Notes under the pieces: model-generated | Seen by the model: only the letters and a program-made list of their open reading frames with translations | Told to the model about the DNA's origin: nothing | Database searches by the model: none | Position numbers and translations under genes: made by a program | From: a virus | DNA: 41,056 bases | Virus record (IMG/VR): IMGVR_UViG_3300031758_000173 | Coordinates: 1 to 41,056 of that record | Direction: 5' to 3' (one strand) | Shown here: piece by piece, positions 1-41,056 of the stretch | Layout of the letters: each line of letters starts with the position of its first letter | Numbering within the stretch: the stretch's first letter is position 1

Positions 1-671
1 AAAATCTTCAATTTTACGACTCCAATCTGACATCTGACAAACCCAAAAATAAGTTCGTTAGCTATAAAATTGAGTCTGTTACAAATAGAGATTTAGGGGC
101 AAGAGACGCTTTGAACAAAGGAAGACTAGGTGAATCTCTTTATAAAGAGGAAGTTAAAAACACTTACGCTGGAACAATTTATTTCGATAATGTTCATGAA
201 AATTTTCAGCAAGCACAAGTTCAGAATATCTTAAATAGGAACGATAGTTATAAAATTCTTCTTAAGGTTAAGAACAGAGCTTGGACACCATTTATTTATA
301 GAGGACAAACGTTTCCTGTTAATATAGTTCAAGAGGGAAGTAGCACTATTTCCGGAGATTCAAAATACACTGCCGCAGGTGGTGACGGAACCTCATTAGC
401 ACCACCACCAGATAAAAGAGTACCGAATACTTTTTTGTCAGGAAATTATGTTGTACTTGGTTTCACTATTGAATACAATAAAAAAGATGGAATGCACCAA
501 ACTTTGCTTTTAGGCAAAAAGCAATGGTCACTCAATCCTGGAATTGCTTCTGATCCTTCTCCTTTAAATCCTAAAGAGAATGATCCGAACTTTAATGATC
601 TTGTAGAAAATGCTTCTTCGATTTTGCAGGAAGATATAGGAAGCATCAAGAGCGATATATTTGGAAAATAA
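1..671 (+). CDS. Tail hub-like structural protein, C-terminal part (5' end outside window)
   Basis: The frame is open to the left edge (first full codon at base 3), so this is the 3' end of a longer gene. The TTG at 111 is internal and is not a credible start. The visible part has about 222 residues. A beta-rich stretch (YKILLKVKNRAWTPFIYRGQ, then FPVNIV) and a later strand (NYVVLGFTIEYNKKDG) resemble the closing domain of gp27/gpD-type hub proteins, which carry the spike. The tail end is acidic and helical. The gene ends 9 bases before the next one and lies two genes upstream of the gp5-like spike, where a hub gene is expected. The hub assignment comes from position and weak resemblance. It could be another baseplate protein. 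Confidence 0.5.
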   Translation, partial: NLQFYDSNLTSDKPKNKFVSYKIESVTNRDLGARDALNKGRLGESLYKEEVKNTYAGTIYFDNVHENFQQAQVQNILNRNDSYKILLKVKNRAWTPFIYRGQTFPVNIVQEGSSTISGDSKYTAAGGDGTSLAPPPDKRVPNTFLSGNYVVLGFTIEYNKKDGMHQTLLLGKKQWSLNPGIASDPSPLNPKENDPNFNDLVENASSILQEDIGSIKSDIFGK

Positions 672-680
672 AAGAAAGAA

Positions 681-3638
681 ATGGCAGATTTTATATCGGA
701 TTTTGGTTCAGGATTAGCTGGTAACGTTTTACCTACTGGAGATATCTTAAACAGAAAAATAGATTTCCAGAGAGAGAAATTTCTGAAGGGAATTTCATCT
801 ACGAAACACGGAAAGAAAGAAGATCCTACCTACATCTATTTCAAGTTTATGTTCGACTTTGGGAACAATTCCTTAATAGACGAGGAAACCTTTTTAGCCC
901 CTTCCCCGTTATTTAGATCTTATTCAGCTAATGGTGTTGGTAACATTAACGCGGCTGCAGGAGATCTTGAGGCAAGAACATTAGAAGCACTCAGAAGTGG
1001 AAAGAATCCTTCAGATATTACCGGAATATCTAATGATATACAAAATCTTACAAATTCAGGATTTGGAACTTCCCAAGATTATTTTTATGGATCAAAGGGA
1101 AAAATTCCCAGCAGAGCAAATTATGGATTCTTTCCCGCTAACTCCCCTCTTGCCTATATGGGAGCACAACAATTTTTATATCAAAGATCTCAGAAAAGAC
1201 AGCAAATGCTTGAAGCTTTTAAAAGGGGATTAGATTTCGTTAATAAAAATTGTCCATACTACTTCCAAAATGTTAGTGGATTAGATCAGCTTTTAAAAAC
1301 TGATATCAAAAATTACCACAAAAAGGGAAGTATTCCAAAAAGGGCAGGAACTTTAAGCATAGATTGTTTAGAATCAATCGACATGAGAATATTTGGTCTT
1401 TCAGAACTTTATCGAAAGGCTATTTATGACTACACTTACCACAGAGTTATGCTCCCTGAGAATCTCAGAAAGTTCAGAATGTGGCTGATAGTAACTGAGA
1501 TAAGAAATATTCAACTCACATATGGAATCAACGATATTCTGAACCCTTTCCAGATTCCTTCTGTAGCACAAGCAGCTAACTTTTTAGATAGCTTTAATAG
1601 CCAAACTGGTTTGTTGAATAATACAGAAGGACTTTTACAAAGATCTACAAATGCCGAAGATCCGGGAAATGACAAATTCGGATCTTATACTTTAGGACCT
1701 TATGCTTTCATTTACCAATTTGATCAGTGTGAATTTGACTTCGATGAAACATTTCCTTCTTATGCGTCAATTGACAACAAAGGAGGTCAATCAGTCTCCA
1801 CAAAGTTTAAGATACACGTGGGAAGAGTAAGGGATCATAAAATTCAGTTCAATCAGTTAGCAGATGTCATTCAGAAAAACGATAACATCAAAAGCATGGT
1901 TATTTCTGATCTTTGGGAAAACCCTAAGTCAGATTACAATTTTTCAGATTACGCTAACAGCACTGGATTCGGTGATGCTTTTGTGGATCCCGGGGGAAAT
2001 GCAGGACAGTTTGCTGCAGAACTTGCATCTAACTTTATTAACAATACTGTTGCAGATTTAACTAATCAAGGTGTATCCATCGTTCAGGGAGCGTTACTTG
2101 GAAATATTTACGGATTAGGTGGTGTAAATGCAGGACAAGCTTTATCCAGTGTTCAAAGCTTGGTGAGCACTATCCAAGCAGGAGTTCCTAACCCATTCCA
2201 GGACAACACGCCACAAGCTAGAGGACTTGGAGGTCCTACAGAAAGACAATACCCAACAATAAATTCGGATGTGTATCCTGATGTTAACGGACAAGCTGGA
2301 CAAAATCTTGGAAATGTTTTACCCAATTCAGGAGCAGGAACAACCAATCTTCAAGATGATGTTTACAACAACGTTCCTGGAACTGATTTAGGCGCTCCAG
2401 AAAGACAATATCCAACAGTCTCTACAGACGAATATAATAACGTTCCTGGTCCAGATCTTGGAGTTCCACAGAGAGTTTATCCAACAATAAATTCTGATGT
2501 TTACGGAAACGTACCTGGAAATGATTTAGGTGTTCCTGATAGACAATATCCACCAGTAAACTCTGATGAATATGGCGATGTACCTGGATCAGATCTTGGT
2601 GTTCCTCAAAGAGTTTATCCAACTCTTAATGATGATCTTTATAATAATGTACCTGGATCGGATCTTGGCCCGCCACAAAGACTCTATCCAAATGTACAAG
2701 GGAATGATGAATATTCAGATGTCCCCGGTGCAGATTTAGGCGTTCCTTTAAGAGCTTATACAGAACCAAAAGGTGATGTTTATCCGGATGTCCCAGGCAC
2801 AGATCTTGGAGCACCAGAAAGAGCCTATCCTGGCCCTCCTGCAGGTGATGAGTTCAAAGGAGTACCTGGTAAAGATCTGGGTGTTCCTGATAGAGTATAT
2901 TCTGAGCCTACTGGTGACTTATATCCAGGGGTTCCTGGACCCGACTTGGGAGCACCTGATAGGCAATATAAAGTACCTCCACCAAAAGATGAGTACACTG
3001 AAGTTCCTGGTAAAGATTCAGGTCCACTGGGAAGAATTTATGATGAACCTAAGGGTGATGCTTACCCGGGAGTTCCTGGACCTGATTTAGGAGGGACTGA
3101 AAGGGTTTATAATGCTCCTCCTCCTAAAGATGAATACAAAAACGTACCTGGTTCGGAACTTGGTGCACTAGCAAGAGTTTACAAAACTCCAGATGGTGAT
3201 GTTTATCCTGATGTGCCTGGAAAAGACTTAGGAGCACCTACCAGAGAATACAAACCAGTCACACCAAAAGATGAATACACAGGGGTTCCTGGTCGGGATC
3301 TTGGAGGTTTGGGAAGAGTGTACGAATCAGTCAACGATGACTCCTATCCAACTGTTCCAGGAATAGATTTAGGTGCACCAGCAAGAACTTATCCCGGAGC
3401 AAAAGCTCCCGATGAATTCCCTACAGTACCTGGATCATCGCTCTCTGCACCAGAAAGACAATATCCACCAACAAATGAGGACGTTTACGCTAATGTACCT
3501 GGATCTCTCTTAGGAGGATCTGACAGAATTTACCCAAGAGCTTTTGGTAACGCGGAATATAATGTTCCTCCTTCAGCCCCAGTAAACCTTGGAAGAGTTT
3601 ACCCTAAATCAAATAACAATGAAAACCCTAGCATTTAA
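681..3638 (+). CDS. Tail tube/baseplate-hub-like protein with long C-terminal tandem repeat
   Basis: The product has 985 residues. Residues 1-515 form a globular part. It contains a stretch around 260-275 (LPENLRKFRMWLIVTEIRN) and a beta-rich segment around 340-400 (YAFIYQFDQCEFDF, then FKIHVGRV). These look like the tube-fold proteins that cap or start a contractile tail (gp48/gp54/gp19 type), but similarity is too low to name the gene. From residue 514 the sequence becomes Pro/Gly/Asp/Tyr-rich, and from 560 to 957 it is 17 tandem 23/24-residue units followed by a degenerate one. The gene follows the hub-like gene after 9 bases and precedes the gp5-like spike by 16 bases. No Shine-Dalgarno is evident; the start is preceded by an A-rich run. 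The repeat part may form an extended arm. Its function is unknown. Confidence 0.6.
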   Translation: MADFISDFGSGLAGNVLPTGDILNRKIDFQREKFLKGISSTKHGKKEDPTYIYFKFMFDFGNNSLIDEETFLAPSPLFRSYSANGVGNINAAAGDLEARTLEALRSGKNPSDITGISNDIQNLTNSGFGTSQDYFYGSKGKIPSRANYGFFPANSPLAYMGAQQFLYQRSQKRQQMLEAFKRGLDFVNKNCPYYFQNVSGLDQLLKTDIKNYHKKGSIPKRAGTLSIDCLESIDMRIFGLSELYRKAIYDYTYHRVMLPENLRKFRMWLIVTEIRNIQLTYGINDILNPFQIPSVAQAANFLDSFNSQTGLLNNTEGLLQRSTNAEDPGNDKFGSYTLGPYAFIYQFDQCEFDFDETFPSYASIDNKGGQSVSTKFKIHVGRVRDHKIQFNQLADVIQKNDNIKSMVISDLWENPKSDYNFSDYANSTGFGDAFVDPGGNAGQFAAELASNFINNTVADLTNQGVSIVQGALLGNIYGLGGVNAGQALSSVQSLVSTIQAGVPNPFQDNTPQARGLGGPTERQYPTINSDVYPDVNGQAGQNLGNVLPNSGAGTTNLQDDVYNNVPGTDLGAPERQYPTVSTDEYNNVPGPDLGVPQRVYPTINSDVYGNVPGNDLGVPDRQYPPVNSDEYGDVPGSDLGVPQRVYPTLNDDLYNNVPGSDLGPPQRLYPNVQGNDEYSDVPGADLGVPLRAYTEPKGDVYPDVPGTDLGAPERAYPGPPAGDEFKGVPGKDLGVPDRVYSEPTGDLYPGVPGPDLGAPDRQYKVPPPKDEYTEVPGKDSGPLGRIYDEPKGDAYPGVPGPDLGGTERVYNAPPPKDEYKNVPGSELGALARVYKTPDGDVYPDVPGKDLGAPTREYKPVTPKDEYTGVPGRDLGGLGRVYESVNDDSYPTVPGIDLGAPARTYPGAKAPDEFPTVPGSSLSAPERQYPPTNEDVYANVPGSLLGGSDRIYPRAFGNAEYNVPPSAPVNLGRVYPKSNNNENPSI
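2358..3551 (+). repeat. 17 tandem 69/72-bp units coding a 23/24-residue repeat
   Basis: The unit pattern is D-x-Y-x-x-V-P-G-x-D-L-G-x-P-x-R-x-Y plus 5-6 variable residues. Seventeen units cover residues 560-957 of the 985-residue protein. Unit lengths are 23 for units 1-4; from unit 5 onward they alternate 24 and 23. The second position alternates without exception: V/L/A/S in odd units and E in even units. The true period is therefore a 47-residue pair. A degenerate half-unit precedes (from about 2220) and a broken unit follows (to 3638). Codons for the conserved VPG and DLG differ between units, so the array is old and held at protein level. Confidence 0.95.
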
Positions 3639-3654
3639 AATTCTATAATTTAGT

Positions 3655-4530
3655 ATGACACTGATATCAAGAGAACATTTAATTGATAGTAATATTGAAG
3701 TTGCTCACTTTCTAGGTGTTGTAATTGACAACAAAGATCCAGAATTTAAAGGCAGAGCAAAAATTAGGATATTCGGAGTTTATGATGGGGTTGGTGATGA
3801 GGATTTGCCCTGGTCACACCAAAGATTTGATATGAGTTATGGTCTAGGTGGAGGATCTGGAAGAATGTCTGTTCCTAAATTAGGTTCAGTTGTACACGTC
3901 CAATTCAATAATGGCAACTATTACAGTCCAGAATACAAAGCAGTGCAGGAACTTTCTCCAGATCTCATCGATGAAATCAGGGCAAGTTACGATGGAGCTC
4001 ATTCCCTTATTTATGATGGAATCGAGAGATTAAAAATTTATTACACTGTAGAGAAAGGTCTTGTAATCGATCTAAAGGAGTCCAAAATCATCATTCGAAA
4101 CGATAACTCGATATTGATCACTCATGCGGACGATACTTCGTCTATTGAGCTAAAAGGAGGTAAAATCACTAAGTATGCTGACCAAGAGATAGAGAATACT
4201 GCAGTTACTAGAATTAAGCATTCTTCTGAGGAAGTTTGGATGGACGGAAAAACTACCAACCTCGGACATTCCCCGGTTTTCTCAGCGATTTGTGCTGAGC
4301 CTCTTTGGGATTTTCTGAAGAAGTTAGCCATCGCAGTAGATGCTAAACTTCCAGTAACACCTGGTGTAAGTTCCACATTAGCACAAAGCTTTGAACAGCT
4401 TGCAACTAGTCAGACAGTAAGGGTAACAAGGGAAAACTTACCAGACCTTCCTACAGTCCCAGCACAAAATAGCCAACCTGTATCTTTACCTAGTTCTGCT
4501 ACTGGAGGAACAGGAGCAACAGGAGGATAA
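3655..4530 (+). CDS. gp5/VgrG-like baseplate spike protein without lysozyme domain
   Basis: The product has 291 residues. Residues about 15-100 fit the OB-fold of gp5/VgrG/gpV spikes: a strand HFLGVVIDNKDPEFKGRAKI, then a glycine-rich turn, then VPKLGSVVHVQFNNGN. Residues about 115-200 are short alternating strands (KGLVIDL, KIIIRND, SIELKGGKI), consistent with a beta-prism or beta-helix stalk. SPVFSAICAEPLWDFLKKLA near 205-225 resembles the closing segment of spike stalks. A Thr/Gly/Pro/Ser-rich tail follows. The protein should trimerise and sit on the hub as the membrane-piercing tip. T4 gp5 carries a lysozyme domain between OB-fold and stalk; none fits here. No Shine-Dalgarno is seen before the ATG. 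The stop lies 2 bases from the next start. Confidence 0.82.
   Translation: MTLISREHLIDSNIEVAHFLGVVIDNKDPEFKGRAKIRIFGVYDGVGDEDLPWSHQRFDMSYGLGGGSGRMSVPKLGSVVHVQFNNGNYYSPEYKAVQELSPDLIDEIRASYDGAHSLIYDGIERLKIYYTVEKGLVIDLKESKIIIRNDNSILITHADDTSSIELKGGKITKYADQEIENTAVTRIKHSSEEVWMDGKTTNLGHSPVFSAICAEPLWDFLKKLAIAVDAKLPVTPGVSSTLAQSFEQLATSQTVRVTRENLPDLPTVPAQNSQPVSLPSSATGGTGATGG
4521..4526 (+). promoter_or_regulatory. Shine-Dalgarno-like site before the 1749-residue gene
   Basis: AGGAGG lies 6 bases before the ATG at 4533, inside the last codons of the spike gene. It is the best Shine-Dalgarno match seen at a start in this window; most other genes have only A/T-rich leaders. It may also be incidental, because these bases encode a Gly-rich tail (GATGG). 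Confidence 0.5.
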
Positions 4531-4532
4531 CA

Positions 4533-7500
4533 ATGGCATCTGAAAGTATAGAATCAAGAATAGATGATTTACTTGGTCAAGATTTTGAAAATCTTACTAC
4601 TGAGCAAATAGTACAAACAATTACTGGTCAACAAATTGATTTACCTTACGAGGATTTACAATCAGAGGAAGGATTCAATAAAGAACTTGAAAAATCTGAA
4701 AAAGAAGTAGAGGAACTTATTAAAAGTCTTGAGCCAGGACCACCACCTATTCCTCTTTCTAAAATAGAAGACCTGGCGTGTAAATATGAAGGTGATTCTT
4801 TATATTCTCAAATTCTGTTGGAATCATTAAAGACTGAAAACAGGGACTTATACGAAGAACTCAAAAACTCTGGTAGTTTAGACGAAAAGACCTTTATAGT
4901 GGATGATTTGGGCGTGCAAACAAATATTCCAACTTTCAAAAAAGAACGGGATATTTCTTCAACAGGTATTGTGAAATTTCTTGGACAAAAGGACCCCAAA
5001 TTTTTAGAGAAGACAAACGAATCTTTGTTCGACAATCTTGATCCTCTAGTACTTGGAAAACCCTCAAATTCAGGTGCAAAGAAAAAAAGAGAGCTCAATA
5101 TTCTTGGATACAAAATTCCTTTGGAATTTATAATGTCAGGTAAAAGAGTTGTCCATGTTAAACTTGGAGGACCTTCGATTACAAATGACCAAGCCCTCAG
5201 TGATATTAATAGAGTTCTAGGAGATCAGCTTAAAAATTCTAAAAAATGTGATTTTAAAGATCTGGATTTAAACGGAGATGCTGATAATGATTCAGAGAAT
5301 GATCCAGAAAATGATTCAAGGGAAGGATCAGGTTTGGAATTCGACAGTGATGGAAACTTTTCAGGACTGGGAAGATTCGCATCAAATCGACAAGATGGAT
5401 ATGATGCTAATTTTTTTCCGGATGGAGATGATCCTATCATTAATGATGATTGCGATCCAGGCCTTCCTGAAGATCCAATTACTGGAGACATCATATCAAC
5501 CAAATCTGATGTTGAAGAGATATCTGGAGAATTCTGCGATCCACCTGCCTTTGACTTCTCTGGAATAAATGACTTGACAGGATCCAATGACTTGACAGGA
5601 TCCAATGTTGATCAGGAGGATCCACCAGCAGCTAATGTAGATGTTGATGCAATCCAAGCATGTATAGACTCTGCATTAGAAAAGTCTAACAAAATAGATA
5701 AAAAAAATAAGGAAACAGCTCGTTGGCAAGTTATAGAAAGATTTCTAGAGGAAATTCTTTATCACTATGAAATCATATTCGAATACCAAAAGTCTTTGCA
5801 AGATGCCTGGCAATTAAGATTTCCGTTTTCGAATGGAGGATCTCTTAGTGATTACGAACTTGGAATTTCAATTTTAACCCTTACTGACCAAGAACCAATT
5901 CTGGAACAACAAGTACAGCAAGAAGTTACTGATATAGAAAACGTTTATAATCTCTTCCTTTCTAATAATCCAGTTTTCACGCGAAAACTGTTCGACCTTT
6001 CCTTTGCTGATACTGAACTTGAAAGGAAAGACCTAAAGGACTTATTTAAAGAAAATATCGAAGCAGGAAACTCTCCGGTTGCTTTTGATCAATCAAAACA
6101 AGCTTATCGATTGGACGAAGGATTAGCTTCTTTTGAAACTAATATTGAATCGATTAGGAACATACTGGTTAAAAAAGATTTTGTTGACTCTTTAATAAAC
6201 CAAAAAAATGAACTCACAGCACTTAAAAATGCTAATATCGAAACACTACAATCAAGAACTGGAAGAGATTTAGACCTTAATGATATAGAAGCTGCGCTCA
6301 TAGGAACATCAGGTGATTCAGGAGATCTATATGGACAATCTAGTGCTCAACTTGAACGTAATGAGAGGGTTTTCTCTGCATATTCTAGCAGTAACGAGGA
6401 ATATGCCACAGATGGATACCCTTTTATAAACAAGATCCAAGAATTTTCTGTTCGATTTGCAAGACCAGAATTTAACAGGGCCAGGGCTGAACTTCAATTT
6501 AAGGTGTCTTTCATGTCTGATCTAGGAGATCCTTTACCTTATAAGAATGTCAAAAAACCTGGTAAAATTTCTATGACTGGGGAGCCATCAAATCCTTTGC
6601 AGGAAGTTCCTGAACCAGACCAAGAAAAAATCAAACTAGGAAACGAACACGCAGGTAATGGTGGTTTATTAGCTGAATATTCCACGGAATATTTGGCTTC
6701 TTACCAATTCTTAGAAATTGTGAACCTTAAAACTGGATTTCCTGATGTTGGAGATTTTTTCGGATTTTTTGAAGATGTATTGAATACGAATAAATCCAAA
6801 CAGACTATCATAAACCAGATTAACGAGGACAGGGGAATTCTTTATGGTGAGCTTATTGAAAAATCTGCCTCAAATTGGCTTTTCTTTTCTCCACAGGAAA
6901 GAGGAGATAACGATGCTAGGAATCCAAGCAAGCTTAGACCTGGTACTTTTACTGCAGATGGCGAACCTAATGAAGTTTTCACAGATTTCTATGGAAACTT
7001 TAAACCTAAATGGGATGCTAAATACCAACAAAACAAACAGGTTTATGTCGAGCCTAAACTCAATGAAATAAAAGGATTAGCAAGACAGGCTGGAAATGCA
7101 CTAGGAAACACTTTGCCTTTATTAGATGTTATCGGAATTAGAATATTTGAAAATTTTACTAACATCAAAGAAAAGATAGAGCAAATTGAAGAACTGATGC
7201 TCATTGCAGCACAGAAAAGAACTGAAAACGAGCAATCCCTTACTCCTGAAGCTTTGGATAAGGAGTTTTCTGATCTTAAATGTGCGGGTGCTGGTGGTGC
7301 TGGAGATGGCGATGGAGGAAACGTTGATAACGGAAATTCAGTTAATTGTCCACCGCAATGCTGTGGTCCAGCTGGATCGGATTTTAAATATGCTAATTAT
7401 CTAACATCGTCCCCACCTAGTTCGGACTGTCCAACTATATTTCAAAGATGTTGGTGGAAACAGTTTTGTAAAGATGTAACTAAAGTTGGGTTACTGCCGT

Positions 7501-9782
7501 ATCCTAATGGATTGCCTCCAATTGAAAAAACTAGTTTCTTTCTTTCTGGAGGACCATCAGTGAGACTTGGTTTAAAATATTGGCCGGTTGGTTATTTACC
7601 ACCTGCTTTTATTCCTATTCCTGTACCTAATCCTGTGGACGGACAGCCTTTTATTAGGATCCCTTTGCCTATGATATGGACAATAGTAGATCCTATTATT
7701 ATTCCACTTCCACTTAATTTAGGAGTAATCGTAATTTTCATTCCATTTATTGGAGGTTTTATGCCTACTCCTCTAGTGTACTTAAAGGAGTTTATAACTG
7801 GAAGTTCTTTATTCTTAACAGGAATCAGAGGTCCAAGATTTATCCCAAGAAAATCTGATCCTGAACTTAAAGACCCTCTTGAAAAAATCAAGCAGATTCT
7901 TTCTTTTGGTATTCCTGATAAACTTATTCCACTCCCAGGTTTTGGACAAGATGACGTGGATTCTCCAAATAGGATTCTTAGTGATCTTCAAACTAATCTG
8001 ACAAAAATTTTTGACAGTGTTCCTCCTCCTGGTAATATTGAAGCTTTAAGGGAAGCACAACAAAGAGAAATAGACCTTAAGAATTCGATTTTATCAAAAA
8101 GGAAAGAGTATGACAAAAAAGCAGCACTGCTGGACGTTCCTCAGCCAAACGTGGATGAAGAAAGAGAGCAGTTGGAATTAATAATTGCACAAAGGAAGGA
8201 AACTCTTAAAACTGTAATAAAGGATTATTTAAAAACAGGGATACCTAATCCTAAATCCATTTATTACCCACAGGATAAAGACAAGCTTAAAATCGACGTT
8301 CCTGGAATAGTTAAGTCTTTGAGAATTCTTAAGGATATGAAAGCTAGTTTTGTACCGTTAAAGTGTGGGGACAGTATTAACTTCAAAGACGAAATGAGGG
8401 AGGTTCTTAAATTAATCAAAGTACCTTCTCCACCCAAATATATTTTGGACAACTTAAACGTTTCGAATCCGAATAAAATTTTCTTGAGATTAGATAAGGA
8501 TCCAAGAACTATGGAAAAGGAAGAATTTGAAGATCTAGTTAAAGAAATTAGATCAGCATCTCTTGCAATAACCCATATTATACTAAAGGGAAACAAATTC
8601 TCGGTAATTAAAAAAGTTAGAAAGGGAGCATTTTCAATAATTGATGATTGTGAAAAACAAGGACCTTTTGTGTTTCCTCCTGTTCAAGTTTCAAATATTG
8701 CACCTGTTCCTCTCAAAATTATTAAAATTAAAAATCCTCTTCTTACTGCGATGTACCTAAGGATTATGGAGGGTATGTCTAAAATAATATATTCAAGAGA
8801 GGACTTCTCAAGATATGTTAGGTATGATGGAGAAAATCCAATTCTAGTTATAAGAGTTAAGGATTTAAAAAAATTAATATCGAAAAAATTAGGACTTTCT
8901 AGAAGGGGTCCATTTGATCCCGAAAGACCTCTGGACCTTGAAGAACCTTTAGTTTCTGATTTTCCGCATCCCGAAGGTCCGTATTGTTGCTTGGAATCAC
9001 TTAATGGAGGTTTTGGTAATGCTATCTCAGCTTTTGAAATCCCTACAGTTTTCCCTCCCAAACAAGATCAAGTTTCACAAACACAAGGTTTAGGTGGAAT
9101 AATTCAGGTAACTATACCTGGTACTATAATTAAGAATTTTATTATTGAAACAGTAACATCCTTATTAGATGGAGGTTTATTAGAGCAACTGCTTCCTGAA
9201 ATTGATAATATAGATTCTCCTAAGTTTACAAATTTAAATCCGCAGGATATTCAGAAAATAGCTAGGAATTTAGTTAGAGAGAGTTTAAATCCAGAGTCTC
9301 CAAATATCCCTGATTTTTTAAATCTGACACAAATTCCAGTTATACCAAAAGCTCGACCTACCGACATGATAGAACAAGCCCTAATTGGAATGGGTGCACC
9401 CCCTCCTGCAAGAATAGTTTACAGCTTATTCTGGAAATACTTTAAGGGTTTGCCAAAATCCCCACTACTTGGAAATATAGTAAATCCTGCAGTTGAATTG
9501 TCTTCGAATATACTTACCAAAATTCCATGGCCACTTACAGTATTATTAGGAAGAAATGTTATAAACTTAATTAATCCAATCATCTTATCAGATGACCATC
9601 CCTCATGGAGAAGAATGAGCCTTAAAAACGCTTATTATGTTGTCTATATCGATGAATTTTTAAGAAGTGCAGCTGATGTTTCTGGACTATTTAAATTCTT
9701 CTTAGGTGCAGCTGATCCAGTTTATCCAATTCCTGAACTCCCTTCCGAATTACAAAAAGCATTTAATGTAAAAAAATATTAA
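4533..9782 (+). CDS. Giant virion protein of the hub region (1749 aa), hydrophobic and Cys-rich segments
   Basis: No named family is recognised. Residues about 45-70 are charged and helical. Residues 243-265 are an Asp/Asn/Glu run (DLDLNGDADNDSENDPEND) like Ca-binding loops. Residues about 380-660 look largely alpha-helical. Residues about 935-990 hold a cysteine cluster (CPPQCC, CPTIFQRCWWKQFC). Residues about 1010-1090 are very hydrophobic and proline-rich (FIPIPVPNP, IWTIVDPIIIPLPLNLGVIV, FIPFIGGF). Residues about 1170-1215 look coiled-coil. The ATG has an AGGAGG 6 bases upstream and lies 2 bases after the spike stop. Position next to the spike suggests a hub, tail-lumen or tip component that meets the host envelope. 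A tape measure is possible, but the composition is unusual for one. Function is inferred from context only. Confidence 0.6.
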   Translation: MASESIESRIDDLLGQDFENLTTEQIVQTITGQQIDLPYEDLQSEEGFNKELEKSEKEVEELIKSLEPGPPPIPLSKIEDLACKYEGDSLYSQILLESLKTENRDLYEELKNSGSLDEKTFIVDDLGVQTNIPTFKKERDISSTGIVKFLGQKDPKFLEKTNESLFDNLDPLVLGKPSNSGAKKKRELNILGYKIPLEFIMSGKRVVHVKLGGPSITNDQALSDINRVLGDQLKNSKKCDFKDLDLNGDADNDSENDPENDSREGSGLEFDSDGNFSGLGRFASNRQDGYDANFFPDGDDPIINDDCDPGLPEDPITGDIISTKSDVEEISGEFCDPPAFDFSGINDLTGSNDLTGSNVDQEDPPAANVDVDAIQACIDSALEKSNKIDKKNKETARWQVIERFLEEILYHYEIIFEYQKSLQDAWQLRFPFSNGGSLSDYELGISILTLTDQEPILEQQVQQEVTDIENVYNLFLSNNPVFTRKLFDLSFADTELERKDLKDLFKENIEAGNSPVAFDQSKQAYRLDEGLASFETNIESIRNILVKKDFVDSLINQKNELTALKNANIETLQSRTGRDLDLNDIEAALIGTSGDSGDLYGQSSAQLERNERVFSAYSSSNEEYATDGYPFINKIQEFSVRFARPEFNRARAELQFKVSFMSDLGDPLPYKNVKKPGKISMTGEPSNPLQEVPEPDQEKIKLGNEHAGNGGLLAEYSTEYLASYQFLEIVNLKTGFPDVGDFFGFFEDVLNTNKSKQTIINQINEDRGILYGELIEKSASNWLFFSPQERGDNDARNPSKLRPGTFTADGEPNEVFTDFYGNFKPKWDAKYQQNKQVYVEPKLNEIKGLARQAGNALGNTLPLLDVIGIRIFENFTNIKEKIEQIEELMLIAAQKRTENEQSLTPEALDKEFSDLKCAGAGGAGDGDGGNVDNGNSVNCPPQCCGPAGSDFKYANYLTSSPPSSDCPTIFQRCWWKQFCKDVTKVGLLPYPNGLPPIEKTSFFLSGGPSVRLGLKYWPVGYLPPAFIPIPVPNPVDGQPFIRIPLPMIWTIVDPIIIPLPLNLGVIVIFIPFIGGFMPTPLVYLKEFITGSSLFLTGIRGPRFIPRKSDPELKDPLEKIKQILSFGIPDKLIPLPGFGQDDVDSPNRILSDLQTNLTKIFDSVPPPGNIEALREAQQREIDLKNSILSKRKEYDKKAALLDVPQPNVDEEREQLELIIAQRKETLKTVIKDYLKTGIPNPKSIYYPQDKDKLKIDVPGIVKSLRILKDMKASFVPLKCGDSINFKDEMREVLKLIKVPSPPKYILDNLNVSNPNKIFLRLDKDPRTMEKEEFEDLVKEIRSASLAITHIILKGNKFSVIKKVRKGAFSIIDDCEKQGPFVFPPVQVSNIAPVPLKIIKIKNPLLTAMYLRIMEGMSKIIYSREDFSRYVRYDGENPILVIRVKDLKKLISKKLGLSRRGPFDPERPLDLEEPLVSDFPHPEGPYCCLESLNGGFGNAISAFEIPTVFPPKQDQVSQTQGLGGIIQVTIPGTIIKNFIIETVTSLLDGGLLEQLLPEIDNIDSPKFTNLNPQDIQKIARNLVRESLNPESPNIPDFLNLTQIPVIPKARPTDMIEQALIGMGAPPPARIVYSLFWKYFKGLPKSPLLGNIVNPAVELSSNILTKIPWPLTVLLGRNVINLINPIILSDDHPSWRRMSLKNAYYVVYIDEFLRSAADVSGLFKFFLGAADPVYPIPELPSELQKAFNVKKY
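5568..5603 (+). repeat. Exact 18-bp direct duplication (2 copies)
   Basis: The 18-mer AATGACTTGACAGGATCC occurs twice back to back (5568-5585 and 5586-5603) and encodes NDLTGS twice within the acidic N-terminal third of the 1749-residue protein. The copies are identical in every base, so the duplication is probably recent. Confidence 0.95.
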
Positions 9783-9785
9783 AAA

Positions 9786-9807
9786 AATTGGAAATTTAAA
9801 TCCAATT
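9786..9807. other. Short inverted repeat after the 1749-residue gene
   Basis: AATTGGA (9786-9792) and TCCAATT (9801-9807) can pair around an 8-base AATTTAAA loop, just after the stop at 9782. No T-run follows on the plus strand, so it is not a classical intrinsic terminator in that direction. It could protect a 3' end or attenuate read-through into the S1 gene. The rest of 9783-9840 is A-rich leader with no TATATAA-like element. Confidence 0.35.
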
Positions 9808-9840
9808 ATCTACTAAAAAAATCAACAAACCAAAAAATTA

Positions 9841-10950
9841 ATGAAAAGGAACAATTACACGTACTTCGATTACGATGAAAGTGAAAGAGATGTACTAGAA
9901 AAACTATACGAGAAATCATTACCACAGGATATCAACCAAACAGAAGGTAAGGATTTAAAAAATAACTCCTCAACTAGAGTTATTATTAGCAGATACGACA
10001 CAGAAAAAGGCATAGCTCTTGGGGAGACTCAGTTTGGTCAAAGCATTGTTATCGATACAAACAAAGAACAAAAAAGTCTTACGAAATTAGGATATCCTTT
10101 GATCGAAATGTCAGAGGGACAGGTTTTAGAAGTTGTTGTACATAAAGATCCTTCAGGTGCTTTTTATGGTTCTGTTTCAGCAGGATACGAAAAAGCTCTT
10201 AAGTCTGAACTTCATAGAGCAATCAAGGATGATAATTGTGCTTTCAAAGTTAAAGTAAAAGAAGTTTGTAACGGTGGATTTATGGTCGATCTTTCAGGAA
10301 TTCAATGTTTCTTACCCGGAAGCTTAGCTGCTGCAAACAGAATCATGAATTTTGCAGATTATGTTGGAAAAGAACTCACTGTAATGGTTGAGATTTATGA
10401 TCAGAAAAGAGACATTTTCGTAGTATCATTTAAAAAGTACTTGAGAAAAATTATTGACGGGGAGGTTCAAAAACTTTCTTTCTCTAACAAGTATGATGGT
10501 ATAGTTACAGGTGCTTCTGGTAACGGTGTGTTTGTTGAATGGGATGAAATATTCACTGGTATTATTCCTTTTGACGAAGCTAACTCTGCTAAACTCCAAA
10601 GTCTGAAGACTGGAGACCCCGTAACTTTCTTTGTAACTGACATTAAGAATCCACAAAGGATTACTCTATCGGTTACTGAGCCAAACGAGAAACTTAAAAG
10701 CATTCAGGAGCTTAAAGATTCTTCTTCTGAAGTAGTTGGGGATGACACACAGCTTAAAACTTATAAAGCTGAAATCACAAAAATCAAGACTTTCGGTGCT
10801 TTTGTTAAGCTAGAAAATGGTCTCAATGGATTGATCGAAAGAGAAAGATTAATGAAGTCAATTAAAGAGTATGAGGTTGGTCAATTTGTGAACTGCTCGG
10901 TTTCGAACGTTGACTTATCCTCCTTCAAAATACAATTAGCGGAGGTTTAA
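9841..10950 (+). CDS. Phage-encoded ribosomal protein S1-like RNA-binding protein
   Basis: The product has 369 residues and up to four S1 (OB-fold) domains. Residues about 45-115 form a divergent one. Residues 134-198 (FKVKVKEVCNGGFMVDLSG, CFLPGSL), 217-280 (YDGIVTGASGNGVFVEW, GIIPFDE) and 306-369 (YKAEITKIKTFGAFVKLENG, LNGLIERERL) are clear. S1 domains bind single-stranded RNA; in bacterial S1 they bring mRNA to the 30S subunit. The bacterial protein usually has six domains, so this is a shorter version. The gene has its own A-rich leader and is followed by a strong terminator, so it can be expressed as a unit. It may bias host ribosomes toward phage mRNA, or regulate particular transcripts. 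It lies among structural genes but has no virion features. Confidence 0.93.
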   Translation: MKRNNYTYFDYDESERDVLEKLYEKSLPQDINQTEGKDLKNNSSTRVIISRYDTEKGIALGETQFGQSIVIDTNKEQKSLTKLGYPLIEMSEGQVLEVVVHKDPSGAFYGSVSAGYEKALKSELHRAIKDDNCAFKVKVKEVCNGGFMVDLSGIQCFLPGSLAAANRIMNFADYVGKELTVMVEIYDQKRDIFVVSFKKYLRKIIDGEVQKLSFSNKYDGIVTGASGNGVFVEWDEIFTGIIPFDEANSAKLQSLKTGDPVTFFVTDIKNPQRITLSVTEPNEKLKSIQELKDSSSEVVGDDTQLKTYKAEITKIKTFGAFVKLENGLNGLIERERLMKSIKEYEVGQFVNCSVSNVDLSSFKIQLAEV

Positions 10951-10976
10951 TCCTTTAATAATTCCAAATTATAATA

Positions 10977-11015
10977 AGAGTTTTACTTGTGATAAATAAG
11001 TAAAACTCTTTTTTT
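10977..11015 (+). terminator. Strong intrinsic terminator after the S1-like gene
   Basis: AGAGTTTTACTT (10977-10988) pairs perfectly with AAGTAAAACTCT (10998-11009) around a 9-base loop, and a run of seven T (11009-11015) follows. The stem has 12 base pairs. It is the only textbook hairpin-plus-T-run noticed in the window and separates the hub/S1 transcript from the amidoligase transcript. Confidence 0.93.
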
Positions 11016-11052
11016 GTTCCCAGTGCTAGAACTTTATTTTCTAGTTTAAGAA

Positions 11053-11060
11053 TATATAAA
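11053..11060 (+). promoter_or_regulatory. TATATAAA element 2 bases before the amidoligase start
   Basis: TATATAAA lies downstream of the intrinsic terminator and ends 2 bases before the ATG at 11063. It resembles the AT-rich core of T4-type late promoters (TATAAATA) and recurs before other genes here. A new promoter is needed after the terminator, which supports this reading. The extremely short leader it implies is odd. Confidence 0.5.
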
Positions 11061-11062
11061 AC

Positions 11063-12502
11063 ATGGATTTAAATAAAAGCAATTTTTTTTATTCAGTGAA
11101 GCTTGGTTTTGAATTTGAGTTCTATAGCAACTTGAATAGAGAAGAAATTGCTCAAAATCTGGGTAAGGAATTAGGAAAAAAAATAGTAGTTCTAAACAAA
11201 TATCATTCGAAGCTTAAGCCTTCTGCCGATATTTTCAAATTAGAGCCAGATTATTCTGGTGGATCTAAGATGGTGGAACTAATCACAGGTCCACTTCCTT
11301 ACTACGAAGCTATCCCTATTCTTATCAGAACTTTGAAGTGGATCGATCTTTATGGTTACACTGATAAAAAATGTGCTTTCCAATTTGGGATCGATATTGA
11401 CACCTCAATTTATCCGGAAATACCTCCAGTTTCCCAACTCAATATACTTAAATTTGTATTGGGATTTGATGAGAATATAGTTTACAAATCGTTTGCTGAG
11501 AGAGCAAACTCTCTTTATGCTAAATCTATAAAAAGGGTTATTCCTTCTAATAAATTTGTAGATCCATCAACACTGTCATTTATTGATAAGAACCTTTTTG
11601 AAGTCCCAGTAGAGAAGAATATGGGAATAAATTTCTTGAAATTAAGCGATGGCTATTTTGAGGTACGATACCTAGGAGGAAAAGATTATCAGAGAAAATA
11701 TACACAGATTAAGGAAGTCATAGATTATGTAGCAACTTACACTATACAGACTTTACAATCTAACAACATATTCACTCAGAATGATTTGAAGATATTGAAA
11801 ACATTCTTGAACGAAATTTATAAAAGTTCATCAACCTTCATAAATCCGGATGCTTTCCAGAAAAATTATCCACACTTACAGGTGATGATTGATTTAAGAT
11901 CTGATCCTCAAATACTAAGATCTTTTTTCCTAAACATAAGGGATGTTCTTTATGATTTGATCGTTGAAAATGGAATCAAAGAGGGACAATTGAACTACGA
12001 TAGCAACCTTGGAAAATTCCAAATCAAGGATATTAAAACAGCCAAAGCTTATTTGCTTAAGGACTACGATATTCTTGAATCTGAAATCACAGGCAACCTT
12101 TTCAACTGTAGATTATTTTCTACTAAGTTGAACAATTGCTCTCTTGAAGATTGTGATTTGATTGCAGGTAACGAGGTTTATAATTCAAAAATTATGCACT
12201 CTGATATCATGTTTAGTAATGCTATTCATGAAACCTACATTGATAATAAAGACAAAGAAATAAATTGTGAAGTCTTCGGAGGAATTATAAGATCTGGATT
12301 TATCGGAAAACTTGCTACCATTTCTCCAGAAACAGAAGTTGTAGCTGATGCTGAGGATGACAAAAAACTTAAAGGATCTTCTAGAAAAAGATTATTTCCT
12401 GACAGAAATGATGGTGAGTCTTTATCAAAGCCAGTAAGATTTAGTAATAATAATGCTAAACCTTCTGGAATCCCTGGTGTATCTTTCAAACAAAACAATT
12501 AA
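11063..12502 (+). CDS. Probable COOH-NH2 ligase (amidoligase) with pentapeptide-like C-terminal region
   Basis: The product has 479 residues. Near the N-terminus KLGFEFEFYS (13-22) matches the G-x-E-x-E/F start strand of glutamine-synthetase-like amidoligases. It is followed by EPDYSGGSKMVELITGPLPY (61-80), which fits the D-x-S...E-(L/V)-x-(S/T)-x-P segment. FQFGIDID (107-114) stands where the family often has a His-containing strand, and GYFEVRYLGG (197-206) supplies a later E/R pair. The family joins amino groups to carboxylates using ATP, modifying peptides, proteins or small molecules. Residues about 335-395 (CRLFSTKLNNCSLEDCDLI) look like irregular pentapeptide repeats, and a basic Ser/Lys/Asn-rich tail ends the protein. 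The next gene starts 1 base after its stop. The substrate is unknown; a virion protein is possible. Confidence 0.72.
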   Translation: MDLNKSNFFYSVKLGFEFEFYSNLNREEIAQNLGKELGKKIVVLNKYHSKLKPSADIFKLEPDYSGGSKMVELITGPLPYYEAIPILIRTLKWIDLYGYTDKKCAFQFGIDIDTSIYPEIPPVSQLNILKFVLGFDENIVYKSFAERANSLYAKSIKRVIPSNKFVDPSTLSFIDKNLFEVPVEKNMGINFLKLSDGYFEVRYLGGKDYQRKYTQIKEVIDYVATYTIQTLQSNNIFTQNDLKILKTFLNEIYKSSSTFINPDAFQKNYPHLQVMIDLRSDPQILRSFFLNIRDVLYDLIVENGIKEGQLNYDSNLGKFQIKDIKTAKAYLLKDYDILESEITGNLFNCRLFSTKLNNCSLEDCDLIAGNEVYNSKIMHSDIMFSNAIHETYIDNKDKEINCEVFGGIIRSGFIGKLATISPETEVVADAEDDKKLKGSSRKRLFPDRNDGESLSKPVRFSNNNAKPSGIPGVSFKQNN

Positions 12503-12503
12503 C

Positions 12504-13283
12504 ATGACTGAACAGGATCTAATTCAAGAGGTTAAAGATGAGATTTCTCATTCTTGTTCTCTGCCTTACAACCTAAATGATCAAGAGATCAAAAGGATCA
12601 TTAAAAGGGCAAGAGCTTATTTTTACGACAACTATCAATATGCTGTTGAAGATAGAATATTCGTCCTTGGTAGGGAATTATTTTCTGCACCAGCATTTAG
12701 AGCAACAAGACAAATACAACTTCCTTCTTGTGTGGTTTCAGTCTACGACGTAAGAGAAGTTAACGGATCTGGACTTATAGGAACACCGGATAAGGATTTC
12801 GGTGATTCCAAATTATTAGGGTCAGAATTGATGCTTTCTCCATTTGTTGGAGACAACCTTGTTTATAGAACTGTTTTATATTCTTTCTTTGACCTTGCAA
12901 AAGCATATCTTTTAGAAAGCTTTGCTTTTAATTTTAATAAAAACACAAAGAAACTTACTATTAATGGTAGAGATCCTGCTAGAACTAACACAACTGAAGC
13001 AGGAACAACCCAAGTTCTTTATACTGGTATTGATGTAGGGGTTAGAGCTTACATAGCTATTCCTGAAGAAAGTCTTTATGATGATGAGCTTTTTGTAAGA
13101 TATGTCTTAGCAGAAGCAAAGATCAACATTGGTAGATTATTGGGAACATTCGAATACAATCTCCCAGGAGGTGTTAGAGTTAATTACAACAATATCCAGT
13201 CGCTAGGAACAACTGAAAAAACAGAAATTCTTAACATGATTAGAGACGAGAACACAAGTTCTTGGTTCCTGCAATGGAATTAA
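12504..13283 (+). CDS. Possible neck/head-completion protein (T4 gp13-like)
   Basis: Starting at ATG 12504, one base after the previous stop, gives 259 residues (MTEQDLIQEVKDEISHSC...). The ATG at 12453 would overlap the previous gene by 50 bases and add 17 unlikely residues. The protein is mixed helix and strand. Its C-terminal part (DELFVRYVLAEAKINIGRLL, then a LPGGVRVNYNNI stretch) resembles gp13-type neck proteins in large T4-like phages, which help close the head and seat the tail. The match is from memory of family character and not from a diagnostic motif, so a baseplate or other connector protein remains possible. It is convergent with the minus-strand endonuclease-like gene, with a 19-base gap. 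Confidence 0.45.
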   Translation: MTEQDLIQEVKDEISHSCSLPYNLNDQEIKRIIKRARAYFYDNYQYAVEDRIFVLGRELFSAPAFRATRQIQLPSCVVSVYDVREVNGSGLIGTPDKDFGDSKLLGSELMLSPFVGDNLVYRTVLYSFFDLAKAYLLESFAFNFNKNTKKLTINGRDPARTNTTEAGTTQVLYTGIDVGVRAYIAIPEESLYDDELFVRYVLAEAKINIGRLLGTFEYNLPGGVRVNYNNIQSLGTTEKTEILNMIRDENTSSWFLQWN

Positions 13284-13302
13284 AAGGGTAATAACGGATC
13301 AG

Positions 13303-14277
13303 TTATATAATTCTCAAATTCCCTTTAGCGTCGAAGATCCAGAATTCAAAATTGATTTTTTTTGCTAATACAGCATCCTTTTTTTCTAGATTTTCTGTTA
13401 AATTACATTCATAGGTATATTCAGATTTTACCTCTATAATCTTATTTTCCGTTTTTATAAAGATGTCAGGAAAATAGATTCTATCTTTACTATACTCTAT
13501 TTTTCCAGTTTCTTGAGCAATCTCAGAATCCTCTATTATTATATTTGCTTCATCGTGTATTTTTAATAATAGATCTATAGCTAAATTCTCATATCCTTGT
13601 ATCCTTACTTTCTTTCCTGACTGAAAGATATAATCTTTGTATTGAAACGATTTCCTAGAATATTCCTCATATTTTATTGGATCTTTTAGTCTATGAGAAT
13701 ACCCATATTTTTCTACATTTGTTTTTTTAATTTTATCCTGAGTTGATTCTAATTTTGTTGGGTGCACCCCGTATTTCTTTTCGAATGTTTTCTGAGTTTT
13801 AAACTTAAATTCTTCCGTTGATGTGTAATATTTTGCCCCATATTTTTCTATATTATTTTTCTCGAATTTTTCTCTATATCCTTCTATTTCCCATACATTT
13901 TTAGTCCCGTATTTTTCAATTAATTTTTCTCTCCCTTTATCCAAATTATATTTTTTATTACATTGATCTTTACAGCAAGTTCCACAATAATTAGCGTCTC
14001 TTTTGTTATATTGGTTTATTGAAAATTTATTAGTAAATGAGAATTTTTTGTGTTCATCACAATATGGGCATTTTTCGATGTCCATTATGTTAAACCACAA
14101 ATGATAGAATCTTTGTGATAAACTTATATCCTGATATACTTGATCCAAAAATTCCGTTTCCTTTATTGTTTCTTCTAATAAATTTGGATCCCTTTTAATA
14201 ATTGATATTACTTGTCCAAAAGCTTGCCCTTTAAAATCTCTTTTTTTAGTTTCCTCTATAAAATTGTGTATGCCCAT
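13303..14277 (-). CDS. Homing-endonuclease-like protein (Vsr/PD-(D/E)xK-type nuclease with DNA-binding repeats)
   Basis: The product has 324 residues. Cysteines form a putative zinc site: CPYC (70-73) plus C98, C101/C102 and C106. Four KYG-containing helical units (KYG at 122, 145, 168 and 190; spacing 23, 23, 22) match the short DNA-binding modules of large-phage homing endonucleases. The C-terminal part has a nuclease core: GYENLAID (228-235), YFPDIFI (268-274) and KIIEVKS (279-285), giving a D271...E282-x-K284 set. Such enzymes cut a target lacking their own gene and are copied in during repair. The gene is alone on the minus strand between plus-strand structural genes and its stop lies 20 bases from that of the 12504 gene, typical for a free-standing mobile gene. 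All core residues are present, so it is probably active. Confidence 0.85.
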   Translation of the reverse strand: MGIHNFIEETKKRDFKGQAFGQVISIIKRDPNLLEETIKETEFLDQVYQDISLSQRFYHLWFNIMDIEKCPYCDEHKKFSFTNKFSINQYNKRDANYCGTCCKDQCNKKYNLDKGREKLIEKYGTKNVWEIEGYREKFEKNNIEKYGAKYYTSTEEFKFKTQKTFEKKYGVHPTKLESTQDKIKKTNVEKYGYSHRLKDPIKYEEYSRKSFQYKDYIFQSGKKVRIQGYENLAIDLLLKIHDEANIIIEDSEIAQETGKIEYSKDRIYFPDIFIKTENKIIEVKSEYTYECNLTENLEKKDAVLAKKINFEFWIFDAKGNLRII

Positions 14278-14293
14278 ATCTTGGTGTATTTTC

Positions 14294-14301
14294 TTTATAT
14301 A
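14294..14301 (-). promoter_or_regulatory. TATATAAA element upstream of the endonuclease-like gene
   Basis: On the minus strand TATATAAA lies 16 bases before the ATG at 14277, in the 99-base gap between divergent genes. The larger spacing would suit a promoter with a short untranslated leader. The gap also holds a plus-strand copy at 14367. Confidence 0.45.
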
Positions 14302-14366
14302 TTAGATATTGAAATTAATTTTCCTTATCTAGAGATATAATAAAAATAGCCATTTCATTTTTTGAA

Positions 14367-14374
14367 TATATAAT
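14367..14374 (+). promoter_or_regulatory. TATATAAT element 2 bases before the small unknown gene
   Basis: TATATAAT ends 2 bases before the ATG at 14377, the same spacing as at 11063 and 36967. The preceding bases are TTTTTTGAA. It is in the divergent gap with the endonuclease-like gene and would drive the wedge-block genes. Confidence 0.45.
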
Positions 14375-14376
14375 GA

Positions 14377-14736
14377 ATGAGTAATTTTCTGAATTTAGGA
14401 GGCTTTGAAATATTTCCAGAGTACTTTTTCTTAAACCTAGAAGAAAGCGAGAAAAAAATTAGAGAATTTGGAAATTCTGCAAGATTTTTAACCTTTCCCG
14501 AAATGCTCTATTTGAATTTAGAAATTAGAAATCTTTCAGTCCTTAACCTATCCGAGGGAGATTACTGGATGAAAAATGATAAAAATTTACTGAATGTTTA
14601 CTGGAATAAAGCCACAATTTTTAGTATGAAGAGTAAGCTTCCAGGCTGGGAAAATTATAATTATGATTTCTGGAGTGCGACAAAGAAAGATCAATTAATC
14701 AAAAAAATTCTTATAGTTGGTGCCGATGTCAATTAA
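14377..14736 (+). CDS. Small protein of unknown function (119 aa)
   Basis: The product has 119 residues, rich in Leu, Phe, Tyr and Trp, without signal peptide or membrane segment. FLTFPEMLYLNLEIRNLSVL (38-57) followed by a YWM and later a YDFWSAT (99-105) is loosely reminiscent of the R-x-P-T...E-x-x-x-L...YW-S-x-T pattern of DUF1566/Lcl-type lectin-like domains. The basic first motif is missing, so this is only a hint. It begins directly after a TATATAAT element and is followed 34 bases later by the gp25-like gene. A second ATG at 14373, out of frame, overlaps its start. Function is unknown; it may be a small accessory virion protein or cargo linked to the neighbouring endonuclease gene. Confidence 0.6.
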   Translation: MSNFLNLGGFEIFPEYFFLNLEESEKKIREFGNSARFLTFPEMLYLNLEIRNLSVLNLSEGDYWMKNDKNLLNVYWNKATIFSMKSKLPGWENYNYDFWSATKKDQLIKKILIVGADVN

Positions 14737-14757
14737 TGTTGGTTTAATTAGTTCTGA

Positions 14758-14765
14758 TATATAGA
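14758..14765 (+). promoter_or_regulatory. TATATAGA element before the gp25-like gene
   Basis: GATATATAGA occurs in the 34-base gap ahead of the gp25-like gene; the TATATAGA part ends 5 bases before the ATG at 14771. The gap has no Shine-Dalgarno. It is a further member of the recurrent TATATA series. Confidence 0.42.
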
Positions 14766-14770
14766 ACAAC

Positions 14771-15142
14771 ATGGCAAGGTACTCAGAAATTTATCCTAGA
14801 AATCCTGATGATCCTAATTATAAATCTGGACAACTCCATACTGATGACTCTGTTGAGATTCTAATTGGTATGATTAAACAGTGCATGATGACTACTCCAG
14901 GAGAGGTTCTTGGAGATCCTTATTTTGGGATAGATCTAGAAGGTTTACTTTTCGAGTTTGGTGTGGACCAAGCAACTTTAGAAAGGGCAATCAGAATACA
15001 TTTAATGACCTATGTTCCTTTAGCAGGTTCAATCTATGACGTTGATTTCACTGTGGGTTTCTTTAAGGGAGACACCAGAGACTCATGTGTGATTGATTTT
15101 GCAATAAAAGGCAACCCAATACTTGGAATTAAAATAATTTAA
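14771..15142 (+). CDS. Baseplate wedge protein, gp25/GPW family
   Basis: The product has 123 residues, close to the usual length for gp25 (about 130). The family's centre is clear: TTPGEVLGDPYFGIDLEGLL (41-60), the P-G-E...P-x-F-G-x-x-L motif, followed by FEFG and a helical-to-strand C-terminal half. The protein forms part of the inner baseplate wedge next to gp6 and links to the sheath initiation site; gp25-type proteins have a sheath-like fold. The downstream neighbour is the gp6/J-type protein, as in T4-like and P2-like tails, one base after its TAA (TAAGATGG). That spacing suggests translational coupling. This is the surest structural assignment in the window. Confidence 0.95.
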   Translation: MARYSEIYPRNPDDPNYKSGQLHTDDSVEILIGMIKQCMMTTPGEVLGDPYFGIDLEGLLFEFGVDQATLERAIRIHLMTYVPLAGSIYDVDFTVGFFKGDTRDSCVIDFAIKGNPILGIKII

Positions 15143-15143
15143 G

Positions 15144-16841
15144 ATGGATTTATTACAGAAAAATAGAGCGAAGATAGGTGATTTATTAAGTCAAACCTTC
15201 GACCTTATTCAAGCTAGATATTCAATGTCTGAGCAGCTATTTACTGTTGCTTCAGTTTGGGGACAGATTATTTTCGTTTTAGAAAACCTTAGCCAGCTTA
15301 TTCTGTTTTTTATAGAGGATTCGATTACTGAATTAAATATCAATCAGGCAACAAGAGAATCTTCAATTTATGGCCTTGCAACTTTAGCTGGACACAACCC
15401 AACTAGAGCAATTTCTGCAAAGGGTGAAGTGGTTATCACATGGAACGGAAAAGGATTTGAACAAATAGGAGGTGGAGCAATTCTGCTCCCGAATAACTCC
15501 CAGATTAGATGTGTAAATAACGGAAAAACTTATCTCATCAAATTGAATCAGGAATACCTAAGATTAAACTTAGATGCAACTTCGAAAATTATTTGTTCTA
15601 TGGTGGAAGGAACACTTAATACGAACCAGTATACTGCTGATGGAACACGTTTACAAAGTTACAACATTTCTTCCCGTGGTACTTCAAGTATAGAAAATTT
15701 TGAGGTTGCTGTTAGAGTGAATGGGGAAGAATGGAAAAAGTATGATTCCTTATATGACATTCCAAGAAATGCCAAAGGCTATTTAGTAAAGAGTTCTTTG
15801 ATCTCAGGAATAGATATTTTCTTTGGAACTGTAGATTTTGGGTTTCCTCCACCTGCTGGTGCTATTATTGAGGTTGATTATTTAGAATCCACAGGTGCAT
15901 TTGGAAATATCCTTGTTGAGGATTCTTCAAAGGTCATTTTCAGATTTGACTCCGATGGTACAGATCTTTTCGGAAGAACAATTACTCTTCAAGATTTCTT
16001 AGGAGTAACTTGCACGATTGCTCCACAATTAGGAGCTAACCAGGAATCAGTAGATTTAACAAGACTCATTGCTCCAAAAACTTCTAGAAGCTTTGTTCTT
16101 GCCAATCCAACCAACTATATTACTTTCTTTGAAAAGTTTGGTCAGTTTTCAATCATTGAAGCATTTACAACTTTCAATGACCAATATATCGACGATGACA
16201 ATATAATCTATTTGATTTTAGTACCAGATATCCAATTAACACTCAAAAGCAACGAGACGTATTTTGATATTCCATTGACTAGATTCAAATTAACAAAACC
16301 ACAAATTGATCGAATCTATCAGTTGCTTGATGAAAGTGGACAAAAAATAGTTACCACAGTAGCTAAGATTTTAGATCCAGTAATTATTAAATACGTGGTA
16401 AACATTGCAATCACGATCTTCGAAGGAAACGATCCAGATACAATCAAGACAGAAATCACCAACGTTTTGAGTGATTATTTCTTGAACATAAGAAGAAGAG
16501 ATAAAATACCAAGATCTGACCTTGTTGCAGCTATAGAAGGCATAGAGGGAATAGACTCAGTATCTTTATATTTTGTTGGACAAAGAAATGAAGCAGCAAA
16601 AGCAGGTAATCCAAATGCACCTGATATAGGTTTCGATGAATTTGGTGATATTGTGATAGGTAAAGATGAAATAGTGGTTATCTCTGGAGGATGGGATGAC
16701 AGAAATGGTATTTATTACGATTATGGAGCTAGTATGCAAACTTTATCTTCTGTCAATGTAGATGTTAGATCTATAGTTCCTGTGACATACAACACTAAAG
16801 TTAATACAATACTTAAAAACTCTTTAAAAACAACTAACTAA
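15144..16841 (+). CDS. Baseplate wedge protein, gp6/J-type
   Basis: The product has 565 residues, near the size of T4 gp6 (about 660). The N-terminal part is helical (MDLLQKNRAKIGDLLSQTFD, SLYGLATLAGHN-like region near 65-80). A beta-rich domain lies around 85-270 (GEVVITWNGKG, AIIEVDYLES near 235-250). The C-terminal part has the J-type closing domain: VVNIAITIFEG near 413-425, then a helix and GIEGIDSVSLYFVG near 468-480. gp6 dimers form the ring joining baseplate wedges around the hub. Direct position after gp25 supports the call. A 2-base gap leads to a small unknown gene. No anomaly is visible. Confidence 0.85.
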   Translation: MDLLQKNRAKIGDLLSQTFDLIQARYSMSEQLFTVASVWGQIIFVLENLSQLILFFIEDSITELNINQATRESSIYGLATLAGHNPTRAISAKGEVVITWNGKGFEQIGGGAILLPNNSQIRCVNNGKTYLIKLNQEYLRLNLDATSKIICSMVEGTLNTNQYTADGTRLQSYNISSRGTSSIENFEVAVRVNGEEWKKYDSLYDIPRNAKGYLVKSSLISGIDIFFGTVDFGFPPPAGAIIEVDYLESTGAFGNILVEDSSKVIFRFDSDGTDLFGRTITLQDFLGVTCTIAPQLGANQESVDLTRLIAPKTSRSFVLANPTNYITFFEKFGQFSIIEAFTTFNDQYIDDDNIIYLILVPDIQLTLKSNETYFDIPLTRFKLTKPQIDRIYQLLDESGQKIVTTVAKILDPVIIKYVVNIAITIFEGNDPDTIKTEITNVLSDYFLNIRRRDKIPRSDLVAAIEGIEGIDSVSLYFVGQRNEAAKAGNPNAPDIGFDEFGDIVIGKDEIVVISGGWDDRNGIYYDYGASMQTLSSVNVDVRSIVPVTYNTKVNTILKNSLKTTN

Positions 16842-16843
16842 CT

Positions 16844-17092
16844 ATGACAAACAAACCCAGCTGGTATGAGTTTATAAGATCTCAAAACGAGATTAGATCC
16901 AATGTTGGATTTGATTATGAGGGTAAGATTTTTGAGAAAACATTATCCAATCAAATTCTACAAGGAGATGAGTCCAGAATGTTGATACTAAGCAGTATTG
17001 AAAGGGTAGTACATCAACTATTTGAATCTACGAAATATATTAAGAACTATATAAATTATACAGTTCCTAAAAACAATAAGTATGTAAGGTAA
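16844..17092 (+). CDS. Small protein of unknown function in the wedge block (82 aa)
   Basis: The product has 82 residues, probably mostly helical, with no signal or membrane segment. It begins MTNKPSWYEFIRSQNEIRSN and ends in a basic, asparagine-rich tail. It is tightly packed: 2 bases after the gp6/J stop and 1 base before the next start (TAAGATGG). Such placement suggests a small structural or assembly partner of the wedge. A gp53-like role was considered, but the protein is less than half the length of T4 gp53 and shows no matching motif. Confidence 0.6.
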   Translation: MTNKPSWYEFIRSQNEIRSNVGFDYEGKIFEKTLSNQILQGDESRMLILSSIERVVHQLFESTKYIKNYINYTVPKNNKYVR

Positions 17093-17093
17093 G

Positions 17094-20000
17094 ATGGTTA
17101 ATCAGAATCTATTATTTTTCGATAAACAGGGAGAGCAATATAATTTCGAATGGAATGGAGATTATTGGGAAGGATCTGTATTATTCCCCTTGGTTTCAGA
17201 AAAGCTTTTTGAAATCGAACACATTTTTGTTATCGAAAAATTCCTGGATAATCTTTCTGAGACAAAATATGGATTTCCTCACAGCTATGGTGTTAGCCCA
17301 GGAACTCCTGTTTGGAGAACTAAATGGGAATCAGATTATGATGGAAAGGTTGATGTTTCTTCTATTATCTACACTTATGAATTAGGTGTAGACGGAAACT
17401 TAGATGCACCAATTTTAGTTGAAGCAGATAATGTAGAGTTTTTCCCTGAAGTTGTTCCTGGTGATGTGATATCATCTCCTTCAGGACTAGTGGTTACATC
17501 CGAAATCACTTCTTCTTCAATGCAGATCAATATTGCTCTCAATTCTGATAATGAGGGTGTATATGATAGAGTATTAATTTTAGAAGACTATACAGATCCT
17601 GATAATCCTGTTACAATTCTTAGAGTGAATTTTCACGGAGAAGTTGAGGGAGAGGATTCAAGATTAGGTGTTCTACTTGACAATTTTGGAAGGTCTTTTA
17701 TTGCTGAAGATTCTTTTATTGTTAGAGAAACTGACATTAAAGAACCTCTTCCTGATTTTAAAATTATAAACGAAAAAAGAAAGGAACTTCTTTTAACAGG
17801 AGAAAGTATATTTCCTTACCTTGGCTCATATAAATCCTTATTTAATGCTATTAAGTTCTTTGGATACTATGATCTTAGAATTAAAGAATATTGGCTAAAT
17901 ATTAAGAAAGATTCTGCTTCAGTACTTACTCCTTTACAGCAGAATTCACAAATCTTAAAGCAGTTAGCCACAAAGAACTTACAAGGACAAGATTCTCTTT
18001 CTCTCATAAGCAGTTTATTGAAAGACGAAAATGAGGGGAAATTCAAGCAAGTTGAGATCTATGGAAAAAAACCTGATGGGTCTTTTGGTCTCAAGAAACA
18101 GTATGAACAACTATTTCCGTCCAAATCATTTAAAAAGACTTCACTTTTTGGACTTTTTTATGACATCAATAGAGTTAATGATTCAGTAGACGAAGACGAG
18201 TTTGGGTATCCTGTTGTTGAGGATGCTTTCTTATTTAGCCCTGAAGAAGTTCTTATAAAACTTTTCGGTCTCAAAGAGCGTTTGAAAAGAGACTATTTAC
18301 CTCTCAATGCAAGAATAGTAGACATCACAGGTGAAGGTGTTTATTTTAACATTTACAAAACCAGGGGTTGGGTTGATCAACTTGGAATAAGTGAAATTAA
18401 ATCTGGAATAAAGGTAGACTTCACAGTATTTCCAGAAAAGGGATACATCGAGGACCTAAGAGTTTTTTATACAAAACCCAACCAGGAATCTCTTCTTTAT
18501 CCTAATATCAATGGAACTGAGCTAGGAATAAGCTATTATGGTAACACAGTAGATCCTTATTCATTTTTTCAAGAATATCCAGTACCTTCTATTGCACCGT
18601 TTAAAACTGCGATAGAATCTTACTATCAAGATGTTGAAGAAGGAACAATGCCTAAATTCTTAGGAGACGGGGATTATGATTATCCAGGTTATCAATTGTT
18701 CTCGTCTGGTACCGAACACGTTTTGCCTGCTGGTTGCCCAGTGATTATAACTGATTCAACTTTTGATCTGGCCTGGGACGAAATAAGTGCTACTTGGGAA
18801 ACTTTAGATCCAACTATCACAACAGATTTATTTGACATAGCAAGTTACACTGGAACCATTCAAAGCAATCCTGGTACTCCTTTTCAAACAGTAACATCAG
18901 CCACAAGTTTTGAATTAAGCTATACCTTTCCACAAACTCTTTTACTTAATATCGGTTCTGGAAACGATTGGTTTTCTGCTTCTTCAGATAATGTGTTTGT
19001 TAGAGTTGAATCTGATACTTCCCCTGGTAATCTTTGTTTGGGATATGTTATTCCTGGTGGGTATGACACCGCTACTGGTTTAATAACTATTCAGGTAATA
19101 AGCACCAGAGGATCAGGAAGCTATTCGAGCTGGAATGTTAGTCCTACCAATTTGACTTTCTCTTCCTATAGTTTTACTTACTTCCAAAACTATGTAAATT
19201 CGGGAGGATTTTACTCTTGGTCAAGGTTACCTTACTTAGATTTTTATGAAATTGAGTGGACAATTTACAAAGAAGATGATAGACCTTATTATTTCCAAAT
19301 TAGAGGGGGTCTTCCTGAATTAGAAACAATAGTTCACTTTCTTCCTTATACTGGAGATTATAATGTCAAGTGTAGAGTTTGGGACACTTTAAATTCCATT
19401 TCGTTAGGCATTAAAAGAAGCGTAATCACTGTCGGAAAAAGAGAGATTGAATTGAACACCATAACTAGGTTTAGACAATCTGAAAAGTACGATTGGGAAA
19501 ATATGCCTTTGAAATGGGAAAGTTATCCATCACAATGGATCTGGCCTGTTGAAAACACGGACGAAACAAGTCTTATTTCTGACTTTATCCAAAATTTCCC
19601 TGAATATTCAAATAACTTCAATGAGGGTCAAAGTTGTGAGGTACTTTCTAAAATAGCAGAAGTTAAAGCCACAACAACTTTTGAGATGGGAGTGGATTCA
19701 GTTGCTGTTTCAACAATCGAAAGCACATTAGTTGATGGAGGTTACTCCCTTGCAGTTGTTACAACAACATCTGCTCATGGATACACAACAGGTGACACTG
19801 TTTGGATTTTAGATTCTTCAGATGATCCCTATGGACAGTTTGTAATCAATGTTCTTTCATCAACAACTTTCCAGATTCCAGAAATTGTAATAACTCCCAT
19901 TAGTGGTGGCTCTGCTTTTGGTCCAGGAAATATAAAAATATTTGCTGATTCAATTAAGATTGCTGATTGTAATTTTCAAGGAGATATTGAATCAACATCC

Positions 20001-23000
20001 AGTGTAATATACAGTGCCATTAATAATTCTGTATTACAGCCCAAATACAAGATCATTAGCTTAACTGATTCAATAATCACTTCAGGTGATAAAACATTCG
20101 TTATACAAGCTCCTAATGACTCAGGATCACTATGGAATGGTAAGAGCTTAGTAGTGCAGGTCTCTGGATCAATCCATGCATCTCCATTATCAACAACATT
20201 CTCTGGAGGTTCTAATCAAACTGAAGAGTATGTTGAATATGATTTCGGGGCACTTCCGAAAGCAGAAATGAAATATTGGGGAACGAAAAAACTTTGCTGG
20301 GACACCTTCGAAGATTTCGAGTTTGCAAAAGCATATGCCCACACTTGGGACATGTATGATTATCACAACGACTGGTTGGGCGGATTCGATCTCTATTCTC
20401 TGCAATATGGAGATAGAGTAAGAGTTTCTGAACAAACCAATGGTATTGTCTTTACTGAGACTGATTCGCCCGGAAATTCATACCTAGATCTTTTCGAAGC
20501 TGCTAATCAATTGAATTTGTCAGAAGACGAAAACATACAAAGATTTGATTATGTGGTAAGAGGATATTCTGAATTACCAGAAGATCCTGAAGGAAACCTC
20601 ATTTCTCCTGATATCACTACAACTCCAGGGCCAAGAAATGTGACATCGAACTTCTGGGCTATTCCTTCATATTCACCAGTTATAATTGAACCAACAGGAA
20701 TTGCTTGGGACGGTGATGGGGATATTTGGGTTACGGGAGAGGATTTAATCAGATTTGATGGTGCCAATTTCGAAACATACAATAGTACTAACAGTCCTAT
20801 TCCTGGAATAGCGGTACAAACTAATTGCATCAAAATCGATAGCAATGATGTTAAATGGATAGGTGTTGAGAACACTGACAAACCTCTGGTTAAAATAAAT
20901 GACAATGCTCCAGAAGAAAATTATGCTTATGATTTAACAGAATTCATAGACAATCAGGGGAATATGGTTTGTCCAGATGCTAACTCAAGTATTAAAGTTA
21001 TTGAGATTAATCCACAATCAGGGGATATTTTTGCAGCTTTTATTTCAAATACATCACCTTCCTATAATGGACTTCTTTACTATGATGGATTTGGAAAATC
21101 TTGGAAACTCTTTACTCCTTCCAATTCAGATCTTGGTGATGATATTATTAGAGATTTACGACTGGAATATTATTCATTCACTAAATGGTATTTATGGATA
21201 GCTACTGAAAATGCTGGACTTATTAGATTTGATGGGGTTAACTTCAGAAACTTCAATACATCCAGTTCTGGTATTCCTTCTAATGATGTTTATTCAATTG
21301 AACTCGATTCACTAAATCATAAATGGATAGGAACTGATAACGGATTAGCTTATTGGGACGAGGAAAGATGGGCAGTTTGGAACAATTCAACTAATCCTGA
21401 GATTTCTGTTGGTAACTTTACAAACATAGTTGAAACAGGCAACGGAAATATCTGGTTTGCTATTGAAACAGCACCTTCTTCATCTGAGCTTTATTTCTTT
21501 GATGGTTACTTCTTCACTCAGGTTCTATATAGAAACGATGGATCAACTCCTATTGATCCTTGTCCAAATGTTTACGGAAAATCTGCTCTTTCAGCACCCT
21601 GGAAAACTATTAAGAATGGAGAAACAACTTTCCCTAGAAATTTAATATTTACAACTTTAGCTGGAGAAATAGGTAAGTTAGATTATATTATTCCTCACAT
21701 TCACGCTACATCTAAGTTTAGTGGAACAAATGGTTGGGATTTTGTTTATCACGAAACATCGACGCCCCTTCCTAAAATAAAATATGTTTACAATTCTGCT
21801 ATAGGAAACAACCAAATAGGATTCAATTTCTTAGTTGGTCCGTTCTATGACAACATCACTTTAGATTCCAATATAGTTAGACCAGAAATTCCTTCTGTTG
21901 ACAGATATTCTTGGTATAAACCAACTTGGCAGAGGTATTCATTAGAAAGTTTGAAAAACCAATTCCCTTCTCTAAATTTAAATGATACCTTCTTATATGC
22001 ACCACTTAGAGATATTATTAGCGGAAAAGCGACTAAGGAAAGTTACTGGAGAAACGCTCAAATAGAAAGAATTCTGCAGAAAAAATCAAATGATTTATTC
22101 CAAAATTTCGAATGGGTAGTAACACTTGGAAGTAATTTTAATGACCAGGGAGTTAAACTTACAGTTGATTCTGAAGGCTTTATTATAGGCATAGGAGATT
22201 TCAGAGGAACAATAACTTTGGGAGAAAAAAGCAATATTTCCACAGTCACTCTTACTGAATCCTCGCAAAGTGTTTACGTCACTAAGTATAATAAGGTAGG
22301 GGTTTTACAATGGGCAATTTCTCTTAATAGCCCAGGAAACTTAATAACCTCTAGATCTGTAACAACAGATGCTTACAACAATTTGTATGTTGTATATGAG
22401 GATCAACTATCATCAACCTTAGAATTAGTTAAGATAAGTCCGGATGGTGTACAGCTTAATTCTTTAACAATATCAGTTCCTAGCACAAGATTTATTTTCG
22501 ATGTTAAAACTGACAAATATGAGAACGTTTATATATGTGGTAGCTTTAGAGGTACAGTTAACTTTGGGCCATTCACATTAACTGCAACCAATTCTAATGG
22601 ATTCATCGCTAAACTTGACTTCAATTTTGATTATGTCTGGGTCAAGCAAATTGAGTCATCAAGTATATCAAGAGTTTTTGAAATCGCAGTACTTAACGAA
22701 GAATACGTTTATTGCTCAGGAATATTTTCAGGAATTATAGACTTAGGTGGAATCGAACTTACAAATGTTGGATCTACTGATATGTTCCTTGCAAAATTTG
22801 ATGCAGGAAGTGGAACGTGTCTTTGGGCCGAGTCTTTGGCTGCAACACCAACCACATCGATTTCTACAAATTCAATCACATTAGATCCAAATGGACATCT
22901 TTTGGTAACTGGAGCATTTACAGGAACACTTGAATTGGAAGGTCAATCTATTTCTTCTTTCTCTTCTTCATCAGATATTTTTGTCATTAAGCTTCTATCA

Positions 23001-23864
23001 ACTGGTAAATTGATTTGGATGAAAATGTGTGGAGGAGCTTCTGGGGATTTTGCTTTTGACATAGAAAGTGATTCCCAAGAGAATGTTTATATTACTGGAT
23101 CCTTCACAACTACAGCATATTTTTCACCAGATACTGTTGTTTCTAGGGGTGGATCTGATATTTACTTGACCAAATTCAACAAGGATGGATTATTGATAGA
23201 CATTGTAACTGCAGGTGGGGTCAATAGTGATTCTGGAGCAGATCTTATTCTTGACGACGAAGAAAATGTTTACATCACTGGACTATTTAGAGGCAATGCG
23301 GATTTCTCCCCCTACCTCGCAACTCCTCCAGGAACACTTAACGATGCTTTCATTGGGAAAATACCTAAAGAAAGGTTTGATCCAGGTCTTAGCATAGGAT
23401 CTGTACAAAGCTGGTTAGGTTCACATTCTTGGTCTTGGAAAGAGGAAAGATTCTATCAAGAAGAATTCGAAATCCCTTTGGCTTCAACCATTTTCATAAA
23501 TCCAATTGATTCTTTAATTCCTGGAAAGAAAAACCACACATGGGTTTTAACTGACACTGACACTGGTGAAGAAATAGTAAAGGTTAGAAGAACTCCATAT
23601 TTCATTTGGACATTCACAACTCCTGGTTTTTATTCCATTTCTTGTCAATTACAAGACGCAAACGGAAACACTTATGAAACACAACACAAAGGAAAAGTTC
23701 GTGTTATAGACCACAAAGAAGCTTTTGCGGGAGACTTAATTCCTGAAGTTGTAAATCCAGACGACTATCTAATTCGTACAATCTACGACAACAGAAAGAC
23801 ATTAGGATTTCCACCTTTATCAAAGTTCGATCTTGAACAAGAATCTCAGGAATTAGAGGTTTAA
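17094..23864 (+). CDS. Giant baseplate-wedge-like protein with two beta-propellers and Ig/PKD-like domains (2256 aa)
   Basis: The N-terminal 250 residues start with LLFFDKQGEQYNFEWNGDYW and resemble large T4-like wedge proteins. Around 700-785 is a PKD/Ig-like domain (GDYNVKCRVWDTLNS). Residues about 1200-1480 contain six blade-like units of the 'two-component-regulator propeller' kind (GDIWVTGEDLIRFDG, NHKWIGTDNGLAYWD). Residues about 1673-2094 contain seven SBBP-like units (ENVYICGSFRGTVNFG, ENVYITGLFRGNADFS). Residues about 2129-2212 are another PKD-like domain (FTTPGFYSISCQLQDANGN). Propellers of these kinds are common in secreted Bacteroidota proteins and usually bind partners or glycans. 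Placement after gp25 and gp6 suggests a gp7/gp10-like wedge whose surface domains face out and may contact the host or fibres. Its stop overlaps that of phoH by 4 bases. Confidence 0.7.
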   Translation: MVNQNLLFFDKQGEQYNFEWNGDYWEGSVLFPLVSEKLFEIEHIFVIEKFLDNLSETKYGFPHSYGVSPGTPVWRTKWESDYDGKVDVSSIIYTYELGVDGNLDAPILVEADNVEFFPEVVPGDVISSPSGLVVTSEITSSSMQINIALNSDNEGVYDRVLILEDYTDPDNPVTILRVNFHGEVEGEDSRLGVLLDNFGRSFIAEDSFIVRETDIKEPLPDFKIINEKRKELLLTGESIFPYLGSYKSLFNAIKFFGYYDLRIKEYWLNIKKDSASVLTPLQQNSQILKQLATKNLQGQDSLSLISSLLKDENEGKFKQVEIYGKKPDGSFGLKKQYEQLFPSKSFKKTSLFGLFYDINRVNDSVDEDEFGYPVVEDAFLFSPEEVLIKLFGLKERLKRDYLPLNARIVDITGEGVYFNIYKTRGWVDQLGISEIKSGIKVDFTVFPEKGYIEDLRVFYTKPNQESLLYPNINGTELGISYYGNTVDPYSFFQEYPVPSIAPFKTAIESYYQDVEEGTMPKFLGDGDYDYPGYQLFSSGTEHVLPAGCPVIITDSTFDLAWDEISATWETLDPTITTDLFDIASYTGTIQSNPGTPFQTVTSATSFELSYTFPQTLLLNIGSGNDWFSASSDNVFVRVESDTSPGNLCLGYVIPGGYDTATGLITIQVISTRGSGSYSSWNVSPTNLTFSSYSFTYFQNYVNSGGFYSWSRLPYLDFYEIEWTIYKEDDRPYYFQIRGGLPELETIVHFLPYTGDYNVKCRVWDTLNSISLGIKRSVITVGKREIELNTITRFRQSEKYDWENMPLKWESYPSQWIWPVENTDETSLISDFIQNFPEYSNNFNEGQSCEVLSKIAEVKATTTFEMGVDSVAVSTIESTLVDGGYSLAVVTTTSAHGYTTGDTVWILDSSDDPYGQFVINVLSSTTFQIPEIVITPISGGSAFGPGNIKIFADSIKIADCNFQGDIESTSSVIYSAINNSVLQPKYKIISLTDSIITSGDKTFVIQAPNDSGSLWNGKSLVVQVSGSIHASPLSTTFSGGSNQTEEYVEYDFGALPKAEMKYWGTKKLCWDTFEDFEFAKAYAHTWDMYDYHNDWLGGFDLYSLQYGDRVRVSEQTNGIVFTETDSPGNSYLDLFEAANQLNLSEDENIQRFDYVVRGYSELPEDPEGNLISPDITTTPGPRNVTSNFWAIPSYSPVIIEPTGIAWDGDGDIWVTGEDLIRFDGANFETYNSTNSPIPGIAVQTNCIKIDSNDVKWIGVENTDKPLVKINDNAPEENYAYDLTEFIDNQGNMVCPDANSSIKVIEINPQSGDIFAAFISNTSPSYNGLLYYDGFGKSWKLFTPSNSDLGDDIIRDLRLEYYSFTKWYLWIATENAGLIRFDGVNFRNFNTSSSGIPSNDVYSIELDSLNHKWIGTDNGLAYWDEERWAVWNNSTNPEISVGNFTNIVETGNGNIWFAIETAPSSSELYFFDGYFFTQVLYRNDGSTPIDPCPNVYGKSALSAPWKTIKNGETTFPRNLIFTTLAGEIGKLDYIIPHIHATSKFSGTNGWDFVYHETSTPLPKIKYVYNSAIGNNQIGFNFLVGPFYDNITLDSNIVRPEIPSVDRYSWYKPTWQRYSLESLKNQFPSLNLNDTFLYAPLRDIISGKATKESYWRNAQIERILQKKSNDLFQNFEWVVTLGSNFNDQGVKLTVDSEGFIIGIGDFRGTITLGEKSNISTVTLTESSQSVYVTKYNKVGVLQWAISLNSPGNLITSRSVTTDAYNNLYVVYEDQLSSTLELVKISPDGVQLNSLTISVPSTRFIFDVKTDKYENVYICGSFRGTVNFGPFTLTATNSNGFIAKLDFNFDYVWVKQIESSSISRVFEIAVLNEEYVYCSGIFSGIIDLGGIELTNVGSTDMFLAKFDAGSGTCLWAESLAATPTTSISTNSITLDPNGHLLVTGAFTGTLELEGQSISSFSSSSDIFVIKLLSTGKLIWMKMCGGASGDFAFDIESDSQENVYITGSFTTTAYFSPDTVVSRGGSDIYLTKFNKDGLLIDIVTAGGVNSDSGADLILDDEENVYITGLFRGNADFSPYLATPPGTLNDAFIGKIPKERFDPGLSIGSVQSWLGSHSWSWKEERFYQEEFEIPLASTIFINPIDSLIPGKKNHTWVLTDTDTGEEIVKVRRTPYFIWTFTTPGFYSISCQLQDANGNTYETQHKGKVRVIDHKEAFAGDLIPEVVNPDDYLIRTIYDNRKTLGFPPLSKFDLEQESQELEV

Positions 23865-24571
23865 ACTGTATACTCCCTGTAAACGTCTAAGATAGAAGGA
23901 ACGATTGGATGTCTATGGTTTTGCTTGAGTGAAATAACCTTAACTCCTTCTACTCTTGCAGAGATGGTGTTCATGAAATCTAATCCCGATTCCTTCTTGT
24001 TTTTAAGATCTATCTGAGAAGTGTCCCCACAAATCATGATCTTAGAACCGACTCCTAATCTACCTAGAACCATTTCCATCTGGTTCATTGTGACGTTTTG
24101 TGCTTCATCAACTACCACACATGAATTAACAAGGGTTCTACCTCTCATGAAAGGAAATGGCAATATTTCAATTATCCCTTCAGCTAGGAGTTTTTGGATT
24201 TTCTCCTTTTCGTATAGCATCTCTAAATTTGAATAAATTGGAGCCAACCACGGATCCATTTTTTCCTTTAAATCGCCGGGCAAAAAACCTATATCCTCCT
24301 TGGCTACAGTTGGTCTGGTGATTACAATTCTTTCTACCTCTCTAGTAAATAACAAGTCTAAAGCTATCTGAACAGCCAAAAGTGTCTTACCAGATCCTGC
24401 TGCTCCCTTAAGAACATTTACAGGATTTTCTAGAATAATTCTTTTTGCTTCTTTCTGTTCGTCGTTTAGAGTGATCTTGAATTTAATAGGATTTTTAGGT
24501 TTTCTTTTCTGGGTCCAGTTGTTTTCAGTTGTCATAAAGAAACTCTTTTTTTCTAAGAAACTACTTAGCAT
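23861..24571 (-). CDS. phoH: PhoH-like P-loop ATPase
   Basis: The product has 236 residues. Walker A is GAAGSGKT (56-63), Walker B VVVDEAQN (152-159), sensor-like CGDTSQID (181-188), and a late basic motif LKQNHRHP (215-222). RPTVAKEDIGFLPGDLKEKM (86-105) is typical of PhoH. The family are ATPases/RNA helicase-like proteins, common in phages of several hosts; the role in infection is not settled. The first ATG gives a 12-residue lead (MLSSFLEKKSFF); a second ATG at 24535 would start MTTENNW, and both remain possible. It lies antisense to the tail genes, convergent with the 2256-residue gene by a 4-base stop overlap and divergent from the 24647 gene. This suggests separate timing from the late genes around it. 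Confidence 0.95.
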   Translation of the reverse strand: MLSSFLEKKSFFMTTENNWTQKRKPKNPIKFKITLNDEQKEAKRIILENPVNVLKGAAGSGKTLLAVQIALDLLFTREVERIVITRPTVAKEDIGFLPGDLKEKMDPWLAPIYSNLEMLYEKEKIQKLLAEGIIEILPFPFMRGRTLVNSCVVVDEAQNVTMNQMEMVLGRLGVGSKIMICGDTSQIDLKNKKESGLDFMNTISARVEGVKVISLKQNHRHPIVPSILDVYREYTV

Positions 24572-24591
24572 TTTGCTGTTTAATAAAATGC
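24568..24591 (-). promoter_or_regulatory. Inverted repeat covering the phoH start codon
   Basis: GCATTTT (24568-24574) and AAAATGC (24585-24591) can pair around a 10-base loop. On the minus strand the phoH ATG falls inside the downstream arm. Folding would hide the start codon and could limit translation from the first ATG, favouring the second at 24535. The stem is only 7 pairs and AT-rich, so the effect is speculative. Confidence 0.35.
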
Positions 24592-24619
24592 CTGTCTTTT
24601 CCTATCTTGATTAGTACAG

Positions 24620-24629
24620 GATATATATC
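24620..24629. promoter_or_regulatory. Palindromic GATATATATC element between divergent genes
   Basis: GATATATATC is a perfect palindrome in the 75-base divergent gap between phoH (minus) and the 24647 fibre-like gene (plus). The plus-strand ATG is 17 bases away; the phoH ATG is 48 bases away. It belongs to the recurrent TATATA series and could serve both directions. Confidence 0.42.
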
Positions 24630-24646
24630 AAAAAAAGAAATCCCAA

Positions 24647-25564
24647 ATGGCAGTAACAATCAATGAAATCCTTGGAACCGATTCTATTTCGGGTTCAAGA
24701 CTTACAATTAATGCTAATTTTTTACTATTAGAGAACGCTTATAATGATTTAGAAGACACTTTTAACATTAATGTTTTAACTGGATCGATAGACGTTTCTT
24801 CAGCTTCCAGCGGTCAAATCAAGGCTAAGTCCTTCCTTTCCAATAGTATGGTCATGCCTTCAGCAGGATCTCCAACTATTCAAATTTATGGAACTGGAGC
24901 AAGTGCTGGTTTTATGGTAGCTTCTAATACGATTGCTGGTGCCACTGGTATTTTCTCAAATGTGCTTCAATCGAATGCCTTTTCAGCAACAGGTTCTGCT
25001 ACGTTTGGTGCAACTGCTACCTTCCAGGCAAAAGCAATTATGGACGGAGCACTAACTTTCGGAGCTTCTGGTAGCGTAGTAAACACAAACAGAAAAGCTT
25101 CAGTTGGATCTACAACAGTATTCCCAGCTGCTCCCGGAGCAGGCGTAACAGGAACATACTCAAATCCTTATCAGTTAACATTGACTGAAAATGTGATTTA
25201 TATTCAATCCGATTATGTTTCATCTGCACCGGGTGATGCAGGATTTACCACTGGATTTTTCTTTTATGCAACAACAGGATCAGGAGCTACAGCTTCCGAT
25301 ATTCCTGCAGGATTTACTGTTACTTTAATAGACACAGCAACCTCAAGTGGCTCAATAGCAACTGGAGTTACTGGACCAGGTTTACAATACTATACTGGAT
25401 TCAATACTGCTGATGGACAATATACATCGCCAGAATTCACAACCACTGCAAATCAGTACAAATCTGCACTTACCCTCATGTGGGAACCTAGAATAGCTCA
25501 ATCTGATGCCTCTGAAAAGGGATCATGGGTCGTTCTATCAGCCACATCAAACTGGAACTTCTAA
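24647..25564 (+). CDS. Fibre/decoration-like virion protein (305 aa)
   Basis: The product has 305 residues, rich in Ala, Gly, Ser and Thr. It begins with RLTINANFLLLEN (18-30), an I-N-x-N-F-type helix seen at the start of many trimeric fibre proteins and present again at the start of the 37752 fibre. Residues about 45-140 are short regular beta steps (SATFGATATFQAKAIMDGAL), likely a beta-helical shaft. The C-terminal half is a beta-rich head (FTTGFFFYATTGSG). No signal or membrane segment is visible. It is led by the GATATATATC element and followed by the 727-residue gene after 13 bases. It probably is a short tail fibre or shaft protein near the baseplate; receptor binding is possible. Confidence 0.6.
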   Translation: MAVTINEILGTDSISGSRLTINANFLLLENAYNDLEDTFNINVLTGSIDVSSASSGQIKAKSFLSNSMVMPSAGSPTIQIYGTGASAGFMVASNTIAGATGIFSNVLQSNAFSATGSATFGATATFQAKAIMDGALTFGASGSVVNTNRKASVGSTTVFPAAPGAGVTGTYSNPYQLTLTENVIYIQSDYVSSAPGDAGFTTGFFFYATTGSGATASDIPAGFTVTLIDTATSSGSIATGVTGPGLQYYTGFNTADGQYTSPEFTTTANQYKSALTLMWEPRIAQSDASEKGSWVVLSATSNWNF

Positions 25565-25577
25565 TTAATAGCATTTA

Positions 25578-27761
25578 ATGGCAAAAACCCCTTTTATAAG
25601 ACCCATATCAGTTCAGGGAGGTACATTTTATACCTTCTCTTCTGCTGCAGAGGATTTATCACTTACCTTTAATAATTCATTAAAGAAATTTAAGTTCTCA
25701 AAATATGCTCTTCTTAAACTTCCTGAATTCGGAAGTCCAACTTATGGGGAAAACTCGTTTCAGTTCGATGCTATTGATACGACATTCTTAGATGCTGCTT
25801 ATGGAGATTTTATTCTGTCAAACCCGAATAATTTAAGTCCGTCTGCAGAAATTTCTTTCCAAAACTATTGTTTGAATTTAGAAAGCACTGTTATTTCTGA
25901 TGCAAATTATAATGCGGAGTTAAAAAGAAACGTTTCGGAAAGAGTTTTTTGGAAATGGGTAAAAGAATTAGGAGGAATCCGTTATAGAGCAGCCAATTCT
26001 AATGAAGTGGTTTCCACTCTTGACCAAGTAACAACAAGTACAGTTAATGGTTTTCCATACTCAGACAAAAGATGGGTAGAAGAAGACACATATTTAACTG
26101 GTAATGGAACTCCTACTCCAAGATATGAAAGATTAGTCCAATATATCGGAGAAATTGACGTTGTAAATTCTGTACAAAATTCAGAAAACGCATATTCTGA
26201 GGTTTATATTCACGTTCCAACTAGTGATGGTGCAACTCCTTATGTTCTTTTCAAAACCGTAGCTGATGAAAATTACTATCCGGATAGAACATGGACTCAC
26301 AATCCTTCTGACCCTTTAGATACAGAGTATATTCAAGGAAGAGATTCTGCTTCTGGAGTTTATGGTCCAAACGGGCTACCAAAATTAGCTATTTTCGACC
26401 AGGACGTTTTAGGAGAACCTGGAGTAAGTGGCACATCAGCAACAGGTACATTCAGTTCGAATTGGTACTCTCCAAGAGATGAGGCTAATTCTTATTTCAG
26501 TGATCCTTCTTTCTTCGATGCCTCAAACTATGAACTTGAAAAATATGTAGCAGCTACAGGTTTAGGCGGATTTACAGTTAGTTACAAAAGAAGCAACTTA
26601 GATGGTGTACAAATTGATTTTGAACCATCATCTTACAAGGCAGTACAAAACTACGTTGGAATTACAACTATTGAAGAATGGAATTCAACACCAAGTACAG
26701 TTTCTTTTGAATTTAATGCAGCACTGATTTATTATGATGTGTATGATCCTAATAATCCTACCGATTCAGAAACAAATCTTTACGGAATCTTATTCTTTAA
26801 TGATCCTGAGCCAGTTTCTGGAAATGCTGCTAAACTTCCAAGTTTCAATAAGTTCAAGCCTGATCCAATAACCAAACTCAATGGAAATTCCTATGGTTTC
26901 AAGATCAATTTAAAGTTTGACACTGATGTTGAAAGTACTGGTGTAGAACAAGCAATTAACGATTACTCTTCTTTCTCTCTTTCTATATTCATGGATGCTG
27001 CAACTGTGTTACAGGATGCTGCCAAGAATTTGAACGACAGAACTTTGGAGATCATGAATCTCCAAGATGAAGTTGCTGCCTTAAAGGACCTTATCATCAA
27101 TACTGATGACAGTAATGAAATAAAAAATAGACTAACTATTGTTGAGAATTCATTACAGGCAAATCAGGCACTGTTTGAGAACACTCAAGATATCTTATTC
27201 CTCATTGAGAAAAATAGCGATGATATTCAGGACATTTTGCAAAATCAAACATCAATTAATATGTCCTATAATTTGGATCTATTGAAAGATGGAAAGGGAA
27301 CGCAAGTAGATAGAACAATTCCTAATATCTTAAGAGTTGATGTCACACAACAGGATTATAATATAGGACCTAATTCCATATTTACAATCAATCCTGTAGC
27401 TGGTAACACAGTAGGATTAGAAATCTATACAAATTATCTTAAGCATAAGAATAACGGAATTTCAATAACTGCAACCAATGATATAGTTATCAAAATCGAT
27501 GACTCAATTACCAAATGGAAAAAAGGACAGGTTATGAGATTGGTGATAAGTGATGAGATTGATTTAGGAAATTATTCCTTAGTAGTATTAACAGATGCTC
27601 TTGGAGAATATCCTAAAAATGCACCTTCTGGAGTTCCTTATTCTGTAGTAGTAGCAGGATTCTTAAATACACAATTCAGTACTTCTTCTTATAAGCCTAT
27701 CTTTGATATAGTTTGTACTGACGATGTGAATTTAACATTCGAAGTTGATCAAATAAAATAA
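25578..27761 (+). CDS. Large virion protein with coiled-coil segment (727 aa)
   Basis: The product has 727 residues. Residues about 1-470 are mostly beta strands and loops without a recognised family (it starts MAKTPFIRPISVQGGTFYTF). Residues about 475-563 form a coiled coil (NDRTLEIMNLQDEVAALKDL, then NRLTIVENSLQANQALFENT), consistent with a trimeric helical stem. Residues about 575-727 are a beta-rich end domain (YNIGPNSIFTINPVAGN). The layout of head, stem and head suggests a baseplate-periphery or fibre-connector protein. It lies 13 bases after the fibre-like gene and 5 bases before the 1177-residue gene, so these are probably made together. A gp8- or gp9-like wedge/connector role is possible but unsupported by motif. 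Confidence 0.6.
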   Translation: MAKTPFIRPISVQGGTFYTFSSAAEDLSLTFNNSLKKFKFSKYALLKLPEFGSPTYGENSFQFDAIDTTFLDAAYGDFILSNPNNLSPSAEISFQNYCLNLESTVISDANYNAELKRNVSERVFWKWVKELGGIRYRAANSNEVVSTLDQVTTSTVNGFPYSDKRWVEEDTYLTGNGTPTPRYERLVQYIGEIDVVNSVQNSENAYSEVYIHVPTSDGATPYVLFKTVADENYYPDRTWTHNPSDPLDTEYIQGRDSASGVYGPNGLPKLAIFDQDVLGEPGVSGTSATGTFSSNWYSPRDEANSYFSDPSFFDASNYELEKYVAATGLGGFTVSYKRSNLDGVQIDFEPSSYKAVQNYVGITTIEEWNSTPSTVSFEFNAALIYYDVYDPNNPTDSETNLYGILFFNDPEPVSGNAAKLPSFNKFKPDPITKLNGNSYGFKINLKFDTDVESTGVEQAINDYSSFSLSIFMDAATVLQDAAKNLNDRTLEIMNLQDEVAALKDLIINTDDSNEIKNRLTIVENSLQANQALFENTQDILFLIEKNSDDIQDILQNQTSINMSYNLDLLKDGKGTQVDRTIPNILRVDVTQQDYNIGPNSIFTINPVAGNTVGLEIYTNYLKHKNNGISITATNDIVIKIDDSITKWKKGQVMRLVISDEIDLGNYSLVVLTDALGEYPKNAPSGVPYSVVVAGFLNTQFSTSSYKPIFDIVCTDDVNLTFEVDQIK

Positions 27762-27766
27762 TTTAA

Positions 27767-30700
27767 ATGTCGAGTACCAAAAATTCGTTTGCATCTTTAA
27801 TAGCTCAATTTCTAAGATTACAGAAAAATTCTCTGGAAATTATTAATAAGCTTAACGATGTTGCAACTTCTCCTAATGACTCAGTAGAGATTGAATTTCT
27901 GAAGGATGATAACACTTCAGAAAATATTCAAATTCCATCTTATGGATTTTTGAAATCTGAGATTAATAGACTGGATCAGAATATTTTAGCTCTTTCAGGA
28001 CTTGAGGATAACACTGCAAATATTAGAAAATCTGATGGTACTGTTTCTAAAATTTATCAAGCTTCTGTTTTAAAAGATCCTTCTTCACCAACTAGTCTTC
28101 AAGTTCCAGCAACATTCAGAGCAAGAAATAATTGGTTTTTTGAATCTTTCTTAAATCCTTTACTCTATATTACAGTTGATGTTGAAAATCAAATTCCTGA
28201 CAATTCTGAAAGCGTTCAGCTAAAAAGAATAATTGCAAACACTCAGACTGACATACAAAGACAATACTTCGACACAAACATTAAAGGCAGAAATGATCTT
28301 ACTGATGCAGATTTTATTGCAGCTCTAGAAGGTCAAGGCATACAATATTTTGTTGATGAACAAGTTAATGACTTAGAATTAAGAACGCTAAGATACAAAG
28401 GTTCATTCGGTGTACTTAGAATATTTGATGAAGAAACTCAAACAACACAAAACGGAGTCACTTCAACTAATACTGTAAGGAAATATAAACTTACCACTTT
28501 AAGATATACAGATACTCTTTCAACAACTACAGATTCGAGAACCCTTACAAAAGGTGATCAACTTATCACAACAGGTGGTACCAAATACGAGATTACCTCG
28601 ATTGATAACTCAGATTCGACAGTTGTATTAAGAAGACTATTTGGATTTGAACCGATTAGAATTGGAAATGATTCACTTGCTATTTCATCGAATGTCTTAT
28701 CAAACAGAAGAGTGGAAGTAAATGTTGGATTTGATGAAAGACAGGCTATTTTTCTCAAATCGATTGATGGTGACTTCAATGTAGCTTCAAGCACTTACAG
28801 TCCTGGTATCACATTTTGGTCAAATGAGCTTCAGATCAATACCAGCGATGGTGTGAAGACTTTAGCAGAATTTTACAATTCCCAAGTTTCTGATTTTGGA
28901 CAAACATTCATAGCAGCTGCAAAAGAAAAAACGATTCCTGCAGTTTTTGGATTATCTCCTGCTGCACCTGTTGTTGCACAGGAAAATTTCAAAGTTGTAC
29001 AGGTTAATACACAGATCACAGACTCTAAAGAAAATAAACTTTTCAAAGAGAAAGTACAGGTAAAAACCTCTTTAAAAAATGAAATCTCTTCTATTGACAA
29101 AGCAATAGATCAAACAAGAAAACAGATTTCAGATCTTACAACAACTGCCACTAAGAAAGCACCAACTGCTGAATTCAAAAAGTTGAGCGACAAAATATCA
29201 ACTTTAACTAAAGAAAAGGCAACAAAAACTGATCTCTTAGCCACAACAATAACTGACTTAAATAATTTAACCACTACAACTCCGGAGCTTAAGGAAGCTC
29301 CTAAATATAGAGTTAGAGGTTTTTGGCCAATTCCAGAACCCCTTTCTGATCCTAAAACAGGAGAACAAAACATAGTTCAATTCAATATCAGATATCGATA
29401 TCTTTCTCTTACAGGAAACAGTAACGGTACAACTCAAATTGACTTTGTTGACAATGATGGAGTAAGCAAACCTGGTCAATTCTCGAACTGGACACAAACT
29501 AAGAGCGATCTTAGAAAGAAAGTTTATGACCAAAAAAGAGGTACATATGTGTGGAAGCTTGAAGATGTTAGCGATGCCAACACAGTAAACATCAACCAAT
29601 TGGACGTTGCAATCTCAAAAGGCGAAAAAGTAGAAATACAGGTTCAAGCAATTTCTGAAGCAGGCTGGCCAACTAATCCTTTAACGTCTGATTGGTCAAC
29701 CTCAATAGTGGTTGAGTTTCCACCAGATCTTGCTGTACAGATTGATAACTCTCCATTTATTGAGCAGAATGTAAGTGACCAAACTTTGGTTCAGGTTCAA
29801 GCTGATTTACAAGCAAAAGGTTTAGACCAACACTTGTCTACTTCATTTACATCCGGTGATAAGTACTATGCTCACAATTCAACAGTAATTTCTTCTGGAT
29901 TTTTCGATCCAAATGGAGTGGCAATAGATTTATTCCAGAAGCTTACTCAAATAGACAATGAACTCCAGAACTTAAGATCGTTAATTGCTAAAGCAAAAGG
30001 AACTCTTGGAGTTTATATCACAAATGGGAACACTTCTACGAAGATTAAACCAGGAAGCACTGTTAACTTCTTCGCAGGTTATTATAATGAGCTTATAGAC
30101 CTTTCTAATCCGAATAATAAGGGTAAGATAGCCACTGTTACTTATTATGTTGAATTAAGAAATGAAGCAGCTACTCCTCTTGAACTAACTTCATTAATTC
30201 CTGGAGGTCAGGGTGTTAAAGCGCCTAACTCTGCTATCTCACCACCCCCATTTGCAGTTAGTAGTGATTATGATACTAATAGAAAATATGGAGAAACCCC
30301 TGTACAATTATCCGGTGTGGTTGCTTCACAAGTTGATACCACAACACCCGGTGATTTCATTCAAGCTCTTGGATACCAAAGTGGAAATGCTTATTCGCAA
30401 TTCATTTATCCAAGGTATAAGAGTGTAGGCCTAGACCAGAATCTTTATTTTACCCCTAGTACAACTTTAGGCTGGACTATTTCAAACGGGTCATCTTCTG
30501 GAGGTGCGAATTATCCGATCAACAACTATGGTATACTAATGCCTTTTGATCCTGATACAACAGCAGTCGGTGGTGCGGGAGCAAACTCAGGAGTTTGGAG
30601 CGGAACCTATTCTGGAACAACACCAGTAGGGGGAGGAAACTTAAATGAATTCTGTATTCATATTTCTCACCCTCAAATCAATGATGGATCTGCCCTAAGT

Positions 30701-31300
30701 TTTACTGATTTAGAAAGACCCTCTGTTACTTCTTCTGGTCCAATGATATATCCAGCATTTAGACATGCTTTAGGATTTGAAGTTGATACAAACATCACTT
30801 CTGAACCAGTTGGATACGACACTGCAAATCCTCAAAATCTTTCAATTCAGCAATTGGAATTTTATGGAGCTAACTCGGGATCAACATTCGGAACCGATGA
30901 TAATTCTTATCCTAATAAGCTAGGATTTGTAGAATTTGATGAATACTTATGTGGTAAGTTCTCATGTGGAGCTTATTTATTTTTAGCTCCTACAGATCAC
31001 ACGGCAGTACAAGTTGAAGGTTCAACACAGTTAGCAAAAAAGACACTCGAATTTGGACAAGAAAACGCGATTACAGTTCCAATTATATTCCAACTTAGAG
31101 CACAGGACAAATTAGGATATATTGGAGGTTGGAGATCTGCTGGTAACCTTAAGAATATCACTTATACCAAAAAGATAGGTATAGATATTCAAGTAAAGAA
31201 CGAGGATCTTTTTTCCTTTGACGTTTTAGTTTCTGGAAGCTACACTAAGACATCCTTGGTTTCTCCAGCTTACTCACAAAATGTTATCACAAATAAATAA
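27767..31300 (+). CDS. Large virion protein with coiled coil and FN3-like domain (1177 aa)
   Basis: The product has 1177 residues. It opens with a helical segment (FASLIAQFLRLQKNSLEIIN, 8-27). Residues about 425-503 are a Lys/Thr-rich coiled coil (LKNEISSIDKAIDQTRKQIS). Residues about 511-653 resemble a fibronectin type III domain, with YRVRGFWPIPEP, FNIRYRYLSLTGN, then a VEIQVQAISEAGWPTNP strand pair and a WS motif. A second short helix lies near 720-740 (LFQKLTQIDNELQNLRSLIA). The rest is beta-rich. FN3-like domains are common on phage tails and may mediate contacts. The gene starts 5 bases after its neighbour; the following start is a GTG 16 bases after its stop. It is a probable baseplate-periphery or fibre-proximal protein. 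Confidence 0.62.
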   Translation: MSSTKNSFASLIAQFLRLQKNSLEIINKLNDVATSPNDSVEIEFLKDDNTSENIQIPSYGFLKSEINRLDQNILALSGLEDNTANIRKSDGTVSKIYQASVLKDPSSPTSLQVPATFRARNNWFFESFLNPLLYITVDVENQIPDNSESVQLKRIIANTQTDIQRQYFDTNIKGRNDLTDADFIAALEGQGIQYFVDEQVNDLELRTLRYKGSFGVLRIFDEETQTTQNGVTSTNTVRKYKLTTLRYTDTLSTTTDSRTLTKGDQLITTGGTKYEITSIDNSDSTVVLRRLFGFEPIRIGNDSLAISSNVLSNRRVEVNVGFDERQAIFLKSIDGDFNVASSTYSPGITFWSNELQINTSDGVKTLAEFYNSQVSDFGQTFIAAAKEKTIPAVFGLSPAAPVVAQENFKVVQVNTQITDSKENKLFKEKVQVKTSLKNEISSIDKAIDQTRKQISDLTTTATKKAPTAEFKKLSDKISTLTKEKATKTDLLATTITDLNNLTTTTPELKEAPKYRVRGFWPIPEPLSDPKTGEQNIVQFNIRYRYLSLTGNSNGTTQIDFVDNDGVSKPGQFSNWTQTKSDLRKKVYDQKRGTYVWKLEDVSDANTVNINQLDVAISKGEKVEIQVQAISEAGWPTNPLTSDWSTSIVVEFPPDLAVQIDNSPFIEQNVSDQTLVQVQADLQAKGLDQHLSTSFTSGDKYYAHNSTVISSGFFDPNGVAIDLFQKLTQIDNELQNLRSLIAKAKGTLGVYITNGNTSTKIKPGSTVNFFAGYYNELIDLSNPNNKGKIATVTYYVELRNEAATPLELTSLIPGGQGVKAPNSAISPPPFAVSSDYDTNRKYGETPVQLSGVVASQVDTTTPGDFIQALGYQSGNAYSQFIYPRYKSVGLDQNLYFTPSTTLGWTISNGSSSGGANYPINNYGILMPFDPDTTAVGGAGANSGVWSGTYSGTTPVGGGNLNEFCIHISHPQINDGSALSFTDLERPSVTSSGPMIYPAFRHALGFEVDTNITSEPVGYDTANPQNLSIQQLEFYGANSGSTFGTDDNSYPNKLGFVEFDEYLCGKFSCGAYLFLAPTDHTAVQVEGSTQLAKKTLEFGQENAITVPIIFQLRAQDKLGYIGGWRSAGNLKNITYTKKIGIDIQVKNEDLFSFDVLVSGSYTKTSLVSPAYSQNVITNK

Positions 31301-31316
31301 TAACTAGTTACAGATT

Positions 31317-34300
31317 GTGGCAAGGAAAATAATCAAACAGACGGCTTCTTTTGGAGTTTTAAGAGCTAACCCAAGAATCAGTGGTAATGTTAAAATCACT
31401 GTTGATTCAAAAGATGATATTTGGCTTAATTCTATAGATTCTAATGCGGAAATGTCTAATCGAGCATATAAAGCTTTTAGAATTTCTCCCGAGTCATCGT
31501 TTGATCGTGATCTTTACACATTCTTTGATAACGGACAAACGCCTTCGCAATTTGTTTTTGGACTTTCCGGTGAAGGAACCCCTGTACAAAACCAGATCGA
31601 AAACCTTTCTGGCCAATATAATTTCACATACAGTGCAGGTGTTACTCCATTAGTTTCTGATCGTTATCCTGAGGATTTCTCATATTTAGCTCCTTTTTGG
31701 CTTGGCGAAGATATTCCCGATTACTTTGTTATTTTCAAAGTTAATGATCCTATTGATTATCCATATCAGGTTCCAGTTTCTGCTTTAGAAGCTGGTAAAA
31801 ATTATAAAATTCTTGAAGATCCATCAGTAGATGTGGACTCTCCAGGTTACTTGCCTTTCATTGTTCAATATCTTGGACAGAATTATACTGATGGAAACAT
31901 TTTAACTGGACAGATTAGTCCATTTTTTACTGTACTGCAAGGACAAGGAAGTGTTATTCTTCTTGATCCCTTGTACAATCTTAATAATGTTGAGAACACT
32001 GCATCACACTTTACAGAAAAAATTCTTCCTAAATCCACAGTTGTTGCAACTTATGATATGGGAGAATCTTCTAAGATAGGAAAATATCTTAGAAAAATTA
32101 AACAAACGCCAGGTTTTACTGATTCCCTTATAGACGTTAGATTTGAAGAGAATCAGCTTACAACCTATAATGGTGTTAACTATTCAGTTGGTGTCTTTGA
32201 TAAGAAAGGGGATTATTTATTAGATTTCTTTTCAGATCCCAGTTCACAGATAGGATTCGAAGAATCTATGACAGATGGATTCAGAAGAAATGGGATTATT
32301 AGTTATAAACTGCTTAATCTTGAATTTTTATTCGATGACAAAGATTCTGAAAACTACACAATTAATAGATATTTTGGACTTTATGTGAATGCAGCAGAAA
32401 TGGCTTCATTCCAGTTGGACGGAAATGCTCTATATCTTGATCAAGGACAATCTGGAAACACTCCTGTTCCTCAAAGAAATGACAAAGGGTATTATTACCA
32501 AGATTTTCCTTATTACCAATACAATAATGATGGTGTTAGAATTTTCATTGATTCAGAAAAAATAGAGGGAATAATTCCAGATTCAACGGATGTTAATGTC
32601 AATGAATTTAATAAGGTTTTCTGGATTCAGGACAAAAATGGAGATTTCTTATCTCTAAAGAGATCTGATACCTATGATACTTCACCTGGATTAGAAAAAT
32701 ATAGATACGGTCTTTCGGGATCTGAAAATCAATTAGTTCTTCAGAATATCTCATTGGACCTTTCAGTTCTGACCGGAAGTGATGTCACGACAAAAAAGCA
32801 ATACGGAGCAACTTCGACTGGTGAGAAGGGAAGAGCTTATCAGGTAATTAGATTAACCGATGAGCTTACCAACACTAATCAAGATAGTTTTATATTCTAT
32901 AATCCTTTAGGATTTTATGGAACCCCTGGTGCAAAATACGACATTATTAGTGCTTCTGATATGTCCTCTGTTATTGATGAATGGGGACCAGGAAGCTATT
33001 ATGCACAGGACAACGCTTATTATTTTCATCCATTCGGAACGCCAGAAGATATTATTAGTGCCTTAACCGGAATTTTTAATTCTTTCACCTACAATTCATT
33101 TGAAGCTTTCCAATCTGGTGACGAACTCGTAATCAGGACAAGAGCAACAGGTGCTCAAGAAAATAATAAGTATTATCTGGATTTCTTCCAGAATTTTTCC
33201 ACACAAACTAGAATGCCGGATTCTAGAAGAGGAATATTATTCATTAATGATATTGATGCTTGCGATATAAATCAAAAGCAATCTTTTGTAGGAGGATCTA
33301 ACTATTCAAATACAAGGGTTAAAGTACTGCTTGAAGATGCCAACAAAATAGAGGTAGGAACAACTTTCCTAGATACAGTTAAGAACACTTCAACTGATAC
33401 GTATAAAGGATTTCCAGAATATTCAAACAAGGGAGCTTCAGTAGTTGTCGGCAAGTTCAGATTTGTTGACCAGTATGCTAAAGATTCTGGAGGTGAAATT
33501 TTAGGTTTAAAAGATTTTGAAACACATGCTACTATTGAAGTTGAAGATTTTACTTCAAAAGTATCTCTTGGATCTATTAACAGAATTTCCACTTTTAACC
33601 CATATAGAATTCCACTTGGAATCTTTTCATTCTACGGTCTTAGAGAACTTGATATGGACTTCTGGCAAAGTCAATATGGATATACACCAACTAAGGAGTA
33701 CTACAAGTATTTAGATGTGCAACCGGAAGGAGAAACACAAATAGTTAATGGTAAGACTTATTTTGTATCGTCTGGAGCAGTTATCACGTATGACGGAAAC
33801 AACATTACAGGACCAGATTTCTTTGAGGGGGTCGTAGACGAAACAGCTTACACACTGGTAACATCTTCTACTGGTGCAGAGGCCAACATTTATCCCACGA
33901 TTTCCTCAAGAGGAAACGTTACAAGTGGAATTACAGGTTCCAACTTTGATACTGCATATTATCCAGACTTGGATGCTTTTCCTGGATTTTACGGAGTTCA
34001 AGCTCTTAAATTTGTGAATGATGAAGTTGGATCACAAACAAAGTTAGCCCAATTAAACTTTGGAAAATTGTCCTCCGAATATGATTACACTCAGGATAAC
34101 TATAATCCAGATTTTGCAACTATCAGTAGAGTTAGTCCGTATATTACAAAGTGGTCTTACAAGAGAGGAACAGATGTTAGAGGAAATCCTTACAGCTTAA
34201 ATGCAAATATTGCTTTTAGCCCTCTGAACTTCTCTCCTAGCTTTTTTAGAAATTCACAGGACCCACAATACTTTACTCATGAGTGGTACCAACTTCAGAA

Positions 34301-36938
34301 ACCTCCATATTCAATACCTGAGGAAACTCTTAAAGAAGATAAAAACTATTTAGCAGATGAATTAGATCAAGCTAAACTTATAAATGCTAATCCTTCTCTT
34401 AGAGATTATTTCTTGGACTATTTTTCAATAGAGGGTGAAGATCTTCTACAATATTATGTTGATAGCACAACTATTGAAAATATAAACCTATCAGAAAGAT
34501 ACAGTGTTTTTGATTTCAATTCAGCTAATGGATTTTCTGAAACATTATTCAGGGGAGCAAAAGTTAGAATTAAAAGAACCTTTACAAATTTCGGGCAACA
34601 AGAATCAATCAAATATCTGACTGATGACAGATTTTATGATGAATATAAATTCTCTTGTGTCATTGTTCCTGTTGAAAACATTGAGGATGAGATTCAACCA
34701 CCTATTAAAATAAAGGTAATTGAAAACAGAACTTTCAAAAATATAACCTTCGTAATTGAATTACTGATCGATGATGTAAGAGTTTATGATTTTGAGCCTA
34801 CAATAGTTAGTCCACCACAGCAATACTTGGATTTGGATTATTTCCTTCTTTATTCATTGAAAGATAAATTGGAAAGACAAGAAGGACCGGTTTCTTCACC
34901 TCCTACTTGGCTTCCAGGAGGAACAATCGAACTTCCTGCAGTTGGTGATATTAAACTTTCATCTGCTTTAAACGTAACTTCAACTGCAAATGCTGCGGGT
35001 GTTGTATCTGTAGTTAACTCAGGAACTCCAGGAGATGATGGAACTGTTTATATCATACCAAATCCAGAATATGAATCGGATTTAAGAGAAGAAATTAATT
35101 TCACATACCCAATAAGTACTGTTCCTGGACCAACCAGTTCAACTGGACCTGGTTCATTCTACGGTGTGATTGGAACAACTGCTGGAGGTCCTTCTGGACA
35201 ATACACCTTACCATTCCCAACAGGAGTTGGTGAGGGATTCATCAATTTCACTAACACTCAAACTGATTACATCTTTGACTTTGCAGATGTTGGAGCACCT
35301 GGACCAACTGATATTCCATCAATTGTATCTTATGACCAAGCTTTGGCCATACCAATTTACCAAAGAGAAGGTGGTATAGGATACTGGGAAAACATACTTG
35401 CTAAAATATCTTTTGCTAATATCTCTTTGTTGGTAAACACAGAAAGCCCGTACATTGAGTACAAAACTTACATCTGGAATTCTACTACTAAAGCAACAGA
35501 GGTTTTAAACAACCAATTTGTTGTGGAATTTTTAAAGCCATCTGCTTTTGAACAAAATTCAATAGTGGTAGCAACAGAAGATCTAGATAAGCCACAAGAA
35601 CTTGACGTTTTCAATGTGGGATATGTGCTGAATGAAATACCAGGAGAAAGTGAGCTTTACAGATATAGTGGTGAATATATTCCAACTTTCCGAGAAGTTT
35701 TAGGTTTTGAAAATGTAAAATTTGATTTGCCATATTGGACTATTCCTTCGGTTTACACTTTTGATGTAAAGGTTGTGACGAAGCCTGAATCTTCGTCAAA
35801 TTATGAGCTAGGATCAACCTTGTGTTACTCGATCGACGGAATCATTGAAAACAAAATTACTCTTATTAAGGGTGTTACTTATCAGTTTGATCTAAGTGAT
35901 CCAAGTAATACTGGTTATCAAATCTACTTCTCAACATCGAACAGAGGAAACGGATTAACAACTGATGCTTTGACCCAAGGTTATACCCTTGTAGGAACAC
36001 CAGGATCATCGGGGTCTTACGTTGAATTAGAAGTGCCATATGATTTTCCAAGCTCTGTTTATTACGTTGCTCAAGGAGGAAAATACATGGGACAAAAAAT
36101 CAATCTTGTTGATGCTATAGAATATTCTTATTGCAGTTTTGGCCCGAATAAAAATAATTTTGGAGTTTCCAAAAATGTAAATTATTACAAATACGCAACT
36201 GAGTGGATATTCAGAATTAGCATAGATTCTCCTTATGATCCAGTTTACAATTTAATAGGGGAAACCCCTATTGATAAGAGAAATTTATCAATCTTTGAAA
36301 GCTCATGGGATCCAGGGTTCTATAGACAATATACGGATCCAACAACATTTGAAAGTTTGCCAGGTACTAAAAGCATGCTTGAAGAGAAATCCTTCTTTGG
36401 AAGTAAAGTCATGCAAACACCTGATTCTATCAATAGCCAGAAGCAACTTGTCTATCCAAGTTCTTTAACTAATGTTTTGGAATTAAACTATGATAATTAT
36501 CCAGATTATGAAATTCTTTGGGAAGAAACCTCTACAGAAATTAGAGGGATTCTTCTTATGGACAGGATGTTGATTAGGTATTTCTTAAATGACGGTGCCA
36601 AGCAAACTTTCCAAGAATTTATAGTACCAGAATTTGGATTCGGAACTGAAAGTGATATTAATGACGATTTCATAGAATATATGGAATTGAACATTGTGCC
36701 TATCTTCCAATCGCAAAATAATGGAACATATCTTAAGAAAATTCCTCTTGCAGATCCTCTTGATTTGGTTTCTGTAGTTGGAGATTATGCAGATTATCAA
36801 AAACTTTCAAATGGGTATTTACCCTCACAAGAGGTCAAATACACTAAAGTCAATGAACTCAGATATGAGTTTAGATTACCAAAAGATCCATCTTTTGACT
36901 ACTCAATTGCATTCTCAATTCAGATAGCAAAAATATAA
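31317..36938 (+). CDS. Giant virion protein, baseplate/tail-fibre region (1873 aa), GTG start
   Basis: The product has 1873 residues beginning (M)ARKIIKQTASFGVLRANPRI. The start is GTG: the frame has a stop 12 bases upstream (TAG at 31305) and no ATG before residue 45. It is a chain of beta-rich domains with Tyr, Asp, Phe and Asn in plenty, but without a recognised enzyme motif. Residues about 1192-1305 are a Gly/Pro/Ser/Thr-rich stretch (STVPGPTSSTGPGSFYGV), probably a flexible linker between two large parts. The C-terminal 600 residues are again beta-rich. Similar giant proteins are typical of the baseplate edge of large T4-like phages. It lies between other large structural genes and ends 28 bases before the CHAP hydrolase gene. 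Its exact role is unknown. Confidence 0.6.
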   Translation: MARKIIKQTASFGVLRANPRISGNVKITVDSKDDIWLNSIDSNAEMSNRAYKAFRISPESSFDRDLYTFFDNGQTPSQFVFGLSGEGTPVQNQIENLSGQYNFTYSAGVTPLVSDRYPEDFSYLAPFWLGEDIPDYFVIFKVNDPIDYPYQVPVSALEAGKNYKILEDPSVDVDSPGYLPFIVQYLGQNYTDGNILTGQISPFFTVLQGQGSVILLDPLYNLNNVENTASHFTEKILPKSTVVATYDMGESSKIGKYLRKIKQTPGFTDSLIDVRFEENQLTTYNGVNYSVGVFDKKGDYLLDFFSDPSSQIGFEESMTDGFRRNGIISYKLLNLEFLFDDKDSENYTINRYFGLYVNAAEMASFQLDGNALYLDQGQSGNTPVPQRNDKGYYYQDFPYYQYNNDGVRIFIDSEKIEGIIPDSTDVNVNEFNKVFWIQDKNGDFLSLKRSDTYDTSPGLEKYRYGLSGSENQLVLQNISLDLSVLTGSDVTTKKQYGATSTGEKGRAYQVIRLTDELTNTNQDSFIFYNPLGFYGTPGAKYDIISASDMSSVIDEWGPGSYYAQDNAYYFHPFGTPEDIISALTGIFNSFTYNSFEAFQSGDELVIRTRATGAQENNKYYLDFFQNFSTQTRMPDSRRGILFINDIDACDINQKQSFVGGSNYSNTRVKVLLEDANKIEVGTTFLDTVKNTSTDTYKGFPEYSNKGASVVVGKFRFVDQYAKDSGGEILGLKDFETHATIEVEDFTSKVSLGSINRISTFNPYRIPLGIFSFYGLRELDMDFWQSQYGYTPTKEYYKYLDVQPEGETQIVNGKTYFVSSGAVITYDGNNITGPDFFEGVVDETAYTLVTSSTGAEANIYPTISSRGNVTSGITGSNFDTAYYPDLDAFPGFYGVQALKFVNDEVGSQTKLAQLNFGKLSSEYDYTQDNYNPDFATISRVSPYITKWSYKRGTDVRGNPYSLNANIAFSPLNFSPSFFRNSQDPQYFTHEWYQLQKPPYSIPEETLKEDKNYLADELDQAKLINANPSLRDYFLDYFSIEGEDLLQYYVDSTTIENINLSERYSVFDFNSANGFSETLFRGAKVRIKRTFTNFGQQESIKYLTDDRFYDEYKFSCVIVPVENIEDEIQPPIKIKVIENRTFKNITFVIELLIDDVRVYDFEPTIVSPPQQYLDLDYFLLYSLKDKLERQEGPVSSPPTWLPGGTIELPAVGDIKLSSALNVTSTANAAGVVSVVNSGTPGDDGTVYIIPNPEYESDLREEINFTYPISTVPGPTSSTGPGSFYGVIGTTAGGPSGQYTLPFPTGVGEGFINFTNTQTDYIFDFADVGAPGPTDIPSIVSYDQALAIPIYQREGGIGYWENILAKISFANISLLVNTESPYIEYKTYIWNSTTKATEVLNNQFVVEFLKPSAFEQNSIVVATEDLDKPQELDVFNVGYVLNEIPGESELYRYSGEYIPTFREVLGFENVKFDLPYWTIPSVYTFDVKVVTKPESSSNYELGSTLCYSIDGIIENKITLIKGVTYQFDLSDPSNTGYQIYFSTSNRGNGLTTDALTQGYTLVGTPGSSGSYVELEVPYDFPSSVYYVAQGGKYMGQKINLVDAIEYSYCSFGPNKNNFGVSKNVNYYKYATEWIFRISIDSPYDPVYNLIGETPIDKRNLSIFESSWDPGFYRQYTDPTTFESLPGTKSMLEEKSFFGSKVMQTPDSINSQKQLVYPSSLTNVLELNYDNYPDYEILWEETSTEIRGILLMDRMLIRYFLNDGAKQTFQEFIVPEFGFGTESDINDDFIEYMELNIVPIFQSQNNGTYLKKIPLADPLDLVSVVGDYADYQKLSNGYLPSQEVKYTKVNELRYEFRLPKDPSFDYSIAFSIQIAKI

Positions 36939-36956
36939 GGAGATGAAATTTTTTGA

Positions 36957-36964
36957 TATATAAA
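36957..36964 (+). promoter_or_regulatory. TATATAAA element 2 bases before the CHAP hydrolase start
   Basis: TTTTGATATATAAA ends 2 bases before the ATG at 36967, the same arrangement as at 11063 and 14377. An AGGAG at 36938-36942 is too far (24 bases) to act as a Shine-Dalgarno sequence. Confidence 0.48.
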
Positions 36965-36966
36965 CC

Positions 36967-37743
36967 ATGAGGAAGATTAAAGATTACTATGATTTTCTTA
37001 ATGAAGGTGTACCTTACTCAGTTGAATTTATTAAAGGTCTAATCAAGTCATTTGTTGACACTTTGAAAATTTCACAAAAGGCCGAGGAATCCCCGAGAGG
37101 TAGCAATAAAGGGAAAGAAGTTGAAGCAATGCAAAAAGCTGCTGGAACAACTCCTGGAAACCCTTGGTGTGCAGCTTTCGTTTATGATGTGTTTAGTAAG
37201 TCTGGGATAGGTTCTTATGAGAAAAATAAAATTCCAGTTACTCCTTCAGTTAGGATTCACTGGGAAAAATCAAAAGGAGCAAAAATTACAGCAGAACAAG
37301 CTCTTAAAAATCCAAACCTAATTAAGCCAGGGATGGCTTTTTTCTATCTCACAAGAAATGAAAAGGGTGAATATCCCGGTTCAGGCCACACTGGAATCGT
37401 TCTTTCAGTTAATCCACAGGAGAAAAATTTTAGTTCGCTAGAAGGGAATACCAATCCAGTGGATGGAGCTAGAGAAGGATATGGATCTTTCTTGGTAACA
37501 AGAAATCTAAATGATCCTAGCATTTCAACCAAAAAATCAGATCACCCTGCTAAACTACTTGGATTCATAGATTACTTCGCTCCATACAGAGGAAGTTCTT
37601 TCGATTCATCTTTAAAAGATGAAATTGAGAAAGCTATTTCTAATGTTTTCAAAACTAAAACAGAGAGGGAGAAAAGTTTTTTGTCAAGCAATCCTTGGGT
37701 GCTAAAGGATTACGAAAAAAATTACAAGGAAAGGTTTAAATAA
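36967..37743 (+). CDS. CHAP-type peptidoglycan hydrolase (endolysin or virion lysin)
   Basis: The product has 258 residues. The CHAP/NlpC-P60-type core is readable: NPWCAAFVYDVF (65-76) gives catalytic Cys68, SGHTGIVLSV (139-148) gives His141, and SLEGNTN (157-163) supplies the third polar residue (Glu159 or Asn161). PGMAFFYL (121-128) is the usual strand before the His. Such enzymes cut peptide cross-links or the sugar-peptide bond in peptidoglycan. There is no signal peptide, so release would need a holin or the enzyme is carried in the virion. The first 45 residues are helical and the C-terminal 40 are Lys/Glu-rich. The spike protein at 3655 lacks the lysozyme domain of T4 gp5, so this gene could replace that activity. 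The next gene starts 8 bases later. Confidence 0.85.
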   Translation: MRKIKDYYDFLNEGVPYSVEFIKGLIKSFVDTLKISQKAEESPRGSNKGKEVEAMQKAAGTTPGNPWCAAFVYDVFSKSGIGSYEKNKIPVTPSVRIHWEKSKGAKITAEQALKNPNLIKPGMAFFYLTRNEKGEYPGSGHTGIVLSVNPQEKNFSSLEGNTNPVDGAREGYGSFLVTRNLNDPSISTKKSDHPAKLLGFIDYFAPYRGSSFDSSLKDEIEKAISNVFKTKTEREKSFLSSNPWVLKDYEKNYKERFK

Positions 37744-37751
37744 TTAAAAAG

Positions 37752-40682
37752 ATGCCCCAAATAAACGTATTAAATATATTACAAGGCGATAATCAATCAA
37801 CCATAGTTGATAAGATTAATTACAACTTTGATCAGATACTAAGTGCAGGTGGAGGCCCTCAGGGACAAAAAGGATCTGCTGGAGCCACTGGTCCAGTTGG
37901 ACCACAGGGACCGCAAGGGGTTCAAGGCCTCCAAGGACCATCTGGAAGCAAATGGTTTGTTCAAGATGTCACACCAGCCCTTGGATCAATATCAGGTTCT
38001 AATCCTTTCCTTTTCCCAACATTAGGGGATTATTGGCTCGATCCAGCATCTTCTGACCAAGACATATATGTTTACACTTCCACCGGGTGGGCAGATACTG
38101 GATTTGGATTAGCAGCAGGGGATATTTTTCAGAATCTTGCTCCGATCTCAATAGCAGGGGGAGGCACACAGAATGCTATAATGATAGCAGGTGCTTCAAA
38201 TGATTCAACAGTGGTTTTATCGGATTCTACTATTTCTGACTATACTCCTGCAGGAACGCCTATACAAAATTTAAATTTCGAGAATTCTAAACTTAAAATT
38301 TCAACTAAGGATAGTAGAACAAAACTTATAAGTTTTAGTCACGCAGAATTCGATGTCGATCCAGGGGGATCTGCAAGTTCAAATAGCAATTATAATCCAT
38401 ATTTCCAATGGAGAACTTCAGTTCCTGGACCCAAGGGATACTGGGATATAGAATTCACAAATCCTACAGGATCTATTTTAATAAAATCTCCGGGTACTGT
38501 TCTAAATAGTGGAATTAATTTAAGTTCAAGTGCTGAAATTTCTGCTGTTTCATCTGCTGATAATGTACTTCTAAGCACAGCATCTTCAAACAAAGGAACT
38601 TTAGTAGATGCTTCCTCAGGAACATATGGATTCTTCGAGGTCAGTGATAATGGGGGGACTAACCAGTCATATCCTTTCCTGTACGTAAACTCTACTGGAT
38701 TAGGACTTGGTATAGGTACGGGGGGATTTAAGCTCACAGGTGATGATCGTAGAAGACTATCAGTACTTGGTAATGTAAGTGTTTCCACAACAGTTTCTGA
38801 ACACAATGCAGCTTTATTTACGGGGAACGTGAATTTCCCTTTAAATCACAATAAAGGATCTTTTTATGTCCAAGGTCATGCAGGATTTGGCAGATTAAAT
38901 CCTACTGGATACGAGGGTGGTTCTGTTAATATAACAGGGCCTAATGAATTACTTGGTTTATATCCGCAACTTTGGGTCACATCTCCTAATTATGGACCAG
39001 CTTTACAAATAAAAACATTAGGGGGATCAACTTTCACCAGCAGATCAGTTATTGGTGACGGAACAATAGATTTTAATTTTATCACATCCTCCACTCAAAG
39101 AGTTTCTGGAACTGGTCCTGATTTTACACAGGAATTCTTTTCTAGCGGACACACTTTTACTGCAGGACCTCTTTTAAGTTTTCAACATAAGATTACAGAT
39201 TCTTCAAACACAACAGGAACTGCGAACGTTTTTGCCATAACAACAAACATGAATGCTGGCGTTTACAATAACGCCAATTCTGTTAACAATACAACAATTC
39301 AAACTAGGAATTCTAATCCGCGTTTGATTTTAGAAGCTAATTCTACTGGACAATATGACAGCAACAGAATATCTCTGGGATTTTCTGGTAACAGAACGAT
39401 TGCAACTTATCCTGGACCACAATCACCGGATCCTTGGTATGGAACTACTGTTATTGGTGCAATGTCTGGTTCGGTTCAACCTAAGGGTCTTACTGGTAAT
39501 TTAAGTACTTTTGCTACTTTTCCTAGTCTTTCGCTTATTTCTTTTCAAGGAACATCCGGAGGATGGAACGAGCCAAACCATGCTTTATCAATAGTAGGAG
39601 TCCAAACTATTGGTACTACTGATCCAGTTTCTCTTTTGGGGGGAGCTAAATCAAGTACAGGTCAATTTGGAGCAATTTCTATGCTTAAGATTCACAGAAA
39701 TTTAGGAAACTCCGTTTATGTACCTCCATCTTCTGCTTACTGGCAGGGAATAACTGGAGCGTATCCATTTAACTACCCGAATGGTTTAGAAATTACATCA
39801 TTTAAAAGTCAGGCTGCTGTTCCTGGAAAGGGCAACGAAAACAAAAGCGTTGCGTTGGCAATTGGAGCTACTAAATACACAGCAGCTGAGGATAATGAAC
39901 GAGTAACGTGTCCTGCTACAGGATTCTATGTCTCTGATACTGGAGAAAACGTAGCCATAGGGACTACTATTGATAATGATGCTGTACTTGCAGTTTCTGG
40001 AGCAGCTGCTATTAGCAATGCTATATTAGCTTATGGAGATGTAAATGTAACCGGTGGTAATTTAAATGTTACTAATGGTGATGTGAATGTTACTGGAGGT
40101 GATTTAAATGTAACTGGGAGCATTTCATTTAATATAGACCAAGCTTTCAATTCTACGGCTGAGGGTCCAACAGGATATACTCTGTTTAGACAAAGATCGA
40201 ATGATATTTATTTATATTCTGAGCAGGCTAAAGGTGCAACAACTATAATAAACAGTACGTACATCAGTAGTGGTGGACTGTCTATGTTTAATAACCAAAA
40301 CATTACATTAGCAGGACCTCTCAAAATGATAAGAGATTCACTCGGTTTTAATTGTACTGTTACTGGCATGCCTAGTTCTGTTAGATATCTATCTTCTTTT
40401 AGTAGCGGATCATATACTACTAACACTACTTCTTCGATAACATACCTTGGTCCTTATCAACGGGATGTGATAATTTATGGAATGACTAGTAGCGGAACGT
40501 CTCCATCGACAGACATATATGTAGAGGATATTGATGCTTCCAATTTCTATATCCTAGGCAGAGCAAATGGCGGTGGCAATTCATGGACAGCAATTGTTCC
40601 GGCGGATTGTCAGTTTTACATATTATTGGAGGGTACTGGAAATTACTCATTTAGGGTATGTGAGTTTGGACGTGTATCATGA
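37752..40682 (+). CDS. Collagen-like tail fibre protein (976 aa)
   Basis: The product has 976 residues. The N-terminus has the I-N-x-N-F-type helix (VDKINYNFDQIL, 19-30) shared with the 24647 protein. It is followed by ten collagen Gly-X-Y triplets (residues 35-65; glycines at 35, 38, 41 and so on to 65) that would form a short triple helix. Residues about 70-780 are Ser/Thr/Asn/Gly-rich strands typical of beta-helical fibre shafts. Residues 763-790 carry four copies of a 7-residue repeat. The C-terminal region about 800-976 is beta-rich (YTNTTSSITYLGPYQRDVIIY) and may be the tip or a trimerisation head. It is likely a long tail fibre or side fibre for receptor contact. It starts 8 bases after the hydrolase gene and overlaps the next gene by 4 bases (ATGA). 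Confidence 0.78.
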   Translation: MPQINVLNILQGDNQSTIVDKINYNFDQILSAGGGPQGQKGSAGATGPVGPQGPQGVQGLQGPSGSKWFVQDVTPALGSISGSNPFLFPTLGDYWLDPASSDQDIYVYTSTGWADTGFGLAAGDIFQNLAPISIAGGGTQNAIMIAGASNDSTVVLSDSTISDYTPAGTPIQNLNFENSKLKISTKDSRTKLISFSHAEFDVDPGGSASSNSNYNPYFQWRTSVPGPKGYWDIEFTNPTGSILIKSPGTVLNSGINLSSSAEISAVSSADNVLLSTASSNKGTLVDASSGTYGFFEVSDNGGTNQSYPFLYVNSTGLGLGIGTGGFKLTGDDRRRLSVLGNVSVSTTVSEHNAALFTGNVNFPLNHNKGSFYVQGHAGFGRLNPTGYEGGSVNITGPNELLGLYPQLWVTSPNYGPALQIKTLGGSTFTSRSVIGDGTIDFNFITSSTQRVSGTGPDFTQEFFSSGHTFTAGPLLSFQHKITDSSNTTGTANVFAITTNMNAGVYNNANSVNNTTIQTRNSNPRLILEANSTGQYDSNRISLGFSGNRTIATYPGPQSPDPWYGTTVIGAMSGSVQPKGLTGNLSTFATFPSLSLISFQGTSGGWNEPNHALSIVGVQTIGTTDPVSLLGGAKSSTGQFGAISMLKIHRNLGNSVYVPPSSAYWQGITGAYPFNYPNGLEITSFKSQAAVPGKGNENKSVALAIGATKYTAAEDNERVTCPATGFYVSDTGENVAIGTTIDNDAVLAVSGAAAISNAILAYGDVNVTGGNLNVTNGDVNVTGGDLNVTGSISFNIDQAFNSTAEGPTGYTLFRQRSNDIYLYSEQAKGATTIINSTYISSGGLSMFNNQNITLAGPLKMIRDSLGFNCTVTGMPSSVRYLSSFSSGSYTTNTTSSITYLGPYQRDVIIYGMTSSGTSPSTDIYVEDIDASNFYILGRANGGGNSWTAIVPADCQFYILLEGTGNYSFRVCEFGRVS
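37854..37946 (+). repeat. Collagen-like Gly-X-Y segment (10 triplets)
   Basis: Codons from 37854 to 37946 encode glycine at every third residue from 35 to 65 (eleven Gly) with Pro and Gln frequent at X and Y. This is a short collagen-like triple helix, which fits a trimeric fibre stalk. Confidence 0.92.
40038..40121 (+). repeat. Four tandem 21-bp units in the fibre gene
   Basis: Four units of 21 bases encode DVNVTGG, NLNVTNG, DVNVTGG and DLNVTGS. The pattern x-(V/L)-N-V-T-x-G fits one beta-helix step per unit. The bases have diverged somewhat, so slippage is not very recent. Confidence 0.9.
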
Positions 40683-40897
40683 ATAAAAACTGGTTTATAC
40701 AGCAATACAATGAGGTGCACAACAACCTTTCCAATTTGGAAAAAGAGATCGAGCACTACACTCAGCACAGGATGTCTATGCTATCTGATGATTCTGCGCT
40801 TGAAAACTTAAAACAAAGGGTAAAGCTTGAAATTGAGCGACTAAATAAAACAAGAGAATATGAAAGAAGATTCTTCAACTATGAAGAGCGAAAATAA
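40679..40897 (+). CDS. Small helical coiled-coil protein of unknown function (72 aa)
   Basis: The product has 72 residues, strongly charged and helical throughout (VHNNLSNLEKEIEHY, LKQRVKLEIERLNKTREY), with heptad-like Leu/Ile spacing and no membrane segment. Its ATG overlaps the fibre gene's TGA by 4 bases and its own last 38 bases overlap the next gene. Tight coupling to the fibre gene suggests a fibre assembly helper or a partner of the next, membrane-anchored protein. No family is recognised. Confidence 0.65.
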   Translation: MNKNWFIQQYNEVHNNLSNLEKEIEHYTQHRMSMLSDDSALENLKQRVKLEIERLNKTREYERRFFNYEERK

Positions 40898-41056
40898 AAG
40901 AAAGGATCTATTTTACTTGACAATTATTGTCATAATTATCCTTTTATTGCTCAAACAATGCAATGGCAACAGAGATCTCCAAGCCAAAATGGATTATCAA
41001 AATCAAAATCTAGCAGCTTTGCAAGACACAGTAAGGGTCCAGAAGAACAAAGCTGG
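40860..41056 (+). CDS. Membrane-anchored coiled-coil protein, N-terminal part (runs off window)
   Basis: An ATG at 40860 opens a frame to the right edge: 65 residues are visible. After a short charged start (MKEDSSTMKSENKRKD) comes one membrane span (LFYLTIIVIIILLLLKQC, residues about 17-34) and then a polar helical part (NRDLQAKMDYQNQNLAALQD). One N-terminal membrane anchor plus a coiled coil is the layout of an inner-membrane spanin, and a peptidoglycan hydrolase gene lies 3 kb upstream. However, no outer partner is visible, and other phage membrane proteins look alike. It overlaps the previous gene by 38 bases. An internal ATG lies at 40881. It is cut at the window edge. Confidence 0.65.
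   Translation, partial: MKEDSSTMKSENKRKDLFYLTIIVIIILLLLKQCNGNRDLQAKMDYQNQNLAALQDTVRVQKNKA

Follow-up and report, generated by a model that had tools for sequence, protein, structure and literature searches.

Disordered regions that carry repeated short linear motifs are a general and known kind of protein segment, and elastin-like polypeptides consist of tandem VPGXG pentamers. Among phage tail components, the closest described proteins are T4 gp54 and its homologue 9f4a_BQ; T4 gp48 and gp54 are six-copy proteins at the junction of the baseplate and the tail tube (PMC3004832). The protein examined here resembles T4 gp54 and its homologue 9f4a_BQ in its predicted N-terminal fold and in the location of its gene beside a spike gene. 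It differs from T4 gp54 in having no detectable sequence similarity to it and in carrying a long C-terminal tandem array, for which gp54 (320 amino acids) has no room. To our knowledge, the tube-junction proteins of phages are compact.

The window (the whole stretch of DNA analysed) is a virus record of 41,056 bases, and its second reading frame encodes the array protein. The relevant features are as follows.

3-671, plus strand: 3' part of the gene for a hub-like neighbour (541 amino acids in contig L005), named by place and by eye.
681-3638, plus strand: array protein of 985 amino acids, with a predicted tail-tube fold and a C-terminal repeat tail (open reading frame with homologues).
681-2135, plus strand: N-terminal region of the array protein, with the tail-tube fold predicted at residues ~50-389.
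2097-2111, plus strand: LGNIY (residues 473-477), closing a long predicted helix; its L, G, N and Y columns are invariant in the 46-sequence alignment A5.
2217-2357, plus strand: degenerate array head (GLGGP.ERQYP ... NLGNV), with similar heads in relatives.
2358-3551, plus strand: 17 repeat units of 23 or 24 residues, of alternating types A and B (pattern count; predicted coil).
3552-3635, plus strand: terminal degenerate half unit, the last 28 residues, with NLGRVYP at 3585-3605.
3655-4530, plus strand: gp5-like spike or baseplate OB-domain protein (phrog_430, 'baseplate hub subunit and tail lysozyme', E 1.9e-14).

The spike protein also matches PF04717 at E 0.0037, which is below the cut-off of that model. 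The hub-like neighbour matches only families of unknown function in PHROGs, and none in Pfam.

The 17 units begin at residues 560-934 (nucleotides 2358-3480), and the final unit ends at nucleotide 3551. A pattern count confirms the description given in a first-pass annotation of this DNA, namely 17 units of 23 or 24 residues with a two-beat residue 2 and, from unit 5 onwards, lengths that alternate between 24 and 23 (23, 23, 23, 23, 24, 23, 24, ..., 24). The start that it gave for the array, position 2220, lies inside the degenerate head. Residue 2 reads V, E, V, E, L, E, V, E, L, E, A, E, V, E, S, E, V, so that Glu occupies this position in 8 of 8 even units and 0 of 9 odd units, a perfect alternation that is 1 of 24,310 orderings of the same composition. 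The search pattern itself demanded D or A at position 1, Y or F at position 3 and VPG at positions 6-8, and within it D1 is found in 17/17 units and Y3 in 15/17, the other two having F; a stricter pattern yields 16 units instead of 17. At positions left free by the pattern, R16 and Y18 are each present in 17/17 units, L11 and G12 in 16/17, D10 in 14/17 and P14 in 12/17. The proposed D-x-Y-x-x-V-P-G-x-D-L-G-x-P-x-R-x-Y is therefore correct as a consensus but is not invariant, as D10 and P14 illustrate. When units are compared with each other, codon position 3 differs in 57% of comparisons, versus 27% and 29% for positions 1 and 2, and TRF independently reports periods of 69 and 138 bp. The array is not an elastin-like polypeptide, since VPG recurs every 23 or 24 residues and not every 5.

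A scan with the whole protein recovered 30 loci, with arrays in 30/30. A scan with an N-terminal profile recovered 51 loci, comprising 48 close relatives (the 30 contigs of the whole-protein scan plus 18 newly read) and the distant L087-L089, which have no array; the array is inherited, being present in 48/48 of the close relatives. A profile built solely from 30 unit pairs, and thus blind to the N-terminal half, gave 152 confirmed places, of which the best 80 were examined; these encode 63 distinct proteins, each with at least 4 units. The hub-like gene upstream and the spike gene downstream were each found at 79 of these 80 loci, which bears out the earlier claim that a spike adjoins the array protein, and the two misses (L156 and L134) sit at contig ends. 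Every array examined among the best 80 of the 152 places thus belongs to one protein family and one genomic place. The carriers are a large, mostly uncultured group of phages.

Clustering of 79 loci with 21 close and 3 distant relatives gave 46 representatives, with L156 excluded for its open 5' end (L167 was left out of alignment A5). Among the array-bearing representatives, N-terminal identity to the window ranges from 31 to 89%, with 31-41% in a sister clade. The comparison of repeat number in related phages proposed by the first-pass annotation shows wide variation, the runs in the window and its relatives comprising 4 to 17 units. The motifs searched are absent from all of 19 other proteins of the window that were tested. 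When 50,697 phage records were searched with the array by itself, nothing matched up to an E of 10 with the BLAST low-complexity filter on, and searches of open-licence papers found no description of it.

To assess the identity of the N-terminal half, residues 1-500 were modelled with AF2 from a 46-sequence alignment. The mean pLDDT is 58, with 221 residues under 50 and block means of 80-92 at residues 161-200, 221-270, 341-360 and 371-380. Foldseek against the PDB gave no significant E-value; the best (0.098) is a mycobacteriophage connector chain, and T4-like baseplate or tail chains take ranks 2-4 and 6. The full-length model is too poor for fold searches (best PDB E 1.1). With VIA-align the top match to the model is 9f4a_BQ, a chain from a Klebsiella KP1 phage variant that is homologous to T4 gp54 (Z 9.7 over 170 aligned residues, rmsd 4.7), followed by a T4 baseplate chain (Z 9.5) and by the phiKZ and phiKp24 tubes (8.8), all tied within 1 Z, so that the gp54 homologue has a margin of less than 1 Z over these tubes. 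Altogether 83 of 469 aligned chains reach a Z of at least 5, and the 50 listed entries consist mainly of tail tubes, tube initiators and Hcp. In BFVD, the model matches the pT24 homologue and H9NCD2 at E 3.5e-13, and named tail tube proteins appear from E 2.3e-3; H9NCD2 (413 residues) is probably PAU gp255, as judged by protein length. The predicted model thus has a tail-tube (Hcp/gp19-like) fold, and the VIA-align and BFVD results agree with the earlier assignment to a tail hub or tube kind of protein. When alignment A5 was compared by hhalign with the single sequence of T4 gp54 (not a profile) the probability was 0.1%, and the same comparison with the single sequence of T4 gp48 found no sequence similarity. 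On the basis of this predicted model we call the array protein a tail-tube-fold protein, and it probably functions like gp54. It was not filed as gp54 because sequence similarity to the single gp54 or gp48 sequences is not detectable and the fold matches are tied.

The two-beat pattern was evaluated in 28 distinct runs of at least three units from the window and its relatives, comprising 199 unit-to-unit steps. Residue 17, within R-x-Y, alternates between polar and hydrophobic in 177 of these steps (permutation mean 109.1, maximum 134 in 2000), and residue 2 alternates in 146 (permutation mean 98.6, maximum 117), although in the window by itself residue 17 alternates in just 9 of 16 steps. The two positions alternate in opposite senses, since in A units residue 2 is mostly hydrophobic and residue 17 polar, and in B units it is the other way round. 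As a consequence, 159 of the 199 junctions between units are either hydrophobic/hydrophobic (73) or polar/polar (86). L054 and L084, the main exceptions to the alternation, carry Gln or Glu at residue 2 in most units.

Arrays of the sister clade, which includes contigs of 218-373 kb, are of one beat. Their units share the consensus DVYxNVPGSDLGVPDRVYP and are alike within one array; of 160 units, 88% have V or A as residue 2 and 85% have V, I or A as residue 17. DNA identity between units two apart exceeds that between adjacent units in 26 of 28 two-beat arrays (29 are listed, one with too few adjacent units), but in only 4 of 23 one-beat arrays. The proposal that the heritable unit is a pair therefore holds in the clade of the window and is not general. 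Odd clean-run lengths (17, 15, 13, 9, 7 or 5 units) are found in 23 of 28 runs of the two-beat clade, which are not independent of one another, as expected if pairs are gained or lost between fixed ends. On a tree of the N-terminal domain with 58 rows (26 two-beat, 23 one-beat and 9 without an array), the three states need 2 changes when labels are set by hand, with the window labelled by residue 2 and L016, which has one adjacent step, labelled two-beat; automatic labels give 3 changes. The tree was built by a quick method, has long branches and takes PAU as a chosen root; 29 of 87 rows were removed from it by hand (near-copies and the L134 fragment), and LR756501 and the Lak-B5 fragment were never included. 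As judged from these sequence comparisons, the basic repeat unit is a single 23-mer, and the two-beat pattern is derived, with the pair behaving as the copied unit in the clade of the window.

Five cultured relatives were read and none has an array. These homologues (PAU gp255, PTm1 ORF-235, pT24 BPT24_163, MaF61 ORF80 and MA9V1_111) share the domain by tblastn, the weakest being that of MA9V-1 at E 2e-3, and the next gene downstream in PTm1 and pT24 is one for a baseplate hub or assembly protein. They differ from the array protein in their length of about 370-440 amino acids and in the absence of the array. The first-pass annotation had named relatives that lack the array with no structural change as an observation that would count against its reading, and the first part of this was found. 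Because array-less relatives exist, the array is an optional elaboration.

The C-termini of the array-less proteins are similar to each other, with ends such as DLGNVFK, DLGNIYK, NLGNIFE, TLGNIYR, NLGNVYK and DLGNVYN. Comparison of these ends identifies a terminal tag, N[IVT][YF].{0,3}, in 14 of 18 relatives without this array, including PTm1, PAU and MA9V-1 (when the last 40 residues are shuffled, the mean count is 0.10 and the highest of 5000 is 2); it is absent in pT24, MaF61, L307 and LR756501. Among the tblastn homologues this count covers those that were read, and it leaves aside L230 (which has an array and lies at a contig end), L292 (whose frame stops early) and the 266-residue Lak-B5 fragment. 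An internal LGN[IVAL][YF] motif is present in 11 of the 18. In L088, L308 and L309, one unit-like stretch precedes the tag, and these proteins are candidate intermediates. In L294, LR756500 and LR756501, other repeats, as seen by eye, fill the same slot. Most array proteins end without the tag, in ...GRVYP..NEN or ...LGN.KP..KYN.SLG.FNP, and L154, L173 and L183 end in ENVYK. The proposed step from tag to unit rests on motif resemblance because most array proteins have no terminal tag.

We hypothesize that a C-terminal docking peptide of a tube-junction-like protein was amplified into a disordered, multivalent binding tail, an explanation whose chances we put slightly short of even. We prefer it because the tag is present in most array-less relatives, the unit anchors are kept over distant phages, and other repeats occupy the same slot. 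The array protein would belong to the baseplate core as a component with a tail-tube fold, and would probably sit where the hub meets the tail tube; the fold is predicted, the spike neighbour is observed, and the position in the ring is our inference. The ancestral protein probably had a short docking peptide, (L)GN[VI][YF], at its C-terminus and a second copy of this motif internally. The region that separates these copies probably expanded in one lineage into a tandem array of 23-residue units, and comparison shows that adjacent units in the branch of the window became distinct as types A and B, after which copying proceeded by pairs. The array, predicted to be mostly disordered by itself, might act as a multivalent binding tail in which each unit or junction docks by avidity, either to a repeated site on a conserved virion partner or to neighbouring copies. 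A six-copy ring like that of T4 gp54 would display about 100 units per virion.

A search for the DNA pattern of LGN[IV]Y in ten records gave 19 matches, 10 of them in the array protein. The 9 matches elsewhere (4 in frames of 186-576 amino acids and 5 in frames of 12-63) indicate no partner because a reversed control gives 8.

One unlikely but credible alternative is that the array is an elastic or entropic tether, in which Pro-Gly turns and spaced Tyr residues form an extensible linker whose sequence matters through its mechanics alone. The composition of the 398-residue array (Pro 17%, Gly 13%, Tyr 8%, net charge -30), its predicted coil and its variable copy number are consistent with such a tether. 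Constraint on the array argues against it. Between a point 40 residues beyond the internal LGN motif and the protein end, dN/dS is 0.03-0.27 in 26 of 27 pairs, which share members (one is undefined); for the 15 pairs whose dS is below 1 it is 0.03-0.16. The N-terminal domain usually has even lower values. These values agree with the earlier proposal that selection maintains the protein pattern. Across relatives, D1 and P7 are 97-100% conserved under a unit pattern that leaves both free and demands G8, aromatic residues at positions 3 and 18 and a basic one at position 16, and the comparison thus shows conserved anchors under purifying selection. Low dN/dS and the near-fixed D1, R16 and Y18 over distant phages seem to exceed the needs of a spacer, and the retention of the terminal tag by most array-less relatives also speaks against a tether.

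It is improbable, in our estimate, that the array becomes a folded, rod-like fibre only as a trimer or hexamer. The regular spacing of 23 or 24 residues, the strict anchors and the paired period would suit a fibre. In the full-length single-chain AF2 model, the array is predicted as coil throughout, with ten-residue block means of pLDDT of 28-45, values that are ambiguous in that single-chain prediction is blind to oligomer-dependent folds, and such a fibre would look the same as disorder. Against a fibre, nothing below E 0.2 was found for the array in Pfam, PHROGs or NCBIfam, the best two matches among PDB sequences are at E 0.24 and 0.34 (the pair profile has no match), and relatives tolerate changes in unit length and breaks between units. 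The array resembles known disordered motif-repeat regions in being tandem, variable in copy number and conserved at its anchors within predicted disorder; it differs from them in its place on a tail-tube-fold protein and in its two-beat higher-order repeat in one clade.

A doubtful extension of the docking reading is that C-terminal tags form a code in the baseplate core. The [ND]-[IV]-[YF]-x end would be common to relatives of the array protein, to a 201-amino-acid protein encoded two genes upstream and to the hub-like protein, all of which would bind a single type of receptor site. Amplification of the tag in one lineage would then have produced a multivalent belt that cinches together the baseplate or the first sheath rings. 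In L005, which encodes an identical array protein, genes for proteins of 617, 201 and 541 amino acids precede the array protein in that order. The tag pattern is matched by 6 of 568 ORFs from five contigs, 4 of these being the 201-amino-acid gene. A strict pattern, picked after the sequences had been viewed, matches 6/568, all in the 201-amino-acid and hub-like genes, a count that is descriptive and no test; a looser form matches 15/568. Homologues of the 201-amino-acid protein end in N[IVT][YF] in 30 of 58 distinct sequences, typically as AQKNIF[RK]R or close to it; all 30 are 60-100% identical to that of the window, and the 28 misses are distant. The tag is found in 1 of 129 hub-like homologues, close relatives often ending in DI[FY]xK by eye. 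Against this extension, the three tags were never observed together in one genome, the array protein in the clade of the window no longer ends in the tag, and the 201-amino-acid and hub-like proteins of array-less lineages are without it.

A receptor-binding arm that contacts the host surface, as suggested by the first-pass annotation, is very unlikely: the baseplate-type place beside a spike gene, the repeated aromatic and acidic residues, and a dN/dS that outside the anchors is usually higher in the array than in the N-terminal domain would fit such an arm, but receptor-binding parts usually diversify, no binding domain was recognised in Pfam, PHROGs or NCBIfam, and the anchors are more conserved than the adjoining domain, the motif being kept while that domain has diverged to 31-41% identity in the sister clade.

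If the favoured docking tail is correct, a conserved docking site is predicted in the baseplate of contractile tails. The relatives display an apparent path from tag only, through one unit and a one-beat array, to a two-beat array, and so offer an example in which the emergence of a higher-order repeat within a protein can be followed on a tree. A motif array some 400 residues long has here been added to a protein of the tube fold. Disordered tails with repeated motifs are already known, but we know of no earlier case of this placement or of the higher-order repeat.

Several minor observations were made at these loci. The number of units was considered as a length ruler, and shows no trend in five comparisons with the large protein downstream of the spike, a candidate tape measure (units/protein length 17/1749, 6/1700, 5/1696, 8/1693 and 15/1574); the comparison does not bear directly on tail length. 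PF04984 (sheath) and PF06841 (T4 tube) have no match in ten records; the sheath control was detected in 3 of 14 genomes and the tube control in none, so that the tube result is uninformative. The 201-amino-acid protein is LysM-like by eye and weakly resembles one family of baseplate wedge proteins (E 0.006) and one of baseplate hub proteins (E 0.017); neither it nor the 617-amino-acid protein gives a firm assignment. A pattern scan of genome contigs gave 124 matching stretches, one of which was confirmed. This is a 4.6-kb contig of a metagenome bin, which is probably a phage contig because it encodes the same array protein.

Within the window's clade, two proteins encoded near the array gene, the 201-aa protein and the hub-like one, also carry tag-like C-terminal peptides. 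In L005, a related contig whose array protein is identical to that of the window, the ends of these two proteins resemble the terminal tag, the short C-terminal peptide N[IVT][YF] of most relatives without the array:

L005 3755-4360: 201-aa neighbour protein, end ...AQKNIFRR
L005 4366-5991: hub-like neighbour protein, end ...SDIFGK

The C-terminal slot of the array-less lineage represented by L294 is occupied, from 2501 onward, by a different tandem repeat of ~19 residues (SPSNATKDVGSLGTNDPGQ-like), and the distant homologue LR756501 (L036 6773-10417; 1215 residues) carries PHPPVSGTIDTSF-like 14-mers C-terminal to the domain.

Two further genes of the window were noted:

4533-9782: 1749-aa protein, after the spike gene
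13303-14277, minus strand: homing endonuclease gene (phrog_3339)

Searches of PHROGs, Pfam and phage records with the 1749-aa protein yielded no match, and homologues of 1574-1700 aa (46-60% identity) are encoded by four related contigs. The endonuclease gene lies within the tail gene cluster, and a similar protein (34% identity) was detected in one of five related contigs. The last window gene, which weakly matches a tail fibre, contains a 21/42-base short tandem repeat (40033-40117).
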